Origin: a virus
Length of the DNA stretch: 27,701 nt
IMG/VR virus record: IMGVR_UViG_3300025671_000404
Span: 1 to 27,701 of that record
Direction: 5' to 3' (one strand)
Part shown: piece after piece, positions 1 through 27,701 of the stretch
How the letters are laid out: each line of letters opens with the position of its first letter
How positions within the stretch are numbered: the first letter of the stretch is position 1
Notes under the pieces: model-generated
Told to the model about the DNA's origin: nothing
Seen by the model: only the letters and a program-made list of their open reading frames with translations
The model's database searches: none
Position numbers and translations under genes: made by a program

Positions 1-1569
1 AGGATCATTCTTAGTAAACTCATAAGCTAAACATAGAGCTTCTTTGGTAATAGTTGCAGACAATGACTGAATAGGATAATTCTGACACTTTCTTCGGATC
101 TCATCAGATCTCATAAAAGTTTCTATATAGAATTTCCTATTAGTTATATCATCCATTAATATATACCTATCTTGCAAAGCTTTGTAGTATATACTATCAA
201 AATAAGGAGCTAATTTGTCATACGCTTTGTAGAATAAATCAATATAACTATCAGCCTCTTCTAGAGATACTCCTAAATTCTCAGAAAGAGCATAAGAAGT
301 AGATCCATAAGCTACTGCAAAGTTAACCATTTTACCTATAGGCCTATGTTTATCTCTGTCATAATCTTCTTTAAATATCTTCTTAGCAGTTTCTGCATGA
401 GCATCCTCTGATAGAAGAGTACTAATTAAGTTCTGATCATTAGCTCTATCAGCTAATACACACAACTCTTGTTTAGAATAATCACATACAAGATATCTTG
501 AACTTCCTAATTTCTTAGTATTCCAAGATTTTCTTAATGGACCTACTGTAATATTCTGTAAATTAGGGTTACTACAAGACATCCTACCAGTATTTACTAA
601 CTGATTAAAGTTAGGATGATATCTACCAGTAATAGGATTCTTGTACTTCTCTATAAAATTCTGACCATAAGTGCTAACTGATTTAGCTATCCCTTTATAT
701 TGTAAATATAAATCTACAAAAGGATGATCAGAATACTTTTTGATATTCTTCTCTGCTATAGATAATCCAGTTTTATGGTCTTTTGATTTTATGTCAAAGC
801 CATATGATTGAAACACTGGTATCACTTGCTTAGAAGAATCCCAATTAATGAGACATTCTCTTTCTATAATATCAAAGAATTGATATTTACCATCCTTCCA
901 AAGAAAAGAATTTAATTCTGCACGAATAGAATTCATTTTCTCTAAATTAGAATTGTAAACATCCATCCAATCTTCCTCATTAAGTATCATACCGTTAAGC
1001 TCCATTTCTGCAATAGCTTTAACAGTATTCATCTCTAACTCAAATAACTTCTGCATCCCTTTACCTTCACATCTTTTTAACTGTGAAAGATAAAGTCTGT
1101 TAAGATGTTTGATATCTTCTAATGCATAAGTTATTTGTTCTTCATCCATAATAACAGTATCTATGAAACTCTCTCTAATTGACTTATTCATCTTTATATC
1201 GAATAGTCTTTCTAAGACATCCCCCAAAGAATAAGTAAGCCTCTTAGAAGAATTAGTTAATAGCTTTTCTGCTATCATAGTATCATAGACATTTTCTAAT
1301 CTAATTCCTGTAGCTACATACAGTAATTTATAATCATATTTAATATTATGTCCGATACATAATTTATTAGATAACGCTTCCATGATTTCTACAGAAGGTT
1401 TTCCAAATATTATGTGCTGCTCATCTTCATTACCTATCTGTAAAGAGATGATTTCAGACAAATAAGGATCTAATCCTTCATTAGGATGGAAGTGCCCAAG
1501 ATATTTACCTCTTGCTTCCGTATCCAGGCAGATATAATCTTGCTCATTGATCCACTTTACTAAGTTCAT
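1..1569 (-). CDS. DNA polymerase, family A (PolA-like), with 3'-5' exonuclease; C-terminus cut by the window edge
   Basis: This is the replicative polymerase of the phage, and 523 codons are visible. The N-terminal DEDDy exonuclease has Exo I (D16-T-E18), Exo II (N75-x3-D79 in IGHNIKYD) and Exo III (Y148-x3-D152). The polymerase domain has motif A (CDYSKQEL, D363) and motif B/O-helix (R409, K413, F417, Y421 in RPIGKMVNFAVAYG). Motif C (HDE) must lie left of base 1. The ATG at 1569 is the first possible start, because a TAA codon precedes it directly in frame. It overlaps the end of the 44-residue gene by 26 bases, so the two are probably translated from one mRNA. Family A polymerases are one of the two polymerase types used by crAss-like phages. 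All visible catalytic residues are intact. Family assignment is secure. Confidence 0.95.
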   Translation of the reverse strand, partial: MNLVKWINEQDYICLDTEARGKYLGHFHPNEGLDPYLSEIISLQIGNEDEQHIIFGKPSVEIMEALSNKLCIGHNIKYDYKLLYVATGIRLENVYDTMIAEKLLTNSSKRLTYSLGDVLERLFDIKMNKSIRESFIDTVIMDEEQITYALEDIKHLNRLYLSQLKRCEGKGMQKLFELEMNTVKAIAEMELNGMILNEEDWMDVYNSNLEKMNSIRAELNSFLWKDGKYQFFDIIERECLINWDSSKQVIPVFQSYGFDIKSKDHKTGLSIAEKNIKKYSDHPFVDLYLQYKGIAKSVSTYGQNFIEKYKNPITGRYHPNFNQLVNTGRMSCSNPNLQNITVGPLRKSWNTKKLGSSRYLVCDYSKQELCVLADRANDQNLISTLLSEDAHAETAKKIFKEDYDRDKHRPIGKMVNFAVAYGSTSYALSENLGVSLEEADSYIDLFYKAYDKLAPYFDSIYYKALQDRYILMDDITNRKFYIETFMRSDEIRRKCQNYPIQSLSATITKEALCLAYEFTKNDP

Positions 1570-1678
1570 TTACTTTAATTTTAGAAGATTTCTTATCTCC
1601 TTGTTTCTTAATCTTAGAAGGTACAATTTTTATTATATATTTACCCCCCTTTTCTTGGTAAAATCCTTTATATTTCAT
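1544..1678 (-). CDS. Small basic protein, 44 aa, upstream of DNA polymerase
   Basis: A short ORF from ATG at 1678 to TGA at 1544. The protein is very lysine-rich (KIVPSKIKKQGDKKSSKIK) and has no recognisable domain. It overlaps the polymerase start by 26 bases, which argues for translational coupling. It is the first gene after the terminator at 1690-1718, so a promoter for it and the polymerase may lie in the short AT-rich gap. A basic peptide next to a polymerase could bind nucleic acid, but that is inference from composition only. It could also be a translated leader. Confidence 0.55.
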   Translation of the reverse strand: MKYKGFYQEKGGKYIIKIVPSKIKKQGDKKSSKIKVNELSKVDQ

Positions 1679-1689
1679 AATTATTTTTT

Positions 1690-1718
1690 AAACAAAAAAG
1701 GGAGCAATACAGCTCCCT
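1690..1718 (-). terminator. Rho-independent terminator (minus strand)
   Basis: A 7-bp stem, AGGGAGC (1699-1705) with GCTCCCT (1712-1718) and a 6-nt loop, is followed on the minus strand by a T-rich run (1690-1699, TTTTTTGTTT). It lies 24 bases after the stop of the lipoprotein gene, separating the small-gene operon from the polymerase pair. Confidence 0.85.
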
Positions 1719-1741
1719 CTTGTAAGAATACAATGTTGCGG

Positions 1742-2017
1742 TTACCATGTTACTTGATTAGGGTCGCAATAATCTTCAAATGTATTAGTATAACTTCTTA
1801 AATTAAGATAGTTATTTATACTATACTCAAACTCAAATACCTTAGTATTCTTAGAGCAGTAGTTTTCTACAACTATATACATATTAGGATCATTGCTACT
1901 GAAACTGTACTGTACAATTTCTCCGCAATTACAAGGTTTATTAGGACCTATAATAGAATCATTACTACAAGAAGTAGTAAAAACTAATAAACCTAAAATA
2001 GTTAACAGTTTTCTCAT
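1742..2017 (-). CDS. Small lipoprotein, 91 aa
   Basis: The N-terminus (MRKLLTILGLLVFTTSC) is a classic lipoprotein signal peptide: two basic residues, a hydrophobic core and a lipobox ending in Cys17, so the mature protein should be a lipid-anchored envelope protein. The mature part is about 75 residues with cysteines at CNC, ENYC and EDYC that could form disulfides. No known family is recognised. It starts 2 bases after the stop of the 51-residue gene and is followed by a terminator, so it is the last gene of its operon. Phage lipoproteins often alter the host surface (for example superinfection exclusion) or act in lysis; either is inference. Confidence 0.8.
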   Translation of the reverse strand: MRKLLTILGLLVFTTSCSNDSIIGPNKPCNCGEIVQYSFSSNDPNMYIVVENYCSKNTKVFEFEYSINNYLNLRSYTNTFEDYCDPNQVTW

Positions 2018-2019
2018 TA

Positions 2020-2175
2020 TTAATTATTTATTTGTTCTATTTTGCTGTCGTCGATAATCTCATGAATCATATAAGATTCAGCTATTTCCATAGCTTTCTC
2101 TAATGCTTCATCTTTATCGGCAGCTTCTATACTAGTTAATTTAATACTTCCTGTTAATGTTACATTAAATTTCAT
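2020..2175 (-). CDS. Hypothetical protein, 51 aa
   Basis: A small ORF of 51 codons plus TAA. It fits between the SleB-like gene (5-base gap) and the lipoprotein (2-base gap), exactly as expected for a real gene in a compact operon. It begins with a beta-type segment (MKFNVTLTGSIKLTSIEA) followed by an acidic helix (ADKDEALEKAMEIAESYMIHEIIDD). That is a small alpha/beta layout resembling N- or C-terminal modules of larger phage proteins, but I cannot name a family. Confidence 0.7.
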   Translation of the reverse strand: MKFNVTLTGSIKLTSIEAADKDEALEKAMEIAESYMIHEIIDDSKIEQINN

Positions 2176-2180
2176 AAATT

Positions 2181-2690
2181 TTATCTTTTACAAAAGGTAG
2201 TATTCTGTATAGTGTATACATGTCTACCTTTCATGGAGTTAATAAAATCTTTATCCGTAGCCGCTGTAGTATAATAATACAATACATCGGTAGGATAGTA
2301 TAATCCATTTTCATATAAGAGCAAAGCATTCTTTGCTGCATTAATATAATAATTTTCTGGAGCTTTGTTGAAATTCTCAGTCTCAACGCCGTCAAATTGT
2401 ACTTTACGGGTTCCAGCTCCTTCAAATATAACACCCTCGAGAGTATTAGGATGTCTTTTGTCATAAATGCGATTTAATACTACTGTGGCCACGGAGTCAG
2501 CCATTTCGTTTGCATAAGCTTCTGATTTGAGAAGTCTAGCTAATAAGAAAACATCTTCATAAGAAGGCTGCTTCATTAGACTCTCAACATCATAATTATA
2601 ATTTTGTTCTGCTACCTTTACCTCTTGAGGAGTGATAGGAACTAAATATAATGCCACTGCTATTAGAGCGGCTGATACAAATGATTTCAT
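2181..2690 (-). CDS. SleB-like cell wall hydrolase (Hydrolase_2 type), secreted
   Basis: A 169-residue protein with an N-terminal hydrophobic export signal (about residues 3-20), then a short linker and a domain with the SleB/CwlJ pattern: LLARLLKSEAYANEMADSV (candidate catalytic E57), VATVVLNRI (68-75), a Gly-Val step and QFDG (98-101), and a C-terminal RHVYTIQNTTFC strand. Members of this family are peptidoglycan lytic transglycosylases or amidases. The signal peptide implies action in the periplasm. It sits in the minus-strand accessory operon, away from the plus-strand amidase at 13318, so the phage carries two wall-cutting enzymes on opposite transcription units. Family assignment is fairly secure; the exact bond cut is not known. 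Confidence 0.8.
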   Translation of the reverse strand: MKSFVSAALIAVALYLVPITPQEVKVAEQNYNYDVESLMKQPSYEDVFLLARLLKSEAYANEMADSVATVVLNRIYDKRHPNTLEGVIFEGAGTRKVQFDGVETENFNKAPENYYINAAKNALLLYENGLYYPTDVLYYYTTAATDKDFINSMKGRHVYTIQNTTFCKR

Positions 2691-2704
2691 ATTCTAAAGT
2701 TTAG

Positions 2705-2917
2705 TTATAAAATGCGGGCTTTCCTTGCCCATAACCTCTCTTTCTTCATAAGATGAGGATTTTTATGCCTAAGAAATTCATAAGGTACTACTTTCGTAAA
2801 AGGTGCATCAAATAAATTCCTACCAGCCTGGTTATAGGTATATTTTAAACCGTCCTTAGTGTAGGATACGTTTAAAATCTCCTTTGTTTTCTGGTTTCGT
2901 AACGCTACTAGTTGCAT
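2705..2917 (-). CDS. Hypothetical protein, 70 aa
   Basis: A small ORF, basic at its C-terminus (HKNPHLMKKERLWARKARIL). It overlaps the end of the DUF4365-like gene by 62 bases; no internal Met before residue 56 offers a shorter start, so the overlap is real if the gene is. It lies 14 bases before the SleB-like gene in the same operon. No family is recognised. Confidence 0.6.
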   Translation of the reverse strand: MQLVALRNQKTKEILNVSYTKDGLKYTYNQAGRNLFDAPFTKVVPYEFLRHKNPHLMKKERLWARKARIL

Positions 2918-3287
2918 ATACTCTAATTGTTTTATTGTTATTTAATAAGATTTCTCTGGATCTGATTACATCTACTGTTCTATCTTCTATATTTACTAGA
3001 TAGATATAAACATCTAAAGGTAAACTATTCCAGAATCTGATAATATCTGTGCTTAGTTGGACCCATCTCTTTCCAGGTACAGCAGTACCTTTTAATTGAG
3101 CTAAGCACATTCTAGGTATAACTTGACCATCTCTATATTCAGTTAAGAAATAGTCAATACCGAAATAATCCTGATTAAGTTCGTTGATAATAAAGTTACT
3201 ACTAACAGCTTCACTGAATAGAATTTTAGAATAAGCTTCTATCTGTGCAGCGTTTACGAACTTAGGATTAACCTGGACATTTTTCAT
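2856..3287 (-). CDS. DUF4365-like protein (PD-(D/E)XK nuclease-fold candidate)
   Basis: A 143-residue protein with the layout of DUF4365 domains: an N-terminal helix (AQIEAYSKILFSEAVSSN), then NQDYFGIDYFLTEY with a conserved Asp after Gly-Ile, then MCLAQLKGT, the Q-x-K strand seen in restriction-endonuclease folds, then IIRFWNSLPLDVYIYLVNIEDRTVDVI, which matches the family's 'W...lPv.lvl.d' segment. D and K/Q positions compatible with a metal-dependent nuclease are therefore present. DUF4365 domains are usually found in defence or mobile-element proteins; here the gene lies in a phage accessory operon, overlapping both neighbours. Whether it cuts DNA is not shown by sequence. Confidence 0.65.
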   Translation of the reverse strand: MKNVQVNPKFVNAAQIEAYSKILFSEAVSSNFIINELNQDYFGIDYFLTEYRDGQVIPRMCLAQLKGTAVPGKRWVQLSTDIIRFWNSLPLDVYIYLVNIEDRTVDVIRSREILLNNNKTIRVYATSSVTKPENKGDFKRILH

Positions 3288-3756
3288 AAGTCCTTCTTTT
3301 TAAGAATTTATTTGAGTCGTCATAATAAACTTCTCCATCCTCATCCTCCCATGTATTATAGGATTTAAGGTAACTAGGATCATTAGTCATAACAATCGCA
3401 TCTCTTAATATAAGGACCTTTCCAGGCTTTATTCTAATATAACCATTGTTAATGCTATAAAAGCCATTATCCATTTTGGTTATATTTTTAATTTTTAACA
3501 TATTATACTCAGTGTCACTAATAGAAACACTGTTAGTCCCTGTAGTATAATTGTACTGATTAGGGTCTACGTATAATATGTGATCTTTGTTACTAATTGT
3601 GCTAGGAATTTTATATCCAGTAAACTCAGGATAATACACTCCTGCACAGTCATTAATATCTGTCATATATGTAACTGGCCCTTTACTTTTAATAAAAAAA
3701 AGAGAAGTTAATAATAATATTACAGATATATAAACTATGTCTTTCATTTTATTCAT
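3268..3756 (-). CDS. Membrane-anchored hypothetical protein, 162 aa
   Basis: One N-terminal hydrophobic segment (IVYISVILLLTSLFFI, residues 7-22), with no lipobox, is followed by an extracytoplasmic-type domain rich in Asn, Tyr and Asp. It is either a signal anchor or a cleaved signal peptide. The gene overlaps the next by 20 bases and the previous one by 8, so it is part of the tight minus-strand operon. No family is recognised. An envelope-located accessory role is an inference from topology. Confidence 0.7.
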   Translation of the reverse strand: MNKMKDIVYISVILLLTSLFFIKSKGPVTYMTDINDCAGVYYPEFTGYKIPSTISNKDHILYVDPNQYNYTTGTNSVSISDTEYNMLKIKNITKMDNGFYSINNGYIRIKPGKVLILRDAIVMTNDPSYLKSYNTWEDEDGEVYYDDSNKFLKRRTYEKCPG

Positions 3757-3946
3757 TTAAATAGTTTTTAATTCTCCTAACCCATATTTGTTTGGAAAAG
3801 TTCTTCCAGTCTTCTCCGACTATGGTAATAAACTCAGAAGTAGTAAGAGCAAATCTTTCTTTTACTTCTCTTCTGTCTCTAAATTTCTGTTCATTCTTAT
3901 TATATATTTCAAAAGCAGAAGGAACATGTAATATATTTAATGGCAT
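3749..3946 (-). CDS. Hypothetical protein, 65 aa, first gene of the operon
   Basis: A small basic, helical protein (KNEQKFRDRREVKERFALTTSEFITIVGEDWKNFSKQIWVRRIKNYLNE) without a recognisable domain. It overlaps the membrane protein by 8 bases. It is the first gene after the tandem hairpin region 3976-4166, so the promoter of this operon or read-through from upstream must pass through that structure. Confidence 0.6.
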   Translation of the reverse strand: MPLNILHVPSAFEIYNKNEQKFRDRREVKERFALTTSEFITIVGEDWKNFSKQIWVRRIKNYLNE

Positions 3947-3975
3947 AATAATGGTTTAATAATCCCTGAATTTAC

Positions 3976-4050
3976 AGGGGTAAAAAAATAGGGAGCATTA
4001 GGGGTATAAAATAGTAAATAATACTAAATTAATGATTCCTAATGCTCCCT
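3976..4050 (-). terminator. Large terminator-like hairpin, copy 1
   Basis: A 13-bp perfect stem (3990-4002 with 4038-4050) encloses a 35-nt AT-rich loop that has its own 5-bp stem (TAGTA 4012-4016 with TACTA 4022-4026). On the minus strand the stem is followed by TATTTTTTTACCCCT (3976-3990), a 15-base sequence repeated exactly at 4066-4080. A strong stem followed by a T tract suits transcription termination of the block to the right. Confidence 0.7.
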
Positions 4051-4065
4051 TGGAGACATGGTAAT

Positions 4066-4166
4066 AGGGGTAAAAAAATAAGGGGTAACTAGATAGTTAT
4101 TATAGAATGCTGGACTGTCTTTAGTCCCTACCTGATTCTAAATAATATACTCTCTAATTACCCCTT
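4066..4166 (-). terminator. Large terminator-like hairpin, copy 2
   Basis: The outer 9-bp stem AAGGGGTAA (4080-4088) with TTACCCCTT (4158-4166) closes an 87-nt arm. Further in, TATTATAGAAT near 4100 can pair imperfectly with ATTCTAAATAATA near 4135, and at the tip GGACT pairs with AGTCC around a 6-nt loop. The arm is followed on the minus strand by the same TATTTTTTTACCCCT tract as copy 1. It begins just 8 bases after the stop of the 235-aa gene. Confidence 0.65.
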
Positions 4167-4174
4167 GGGTATTA

Positions 4175-4882
4175 TTAAGATTTAAAAGCCGCTACAGCAG
4201 CTTTTAATTGTTTAGACTGTCTGTTAGACAATCCTGAGAAACGATCAGCCCCATTAAAATGGGATTTGATGCTTTTCTCGATTTGATACGGCAACTTTAA
4301 GTTACCAAGAAACTCCTGCATAGAGGACACTGCCTCTTTAGCAGATCCAAAATCCTTCACTGCAGGAAAGATTTTAAGACTTTTCTCTCCAGTGAGACTG
4401 GAGAAGTAAAAAAGTTTCACATGATTCTTGTCCTCCTGATGGAAGGCAAAGTCAGTAAAGACTGATCCCGGTTCTAAGGCCAGGATGTCTACTTCCTGCT
4501 TACGAATCCCTCTATCGAAGAACTCGAATGCTTCAAAAGAAGCCACAGACAAAGGTAATACCTTACTATCATAGAAACGCTTGTAGCTAGCAAAGCTAGC
4601 TATGTTTCTACGCATGATCTCGGAATCACCAGTGACCCCTAAAGGGCCGTTGGAATCCTCCGTTAAAACAACCCGTCTACCCTTTAGGGTTTTCGGGATG
4701 AAATTTAGTGCCAATCCCTCATGGCTTACGCCGAGGGATTTTAATCTTTTCCCACTCTTCTTTTTAGTGGCTGTGGTAGCCACTTTTGATAAATCAATTA
4801 CTCTTTTAGGTCCTTTGTTTGACTCTAAAATTTCTGCAGTCAACTCTACTGCAGTTGGGTTTGGACTTAAATTTTTATTCAT
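4175..4882 (-). CDS. Hypothetical protein, 235 aa
   Basis: No family is recognised. The N-terminal 60 residues are basic and low in structure (VATTATKKKSGKRLKS); the rest is a mixed alpha/beta sequence ending in a basic helical tail (SGLSNRQSKQLKAAVAAFKS). It has no signal peptide or membrane segment. The DNA is clearly less AT-rich than genes on either side of the block and is full of perfect inverted repeats inside the reading frame, for example 8 bp at 4386-4404, a 7+8 bp nested stem at 4572-4610, 7 bp at 4766-4784 and 7 bp at 4834-4854. The gene is followed by the tandem hairpins at 3976-4166. The basic N-terminus could bind nucleic acid (inference). Confidence 0.75.
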   Translation of the reverse strand: MNKNLSPNPTAVELTAEILESNKGPKRVIDLSKVATTATKKKSGKRLKSLGVSHEGLALNFIPKTLKGRRVVLTEDSNGPLGVTGDSEIMRRNIASFASYKRFYDSKVLPLSVASFEAFEFFDRGIRKQEVDILALEPGSVFTDFAFHQEDKNHVKLFYFSSLTGEKSLKIFPAVKDFGSAKEAVSSMQEFLGNLKLPYQIEKSIKSHFNGADRFSGLSNRQSKQLKAAVAAFKS

Positions 4883-5078
4883 GTCTTACATACCCACCAC
4901 TACCCGGAGGATTTCCCGGAGGTTTAGTTTAAAAAAATTAGCACCGTATCAAATGACTTAGGTCTAGCTGGCAACTCCTCATGCTTTTCTTCCTCTCGAA
5001 TACCGTTTCAAGGTAGCATGCCATACTTTTCAGTATGGTTCTAATTTATTAATCGCTAGTAGGTTTCAGCGATGTGAA
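4883..5078 (-). other. Non-coding leader with hairpins
   Basis: I see no ORF longer than about 15 codons. It holds two direct copies of CCCGGAGG near 4903-4921, a 7-bp hairpin CCATACT/AGTATGG (5021-5027/5032-5038) whose minus-strand loop reads GAAA (a GNRA-type loop), and a 6-bp hairpin ATCGCT/AGCGAT (5052-5057/5068-5073). Its position makes it both the trailer of the 100-aa gene and the leader of the 235-aa gene. Confidence 0.5.
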
Positions 5079-5381
5079 TTATGTTCTAGTTAATTCAACA
5101 CTAACTTCTTCCGAATAGCTAATATTGGCATGCAGAAGAAGAAATTTTCGCCTCCATACCCTAGGAATCCTAGAGATAAAGACCGTTTGATATATGGTTT
5201 TACTCATGAAGGACTCTAGTCCCTTCATGTGTAAGTTTCTTTTTACTGATATATATGGCATCTCTGCCGGTACATCGGTAAAAAGAACTTCAGTACGTGG
5301 CTCTATTTTTTTCAGGTCAGCCACTAACCTGTTTTTGTAGCAAGATTTGCATCCTGCTACAGTAATTTCAAACTTTCGCAT
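5079..5381 (-). CDS. Hypothetical protein, 100 aa
   Basis: The N-terminus (MRKFEITVAGCKSCYKNRLVADLKKI) has a C-x2-C pair, resembling the small redox or zinc motif of thioredoxin-like or heavy-metal-binding folds, but no second pair completes a zinc site. The rest is basic. The reading frame contains several hairpins: 8 bp CATGAAGG/CCTTCATG at 5205-5229, CTAGG-aat-CCTAG at 5161-5173, and 7 bp TGTAGCA/TGCTACA at 5336-5361. A 10-bp hairpin stands in its leader (5397-5436). Function unknown. Confidence 0.65.
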   Translation of the reverse strand: MRKFEITVAGCKSCYKNRLVADLKKIEPRTEVLFTDVPAEMPYISVKRNLHMKGLESFMSKTIYQTVFISRIPRVWRRKFLLLHANISYSEEVSVELTRT

Positions 5382-5396
5382 TTCTTTTTTAGATTG

Positions 5397-5436
5397 CCCA
5401 TAAAACTTATAGAATAAATCCTACAGGTTTTATGGG
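5397..5436 (-). promoter_or_regulatory. 10-bp leader hairpin upstream of the 100-aa gene
   Basis: CCCATAAAAC (5397-5406) pairs perfectly with GTTTTATGGG (5427-5436) around a 20-nt loop. It ends 15 bases before the start codon at 5381 and overlaps the gap after the 79-aa gene. It has no T tract on either side, so a leader or processing structure is more likely than a terminator. The segment ACAGGTTTTAT is shared with the hairpin region at 5905-5929. Confidence 0.5.
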
Positions 5437-5446
5437 AATTAATAAA

Positions 5447-5686
5447 TTAATCAAAGAATTTACCAACCGTAATGTTCGTAAATTTACTCTGGACTCCCTC
5501 CGACTGGAGTTCGTCTTTATCGGCCACTGCCTTCTTGCGAAGATGGTGACCTTTTCCAGCGGTGCAGTACGAGCATCTGCATCCGATTTTATCTTCTTTT
5601 CTCCAGCGCTGCCCGTATTTGCGCTGGTTTGCTCCTTTAGAGTCAAAGGCTGTTACCCCTTTGACTCTTCTTATTGTTTTTCCCAT
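5447..5686 (-). CDS. Hypothetical protein with CxCxxC...HH cluster, 79 aa
   Basis: A basic protein with the segment KIGCRCSYCTAGKGHHLRKK, where three Cys and two His are close together and could bind a metal. It overlaps the upstream gene end (5671) by 16 bases, as coupled genes do. The alternative minus frame 5407-5646 covers nearly the same DNA but has no such motif and no natural junction with its neighbour, so this frame is preferred. Internal hairpins: 7 bp CCAGCGC/GCGCTGG (5603-5627) and 11 bp AGAGTCAAAGG/CCTTTGACTCT (5639-5668). Function unknown. Confidence 0.6.
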   Translation of the reverse strand: MGKTIRRVKGVTAFDSKGANQRKYGQRWRKEDKIGCRCSYCTAGKGHHLRKKAVADKDELQSEGVQSKFTNITVGKFFD

Positions 5687-5883
5687 TGTTCTATTTTTCG
5701 GAATACTTCACGAAGTGTGAAGGCGACTCCGTTGAAAAATACTTCATCATCCTCTTCAGAGGAGATGGTAATCTTATAGGACTCTTTGTAAGAGCCCTTT
5801 GACTTCTCCACTTTGTAGACGATGCCATCTCTGATAGCAATCATCCTTGCGGGTGTGTGGAACACCCATTTTAAAGCCGGCAT
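5671..5883 (-). CDS. Hypothetical protein, 70 aa
   Basis: A small protein (MPALKWVFHTPARMIAIRDG...) whose middle reads like a short beta-sheet (GIVYKVEKSKGSYKESYKITISS), followed by an acidic turn (EEDDEVFFNG) and a C-terminal helix (LREVFRKIEQWEKQ). No known family. It is coupled to the 79-aa gene by a 16-base overlap and preceded by the 10-bp hairpin at 5905-5929. In-frame hairpins include CTTCAC/GTGAAG (5706-5722) and GGGTGT/ACACCC (5851-5867). Confidence 0.65.
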   Translation of the reverse strand: MPALKWVFHTPARMIAIRDGIVYKVEKSKGSYKESYKITISSEEDDEVFFNGVAFTLREVFRKIEQWEKQ

Positions 5884-5904
5884 AGTCAGCCTTTTAAATA
5901 TAAA

Positions 5905-5929
5905 ACCTGTAAAACATAATTTTACAGGT
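5905..5929 (-). promoter_or_regulatory. 10-bp leader hairpin upstream of the 70-aa gene
   Basis: ACCTGTAAAA (5905-5914) and TTTTACAGGT (5920-5929) form a perfect 10-bp stem with a 5-nt loop. Flanking bases (ATATAA/TTATAT, TTTAAAT/ATTTAAA) extend it imperfectly. It lies 21 bases upstream of the start codon at 5883. There is no T tract after it on the minus strand. Confidence 0.5.
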
Positions 5930-5975
5930 CTTATATCATTTAAATAAAATTTCCTAAAATACGATTCTTGTATAG

Positions 5976-6007
5976 AAGAAAGTAGCCGAATCGAAAACTA
6001 CTTTCTT
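5976..6007 (-). terminator. 10-bp trailer hairpin after the 135-aa lipoprotein gene
   Basis: AAGAAAGTAG (5976-5985) pairs with CTACTTTCTT (5998-6007) around a 12-nt loop, 6 bases after the stop codon at 6014. The following minus-strand sequence (CTATACAAG) has no clear T run, so it could be a stability or processing hairpin rather than a true terminator. Confidence 0.5.
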
Positions 6008-6013
6008 TTCCAC

Positions 6014-6421
6014 CTATTTACGGATAAATCCTAGGTGAACGTTTTTATTAAAATCTGTTCCTCCATGTTCCCATTTCCAAACGGCCACATTATCGTGGCC
6101 TATATCCCAGTAGTCGTAGATATGCTGTAGCATACCCATCGCATCATACTGCATCCCTGGAGACACACAGAAAATTTCAAAACTGCGGAAACGGTCGCAG
6201 TCTATGAACATAATTTCAATACATCCCTCAAAAATTAGAGAAGTGTCTTGTAAAATTATCAGCCCACCGTCTGGCTGATAATAGTAATTCTCGGGAACAT
6301 CGTCCCAAGATAAGTTAAACGGGTCATGTTGATTAACCGGTCTGTATGTGATCGGCTCTATCTCTTTCATACTGCAACTTATAGCTGCTAAAGAGAGAAA
6401 TAATAAAATGAAATATCTCAT
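6014..6421 (-). CDS. Lipoprotein, 135 aa
   Basis: MRYFILLFLSLAAISC is a clear lipoprotein signal peptide with the lipobox A-I-S-C16, followed by S-M-K-E. An acidic or charged residue right after the Cys is typical of Bacteroidetes surface-exported lipoproteins. The mature domain is acidic and rich in aromatic residues (FNLSWDDVPENYYYQ, WDIGHDNVAVWKWEHGG), without a known family. It is the second lipoprotein in the window. A 10-bp hairpin lies inside the gene (6255-6282). The leader carries a possible pseudoknot (6431-6464). A role at the host surface is inferred from the signal only. Confidence 0.8.
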   Translation of the reverse strand: MRYFILLFLSLAAISCSMKEIEPITYRPVNQHDPFNLSWDDVPENYYYQPDGGLIILQDTSLIFEGCIEIMFIDCDRFRSFEIFCVSPGMQYDAMGMLQHIYDYWDIGHDNVAVWKWEHGGTDFNKNVHLGFIRK

Positions 6422-6430
6422 TTTTCTTAG

Positions 6431-6464
6431 ACCTATCTTTTGCTATGCACGGGTTAGGTTTCCC
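6431..6464 (-). promoter_or_regulatory. Possible leader pseudoknot of the 135-aa lipoprotein gene
   Basis: On the minus strand: GGG (6464-6462), AA, ACCTA (6459-6455), A, CCC (6453-6451), a 15-nt loop, and TAGGT (6435-6431). GGG can pair with CCC and ACCTA with TAGGT, giving the same crossed order as the three conserved pseudoknots. The linkers differ, loop 3 is longer, and the spacing to the start codon is only 9 nt. Treat it as a possible relative. Confidence 0.35.
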
Positions 6465-6482
6465 TTTTTTGTTTAAAAATAG

Positions 6483-6555
6483 CACCCTCTATTGGATTCG
6501 AACCAATGACCTACGGTTTAGAAGACCGTTGCTCTATCCACTGAGCTAAGAGGGT
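6483..6555 (-). tRNA. tRNA-Arg (anticodon UCU)
   Basis: A full 73-nt cloverleaf on the minus strand. The acceptor stem is ACCCTCT/AGAGGGT, D stem GCTC/GAGC with loop AGTGGATA, anticodon stem ACGGT/ACCGT with loop CTTCTAA (anticodon TCT), T stem ATTGG/CCAAT with loop TTCGAAT, and discriminator G. CCA is not encoded. It would read AGA, the dominant arginine codon of most genes in this window, so it probably supports phage translation. Confidence 0.95.
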
Positions 6556-6650
6556 GTAATATCAGTCTTTTACATGCTTTGTTCTCCGTACTGATAAAAG
6601 AGAACTTTCAATTGAGGTATAACGCATGTCTGCTTCCTCAGAGACCTCTT
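6556..6650 (-). other. Non-coding spacer between the 101-aa gene and the tRNA
   Basis: No ORF. Crossing complementary segments are present: TATCAGT near 6560 with ACTGATA near 6592, ACATGC near 6573 with GCATGT near 6622, and TTCTC with GAGAA between them. These may fold the tRNA 5' flank. There is no obvious promoter. Confidence 0.35.
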
Positions 6651-6956
6651 CTATCCTCTAACGAAACCAGGAACGGATACAATCCATCCTTTCTCGTTTC
6701 TGATAGTTTCAGGATGTCCAGTAGCCGGAGCTACTAAATCCTTTCTATCAGAAGAAGATAGAACCATCGCTGATACGATGTACAAAGTGTCTTCCACAGG
6801 AGCTGGAACATTCTCCAACTCTCCGTATACAACACTACATACATCATTCTCAAACGAAGTAAAAGAAGTCCCCACTCTAGCTACAGAGCCAGATGGTTCG
6901 AATCTTCTACCATCGTTTAATACGATGGGGTGAGGTGTACAATTAATATATTTCAT
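6651..6956 (-). CDS. Hypothetical 'TPHP' phage protein, 101 aa
   Basis: The sequence pattern MKYINCTPHPIVLNDGRRFEPSGSVARVG...VPAPVEDTLYIVSAMV...RKDLVAPATGHPETIRNEKGWIVSVPGF matches a small, widely distributed phage/bacterial family of unknown function (N-terminal N-x-T-P-H-P, central S-G-x-V-A-R-V, Y-I-V-S-x-x-V, and a D-L-V-x-P before a conserved R-x-E-x-G). No catalytic role is known to me. Its leader has one of the three conserved pseudoknots (6984-7015), 27 nt before the start codon. A 7-bp hairpin CCATCGT/ACGATGG (6910-6928) overlaps the early coding region. Confidence 0.8.
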   Translation of the reverse strand: MKYINCTPHPIVLNDGRRFEPSGSVARVGTSFTSFENDVCSVVYGELENVPAPVEDTLYIVSAMVLSSSDRKDLVAPATGHPETIRNEKGWIVSVPGFVRG

Positions 6957-6983
6957 TTTTTGAAATATTTAATTGTTAAAAAT

Positions 6984-7015
6984 ACTCTACTTACTTAGGC
7001 GAGAGTTTTAGCCTA
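6984..7015 (-). promoter_or_regulatory. Conserved leader pseudoknot, copy 1
   Basis: Read on the minus strand: TAGGC (7015-7011), TAAA, ACTCT (7006-7002), C, GCCTA (7000-6996), AGTAAGT, AGAGT (6988-6984). TAGGC pairs with GCCTA and ACTCT with AGAGT in crossed order, giving an H-type pseudoknot with 5-bp stems. The linkers TAAA, C and the ending AAGT are the same as in copies 2 and 3, while the stems differ by paired changes. It lies 27 nt upstream of the start codon at 6956. Confidence 0.75.
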
Positions 7016-7558
7016 CCTTACAACAATTTAAGACCATTTGGATTTAACTTCAGGTCACTCATTTCTGAGCTTGTTGCCAACCTCCCAATTAAGGGAGGAA
7101 TTTATAAACATTTCTCTTTCTGTTGCAAGACTACACATACGCATACACGAGTGTCTTGACAACAGTTAAAGCCAAAGAGAGTGGCTCTCTCGGATTACAG
7201 GATAACCTAATACCCTGCTCTATAAACTACCCGCGATTTCGGGCTCCATATATGCCTCCGAAAGCATATACAGCGACTCTTCTTTATATAGTGTTCTAAG
7301 GAGAAAAAGAGTCGACTTCCTTCTTAGAACTTGGTCTATTTCTATAGCGCTGACCAGCGCTTACAAAATCATTTTCATGATTTTAGTATTTAGTGCTAGA
7401 CAGTGTTACTTTTCAGTAACACCATCTAACACAGTTCCTGTGTTCTATCAAAGAACACTTCTCCCCGAAGAAACGGCGGAAGGCAGTTTATCTGCCTACT
7501 ATTTATTTAACCCCATTACGGTACTAGACTCGAGCGGATATAGCTATCCTTGTCTGAA
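7016..7558 (-). ncRNA. Gene-free, hairpin-packed region; candidate structured RNA
   Basis: No ORF over about 40 codons is seen on the minus strand. Perfect stems follow one another: CCTCCC/GGGAGG (7081-7098); a 12-bp stem with one bulged A (7120-7131 with 7153-7165); CATATATGC-type stem near 7247; GTTCTAAG/CTTAGAAC (about 7292-7330); AGCGCT/AGCGCT (7346-7361); GTGTTACT/AGTAACAC (7403-7422, minus-strand loop GAAA); AACACAG/CTGTGTT (7428-7444) competing with GTGTTCT/AGAACAC (7440-7458); and AGGCAG/CTGCCT (7481-7497). Size, phage origin and nearness to a tRNA recall the large ornate RNAs (ROOL, GOLLD), but I see no specific sequence match. A plus-strand ORF (7377-7679) overlaps the end and is judged a chance frame. 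Confidence 0.45.
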
Positions 7559-7729
7559 TTACGACCGATCCACTGTGCTAGGTGGCACACTCACGTGGTT
7601 ATTAGCGCGAGTGATTGAATCTTTCCACACTTCTGCGCACACTTCTGCAGAAGAGAGACCAGTAACCAACTGGTCTTGACAGTTTTCTTTTAATAGAGTT
7701 CTACTGTTATATGAACTCAAACTTGCCAT
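7559..7729 (-). CDS. Possible small protein, 56 aa (low confidence)
   Basis: A minus-strand ORF starting MASLSSYNSRTLLKENCQDQ and ending VPPSTVDRS with TAA. It is on the same strand as all other genes of the block and is opposed by a plus-strand frame of similar quality (7377-7679). No domain, no leader pseudoknot. It contains the 8-bp hairpin AGACCAGT/ACTGGTCT (7656-7676). It may instead be part of the non-coding structured region. Confidence 0.25.
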   Translation of the reverse strand: MASLSSYNSRTLLKENCQDQLVTGLSSAEVCAEVWKDSITRANNHVSVPPSTVDRS

Positions 7730-7818
7730 TTACCCCTGACAAGACGCACGATTTATCGCCCTTTTTGGGGAGACAGTTATAAAGGTTATTCACCCTTATA
7801 ACTGCCTTGGTAGTCTCC
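7730..7818 (-). other. Structured spacer
   Basis: A 9-bp stem CAGTTATAA (7774-7782) with TTATAACTG (7796-7804) has an inner GGT/ACC pair. It is enclosed by GGAGAC (7769-7774) with GTCTCC (7813-7818). This gives a branched arm immediately next to the internal-loop hairpin at 7819-7870. No ORF. Confidence 0.5.
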
Positions 7819-7870
7819 TATATAGCTGCTATCCCTACCTACTACCATCAGTAGGACACATAGCTATATA
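7819..7870 (-). ncRNA. Trailer hairpin with conserved internal loop, copy A
   Basis: Outer stem TATATAGCT (7819-7827) with AGCTATATA (7862-7870), 9 bp. Inner stem CCTAC (7834-7838) with GTAGG (7851-7855). Between them is an asymmetry-free internal loop GCTATC (7828-7833) facing ACACAT (7856-7861); on the minus strand these read GATAGC and ATGTGT. Copy B at 8253-8309 has the same internal loop but different, still complementary, stems. It starts 10 bases after the stop codon of the 102-aa gene. Confidence 0.75.
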
Positions 7871-7880
7871 AGGTTGGAAC

Positions 7881-8189
7881 CTATTCTGCGAATACTAAGA
7901 CCGGAGTCTTTTCTTCTACATTTTCGGTTTCGTCATCTTCGAAATCGAAGACAGAAGCTCCTGCACACGTAGTGGTCAGGTTTTTACCGAAAATGTTCCA
8001 CCCACCTAAGTGAGTGATAAGTTCCTCTTCCTCGGAATCTATCCATCTGTCTGATGCGAGAGCATCAAACTCTAGATAGATTCTTCCCTCGAATTTCCAT
8101 TTCCCCCATTTGGGAGGAAATACTAGGTTCTCGTTCGTCGATATTTCTATCGACTCGAGGAAGAAGTTAATCTTCTGTTCTCTAGTCAT
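7881..8189 (-). CDS. Hypothetical protein, 102 aa, acidic
   Basis: An acidic protein (FPPKWGKWKFEGRIYLEFDALASDRWIDSEEEELITHLGGW..., C-terminal DFEDDETENVEEKTPVLVFAE) with several Trp residues and no known family. The amino-acid pattern looks like a real folded protein. Its mRNA is unusual: a conserved pseudoknot 25 nt upstream (8215-8243), a nested 9+5 bp stem inside the gene (8035-8083, with GATGC-GAGA-GCATC at the tip), GTCGATA/TATCGAC near the start, and the internal-loop hairpin copy A right after the stop. Confidence 0.7.
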   Translation of the reverse strand: MTREQKINFFLESIEISTNENLVFPPKWGKWKFEGRIYLEFDALASDRWIDSEEEELITHLGGWNIFGKNLTTTCAGASVFDFEDDETENVEEKTPVLVFAE

Positions 8190-8214
8190 TTATATGATTT
8201 AGAGATCAATAATG

Positions 8215-8243
8215 CCGGTACTTCAAGGAGACCGGTTTATCCT
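8215..8243 (-). promoter_or_regulatory. Conserved leader pseudoknot, copy 3
   Basis: Read on the minus strand: AGGA (8243-8240), TAAA, CCGGT (8235-8231), C, TCCT (8229-8226), TGAAGT, ACCGG (8219-8215). AGGA pairs with TCCT and CCGGT with ACCGG in crossed order. Linkers TAAA, C and ...AAGT match the other copies although both stems are different. It is 25 nt upstream of the start codon at 8189. Confidence 0.75.
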
Positions 8244-8252
8244 AATAGTCAG

Positions 8253-8309
8253 CCTACACAGTCGCTATCTCTATCTTACTATTATTGATAGAACACATAA
8301 CTGTGTAGG
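8253..8309 (-). ncRNA. Trailer hairpin with conserved internal loop, copy B
   Basis: Outer stem CCTACACAGT (8253-8262) with ACTGTGTAGG (8300-8309), 10 bp. Inner stem TCTATC (8270-8275) with GATAGA (8287-8292). The internal loop CGCTATC (8263-8269) facing ACACATA (8293-8299) contains the same GCTATC and ACACAT as copy A. It begins about 20 bases after the stop codon of the 57-aa gene and ends just before pseudoknot copy 3. Confidence 0.75.
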
Positions 8310-8329
8310 GAAAGGGCCTCAAAGTTTTC

Positions 8330-8503
8330 CTAGAAAGATGTTCTTTCTAAGAGTTCTTTGAGTACGGCTTTTTGGACTATCTGCCACTGAATCTTTTTAA
8401 TGTCAGCAGCAGGTCCTTCGCCGAACCCTTTTTCCAAGTCTTTGTTAAGACCGACTAAATAGTCAGTCAACTCAGACTTAGTAAGACTCTTCAAATACTC
8501 CAT
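8330..8503 (-). CDS. Hypothetical protein, 57 aa
   Basis: A short helical ORF, MEYLKSLTKSELTDYLVGLNKD...ADIKKIQWQIVQKAVLKELLERTSF, ending in TAG. It is supported by its position: pseudoknot copy 2 sits 27 nt upstream of the ATG and internal-loop hairpin copy B follows the stop. A nested stem (CTCAAAG/CTTTGAG with inner TAGAAAGA/TCTTTCTA, 8318-8362) covers the stop codon. No family recognised. Confidence 0.7.
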   Translation of the reverse strand: MEYLKSLTKSELTDYLVGLNKDLEKGFGEGPAADIKKIQWQIVQKAVLKELLERTSF

Positions 8504-8530
8504 TTATGGATATTTTTAGAGTTAATAATA

Positions 8531-8561
8531 CCTCTACTTACGTAGGTGAGAGGTTTAACCT
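8531..8561 (-). promoter_or_regulatory. Conserved leader pseudoknot, copy 2
   Basis: Read on the minus strand: AGGT (8561-8558), TAAA, CCTCT (8553-8549), C, ACCT (8547-8544), ACGTAAGT, AGAGG (8535-8531). AGGT pairs with ACCT and CCTCT with AGAGG in crossed order. Same linkers as copies 1 and 3. It is 27 nt upstream of the start codon at 8503 and directly follows the stop of the 76-aa membrane protein gene. Confidence 0.75.
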
Positions 8562-8569
8562 TTTTTTGG

Positions 8570-8800
8570 TTAGTCTCTTTCTTCTATAGTGACAATCACT
8601 ATAGCGAAAAAGAAACAAGCTCCCCCTACCATTACTGATAAGGAGAAATTCCCTAACAACAACCAAAAATCGTTGTTGTTAAAGTTTAACGCACCGTAAT
8701 AATGGTGCAATGTTCCTGCAGTCCATGCAGGGATGACGATAGAAGCTATCATCAACAAAATAGCAGCTATTGCTGCTGTAGCAAATTTAAATTTTTTCAT
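8570..8800 (-). CDS. Small membrane protein, 76 aa
   Basis: The start at 8800 (MKKFKFATAAIAAILLMIASIVIPAWTAG) is preferred over an upstream in-frame Met at 8878, because it gives a proper basic-hydrophobic N-terminus and leaves the leader hairpin 8819-8844 outside the gene. It has two hydrophobic segments: residues about 7-28 and 49-70 (WLLLGNFSLSVMVGGACFFFAIVIV), followed by a charged tail (TIEERD). It may be a two-pass inner-membrane protein, or carry a signal peptide plus one membrane segment. It could be a holin-like or exclusion protein, but no family is recognised. Confidence 0.7.
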   Translation of the reverse strand: MKKFKFATAAIAAILLMIASIVIPAWTAGTLHHYYGALNFNNNDFWLLLGNFSLSVMVGGACFFFAIVIVTIEERD

Positions 8801-8818
8801 AATATATATTTTTTTGTA

Positions 8819-8844
8819 TCTCCCATTACTTACGTAACAGGAGA
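8819..8844 (-). promoter_or_regulatory. Leader hairpin related to the conserved pseudoknots
   Basis: TCTCC (8819-8823) pairs with GGAGA (8840-8844). The minus-strand loop contains TACGTAAGTA, shared with pseudoknot copy 2. The upstream strand lacks the TAAA linker and a clear first stem, so this is a divergent or simplified version. It is 18 nt upstream of the start codon at 8800. Confidence 0.5.
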
Positions 8845-9070
8845 TGGTTTTTTGACTTTTAGCTACCATGCAGTCCATACACTCTCTTTTAGAGAGCTTT
8901 TATTCTGAGAGTTTAACGTCTTCTCCAGGTACTTTTTCGACGGAAACCAATGCTTTGGTTTCTAATTTTTTTGTAAACTAATGGCATTGGGATATATTTT
9001 TTCAACCAATGCTTTTTTAAATGTCGGAGACACACACCACACCTATTGGTGTGATGTGGTTTCCTGAGGG
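8845..9070. other. Non-coding spacer with hairpins and T tracts
   Basis: No convincing ORF. It contains an 8-bp hairpin GAAACCAA/TTGGTTTC (8943-8962), a 7-bp stem GCATTGG/CCAATGC (8984-8990/9006-9012) followed on the plus strand by six T, and CACACC-tatt-GGTGTG (9038-9053) just after the stop of the 168-aa gene on the minus strand. The segment ACCAATGCTTT occurs twice (near 8946 and 9005). One or more of these may end the transcript of the 168-aa gene. Confidence 0.45.
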
Positions 9071-9577
9071 CTATACTATTTCAAATGTTTCGTACGTTAC
9101 GCCTTTAGGTGATGTATACGGTTCGCCTTTAATGATGGTGCAAACAGCTGTATTACTTTCATTAAAGTTAATAGAGTCAATAGTAGCAAAAGGCTTACTA
9201 CCATGAATTGATATTAAAGTTTTCCAATAATAACCCTCTGAATTGTAGTCGATAGTAGATAATTCCTCTATCGTTCCTACAAATTCGCCTTTTTCATTGA
9301 ATAACTCTACATCCGTCTCAAAATCGGTCAATTCGGTAGGTTCACCTTTATAAGATAGACCTACTTTCATTTTTGCACCGTTTGTGAGGCATAAACGAAC
9401 ATCAATTCTTGTCACAGGAACATTAGGAACATTTAATATTATTTTGTTAGATTTTACTAATCTACCCAAAATTCTACTTTGTTGCCAATCTGTCTCATTT
9501 CCGTTTAAATTAATGTTGTTTTCTACTACATAATTTAACAAATTTGCGGGTTTAGCCCCTACTTGTGGATTTACCAT
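9071..9577 (-). CDS. Hypothetical protein, 168 aa
   Basis: The start at 9577 (MVNPQVGAKPANLLNYVVENNINLNG) is chosen over the in-frame Met at 9640, because the extra 21 residues lie in an AT-rich leader and look like untranslated sequence. The protein is mostly beta-strand-like (KIILNVPNVPVTRIDVRLCLTNGAKMKVGLSYKG) with an acidic middle. No signal peptide or known family. It is the first minus-strand gene at the divergent junction, so it is probably transcribed from the promoter region 9641-9856. Position suggests an early gene; function unknown. Confidence 0.65.
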   Translation of the reverse strand: MVNPQVGAKPANLLNYVVENNINLNGNETDWQQSRILGRLVKSNKIILNVPNVPVTRIDVRLCLTNGAKMKVGLSYKGEPTELTDFETDVELFNEKGEFVGTIEELSTIDYNSEGYYWKTLISIHGSKPFATIDSINFNESNTAVCTIIKGEPYTSPKGVTYETFEIV

Positions 9578-9640
9578 GATTTTTGATTTTTTAAAGTTTA
9601 CAAAAAAGTTAAATTTTGAGAAACCCACAGGGTTACCCAA

Positions 9641-9856
9641 AATTCGTTAGAATCACAAAGGGGTTAGTATTGGGGTAGCATCGACAAAAACACCCACCCT
9701 TGAAAAAATTTTTTCTAAAATTTTTTTTTCTGGGAACTTTTTTAATTTTTCTGTGTTAACCTAAAGTCAATAAGAATGAGTTACTCATATATACAGTAAC
9801 TCACACCATGGATAAAGTACAAACATAATATTATGTAATTTAGGAAAACAGAAAAA
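9641..9856. promoter_or_regulatory. Divergent intergenic region (strand switch)
   Basis: This gene-free region separates leftward and rightward transcription, so it should contain promoters for both. It has a 14-bp palindrome GAAAAAATTTTTTC (9702-9715), long T/A tracts to about 9755, a 9-bp hairpin TGAGTTACT/AGTAACTCA (9777-9785/9795-9803) and the palindrome CATAATATTATG just before the first plus gene. I cannot fix exact promoter boxes. An operator or replication origin function is possible but unproven. Confidence 0.5.
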
Positions 9857-10246
9857 ATGAAATACTTATTGATTCAGATTAATGCCCCAGAAGCGAGTAT
9901 ATGGTCTGAAGTTTTAGATAGAAGTTTAGCTATATTCATCTCTATGGCTGTAATAGTTTTAATGGGATGGTTGTTTAAAGATTCTAGAAGATATTGGCAA
10001 GAAACTATTAAAGAAAAAGAAAACTCAATTCTAGAAAAGGACAAAAAACTTTACGAAGCCTTAAAAGAGAATTTAATAGTATACCAAAAGATATCTGCTA
10101 GCATAGAAAGAAATCTTACTTCAGGAAACAAAGAACAAAATGAAACTTTAAGATCTGAACTTAAAGAAATTAAAGAACATTTCGATAACAAAATGAATGA
10201 GATTAGAAATGAACTTAGAATTATTTCCGAAAAAATAATTAAATAA
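9857..10246 (+). CDS. Single-pass membrane protein with coiled coil, 129 aa
   Basis: One membrane segment (about residues 26-43, LAIFISMAVIVLMGWLF) is followed by a long, highly charged heptad-like helix (KEKENSILEKDKKLYEALKENL...NKMNEIRNELRIISEKIIK). This topology, a short N-terminus, one membrane helix and a coiled-coil tail, occurs among phage lysis accessory proteins and inner-membrane spanins. The gene is first in the plus-strand module that also carries the amidase, so a lysis role is reasonable but only inferred. Confidence 0.7.
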   Translation: MKYLLIQINAPEASIWSEVLDRSLAIFISMAVIVLMGWLFKDSRRYWQETIKEKENSILEKDKKLYEALKENLIVYQKISASIERNLTSGNKEQNETLRSELKEIKEHFDNKMNEIRNELRIISEKIIK

Positions 10247-10301
10247 TCGTAACTTTTTAACTGTTTCCCTCGTACCCTAAAATATATTTAAAATATAAGT
10301 T

Positions 10302-10580
10302 ATGAAGAAAAGAGCGTTGGTTAGGCTTCTTCTTAGATTAAATTTTAACATCTTAAAAGAAAACTACTTTCTTATCTCTGCTAGTAAAAACTACAGAAAT
10401 AACTTAGTATTTTTACTTTACATTAATATCGAAAAACAAAGATATAAAGTAATACTAAATGATGAGAGGCCTGAAGAGGATAAAATAGATTGTACAGATT
10501 GGCTTCCTATAGAGAGCGAAGCTGAATTAAAAAATTCTATAAAAGAATGGGAAAGCATATTCAGAAAGTTCAGAAAATAA
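10302..10580 (+). CDS. Hypothetical protein, 92 aa
   Basis: The basic N-terminal helix (MKKRALVRLLLRLNFNILKEN) is followed by alternating strands (NNLVFLLYINIEKQRYKVILND) and an acidic C-terminal helix (ESEAELKNSIKEWESIFRKF). No family recognised. The next small gene starts inside it in another frame (34-base overlap). Confidence 0.65.
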   Translation: MKKRALVRLLLRLNFNILKENYFLISASKNYRNNLVFLLYINIEKQRYKVILNDERPEEDKIDCTDWLPIESEAELKNSIKEWESIFRKFRK

Positions 10581-10720
10581 AAGAGAGTGGAAGTGTAAAC
10601 TATGAAGAAATACAGAATCTTATAGCTTCCCTCTCTCCTTTTAAAGTATTTAAAGATTTTGAAGTATACAAAGTATTAGAAGGTGATACGTTGTCTACAT
10701 ATTATATTAAAAAAGATTAA
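10547..10720 (+). CDS. Hypothetical protein, 57 aa
   Basis: A short ORF (MGKHIQKVQKIKESGSVNYEEIQNLIASLSPFKVFKDFEVYKVLEGDTLSTYYIKKD) filling the gap between two better-defined genes. It overlaps the 92-aa gene by 34 bases and ends 1 base before the next ATG (10722). Without it the gap would be an unusual 140 bases in this tightly packed module. Function unknown. Confidence 0.65.
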   Translation: MGKHIQKVQKIKESGSVNYEEIQNLIASLSPFKVFKDFEVYKVLEGDTLSTYYIKKD

Positions 10721-10721
10721 A

Positions 10722-11192
10722 ATGAAATTATTAAAAAACTTTTTAGCAGCTATATTTGGGCTGTTAATTTTATTACCTATGTCAATAGTAGGAGTATTAG
10801 CTAACTTAGTGATCTCTATTAGAAATAAAAGACTAGGTAAAACTCCTAAGAAAGTAAGAGATGTAGTTAAATTTGGATTATTATCTGGATATGACTTCTT
10901 CTTGGGAATACTTTATAGTATTGGAATTTACTCTAGTGTTTTTCTAAATGTAACTTCTGGTCTCTTAGTTAGAGAACTATTCACTAATAAAATAGATAGC
11001 GATCATTTATTCGGTAAAGTAGGAATTACTACTTCTATGGCTCTTGGTAGAGCAAGATTAATGGGTGATCTTACCACTAAAGGAGATGATCTTCTTTGGG
11101 TTATTGAAAAGATTCTAATAGATGATAATCATTTTGAGGAGTCTTATTCTAAATATTTAGATAGTGGAAAAGTTAGTGGTTTTAAAGGATAA
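10722..11192 (+). CDS. Membrane protein, 156 aa
   Basis: The start at 10722 (MKLLKNFLAAIFGLLILLPMSIVGVLANL) is preferred over 10683, because it follows the preceding stop by one base and gives a normal N-terminus. There is one strong membrane segment (residues 7-30) and a second, weaker one around 55-85 (FGLLSGYDFFLGILYSIGIYSSVFLNV), then a soluble C-terminal helical region. It may be a holin or another membrane factor of the lysis/late module; no family is recognised. Confidence 0.7.
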   Translation: MKLLKNFLAAIFGLLILLPMSIVGVLANLVISIRNKRLGKTPKKVRDVVKFGLLSGYDFFLGILYSIGIYSSVFLNVTSGLLVRELFTNKIDSDHLFGKVGITTSMALGRARLMGDLTTKGDDLLWVIEKILIDDNHFEESYSKYLDSGKVSGFKG

Positions 11193-11457
11193 ATTCGAAT
11201 TTGCAGATAAGTTAATTAATATCTATAATACAGTAAATGAAGAAGAAATTACTAAAGCAGAATTAGCTGTATTATTAGATGAGCTATACGATAAGAAATC
11301 TAGGATAAACACAAAAACTAGAGAGAAAGCAATAGAGTCTGCAAAAGCAAAAGGAATATTTGAGATTAAGGAATCTTTTAGAAATCTGTTTGATAGAATA
11401 GAAAAAGGAGGATTTAATTACACTGTTAAGTTTAGACTAGACAATGATACAAAATAA
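11164..11457 (+). CDS. Hypothetical protein, 97 aa (GTG start)
   Basis: No ATG is available, so the start is GTG at 11164 (29-base overlap with the membrane protein) or GTG at 11176. The protein is helical and charged (KFEFADKLINIYNTVNEEEITKAELAVLLDELYDKKSRINTKTREKAIESAKAKGIFEIKESF), possibly a small DNA- or protein-binding helical bundle. No family recognised. Confidence 0.65.
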   Translation: MEKLVVLKDKFEFADKLINIYNTVNEEEITKAELAVLLDELYDKKSRINTKTREKAIESAKAKGIFEIKESFRNLFDRIEKGGFNYTVKFRLDNDTK

Positions 11458-11656
11458 AATAGAAAAACTACTTAGCGAAGATAAGAGTATTCAATATGTT
11501 CTATTGGATAGAGAATCCTTTCTTGATTTGAAAGAGAGCTTAGGAATTCCTATGTATAACCAATTAACTAAATACTTAGGAGTCTTTCTTTATAGTTTAG
11601 AAGTACCTTATTATTTATTGCAACCAGGTTATGAAGATATTACCGAAAGGAAGTAA
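11444..11656 (+). CDS. Hypothetical protein, 70 aa
   Basis: A small protein (MIQNKIEKLLSEDKSIQYVLLDRESFLDLKESLGIPMYNQLTKYLGVFLYSLEVPYYLLQPGYEDITERK). It overlaps both neighbours (14 and 26 bases), a sign of translational coupling. No family recognised. Confidence 0.65.
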   Translation: MIQNKIEKLLSEDKSIQYVLLDRESFLDLKESLGIPMYNQLTKYLGVFLYSLEVPYYLLQPGYEDITERK

Positions 11657-11993
11657 ATTAAAAGACTTGTCTCTCTTTGAGGAGATAGCAGAAGAGTTAA
11701 ATATTGAAACTAAGGATGTAGAAAATATTATCAGCTCTCTTATAGATTGGACTCATAAGAATATGAGTAACTTAAAAGTACCATGTATAAGATGGCCTAA
11801 ATTTATTACATTTGAAATGAGGCCTCACAAATTAAAAGATCCAGAGGCCAAAGAGTTATATAGAAAATATATAGAAAAAGATTATGGGAATTATCCGAGA
11901 CGATATCTCAACGAGCGGGGACTTCAACTTTTTAGACCCCCAAAGCCAATTAAAAAAATCCGCACAAGACCGGGAAAAACAAAAAGCAGTTGA
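11631..11993 (+). CDS. HU/IHF-like DNA-binding candidate, 120 aa
   Basis: Residues about 15-65 (LFEEIAEELNIETKDVENIISSLIDWTHKNMSNLKVPCIRWPKFITFEM) follow the HU/IHF layout: helix-turn-helix N-terminus, a second helix, then short strands with a proline/glycine-type turn. Small HU/IHF-like or TFIIB-like proteins near the capsid genes are known in crAss-like phages. The C-terminal tail is strongly basic (RPPKPIKKIRTRPGKTK), suited to DNA contact. The last 110 bases overlap the next gene in another frame. The similarity is weak, so the name is tentative. Confidence 0.5.
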   Translation: MKILPKGSKLKDLSLFEEIAEELNIETKDVENIISSLIDWTHKNMSNLKVPCIRWPKFITFEMRPHKLKDPEAKELYRKYIEKDYGNYPRRYLNERGLQLFRPPKPIKKIRTRPGKTKSS

Positions 11994-12477
11994 GAAGTAT
12001 AATAAAGAGTTATCTATTATTGATCCTATTTTTGAGAAAAAGAAATTCGTAAATAGGAAGGTAATAGTAAGATTAAGAAAAGATGATTATATTACAAATG
12101 GAGCTGAATCTAGTTTACTATCTCACACAGAAGTAAAGAAGACAAATAGAATTATTCTAGAAACTCCTGGGGACAGAATGGTATCTATAGATACTCCTTT
12201 ACCTTTTCTTCCTGAGGGGTATATTGTAGCTATGGATGAAAATCTAAAAGAAGGAAACCCTCATTTAGAAATAGGAGCTTATGTAGAGTTAGATGACTTT
12301 GATTTACAAAGTAGACTTTACTACCCAAATAAATTAAATTTTGACTATAAAGTCACATCAGAAGAATTATTGCAAGGAGAGAATCCTTATAAAAACTTTG
12401 AAGGTTATGTTAGCATTTCTCCGTCAATCATTGAAGCTATTGTGGAAGTACCTCAAGAATGCAGAGTTGAGGAATAA
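11884..12477 (+). CDS. Hypothetical conserved-looking protein, 197 aa
   Basis: A charged N-terminal helix (QSQLKKSAQDREKQKAVEKYNKEL) is followed by a mostly beta domain (NRKVIVRLRKDDYITNGAESSLLSHTEVKKTNRIILETPGDRMVSIDTPLPFLPEGYIVAMDE...IGAYVELDDFDLQSRLYYP). The beta domain loosely recalls GroES-like or other small barrel proteins, but no diagnostic loop is visible. The start lies inside the preceding gene (110-base overlap), where both frames give plausible protein. It sits among accessory genes before the packaging block; role unknown. Confidence 0.65.
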   Translation: MGIIRDDISTSGDFNFLDPQSQLKKSAQDREKQKAVEKYNKELSIIDPIFEKKKFVNRKVIVRLRKDDYITNGAESSLLSHTEVKKTNRIILETPGDRMVSIDTPLPFLPEGYIVAMDENLKEGNPHLEIGAYVELDDFDLQSRLYYPNKLNFDYKVTSEELLQGENPYKNFEGYVSISPSIIEAIVEVPQECRVEE

Positions 12478-12805
12478 ACTCACATTCAGAAATATAAACT
12501 CATATACTACAGCACACTTTATTAGAACTTGGTATATGAAAGATTTTTTATTCCCAGGATGGTTAGAAACACAAATTAATTACAGACTAAACTTTGTAAA
12601 TCCTGAATGTGTTTTTAACGGGTCTTGTGTTCATTGTGGATGTGATGTACCAGATATGTTATTCGCAATAAAGCAATGCGAAGGAAAAGAGTATCCTAAA
12701 TTATTTATACCATGGAACAAAAAGAACAAACAACTTTTAAAGACTTTGGAATCCAAAAATCAGGAACTTTACTCGAAGTTGAATTTACTACAGGAAGGAA
12801 AATAG
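12467..12805 (+). CDS. Cys-rich (CxxCGC) small protein, about 112 aa
   Basis: The C-terminal half has CVFNGSCVHCGCDVPDMLFAIKQCEGKEYPKLF, a cysteine pattern likely to bind zinc. I recall similar small proteins next to DUF1573-like genes in Bacteroidetes and their phages. The start is uncertain: a far upstream Met (12341) would overlap the previous gene by 137 bases; TTG at 12467 overlaps it by 11 bases and keeps the aromatic segment before the motif; ATG at 12536 is a shorter option. TTG is preferred. The end overlaps the next gene by 94 bases. Confidence 0.6.
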   Translation: MRNKLTFRNINSYTTAHFIRTWYMKDFLFPGWLETQINYRLNFVNPECVFNGSCVHCGCDVPDMLFAIKQCEGKEYPKLFIPWNKKNKQLLKTLESKNQELYSKLNLLQEGK

Positions 12806-13011
12806 AAAAAGCTGTACCTGATTGCGGATGTACTTCTGTTAAAGCAGGAGATAAAGAATTTAAAATTAAATATACAGTACCCTACTACAAACCTATCAAA
12901 GGGTTCCAAGAGATGTGGGTAAGAAGTAAGGGGGTTACAGTTTATTTTGATGACGGTACTAAACAACGGTACTCGTTTAGAGTAGAAATAGACAAAAATA
13001 ATAATGAGTAA
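12712..13011 (+). CDS. DUF1573-like protein, 99 aa
   Basis: The core LLEVEFTTGRKIEKAVPDCGCTSVKAGDKEFKIKYTVPY carries the CGCT motif and strand order of DUF1573 domains, which are common in Bacteroidetes and have an immunoglobulin-like fold. There is no signal peptide, unlike most bacterial members, so it acts inside the cell or in the virion. It overlaps the Cys-rich gene by 94 bases and the next gene by 8. The two cysteine-motif genes side by side suggest a functional pair (inference). Confidence 0.6.
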   Translation: MEQKEQTTFKDFGIQKSGTLLEVEFTTGRKIEKAVPDCGCTSVKAGDKEFKIKYTVPYYKPIKGFQEMWVRSKGVTVYFDDGTKQRYSFRVEIDKNNNE

Positions 13012-13315
13012 AAAAGAGTATTTAGAATTTACTGAAAATTTTTTTAAAGAATGTATTGATTTACAAGTTAAGAAAAATCATGATTATACATCTAATGATG
13101 ACCCTTTCTCTAACTTTAAATCTATTGAAGTTTTAAGTATAAAACCAGAACACGGGTTTTTAACTAGAATGATGGATAAAATGAAAAGAGTTGCTTCTTT
13201 TGTAGAAAACGGAGAATTACTTATAAAAGAAGAAAGTGTAAAAGATAGCTTACAAGATTTAGCTAATTATGCTTGTCTCTTTTCAGGATATATCGAAAGT
13301 CTAAATAAAAAATAA
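13004..13315 (+). CDS. DUF1599-like (nucleotide modification-associated domain 1), 103 aa
   Basis: The pattern KKNHDYTSNDDPFSNFKS, then EHGFLTRMMDKMKRVASF, then VKDSLQDLANYACLF matches DUF1599, a MazG-like all-alpha family with conserved D-Y, R-x2-D-K-x2-R and D-x2-D-L-A-x-Y-A. Relatives are linked to nucleotide pool or DNA-modification metabolism in phages. The acidic residues expected for metal binding (D26, D50s, the D in SLQDLA) are present. It is translationally coupled to the DUF1573-like gene by 8 bases and precedes the endolysin by 2 bases. Confidence 0.75.
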   Translation: MSKKEYLEFTENFFKECIDLQVKKNHDYTSNDDPFSNFKSIEVLSIKPEHGFLTRMMDKMKRVASFVENGELLIKEESVKDSLQDLANYACLFSGYIESLNKK

Positions 13316-13317
13316 TT

Positions 13318-13902
13318 ATGATAGCAGTAATACTTGATGGAGGTCATGGATTTGAAACTCCTGGTAAAAGAGCTAATGATGACTCTCTAAGAGAAAATGA
13401 ATTTAACGATTCAGTAGTTAACAAATTAAGTTTGTTATTAGAAATGAATAGTATTCCTTATGCTATAGTTAGCAGTGAGTGGAGAGATATCTCTCTTCAG
13501 GAGAGAGTGGAAAGAGAAAAAGATTTTTATAGGAAATTCATAGAAAAAAATCTTAATCCTGTACTTATATCTGTTCATGCTAATGCAGCTGATGATACTA
13601 GAGCTAATGGCTATGAAACATTTATTGTTAATAACGCTAAAGAAACAACTAAAACATTAGGAGAGATAGTACATAAAAATGTATTTAAAGCTTACTCTAA
13701 GCATAGAAAAAATGCTAAAGATAGAGGGTTAAAAGAAGCTGGATTCTATATAATCAAAAATAGTAATTCACCTGCTGTTTTAATTGAATGTGGTTTTATG
13801 ACTAACTTAGAAGACCTAGAAATACTTAAAAAAGATAGTTACAGAAATGATGTAGCTAAAAGTTTATACGAAGCAATCGTAGAAATGAAAACAAAACTAT
13901 AA
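13318..13902 (+). CDS. N-acetylmuramoyl-L-alanine amidase (Amidase_3), endolysin
   Basis: A zinc amidase that cuts the bond between N-acetylmuramic acid and L-Ala in peptidoglycan. The Amidase_3 motifs are in order: ILDGGHG (Zn ligand H10), a Glu in RENEF (E26 or E28), SVHANA (H87) and LIECGFMTN (catalytic E157). Its 194 residues are just the catalytic domain; there is no signal peptide, so it needs a holin or another route to reach the wall. The small membrane proteins at 9857 and 10722 are candidates. Stop and next start are adjacent (13902/13903). Confidence 0.92.
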   Translation: MIAVILDGGHGFETPGKRANDDSLRENEFNDSVVNKLSLLLEMNSIPYAIVSSEWRDISLQERVEREKDFYRKFIEKNLNPVLISVHANAADDTRANGYETFIVNNAKETTKTLGEIVHKNVFKAYSKHRKNAKDRGLKEAGFYIIKNSNSPAVLIECGFMTNLEDLEILKKDSYRNDVAKSLYEAIVEMKTKL

Positions 13903-14457
13903 ATGATATTTACAGTAAATAATGATACTCCCTCTATTACTCTAGAGGGGGTATATATTCCTGAGTTTACTAAAGTTTGGAAAGATTCGGAAAATCCACA
14001 AAATAAACTTGCCTTTATTTATCATTACTGTCAATCCCAACATAATCCTACCAACCCTTATTATAATCTTTCTCCTGAAGAAAGAATAAAAATACTAAGA
14101 AAAGACTATATAGAAGATGAAGAATGGGAATTAGAAAATGATCCTATAGTACAAGAAGCTATTGATAAATATAATACATTAATTCCTACTGCATCAAGTG
14201 CTATGTTAAAATCAGCAGAAATAACTGCTCATAGGTTAAGTGAATATTTCTCTTCAGTAGATTTCAATAAAACTAAAGTAGATAAAGAAGGTAATGAAAT
14301 TGATTTTTATGATCCTAAAAAGATAGTAGATACTTTAAAGAATTTAAGTGGAGTTGTAAAAACTATACAAGAACTTAGATTACAAGTAGCTAAAGAATGG
14401 GAAGGTAATAAAGGTAGACTAAAAGGTACTCAAACCTTATCAATATTTGATGAATAA
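13903..14457 (+). CDS. Possible terminase small subunit, 184 aa
   Basis: It lies immediately before and overlaps by one base the terminase large subunit, which is the usual place of a small terminase. The protein is helical and acidic in the middle (SPEERIKILRKDYIEDEEWELEND), with a long C-terminal helical part (DPKKIVDTLKNLSGVVKTIQELRLQVAKEWEGNKGRLKGTQTLSIFDE). No helix-turn-helix is clear to me. The function is inferred from position and size. Confidence 0.45.
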   Translation: MIFTVNNDTPSITLEGVYIPEFTKVWKDSENPQNKLAFIYHYCQSQHNPTNPYYNLSPEERIKILRKDYIEDEEWELENDPIVQEAIDKYNTLIPTASSAMLKSAEITAHRLSEYFSSVDFNKTKVDKEGNEIDFYDPKKIVDTLKNLSGVVKTIQELRLQVAKEWEGNKGRLKGTQTLSIFDE

Positions 14458-16679
14458 TGTATACAGAATTTAACCCGAATCCTAAAGTAGCCAAACTTTG
14501 GTCAGATTACGAAAATAGCGTACCCTATGACAAAATAGACACAGAGTTTCATGGAGAATTAACTAGAACGTCTACAAGAAACCCTGTAAGAAATACAGAG
14601 TTTGCATTTTTATATTTTGAAGATTCGAGTGTTTTTTCTCCTGCAGCTGAGTACTTTAGAAAAAATAAAGTTTATACAAAAGCTTTACCAGGTACCAAAG
14701 ATTATAAAAATTATTGGTACAGAGAAAGAGATAGATGTCTATTAGGATATGAACCTATTATAGATGGTAAACCTTGTGGGGTAAGAATTACTGGAGAACA
14801 TTACTTTTATTTAAATTATTCTAGAATTGGTAGAGTAGTGTTCAATGAATTAACAGGAGAAGCTTCTGAAAGATTAGATTTCCCTATGTTTTGTAGCATG
14901 GATTATTACTGGTACAAAGTATTAGAGGAATGTGAAAATCCAAAAAATGTTTTAGATAAAGCTCATTTAATAGCTACTAAAGCTAGACGTAAAGGATTCT
15001 CTTTTAAGAATTCTTCTGGAGCAGTATGGAAATATACTTTCTTCCCAGAGTCAAAAATAGTTATAGCTTCTGAATACGGACAAAAAGCTAAGCAAACTTT
15101 TGATATGGCTTTAGATATAATAGATTTTCTAAATGAGCACACTGAGTTTCGTTCTCCTTGGACGCATAGAAAATCTGCTGCTACTAAATGTTATATTAGA
15201 GCAGGTATAGAAATAGAGAAAGGGGGAAGAAAATATGTAAAAGGTAAGAAGTCTAGTATACAGACAATTTCCTTACATAATAAACCGGATGCTGCAGCAG
15301 GTCTTGCTGCTACTAGAGTTATATTTGAAGAAGCAGGTCAAATTAAAAACTTAAAAGAAGCTTGGGCATATACTGAACCAACTTTAAGATCAGGTGCATA
15401 CTTAAAAGGTATTGCTATTGTGTTTGGTACAGGAGGTGAAAACGATGGCGCAGCTAGGGATTTTTCAGATATGTTTTATGACCCTTCTAGATATAAATTT
15501 AAATCGTTTGACAACATCTACGAAGAAGCAGATAATAATAATAAATGTGGATGGTTTGTAGATGATATGTGGTTTAGAGAAGGAGCTGTAATTAAAATAG
15601 AAGATAAAGAATATAAAGCATTAGATAAAAATGGAAATGCTTGGAAATGGGTAGCTGAACTAGATCTCAACAAAGAAAGATCTGTAGCAAAAGGAGGAGG
15701 ATCTTATGATACTTTTATAACACAGTACTGTAAAACTCCTACAGAAGCATTTATGTCATCTAAATCTTCTATATTTGATACTGCTGAAATATTTTCTAGA
15801 CTACAAAGATTAAAGCTTCAAAAGAACAAAAGATTTTTAGGTACTCCTGGAAGTTTAGTTACTATAGAGGATGAAATAGTTTTTAAACCTTCAGATAAAC
15901 TAAAGCCTATAGATCATTTTCCTTTAAAGTCTACTATGAAACATTTAGAAGGATGTGTAGTACAATATGAAATGCCACAGTTAATAAATAAAGAAGTGCC
16001 TAAAGGAGCATACCTTATTTCTATTGACCCTATTAAGATTGACTCTGAAACAGGAGAATCATTAATAGCTATATATTGCATGAAGACTAGAAAATATGCT
16101 CCTATTATAGGACATGATGAAATAGTAATGTCTTATATAGGAAGATCTAAATATGATCCTATAGACACGGCTAATGAGATACTATACAAAATGACATTAT
16201 ATTATAATGCTTTAGTGACTCATGAAAATGATGTTAATGCTTCCTCTGTTAGAAACTTTTTTATAGAGAAGAAGCAATTTCATAGATTACTTTCACCACC
16301 TTCTTCTATAGTAGAAAAACATATAAGTAACTCTAAAACAAATTCTAGAAAAACAGGCCACTCTATGGGAAGTGAAAAAATGAAACAAATAGCTGAACAG
16401 TATACTAAGAAGTGGTTAATGAGTATAAGATATACTGATCCCGAGACAGGAAAAGTAGAAAGAAATTTAGATAAAATATATGATATAGCTTTACTACAAG
16501 AATTAATGATGTACGATAGAAAAGGTAACTTCGATAGAGTCTCTGCTCTATTTGGGTTAGTAATACAACAAGAACAGTTAATGCATCAAGAAACTTTAGA
16601 AGAAGAATTTAAAAATGATGAATTACCTTCTAACTTTTTTGTAGAAAGATTTCATAGATTAAGACATAGAAGATTATGA
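14457..16679 (+). CDS. terL: Terminase large subunit (TerL)
   Basis: The packaging ATPase-nuclease, 740 residues. ATPase: a deviant Walker A-like segment (HLIATKARRKGFSFKNS, about 170-186), Walker B VIFEEAG (288-294) with catalytic Glu, and a coupling motif GTGGENDG (about 324-331). Nuclease: LISIDPIKID (D524) on the first strand, THENDV (E590/D592) on the second, and NFDRVSAL (D693) near the end, the acidic cluster of RNase H-like terminase nucleases. Size and order, directly before the portal with an ATGA overlap, agree with crAss-like TerL. Confidence 0.93.
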   Translation: MYTEFNPNPKVAKLWSDYENSVPYDKIDTEFHGELTRTSTRNPVRNTEFAFLYFEDSSVFSPAAEYFRKNKVYTKALPGTKDYKNYWYRERDRCLLGYEPIIDGKPCGVRITGEHYFYLNYSRIGRVVFNELTGEASERLDFPMFCSMDYYWYKVLEECENPKNVLDKAHLIATKARRKGFSFKNSSGAVWKYTFFPESKIVIASEYGQKAKQTFDMALDIIDFLNEHTEFRSPWTHRKSAATKCYIRAGIEIEKGGRKYVKGKKSSIQTISLHNKPDAAAGLAATRVIFEEAGQIKNLKEAWAYTEPTLRSGAYLKGIAIVFGTGGENDGAARDFSDMFYDPSRYKFKSFDNIYEEADNNNKCGWFVDDMWFREGAVIKIEDKEYKALDKNGNAWKWVAELDLNKERSVAKGGGSYDTFITQYCKTPTEAFMSSKSSIFDTAEIFSRLQRLKLQKNKRFLGTPGSLVTIEDEIVFKPSDKLKPIDHFPLKSTMKHLEGCVVQYEMPQLINKEVPKGAYLISIDPIKIDSETGESLIAIYCMKTRKYAPIIGHDEIVMSYIGRSKYDPIDTANEILYKMTLYYNALVTHENDVNASSVRNFFIEKKQFHRLLSPPSSIVEKHISNSKTNSRKTGHSMGSEKMKQIAEQYTKKWLMSIRYTDPETGKVERNLDKIYDIALLQELMMYDRKGNFDRVSALFGLVIQQEQLMHQETLEEEFKNDELPSNFFVERFHRLRHRRL

Positions 16680-19201
16680 GATATATAAGACCTATGCAGA
16701 GAATATCTGCAAGTAAAAAGAATAAAGAGTGGGAGAAGCAAAATGTTGATTATTGGTGTTCTCAGTCTTCTGAATATTTTACTAAAGAGTGGGATAGGAT
16801 GAAAGAAAATTATCTACTCCATAATAATGTAATTGATCAACAAAGATTTGAAGCAATATGTGACCCTTTAGGTTTAGACGATAGATTAGAAATAGAATAT
16901 GTACAACCTTTTAACAAGTTACCTAATAAAATTAATGTATTAATAGGAGAAGAACTAAAAAGACCTCTTCTTTATTCAGTAGTACAAACTAACCCTGAAG
17001 CAACTAATGATATACTTAGAGCTAGGGAGCATGAGTTAAAAGAATACATTAAAGAGTTTATCCAAAAAGAAAAAGAAAAACTATTAGCAGAACAAGCTAA
17101 TGAAATGTCACCTATGCCCGCTCAACCTGGACAAAATCCGGGACAACCTCAACCAGGAATGCCAGGGATGCCTCCTCAAGGACCTCCTCAACCTGGGATG
17201 GGACAACAACCTCAACAGCCTCAAGAGCCTACCGAAGAAGAAAAATCTTTTGAGTCTATAGAGAAAAAATATAAAAATTACAAAACACAAAAAGAATCTT
17301 TACTTCAACAATTACTTAAATTCTTTTTAGATAGATCAGATTTTAGACATAAGAAGAATCAAGGTATGTATCATGCTTTAATAGCTGGATTGGAAGCAGT
17401 GCATATATATCTTCAAAAAGGAGAATTAAAAGTTGAAGTAGTTAATCCTTTAGGATTATTTTACCATAAAAGCCCTGAAGTACAATTTATCCAAGAAGGA
17501 GATGCTGTAGGATACGTTAGAGAGATGTCTCCTGGAGAAGTACTAGATAGATGGGGATCAGTACTAACAGATAGTGAACTTAAAACTTTGATTCCTTATG
17601 CAGGAAGAGTTAACGAGTTTGATAAAATGGCTTCTTCAAAAGGAAGATCAGTAAAACATTTTGAACATAGATCTAACAAAGGAAGATTATTATATGACTC
17701 TGATCCTGAGTTTTTAGGAAGTTACGGGCAATCTTCTATGGATAATGAGTATTTAAAAGTTCATACAGTCTATTGGAGATCTTTCAAAAAAGTAGGATTT
17801 TTAAAATTTGAAAATGAGTACGGAGATGAAGAATTAGTATTTGTAGATGAAAATTTTGAAATACCTAAATACGCAGAAAAAGTAGAATTCCAAAATAAAT
17901 TCTTTGAAAAGAAATTTAAATACGAATGGGACGAATACTCTTTAGAGTGGGATTGGGTTCCTCAGATATGGGAAGGAACTAGAATCGAAGATTCTGTATA
18001 TGTAAATGTAAGACCTCTTCCTTGGCAGAAAGTAAATATTAATGATCCTTATTATTCACCTTTACCAATATTTGGTGCTCCTTATAATAATAGAAATGCT
18101 CCTATTGTATCTCTCTTTGATAGAGGTAAGTATTGGCAGTATTTGTATTTCGCTATTATGCATAAATGGATCAAATTAATTATGCAGGATAAAGGTATTT
18201 TACATACTTTAAATACTGCTATGTTCGATAAAGATTTACCTATAGAAATGGCTTTAAAATATGCTATGGAAATAGGAGTTTTACCTTACAATCCTCAAGT
18301 AAGTTTTGATACTTTAGGAGGTCAACACAATACTCAAAAAGTAGTAGAAACCGCTAACTTATCAAATCCTAATGTAGAAAGATATACTAATATATTGGCC
18401 TTTGTAGATAACCAAATAGCAGAAGCTATGGGAGTATCTAAACAAAGAGAAGGGCAAATAGGGCAATACAGTACAGCTACAGATACTAGACAAGCTATTA
18501 TTCAATCTAATCATATTACTGAGCCTGAATTTAAACTTCATAATGAGATATGGGAAAAAGTTGCAGTATATGTTACTAAAGTTTTACCTTTTATTACAGA
18601 CAGTTCTAAAATTAGAACTATGCTTAATGATGCTCAAACAGCTATTTTAGATCTAGACTTAATTGATCCTACAGATGAGTTCGATTTAAAAGTAGAAGAT
18701 TCTGCAAGATCTTATGAAAATCTAAATATTTTAAAACAACATGCACAAGCAATTATTCAAAATGATGAAAATGCTTTAGAATATTTAGTCTCTATTCTAG
18801 AATCCGAGTCTCTACCTGAGATAAAATTAGCAGTTAATAATATTAGAGTTGAATTAGAAAAGAGAATGGAAGCTCAAAGACAGCATGAGCAACAAATGCA
18901 ACAACAGCAAATGGAAGCTCAGAAACAAATGATGCAAGAAGAAAAAGCTCATGAAATAGAATTAGCTAAGATTAAAGGTGAATACCAACTTAAAGCTAAA
19001 GAAATTGATGTCTTTAAATTCCAAGAAACTTTAGATGCAGATAACAATGGTATACCTGATCCTTTAGAGTTAGAAAAATTTAAAATGCAGTCCGGTGCCA
19101 CTGACCATAAAAAAACTATGGATGAGAGAGGTATGGACTTAAAAGAAAAAGAATTGCAGCTAAAAGAAAAAGCTTTAGATAAAAAGCCTACTAAACAATG
19201 A
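16676..19201 (+). CDS. Portal protein, 841 aa
   Basis: The dodecameric DNA gate of the capsid vertex. The N-terminal part (FNKLPNKINVLIGEELKRPLLYSVV) and the central body fit large crAss-like portals. A low-complexity insert rich in Pro, Gln, Gly and Met lies at about residues 146-187 (17113-17236; PGMPGMPPQGPPQPGMGQQPQQP), and the C-terminus is a Gln/Glu/Lys-rich coiled coil (MEAQRQHEQQMQQQQMEA). It also contains a DADNNGIPDPLELE segment, an EF-hand-like calcium loop pattern (D-x-D-x-N-G), near residue 790. Neighbour order TerL-portal with overlapping start supports the assignment. Confidence 0.85.
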   Translation: MRYIRPMQRISASKKNKEWEKQNVDYWCSQSSEYFTKEWDRMKENYLLHNNVIDQQRFEAICDPLGLDDRLEIEYVQPFNKLPNKINVLIGEELKRPLLYSVVQTNPEATNDILRAREHELKEYIKEFIQKEKEKLLAEQANEMSPMPAQPGQNPGQPQPGMPGMPPQGPPQPGMGQQPQQPQEPTEEEKSFESIEKKYKNYKTQKESLLQQLLKFFLDRSDFRHKKNQGMYHALIAGLEAVHIYLQKGELKVEVVNPLGLFYHKSPEVQFIQEGDAVGYVREMSPGEVLDRWGSVLTDSELKTLIPYAGRVNEFDKMASSKGRSVKHFEHRSNKGRLLYDSDPEFLGSYGQSSMDNEYLKVHTVYWRSFKKVGFLKFENEYGDEELVFVDENFEIPKYAEKVEFQNKFFEKKFKYEWDEYSLEWDWVPQIWEGTRIEDSVYVNVRPLPWQKVNINDPYYSPLPIFGAPYNNRNAPIVSLFDRGKYWQYLYFAIMHKWIKLIMQDKGILHTLNTAMFDKDLPIEMALKYAMEIGVLPYNPQVSFDTLGGQHNTQKVVETANLSNPNVERYTNILAFVDNQIAEAMGVSKQREGQIGQYSTATDTRQAIIQSNHITEPEFKLHNEIWEKVAVYVTKVLPFITDSSKIRTMLNDAQTAILDLDLIDPTDEFDLKVEDSARSYENLNILKQHAQAIIQNDENALEYLVSILESESLPEIKLAVNNIRVELEKRMEAQRQHEQQMQQQQMEAQKQMMQEEKAHEIELAKIKGEYQLKAKEIDVFKFQETLDADNNGIPDPLELEKFKMQSGATDHKKTMDERGMDLKEKELQLKEKALDKKPTKQ

Positions 19202-20340
19202 TTATAGATATAACGTCATTTGGCGAAGAGCCTTCCTTAGATCAGCCTAATGAAGGAGGGGTAATTGATATTACTCCAGAGGGATTTAATTCCCCAAAAG
19301 AACCAGAAATTATAGATATTACTCCTGAAGAAGATTCAGAAGAAACTGATGATGAAGAAGTAGACATCGAAGAAGATGAAGAACAGGATCAAGAAAATGA
19401 ATCCGATGAGTCGGATGATGATGACGAGGAAGATGAAGATGAATACTCAGAGGCTCGTCAATATTTTGAGCAAGCGACTACTTTAAACATCTTACAGACT
19501 CCTGAAGATTTTGAATGGGACGAAAATGATCCTTTAGGGTCAATAGAAAAAGCAACTGAGTATACTAATCAAGTTCTACTACAGAAAGTAGAAGAAAATT
19601 TCTATTCTCAGTTTAAAGATCCGTTACTACAACAAATAGTAGATACTGCTATAAAAGGTGGAAGTTTTTTAGATGTTACTGAATTAGTTAACAAAACTAA
19701 TGATGTTAGTCTATATGAGAATATGGACATTACAGATGAAGATGATGCTTCTAAATTATATGAAGAGTATTTAAAAGAAACTACTAAATTTAAGAGTTCT
19801 AAAATAAATAGACTTATAGACATAGCTAAAGAAGATGACGAATTAGTAGATTTAGCAGCTGAAGCTAAAGAATATTTTATAGAAAAGAATTTTCAAAAGA
19901 TTAAACAGCAAGTAGAACAGGCTGAACAAATGAAAAAACAACAAGAACAGCAAGCTAAACAGTACTGGACTGGTTTTAATCAGACTTTAGAAAGTTCTAA
20001 CTTAAATACCTCTTTAAAAGAAAGAGTTATGGATTCTTTTTCTTTAGTAGAAAATAACGGACAAAAAACTTTAAAATACCAAGATACTTTTAACAGGGTT
20101 TCACAAAACCCACAACATTTTATAGATTTATTAGTTTTTTTAAATTCTTATGATCCTGAGCAAGGATTTAACTTTGAAAGAGAAGTTAAAAAAGTAGCTA
20201 CTAAACAAGCTAATTCTTTTAAAGAAAGACTAGAAAAAGCTATTACAACAAAAACTTCTGCAGGAAAATCTACTACTAAAAACAAAAGTAAGATTGTTCC
20301 TAAGAAGAGTGACTATCAAAAAAATATTCGTAGATATTAA
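19198..20340 (+). CDS. Acidic protein between portal and MCP; scaffold candidate, 380 aa
   Basis: The first 90 residues hold three copies of an IDIT(P/S) motif (IIDITSFGEE, VIDITPEGFN, IIDITPEEDS) and then a long Asp/Glu run (about residues 45-85). The rest is helical and Gln/Lys-rich (KIKQQVEQAEQMKKQQEQQAKQYW), with a basic C-terminal tail (KSTTKNKSKIVPKKSDYQKNIRRY). A helical, charged protein encoded directly before the major capsid protein, with a basic C-terminus, is what phage scaffolding proteins look like. No family motif proves it. Start overlaps the portal stop (ATGA). Confidence 0.6.
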   Translation: MIIDITSFGEEPSLDQPNEGGVIDITPEGFNSPKEPEIIDITPEEDSEETDDEEVDIEEDEEQDQENESDESDDDDEEDEDEYSEARQYFEQATTLNILQTPEDFEWDENDPLGSIEKATEYTNQVLLQKVEENFYSQFKDPLLQQIVDTAIKGGSFLDVTELVNKTNDVSLYENMDITDEDDASKLYEEYLKETTKFKSSKINRLIDIAKEDDELVDLAAEAKEYFIEKNFQKIKQQVEQAEQMKKQQEQQAKQYWTGFNQTLESSNLNTSLKERVMDSFSLVENNGQKTLKYQDTFNRVSQNPQHFIDLLVFLNSYDPEQGFNFEREVKKVATKQANSFKERLEKAITTKTSAGKSTTKNKSKIVPKKSDYQKNIRRY

Positions 20341-20351
20341 TTTAATTAAAA

Positions 20352-21869
20352 ATGAATTACAGAACAAGTTTATTGTATAACGCCACTCAGGTAACTGAAG
20401 GATTAGGCGGAAACTCTTGGGATAGCAAACACATTATCTCAACTTACGGTGCGGATAAACCGCATGACATTGACGCAGGTATGGAACTTGCTCAGATTTT
20501 CTCTGCTTCTGACCGTTATAACGGAAAAAGCCTTATTGGTATGACTGAAGCTAAAGGAAAGAAAATCTATTTAAGTGCTAATACTTATAAGTGGAAACTA
20601 GCTAACCACAGAAGAATTCGTTTCTCTGTTGTAGAAAAAGTAGAAACAGCTTTACGTCCAGGTATCAACAACACTACTTTCAAAATCGTTTTAGATAAAG
20701 ATTGGGTTAGAGAGCCAGATGTAATTTTAGGTGAAAACAATAAGTTTCCTTTAGAGATCGTAGGAGAACCTATTCAAAGACAATTAGGTTACGAATACAC
20801 AGTACGTTTACAAGATGATAATCCAGATGCTTACTTCCCAGCTCAATTGCTAGAAGTAGGAAAAGAATTCTGGAAAGTTAGTACATCTGTAGTAGATGAA
20901 GCTAACGATCGTTTTGGTACTTTACAGTTTAGCTCTGTTTTCGAATTAAGAGGACAAACTGGTAACGTAGCAGAAAAAATCGAATTTACTGACAAAGCTT
21001 TACGTGTTGACATCAACCGTAGAAACGGTAAAGAGACTGAGTACTGGAGAATTCCTTTTACTGATGAAAACGGTAAAAAATATGAAAAGTTCATGACTAT
21101 GGCAGAAGCTGAAATGATGAACCAAATTATGGAAGACATCGAGTGGGGAATGGTATATGGCCGTAAATCAACTCGCAAAGGACCTAACGGTTATTTGAAA
21201 CGTACTCCAGCTGGTTTACGTCAGCAATTAGAAGATGCTAACTATTTAACACACAACGGTAACTTAACTTTATCTAAATTAGATGATTGGTTGTCTTCTA
21301 TCTATTATGGACGCAAAGATGCTACTCCAGAATCTCGTAGCGTAATCATCCGTACAGGTGAAATGGGAGCTAAAATGTTTGACCAAATGGTTAAATCTGA
21401 AGCTAGTACATTTACTACTGTAGACTCTACTTACATCCGTAGTGGTAACGGTTTCCGTAACTTGTCTTTCGGTGCTGTATTTACTCACTATGTAGGTGTT
21501 AACGGATTAGATGTAACTATCGTATTAGATCCTGCATTCGATAATTTCGATTATTCTCACCCACATCCATTGTACCCAGATAAAACTATCGACTCATGGA
21601 GAATGGAAGTTTTAGACTTTGGTAAGTCAGGAGCTGGTTCTTCTACAATGGGAGAAGATAACATTTCTATGTTATGTGAATCTAATGCAGATTATTACTA
21701 TACTACATTCGGTAAGCACAATCCTAAAACAGGAATGCCTATTAATGATGGTTCTAATGGTATGGCAGGTGGAGTATCTGGTTATACTACTATGATTGAA
21801 AAGTCTTATGGATTACTTATTCGTGATATCAGCCGTTGCGGTGTAATCGAACTGAACTTAGATTATTAA
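20352..21869 (+). CDS. Major capsid protein (HK97-fold type), 505 aa
   Basis: Assigned from its place after the scaffold candidate, its length (close to the crAss-like MCP of about 500 aa), Gly/Asn/Tyr-rich composition, and a spine-helix-like segment followed by strands. The codon use differs sharply from neighbours: Arg is largely CGT rather than AGA, and Gly GGT and Asn/Tyr/Phe C-ending codons are common, as expected for the most abundant virion protein. It is a stand-alone gene with an 11-base gap before and 14 bases after. Confidence 0.85.
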   Translation: MNYRTSLLYNATQVTEGLGGNSWDSKHIISTYGADKPHDIDAGMELAQIFSASDRYNGKSLIGMTEAKGKKIYLSANTYKWKLANHRRIRFSVVEKVETALRPGINNTTFKIVLDKDWVREPDVILGENNKFPLEIVGEPIQRQLGYEYTVRLQDDNPDAYFPAQLLEVGKEFWKVSTSVVDEANDRFGTLQFSSVFELRGQTGNVAEKIEFTDKALRVDINRRNGKETEYWRIPFTDENGKKYEKFMTMAEAEMMNQIMEDIEWGMVYGRKSTRKGPNGYLKRTPAGLRQQLEDANYLTHNGNLTLSKLDDWLSSIYYGRKDATPESRSVIIRTGEMGAKMFDQMVKSEASTFTTVDSTYIRSGNGFRNLSFGAVFTHYVGVNGLDVTIVLDPAFDNFDYSHPHPLYPDKTIDSWRMEVLDFGKSGAGSSTMGEDNISMLCESNADYYYTTFGKHNPKTGMPINDGSNGMAGGVSGYTTMIEKSYGLLIRDISRCGVIELNLDY

Positions 21870-21883
21870 TACCAAACTAGTAA

Positions 21884-22909
21884 ATGAAATTTATAGTTTA
21901 TCCAAACCCTAAACGTCGTACCGTTCATAGGTACGACAGGGTTTTAAGAGTAGATGCTACTGGACGAGAGCAGTCTTCTACATCAGAAAATAACTTAACG
22001 AGAGCTCCTTACACTAAATACACATTTATGGTAGGAATCTCAACTTCAAAAAACGGTAAATTAAAAACCGGTTTAAACGAAATTGTTCCAAATCCTTTTA
22101 AGAATCACGTCTTTACTAATACCGAATGGAGAGAAAGATTACACGGATTAGAAGAGGCTAAATTACAGCATATATTAGAGTACAAACACGGAGTACCTTT
22201 TAACTATTATACAGATATGCCTGTAAGAGAAAGATTTGGAAAAGTGGATGAAAGCAGAATTCCTTTCTTCCAAACAGCAGAAGCAGCATGGGAATTAAAT
22301 GATGGTGCTAATATATTTGACACAGAAAAACCTAAAGATGAATTAGCTTATTATGCTTTTAGAGCTTCTAAAATGGTAGCTAACTCTTTCTTAGAGTTAA
22401 ATGTAGACACTAACTTTTATATCGCTAAAGAATCAGAAGAAGATAGTAGAGTAGCAAATCAATCTAAAAACAAAGATAGAGCTATTGCTAAACTTACTAT
22501 TATCGAAGAGAGAGATGATGATACTTTAGTTAAATTTGTAAAAGCATTAAACATTCCTGCAAGAAATATTAATAAATCTCAAGCTTATAATTTAATTAGA
22601 GATTATTTAGATAAAACAAATGATAATATTAAATCATTTAATTATGTTTATAAGTTATGGGACGATACAAATACTAGAGCTAGATTTAATGCTTTAGTCT
22701 TATTTAAAGATTATTCTGATTATAGAATTATTACTAACTCAGGAGGTACAAAATATACTTGGGTACCGCCAAGAGAAGATTCAGGTAGACAACCTGATCC
22801 AGTAAGCTGGAATAATAAAGATCAGTTGATCGAATTTTTATTAGATGAAAATAATGATTGGGCTCTAGAAGAAATGGAATTACAGTATAAATTTAAAAAT
22901 AGATTGTAA
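21884..22909 (+). CDS. Virion structural protein downstream of MCP, 341 aa
   Basis: A charged, mixed alpha/beta protein. The region DDDTLVKFVKALNIPARNINKSQAYNLIRDYLDKTNDNIKSFNYVYKLW resembles a small helical (SAP/HeH-like) module at about residues 213-262, and DYRIITNSGGTKYTWVPPRED lies near the C-terminus. Proteins in this position in crAss-like phages are virion components; I cannot say whether capsid-associated or head-tail joining. It is 2 bases before the next gene. Confidence 0.6.
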   Translation: MKFIVYPNPKRRTVHRYDRVLRVDATGREQSSTSENNLTRAPYTKYTFMVGISTSKNGKLKTGLNEIVPNPFKNHVFTNTEWRERLHGLEEAKLQHILEYKHGVPFNYYTDMPVRERFGKVDESRIPFFQTAEAAWELNDGANIFDTEKPKDELAYYAFRASKMVANSFLELNVDTNFYIAKESEEDSRVANQSKNKDRAIAKLTIIEERDDDTLVKFVKALNIPARNINKSQAYNLIRDYLDKTNDNIKSFNYVYKLWDDTNTRARFNALVLFKDYSDYRIITNSGGTKYTWVPPREDSGRQPDPVSWNNKDQLIEFLLDENNDWALEEMELQYKFKNRL

Positions 22910-22911
22910 TC

Positions 22912-23550
22912 ATGATCCCAGTACAAAAATTACACCATGAATTAAAGCTATCTATAGATAAAGTAGATAGCTTAAATTCTCCTAACTTCCTTCCTAATGA
23001 AATTGATGCTCTTCTTTGGAGAGGTATTAAGAAATGGTTTTTAGACACTGTTAAGTTTAATGAATCTCATACAGAGATTACTAATAAATTGACTCCTTTT
23101 AGGGTATTAAAAGAAGTAGTTTCTTTTACTAATAATAATGGAGTCTACGAAGTAGATTTAGCAAGTTTAAATAACTCTTTTCATACTGTCACTAAATTAG
23201 AAGTAACTATCTCTAAGAACGGATGTGAAAAAAATTGTACATCTTATCATATGAAAGATAATGATTTAGATACTACGTACAATGACCCTTCTTATGACTG
23301 GTGCAGAGTCCCTTACAAAGTAGCCTCAGGATCTAAACCAGAATATCTATATCTCTATACAGACAATGAATTTGAAATAACAGAAGTAAGATTGTCGTAT
23401 TTAAAATTACCTGTCGAACCTTTCTTTGGAGGGTATGATTCTTTAAATGGAATTTATACAGCTAACTCCCCTGCCTCAGTAGATTCAGATATAGATGATA
23501 TGTATTTAAATGAAATTATTACTTACACATTACAAGAAATTAGAATATAA
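22912..23550 (+). CDS. Connector/ring-type protein candidate, 212 aa
   Basis: Size and layout (N-terminal helices LHHELKLSIDKVDS and NEIDALLWRGIKKWFLD, a middle beta part, and the C-terminal helix DDMYLNEIITYTLQEI) resemble small head-tail connector or ring proteins that stack under the portal. Paired cysteines (GCEKNC) are in a loop near residue 105. It is located between MCP-linked protein and the abundant 458-aa protein, sharing a base with the next start. The role is inferred. Confidence 0.5.
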   Translation: MIPVQKLHHELKLSIDKVDSLNSPNFLPNEIDALLWRGIKKWFLDTVKFNESHTEITNKLTPFRVLKEVVSFTNNNGVYEVDLASLNNSFHTVTKLEVTISKNGCEKNCTSYHMKDNDLDTTYNDPSYDWCRVPYKVASGSKPEYLYLYTDNEFEITEVRLSYLKLPVEPFFGGYDSLNGIYTANSPASVDSDIDDMYLNEIITYTLQEIRI

Positions 23551-24926
23551 TGAACACATTAACACAAAAACCAAAAGTGGACACTATTTTAGTAGCTAAA
23601 ACAGGTACATCTCTTTTAGCTCAAGGTACTAACTTCACTAACGCTGCTACAGGAAAAACTAATCTAGCAGCAGGACAATTAGGTATTTTCAACGCAGACA
23701 CAAATGAAGCTATAGCTACTACTGCAACTGTTGCAAATACTCCTAACATTTTTATCGCTCAAGGACGCGACATGTCACAAGATAAATCACCTTTACCAAA
23801 AAGACCTGTAGAAAAGACTACAGTTATTTCTCCTATCCATGGTGTAGAATTTGGTGGTGATGTTTGTGCAGTTCCTTTAAACTCTACTCACCTTATTGGT
23901 GCTGATCACGCTGCTACTTCTGGTAAAGTAAATGTAGTAGATGAAGAATTATACAAAATAATCGTAGGATTCAGAGGACGTAGAAGCAGAATGATTAACG
24001 GTATCAAACTTTCTACTTTAGAAGGTACTTTCACTACTCCTGATTATAGTGTATTAGGTCTAGGTACTGATGATGCTCGTGATCACTTGTTACAGAACTT
24101 AGGTTACAACTTATTAGTACAAAACTCTAGCCAATTCAACATTATGGATAAAAATCCTTTAGTTGTATTTGCTTTAGATTCTGATAACGTAGGATCTTCT
24201 TCTGTGACTGTTTCTACTTTAACTACTCCTGGTACTACTGTAGTAATCGGTTATACTAAAGTAGGAAGTGTATTGTCTTTAGAAATTACTGACTCTATGG
24301 CTGCTACATTTGCAGGAATGATCGCTAACGGTGATTTAGTAGGAACAGAAGGAGTTATTCCTTTCTCTTTAAATGCAACAGCAGTAGCTGCTGGTGGTTT
24401 AGGTGTAGCTGGTGACGGTACTTCAAATGTAGATCGTTTAGTAGTTATGGCTAACGACGCTAAAGAAGCATTTAGAGATAGCGTACCTCAAGTAAAAGAA
24501 AACATTAATGTAACTATTCCAGAAGGATTTGACGTATCAGTTTATAGCAATAAAGTAGCTGGTGGATTTGAAGGAAAAGGTACATCTCGCCAATGGCAAT
24601 TATTCTACGAAAGAGGAGCAGCTTTCAAATTCGATTCTACTTTAGAACGTTTTGATGGAAGATGGATTGGTTATGCAAGTGATATCCAGCCAGATACTTA
24701 CTATACTGCTTATATCGTTTCTTACAATACTCCTAACTATGTTAGCAACGGTACTTTATCTTATGCTCCAGAAAGAGCTATTCTTTTAGTACCTTGTTGT
24801 GATGAAGCTTTGAAAAATAGCATTGAGACTTACTTAAATGGTTATTTAGGAAGTTCTGCTAATACTAGATTTACAGGTTCTTTGAACAGTGCAGGTAGAG
24901 TAGAAGTAGAAGATTGTCCTTTATAA
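23550..24926 (+). CDS. Abundant virion protein, 458 aa; auxiliary capsid candidate
   Basis: Rich in Thr, Val, Ala and Gly and predicted mostly beta. It has MCP-like codon use (more CGT/CGC, GGT and AAC than neighbours), which suggests high expression. The segment VEFGGDVCAVPLNSTHLIGADHAAT and the C-terminal part (FERGAAF-like, YTAYIVSYNTPNYVSNG) look like a capsid- or tail-surface protein. crAss-like virions have an auxiliary capsid protein encoded downstream of the MCP, so this is the best candidate; another major virion protein is possible. A strong terminator follows. Confidence 0.6.
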   Translation: MNTLTQKPKVDTILVAKTGTSLLAQGTNFTNAATGKTNLAAGQLGIFNADTNEAIATTATVANTPNIFIAQGRDMSQDKSPLPKRPVEKTTVISPIHGVEFGGDVCAVPLNSTHLIGADHAATSGKVNVVDEELYKIIVGFRGRRSRMINGIKLSTLEGTFTTPDYSVLGLGTDDARDHLLQNLGYNLLVQNSSQFNIMDKNPLVVFALDSDNVGSSSVTVSTLTTPGTTVVIGYTKVGSVLSLEITDSMAATFAGMIANGDLVGTEGVIPFSLNATAVAAGGLGVAGDGTSNVDRLVVMANDAKEAFRDSVPQVKENINVTIPEGFDVSVYSNKVAGGFEGKGTSRQWQLFYERGAAFKFDSTLERFDGRWIGYASDIQPDTYYTAYIVSYNTPNYVSNGTLSYAPERAILLVPCCDEALKNSIETYLNGYLGSSANTRFTGSLNSAGRVEVEDCPL

Positions 24927-24936
24927 GATATAACTA

Positions 24937-24976
24937 ATCTCCTATTCTTTTAATTAAGTTTAGGAGATTTTTTTTT
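24937..24976 (+). terminator. Rho-independent terminator (plus strand)
   Basis: ATCTCCTA (24937-24944) pairs with TAGGAGAT (24961-24968) around a 16-nt loop, followed by a run of nine T. It lies 11 bases after the 458-aa gene and separates the capsid group from the fibre genes. Confidence 0.9.
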
Positions 24977-24999
24977 AATATTAAGAAATAAAAAATAAA

Positions 25000-26472
25000 A
25001 TGAGTAAATATAAATTATATGGGGCCAAGATCAAAAAAGATAAAATTGATTCCACAGGAACAACTGATCAGGGCCAAAACATAGAACCTATCATCAAAGA
25101 AATGGTAGATTCTAACTTATCTACTGTACCAGGAGTAGATATCTCTAATTTACAAGGTGTAGATGTTACAGGAGCAAGTAATGGAGATGTATTAGCTTAT
25201 GATCAAGCTTCTGGAGAATGGAGACCAGAAACAGTTTCAGGTGCTAATATTACAGAAGGTACTCTTAATACTGCTACTACAAATAGAGTAGTGAATTTAG
25301 GAGGAAATAATTTAACTGTTACAAATGGTTCTCATACATTTGTTTCTACTAATTTTCGTGTAAACTCTGCTCAATCTTTTTTAGTAGGTCCTGACAACCA
25401 AATTTATACAGATAATGGAAGCGGTTATTTTAGTAGAGTAATGACAACTGCTAATTATGTTCAATTAGCTAATAACTCTTCCGCAGGATTTAGTGCTATT
25501 ACAGTAGATAATGCTAACACTATTACTATTAAATCTGATGCAGGTTTGTATAAGTTAGGTAACAACGCTACTAGCACACCTAAATCTTATAATACTTTAA
25601 CTACTACACCTAGTAATTTATGTATTAATGGAGTAACAGGAGAAGTTTTTAAAAATGATACAGCTTTACAATTTTTAAGCTCTACTCAAATTAATGCTAC
25701 AGATGTAAATAACCCTACTGAAACAGAAGTATTAGCTTTTTTACAAAGTTTAACTACAAGTATTAGATCTGCAAACTTAAATAGATTTTTCTATTACACA
25801 GGAACAACATCTGATGCAGATACAGCTACACATTATTACTATTTAACAGGTGATGAAAAATTAGTAGTTTTAAATAACTCGGGTAAAACATTTGTAGTTT
25901 CAAACACTGTTTTAAATAGTCCATATTCTTTAAGTCCAACTAGATCTGAAATAGAATCATATCTTAATGGTTTACCAGGAGGAATATCTTCATTTAGAGA
26001 CACATTTATTCTTTATAAATATACTCCAACTAGTACTTTTATAGTAAAAACTTTTTACATAACTTCTACTGATGAAGTAGCAGAACTTTACGAAATGTAT
26101 CCTTATGAAAATGTTACATTTAATACTCCTATTGCTAGCATAGATTCTTCTTTTGCAGGTAAAACAATAGGATCAATAGCTGTACCTTATCATTTGTATG
26201 TTAATGGAGATCGTCAAATTAGAAATGTATCATTTAGATGTGTTAAAGATACTTCATCTCCAGCAGGAACTAATGTAGCTTCTATTGCTATAAAAGATGA
26301 AGGAGGTAATACTGTGCTTACATTTAGTATAGACTCTTATTATGGAGGAAGTGGAATGTCTATGGGAGGAACTTATATTAGTACTTCTACAAATGGAAGT
26401 TTGTTTTTAGAAGCAACTTCTGTTACAGGGAATATTGACTTTTTGTCAGTTACTATGAGAGTAGGTGCTTAA
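25000..26472 (+). CDS. Fibre/appendage protein with internal duplication, 490 aa
   Basis: The N-terminus is polar; then VDVTGASNGDVLAYDQASGEWRPETV (about 53-79) is a repeat unit common in phage fibres and collar appendages. Ser/Thr/Asn-rich beta sequence follows. Residues about 229-291 and 301-365 are two diverged copies of one module (TETEVLAFLQSL...HYYYLTGDEKLVVLN and TRSEIESYLNGL...KTFYITSTDEVAELY). The C-terminal 120 residues form a beta domain (SIDSSFAGKTIGSIAVPYHLYVNG...). It is a head or tail fibre, probably trimeric; which one cannot be told from sequence. Confidence 0.7.
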   Translation: MSKYKLYGAKIKKDKIDSTGTTDQGQNIEPIIKEMVDSNLSTVPGVDISNLQGVDVTGASNGDVLAYDQASGEWRPETVSGANITEGTLNTATTNRVVNLGGNNLTVTNGSHTFVSTNFRVNSAQSFLVGPDNQIYTDNGSGYFSRVMTTANYVQLANNSSAGFSAITVDNANTITIKSDAGLYKLGNNATSTPKSYNTLTTTPSNLCINGVTGEVFKNDTALQFLSSTQINATDVNNPTETEVLAFLQSLTTSIRSANLNRFFYYTGTTSDADTATHYYYLTGDEKLVVLNNSGKTFVVSNTVLNSPYSLSPTRSEIESYLNGLPGGISSFRDTFILYKYTPTSTFIVKTFYITSTDEVAELYEMYPYENVTFNTPIASIDSSFAGKTIGSIAVPYHLYVNGDRQIRNVSFRCVKDTSSPAGTNVASIAIKDEGGNTVLTFSIDSYYGGSGMSMGGTYISTSTNGSLFLEATSVTGNIDFLSVTMRVGA

Positions 26473-26493
26473 TACAATTTTATTATAAATACT

Positions 26494-26527
26494 TAACCAC
26501 GTTTATTAAATTAAGCGTGGTTATTTT
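26494..26527 (+). terminator. Weak terminator-like hairpin (plus strand)
   Basis: TAACCACG (26494-26501) pairs with CGTGGTTA (26516-26523) around a 14-nt loop, followed by only four T. It lies between the 490-aa fibre gene and the 82-aa gene and may give partial termination. Confidence 0.65.
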
Positions 26528-26539
26528 AAATATATAAAC

Positions 26540-26788
26540 ATGAAACAAATTGTTAGACTAGATTTAGATTACAAAAGAACAGCAGAAGAACCTGCTCAGT
26601 ATGAACTTTACCAAGATCTTCAAAATCCTAAATCTATTTTATTAGTAAAGTTTAATACAGTTGGTGCTTCTACTGTAGAAACTTACTACATCAAAAGAGT
26701 GCAAAACTCTGCAGAATTAGATGCTTTATGGGCAGATAGAGCTAATTTAACGTATAAGAATTTAATTGATATTTTATCAGAAAACTAA
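26540..26788 (+). CDS. Small fibre-module protein, 82 aa
   Basis: A small acidic protein (MKQIVRLDLDYKRTAEEPAQYELYQDLQNPKSILLVKFNTVGASTVETYYIKRVQNSAELDALW...). It lies between two fibre genes, 6 bases before the LamG gene. The strand-helix pattern ETYYIKRVQNSAELDAL is loosely like the repeated module of the upstream fibre, so it may be a related domain or a fibre chaperone. Function unknown. Confidence 0.65.
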   Translation: MKQIVRLDLDYKRTAEEPAQYELYQDLQNPKSILLVKFNTVGASTVETYYIKRVQNSAELDALWADRANLTYKNLIDILSEN

Positions 26789-26794
26789 TAACAA

Positions 26795-27701
26795 ATGAAA
26801 AACTATCCAAATATTAGAAGCATTAAAATTAAAAAAGAAGTAGATCTGAGTAACCCTACTCAGCATTTGTCTGGTATTTCTGATGAATATTGGATAGATA
26901 TAACAGATGGCTATATAGGAGAACAGTACGATAAATCTATTTATGAATTTAATGGTACTAATAGTTATATTGATACTAATCAAATTGCTGTTTCTTTAGT
27001 AGGAGAAGTATCTGTTTTTGCTAAAGTGCAAAACTCGGGTTGCTTAATATCAAATAGAACTTCTGGTAATAATTATTTTGAAGTAGATTTAGGAAGTGTA
27101 GGTTCTTCTTTAGTAGAAGTTCATCTAAAAGAATCTCCAAACAACTATACTTTAAATAGTCAGTTTATTAATGATGGCGAATGGCATCATATTTCTGTAG
27201 AATATACTGGTACAGAGTTATCCATCTATGTAGATTATGTACTTGATTCTACTATTTCTGGATTAACTAATATTACTTCTAATTCTAATAATGTTTTAAT
27301 AGGTACTAATAATAATAACGGTCACGTATTAGAAGGTTATTTATCAGATTTTGAATGGAAAGATGATCAAGGAAATACTCTTATCCATTATAAAATGGAA
27401 GAAAGACAAGGTACTATATCTTATGACGCAAGTGGATTAGAGAATCATGGTACATTACACAATATACTTCACACTGAAGTAAGAGAACCTGTCTTATACA
27501 ATTATACTAATGAGGAGGGGTATAATATAGACAATGGAACTATTATCCCTAAAGTAGAGGGAATGGTTAAAGTAGAAGATTATCCTTGGAACTGGATAAC
27601 TCAAAATAAATATTTATTATATAAAGGAAATTATTTTAGACCATCTAATGATGGTACTATGCTACAAGGTGATCAAAGTGATTATGATGCAGTTACAACT
27701 A
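26795..27701 (+). CDS. LamG/concanavalin-like domain fibre protein (partial; C-terminus beyond the window)
   Basis: 302 codons are visible from ATG at 26795. Residues about 50-215 form a LamG-type jelly roll: KSIYEFNGTNSYIDTNQIAVSLVGEVSVFAKV, then NDGEWHHISVEYTGTELSIYVDYVLDST (the 'W-H-H-I/V' strand typical of the fold), VLIGTNNNNGHVLEGYLSDFEW, and IHYKMEERQGTISYDASGLENHGTL, the characteristic end of such domains. These domains bind glycans in many phage fibres and bacterial surface proteins, so a role in host capsule or surface-sugar recognition is likely (inference). Confidence 0.8.
   Translation, partial: MKNYPNIRSIKIKKEVDLSNPTQHLSGISDEYWIDITDGYIGEQYDKSIYEFNGTNSYIDTNQIAVSLVGEVSVFAKVQNSGCLISNRTSGNNYFEVDLGSVGSSLVEVHLKESPNNYTLNSQFINDGEWHHISVEYTGTELSIYVDYVLDSTISGLTNITSNSNNVLIGTNNNNGHVLEGYLSDFEWKDDQGNTLIHYKMEERQGTISYDASGLENHGTLHNILHTEVREPVLYNYTNEEGYNIDNGTIIPKVEGMVKVEDYPWNWITQNKYLLYKGNYFRPSNDGTMLQGDQSDYDAVTT

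Follow-up and report, generated by a model that had tools for sequence, protein, structure and literature searches.

Why should one RNA fold recur in front of several small genes of a single phage operon? The window analysed here, a virus record of 27.7 kb, raises this question in the leaders of three minus-strand genes, for which the original prediction had proposed pseudoknots built to one plan. The window terminase is about 30% identical to the terminases of Fipvunavirus and Crassvirales and the gene order endolysin–terminase–portal–head protein is that of FpV4, so that the label 'crAss-like' is a fair one. Known hosts of the crAss-like group are Bacteroidota. The three genes belong to a minus-strand operon of small genes that diverges from the late genes, a position which suggests that the operon is early.

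Three leader pseudoknots of one architecture

Coordinates and sequence place H-type pseudoknots where they had been predicted, on the minus strand at 6984–7015 (copy A, leader of the gene starting at 6956), 8531–8562 (copy B, gene starting at 8503) and 8215–8244 (copy C, gene starting at 8189). Copy B begins 7 nt past the stop codon of the gene before it and copy C 8 nt past a hairpin element, E1, described below. Copy A reads TAGGC-TAAA-ACTCT-C-GCCTA-AGTAAGT-AGAGT, with 27 nt to the AUG at 6956; copy B reads (A)AGGT-TAAA-CCTCT-C-ACCT-ACGTAAGT-AGAGG, with 27 nt to the AUG at 8503; and copy C reads (T)AGGA-TAAA-CCGGT-C-TCCT-TGAAGT-ACCGG, with 25 nt to the AUG at 8189. Both the linkers (UAAA, C and AAGU) and these distances are as first reported. 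The claim that every stem difference is compensated needs one correction: it holds for nine core pairs, that is, the four inner pairs of stem S1 and all five pairs of S2, which are present in every copy including the fourth one described below, but not for the outer (fifth) S1 pair, which is formed in A and in the fourth copy and is absent in B (A-A) and C (U-U).

Chance does not readily produce this arrangement. A strict descriptor (S1 of at least 4 bp, UAAA, a 5-bp S2, C, and a third linker ending in AAGU) matched three times in the window and in none of 1500 Markov shuffles, although AAGU directly before the 3' strand of S2 is not specific when taken alone. In a stacking-energy scan of the window leaders, from which the gene of copy C was masked by an overlapping plus-strand ORF, copies A and B each beat 40 of 40 shuffles. 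The original prediction knew of no described RNA class with this fold, and no Rfam family, riboswitch classes included, reached its threshold for the pseudoknot; the only match in the window at the gathering threshold was a tRNA-Arg at 6483–6555. The strongest hit below threshold at a pseudoknot, that of the tRNA-like-structure pseudoknot TLS-PK6 (RF01101) at copy B, scored 20.6 bits against a gathering threshold of 44 (E = 0.64), and was treated as chance. Three conventional roles were rejected: programmed frameshifting, as all copies are intergenic leaders that lack a slippery-site-in-frame setting; intrinsic termination, as S2 is short; and, for copy A, translational coupling, as about 860 nt upstream of it hold no convincing gene.

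A fourth copy in a distant phage

Viral and bacterial contig collections were searched with a degenerate pattern in which the linkers were fixed. Among about 260 loop-pattern matches listed, one further element has all nine core pairs, and it lies in L089 (IMGVR_UViG_3300034418_013261), the only contig of 141 with all pseudoknot pairs. This copy, D, reads TAGGT-TAAA-CCAGT-C-ACCTA-TGCAAGT-ACTGG at 2905–2874, and its AUG follows 30 nt on, at 2843; over the four copies the pseudoknot is thus 30–32 nt long and lies 25–30 nt upstream of the AUG. None of the 105 matches in bacterial contigs was fully paired, a relaxed viral pattern added nothing among the matches listed, and a strict S2-specific DNA pattern had no match. 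L089 is a distant phage: its terminase is 25% identical to that of the window, and it is absent from the 80 relatives nearest the window.

Across the four copies, four of ten pseudoknot pairs have changed on both sides while the linkers stayed constant. The covariation score of 0.567 (shuffled mean 0.167) was reached in none of 500 shuffles, and slid controls gave values near zero. No similarity is detectable, from one phage to the other, among the proteins encoded after the leaders; the common element is therefore the RNA, and it is the RNA on which selection acts. The case for a selected RNA structure is accordingly strengthened by a copy that covaries around the same linkers before an unrelated gene. 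Covariance model R2 scored copies A, B and C at 46.5, 47.7 and 41.2 bits, and models run over about 160 crAss-like loci (2 Mb) found the pseudoknot and the hairpin element solely in the window and L089, with no new copy in 41 further loci (model R1). Matches to the pseudoknot model below 18 bits, such as window 10834–10860, lack S2. The condition first named for refutation, an absence of further copies in related phages, is therefore avoided through one phage only; about 160 relatives carry no new copy.

Pseudoknots of other kinds may be present in these relatives. On their minus strands we counted 11 candidate leader pseudoknots 15–35 nt before an AUG at or below -16 kcal/mol, where 1.1 were expected. 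In such candidates of other phages the start region is mostly open and most lack the start-codon hairpin described below. We claim no wide class, since the candidates in relatives include terminators, and we regard them as a lead only. Separately, candidate pseudoknots of another type were observed in minus-strand leaders of L089 (2571, 1827, 1597 and 1282) and of contig L237 (gene 3280). Their forms are AGTC-CAAA-ACCT-..-GACT-ATAAACTTC-AGGT and S1-CT-S2-T-S1'-NNAAAC-S2', the latter common to L089 and L237 with the stems changed.

A predicted hairpin at the start codon

The near-constant spacing had been taken as a sign of translational or stability control. The figures of 25–27 nt stand, but the stretch is not a free spacer: its predicted accessibility is low, and it forms mostly the 5' arm of a second hairpin. 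This hairpin is predicted for every one of the four leaders; it begins 4–8 nt after the pseudoknot, beyond an A/U-rich linker, and the AUG falls within its apical loop or 3' arm. We noticed these hairpins post hoc, while checking the accessibility of the spacer, and the idea that the pseudoknot merely keeps the spacer open was rejected on the same low accessibility. On the minus strand of the window the hairpins lie at 6939–6976 for leader A (16 bp, -11.4 kcal/mol) and 8486–8522 for leader B (14 bp, -11.1 kcal/mol), both with the A of the AUG in the apical loop and the U and G paired, and at 8176–8208 for leader C (12 bp), where the whole AUG is paired, as it is in the 18-bp hairpin of D.

How stable these hairpins are depends on the stretch folded (-8.5 to -13.1 kcal/mol). 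In a common 60-nt window hairpins A and D reach z-scores of -5.1 and -3.6, whereas B (-1.7) and C (-1.9) stand only modestly above shuffles. Fifteen other leaders from the same two phages gave no value below -1.7, and leaders of relatives show no enrichment of start-codon hairpins. Compared pairwise, the copies differ on both sides in 6–10 of 12–16 pairs with pairing kept. Since the 3' arm encodes part of unrelated proteins, structure is conserved here where sequence is not. Both domains are predicted in four of four copies, each keeping its pairing while the stem sequences change, and the presence of a start-codon hairpin in every leader makes translational control, one of the two forms of control first proposed, more likely.

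A further leader, that of the 8800 gene, has a 10-bp hairpin with a GUAA loop (8820–8850, minus strand), about 20 nt before the AUG.

A conserved hairpin element between genes

The second element common to the two phages, E, is a 57-nt hairpin. Its outer stem (~11 bp) and inner stem are separated by a conserved internal loop, where UAUGUG faces GAURGC, and it ends in a loop containing UAGUA. Both window copies are on the minus strand: E1 (8253–8310) lies 19 nt past the stop codon of the 8503 gene and E2 (7817–7873) lies 7 nt past that of the 8189 gene; the L089 copies are at 2971–2915 and 2654–2598. Plain blastn joins the element between the two phages (E of 4e-7 and 2e-6), with E1 among the sequences matched to L089. 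Model scores are 76–84 bits, seven of 23 pairs have changed on both sides among the four copies, and the distance from stop codon to element is 7–20 nt in each of the four cases. The element stands directly upstream of two of the four pseudoknots, C and D, at a gap of 8–9 nt, and of neither A nor B; downstream of E2 comes a long structured RNA, and downstream of the second L089 copy a different leader. The pattern also occurs in two contigs besides L089, in chance-like matches inside coding sequence that we set aside. No match was found in a search, run without a positive control, of 395 genomes from the phylum of G001 (a Crocinitomicaceae record).

The genes behind the leaders

The genes behind copies B (8330–8503, minus strand, 57 aa) and C (7881–8189, minus strand, 102 aa) have no family match in PHROGs or Pfam. 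The gene behind copy A (6651–6956, minus strand, 101 aa) matches PHROGs 21731/30542, of unknown function, and may encode a Crn4-type ring nuclease: a TPH motif (T7, H9) falls, in alignment, on the T and H conserved among Crn4 ring nucleases, R86 lies near the expected place of the conserved Crn4 arginine, and phmmer gives a weak match to the Crn4b of PDB 9r7b (E = 0.18). Judged by this likeness of sequence, the product is possibly a phage anti-CRISPR enzyme. A single-sequence AlphaFold2 model had a pLDDT of 35.5, too low to be of use, and the protein as query had no match in viral contigs.

Several other features of this part of the genome may be recorded. A tRNA-Arg(TCT) lies at 6482–6555 on the minus strand, with a minus-strand counterpart in the same genome part of contigs L012, L060 and L083; when the left part of the window was compared with phage records for DNA similarity, the tRNA was all that appeared among the matches listed. 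Between 7016 and 7815 (minus strand), about 800 nt hold no convincing gene and are predicted to fold far better than shuffles (z-scores of -9.1 for 7016–7560 and -5.0 for 7560–7890 in this gene-poor stretch). This region has no Rfam match and no similar phage DNA beyond chance, and is possibly a large structured noncoding RNA. In an 89-kb phage contig, L013, ARAGORN reports a tmRNA gene at 629–999 (minus strand) with the tag VDAQGVLQMFPTVKLEIAA.

Comparison with known translational operators

The closest described phage case is the gene 32 operator of T4, T2 and RB69, an H-type pseudoknot of about 28 nt that lies 5' of the translation start and is followed by an A/U-rich stretch, unstructured before the AUG and bearing UUAAA/UAAA repeats (PMC535899). 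A review of T4 describes this pseudoknot as possibly the only viral example in translational autoregulation (PMC3014915). The elements described here are alike in size and place (30–32 nt, 25–30 nt before the AUG), but differ in that their A/U-rich stretch leads into a predicted start-codon hairpin in four of four leaders, and in having at least three target genes where gene 32 is one. The T4 operator precedes a gene for the ssDNA-binding protein that binds its pseudoknot, whereas none of the three genes in the window matches an ssDNA-binding family (PHROGs, Pfam) and the product of the gene starting at 6956 resembles Crn4. The folded stretch before the AUG and the absence of ssDNA-binding genes argue against membership among gene 32 operators.

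Phage operators that hold the start region in a hairpin are known from MS2 replicase and T4 gene 43. The present leaders share this feature but not a conserved hairpin sequence for a repressor to read, so that recognition would have to reside in the pseudoknot. Protein-regulated pseudoknots at a translation start are also known from the E. coli rpsO (S15) and alpha-operon mRNAs; there, however, the start site lies within the pseudoknot, whereas here the two domains do not overlap.

A possible mechanism and its alternatives

On balance we lean towards reading each leader as a bipartite cis-acting RNA that would control the translation of the small gene behind it, at least three such genes lying in one operon. 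The pseudoknot, with its fixed linkers and covarying stems, would be the recognition part, and the hairpin of 12–18 bp with the start codon in its apical loop or 3' arm the output part. With the hairpin closed, the AUG would be masked and translation low, which is why we take translation to be the controlled step. A factor reading the pseudoknot, which could be the 30S subunit itself or a protein of the phage or of the host ribosome, may tip the balance between closed and open forms, and such a shift would place unrelated genes under one control. The invariance of the linkers suggests that the pseudoknot is the part that is read, or else that they make the knot's own tertiary contacts. A classic switch is not indicated, as we saw no conserved way in which the two domains could pair with each other instead. 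More weakly, element E might be a site of processing or a 3' end, leaving the next gene with a short leader of its own.

The pieces may instead be arranged around mRNA processing or stability, which we hold to be unlikely, though of some weight: an RNase III-like nuclease would cut at or near E, the E stem guarding the upstream 3' end and the pseudoknot the new 5' end, with only indirect effects on translation. The place of E 7–20 nt past stop codons, the start of pseudoknots C and D 8–9 nt past E and the conservation of both elements between the two phages would suit such a cassette, and the layout resembles that of T7 early mRNA, which has intergenic RNase III hairpins. However, pseudoknots A and B have no E directly upstream, E2 and the second L089 copy precede other structures, and a stability element needs no start-codon hairpin in a fixed place. 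Chance likeness, or a DNA-level repeat such as a duplicated promoter region, is the least probable reading and is largely refuted. Copies A and B, 71% identical over 72 nt, could by themselves be a duplication, but C and the L089 copy differ more while keeping all nine core pairs, and the shuffles yielded no such element.

A small pseudoknot aptamer with the start-codon hairpin as expression platform would make the leader a metabolite riboswitch, and fixed linkers with covarying stems would fit the small H-type aptamers with translational output, preQ1-I and SAM-II. We consider this very unlikely, as no Rfam riboswitch matched, no switch by conserved alternative pairing was seen, and a common metabolite is less likely for unrelated genes. 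An insulating leader, or one whose pseudoknot helps to place or load the 30S subunit, in either case with no regulator, is improbable to a lesser degree. It would suit the near-fixed distance from pseudoknot to AUG and Bacteroidota hosts, which, as one study describes (PMC6847099), have no Shine–Dalgarno sequences and tune initiation by mRNA structure, and strong candidate pseudoknots 15–35 nt before the AUG exceed shuffle expectation in relatives. A start codon inside a hairpin is, however, the opposite of an open start region, and the excess seen in relatives, which takes in terminator-like hairpins, has no backing from covariation.

Returning to translational control by a bipartite leader, the cassette is kept between two phages whose genes behind it differ. 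This allows a broader reading, which we put forward tentatively and with more doubt than the leader itself, in which E, pseudoknot and start-codon hairpin form a modular cassette that brings unrelated small genes, perhaps anti-defence ones among them, into a phage-encoded post-transcriptional regulon; their translation would be set jointly by a single factor that reads the pseudoknot. The sample is of four copies in two phages known from genome fragments. The leaders are short, well-defined RNAs, open to direct tests by probing and reporters. What they present looks like an undescribed phage control of protein synthesis, seen in two genomes so far; it would add a crAss-like case to the phage pseudoknots that lie at translation starts, and one that stands before several unrelated genes rather than a single gene.

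Follow-up and report, generated by a model that had tools for sequence, protein, structure and literature searches.

Genomic context of the hairpins

The window considered here (the whole 27.7-kb stretch of a virus record) encodes terminase, portal and major head proteins which have matches in the respective phage protein families. Among phages, the best matches of the terminase (about 30% identity) and of the major head protein (22–26% identity) are to Flavobacterium phages and crAss-like phages, and the phage is crAss-like. Its genes run leftward below approximately 9.6 kb and rightward above, the left arm containing small genes of no known family along with a tRNA-Arg and a DNA polymerase. 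This arm is labelled “early” by analogy, and the early and polycistronic status of its RNA is read from gene order only. Two hairpins, A and B, lie within it on the minus strand. A 57-aa early gene of no known family (8330–8503, minus strand) ends 20 nt before hairpin B, which is followed by a 102-aa early gene, also of no known family (7881–8189, minus strand), ending 8 nt before hairpin A. Directly behind hairpin A is a gene-free, strongly folded stretch of about 0.9 kb (6957–7816, minus strand), a candidate large structured RNA, so that hairpin A sits exactly on the border between gene and gene-free stretch. The same phage is represented in IMG/VR by three more contigs (L111, L004 and L003; 99.7–99.9% identity), which stop at 3820 or begin at 9694 and 12324; the folded segment is absent from all three, through either an assembly break or strain variation.

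Architecture of the two hairpins

Hairpin A (7817–7872) consists of an 11-bp outer stem (arms at 7862–7872 and 7817–7827), a 6 × 6 internal loop in which AUGUGU (7856–7861) faces GAUAGC (7828–7833), a 6-bp inner stem (7850–7855 and 7834–7839) and a 10-nt apical loop (7840–7849). Hairpin B (8253–8309) has the same layout (outer arms 8299–8309 and 8253–8263, internal loop 8293–8298 and 8264–8269, inner arms 8287–8292 and 8270–8275), with an apical loop of 11 nt (8276–8286). Both of the minus-strand hairpins with a common internal loop described in the earlier note are therefore present, and their stems are perfectly paired as it had claimed, although the lengths it gave (outer stems of 9 and 10 bp, inner stems of 5 and 6 bp) become 11 and 6 bp in both copies when G-U pairs are counted. 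The apical loops have AU..UAGUA in common. Across the internal loop the opposed bases are A-C, U-G, G-A, U-U, G-A and U-G and, as far as can be judged from the sequence, the element may form a continuous rod of 23 layers with a distinctive non-canonical patch.

Homology and compensated pairing

Aligning A with B gives 57 columns with 16 substitutions, all of them transitions, and a single 1-nt gap. A covariance model built from B alone finds A with an E-value of 3.2e-11 (next best hit 0.077), and when B is compared with the shuffled neighbouring region using a transition-tolerant score, the observed value of 31.2 lies well above the maximum of 300 shuffles (15.6). Chance would give 0.05 occurrences of the linked loop pattern per window, and two are seen. 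In a search for purine/pyrimidine repeats the A/B pair (37, versus 27–30 in shuffles) surpasses every other repeat of the early region in length, this type of search being non-discriminating across loci. By their alignment, A and B are homologous copies of one ancestor. The stems had initially been described as different, which is true of their letters; they are nevertheless homologous and differ by transitions only.

Nine of the 17 stem pairs are identical in the two copies, five are doubly compensated, three have changed on one side through U-G, and none is broken. Shuffling the pairing partners equals this compensation in 17 of 500 cases, which is approximately the limit attainable with two sequences, and sliding the partners destroys it. 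Since U-G pairs would be A-C on the plus strand, the U-G changes indicate minus-strand RNA as the functional molecule, and the pattern of substitutions thus points to the coding strand of the neighbouring genes as the functional form. The proposal of an RNA element with kept pairing and a kept internal loop is supported by these compensatory and U-G changes, and A and B are probably real RNA signals. The same changes bear on whether the hairpins could be single-stranded DNA promoters for a virion RNA polymerase, as in phage N4. Such a role would suit crAss-like phages, which carry a large virion RNA polymerase, but it is extremely improbable here: the three pairs varying through U-G would be mismatches in single-stranded DNA, the hairpins sit after genes, and stems of 11 and 6 bp with an apical loop of 10–11 nt are unlike N4 promoters, which have a short stem and a small loop.

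All 12 bases of the internal loop are identical in both copies, as had been noted, while changes have occurred in 8 of the 17 pairs and, in the apical loop, at 3 of 10 aligned positions. Given 11 changed units among 39 (pairs treated as units), the probability of this invariance is approximately 0.008, which is modest and no more than suggestive.

Searches for further copies

The earlier note had proposed a covariance-model search among phages. The B-only model does find A, but approximately 1.8 Mb of crAss-like contigs contained no further copy. A covariance-model search of 83 loci (974 kb), of 67 further loci and of whole contigs gave hits at chance level only (16 bits, versus 82–93). There is no copy in the whole contigs of the nearest relatives, nor in the other contigs of the same phage, whose coverage leaves out this region. 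Scanning IMG/VR with a strict pattern gave no matches, as did a pattern scan of GTDB genomes. A relaxed scan of IMG/VR (loop and inner-stem pattern) returned 20 matches with an outer stem never longer than 4 bp, compared with 11 bp in A and B, and these chance matches provide a useful null. Within the window only the tRNA matches Rfam (release 15) at the gathering threshold, and a permissive Rfam scan of 3900–9900 has nothing at A or B. No close relatives were found via the early proteins (4178–4882 and 9074–9580), nor any terminase relatives in GTDB contigs; the DNA polymerase led to one near-identical contig, ending before the hairpin region. The element is hence represented by two copies in one phage record and, as far as these collections show, the hairpin pair is new as a sequence family.

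Some other features were seen in the related contigs. The nearest relative (L009) has a tRNA match across 140 bases (262–401, minus strand), corresponding to a tRNA gene interrupted by an insert of about 65 bases. Another crAss-like relative (L013) encodes a chaperonin-like protein (7051–8571; GroEL-like by eye) among genes of the structural side, and a tmRNA (629–999).

Folding of the early region

The minus strand is unusually folded between approximately 4 and 9.5 kb, with z-scores mostly from −3 to −8 for 200-nt windows across 4–9.4 kb. Each of the ten early genes between 4 and about 9.6 kb is more strongly folded than any of its 60 synonymous shuffles (z −2.9 to −7.2). The partial DNA polymerase gene, further left, likewise surpasses all 60 (z −6.85), while three other left-arm genes gave z-scores of −2.6 to −3.4 (in one case 1 of 60 shuffles was as good) and the late genes have a weaker tendency (z −0.8 to −3.3); the exact z values are approximate, since codon shuffling leaves the protein and its codon usage intact but does not preserve dinucleotides. 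Seven of the ten genes compared fold better as sense than as antisense strand, and in the other three the two are about equal. The early region appears to be selected for folding. In a relative (L012), structures with z below −3 on the minus strand cover 51–77% of each of the first 5 kb (1–5000), and a tRNA-Arg is found at a similar place.

The gene-free stretch has a z-score of about −17 when hairpin A is included (6985–7900) and −10.6 without it (6990–7810), both being rough values from 20 shuffles each, and −7 on the plus strand. It contains no minus-strand open reading frame longer than 57 aa, also with TAG or TGA recoded. The large RNAs GOLLD and ROOL are encoded by phages and prophages, frequently close to tRNA islands (PMC12286853). 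The stretch resembles them in being about 0.9 kb long, gene-free, strongly folded and located in a phage near a tRNA gene, but it differs in being separated from the single tRNA-Arg by one protein gene, and it has no match to any Rfam model, GOLLD and ROOL included, at an E-value limit of 5. Elsewhere on the minus strand, the hairpins at approximately 8818–8845, 8538–8560 and 6985–7007 resemble one another in their loop (CNCCU...GUAAGU); they lie shortly upstream of the start codons at 8800, 8503 and 6956, and are possibly a second family, of leader hairpins.

Such general folding raises the question of whether A and B are its by-product, that is, a fairly recently duplicated segment which has drifted under selection for folding of the early transcript, with a loop that is identical mostly through shared ancestry. 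The advantage of the ten early genes and the partial DNA polymerase gene over their shuffles, smaller among the late genes, and the low z-scores throughout 4–9.4 kb agree with this, as does the p-value of only about 0.008 for loop invariance. Bases which the model leaves unpaired are however dispensable for folding, and it is those 12 which were all kept while pairs and apical bases changed. We consider this origin unlikely.

Placement after genes

The paired regions begin 8 nt (A) and 20 nt (B) past the stop codons at 7881–7883 and 8330–8332, respectively, so the description of the hairpins as directly following stop codons is correct. In this region a hairpin behind a stop codon is unremarkable, as the whole of it is strongly folded, and most early genes bear some post-stop hairpin without the AUGUGU/GAUAGC loop, so that a general role at 3′ ends does not require this loop. 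The position and the stability of the stems are what A and B share with intrinsic terminators. The G+C-rich hairpin of such a terminator is followed by a U-tract, whereas none is found after either hairpin and a terminator scan lists neither, which argues that they are not of this kind. Furthermore, genes carry on downstream of hairpin B, and the terminator-type hairpins of the region lie at its far end (about 4.0–4.1 kb), where they precede AUUUUUUU. It is thus very unlikely that A and B terminate transcription of the early genes. As for the far end itself, two minus-strand hairpins at approximately 3950–4170 are each followed by AUUUUUUUACCCC, and are likely the true terminators closing the small early genes.

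The gene at 8189–7881 starts about 63 nt downstream of hairpin B. This would suit an operator bound by a phage or host RNA-binding protein which tunes the translation or stability of neighbouring genes without cleavage, and an invariant non-canonical loop within variable, compensated stems has the look of a protein-binding hairpin. Since there is no gene for 0.9 kb behind A, the two copies cannot both act on a downstream start codon, and we regard an operator of this kind as possible but somewhat unlikely.

A possible intercistronic signal

The intercistronic placement, the missing U-tract, a rod spanning about two turns and bearing a conserved patch, and the duplication are together reminiscent of the sites at which RNase III processes T7 early mRNA, and favour a processing or protein-binding site. 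In T7, R1.1 is described as an RNA of 60 nt whose internal loop has 4/5 nt; it derives from between the early genes 1.0 and 1.1 and contains an RNase III site (PMC6121014). When folded, the T7 intercistronic regions give a repeated hairpin of 9–13 bp. A and B, too, are irregular hairpins roughly 60 nt long that contain an internal loop and recur among early genes, and their 11 bp, 6 × 6 loop and 6 bp, located between 8330 and 8189 and after 7881, fit the hairpin shape of a T7-type site. They differ in that the T7 loop is asymmetric (4/5 nt) and of another sequence, while theirs is symmetric, and in being present in two copies only. By analogy, we tentatively prefer to regard A and B as intercistronic RNA-processing or protein-binding sites resembling those of T7, with A parting an mRNA from a candidate structured RNA.

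Under this preferred reading, one RNA element would have been duplicated within the leftward early transcription unit to serve as an intercistronic signal in a polycistronic early RNA. The rod of 11 + 6 + 6 layers would present the conserved non-canonical patch, which a double-strand-specific RNase or an RNA-binding protein could recognise; cleavage or binding at the hairpin would then part the cistrons, with a stable stem remaining at the 3′ end, and in the case of copy A would in addition detach the last mRNA from the candidate structured RNA of 0.9 kb that follows. We infer that both hairpins would be transcribed, recognised and, if processed, cut. The marking of transcript 3′ ends suggested in the earlier note is likewise hypothetical. 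The most specific version is doubtful: here a previously undescribed processing hairpin would divide a strongly folded early transcript into its cistrons and set free the 0.9-kb stretch as a structured RNA belonging to a new class.

To our knowledge, intercistronic RNA signals of phages are known mainly from T7 and T4. The combination of a compensated, duplicated hairpin, an adjoining folded gene-free stretch and an early region under apparent selection for folding suggests a role of RNA structure in organising early expression among the crAss-like phages, which are an abundant group. A and B are moreover short RNAs which can be tested directly.
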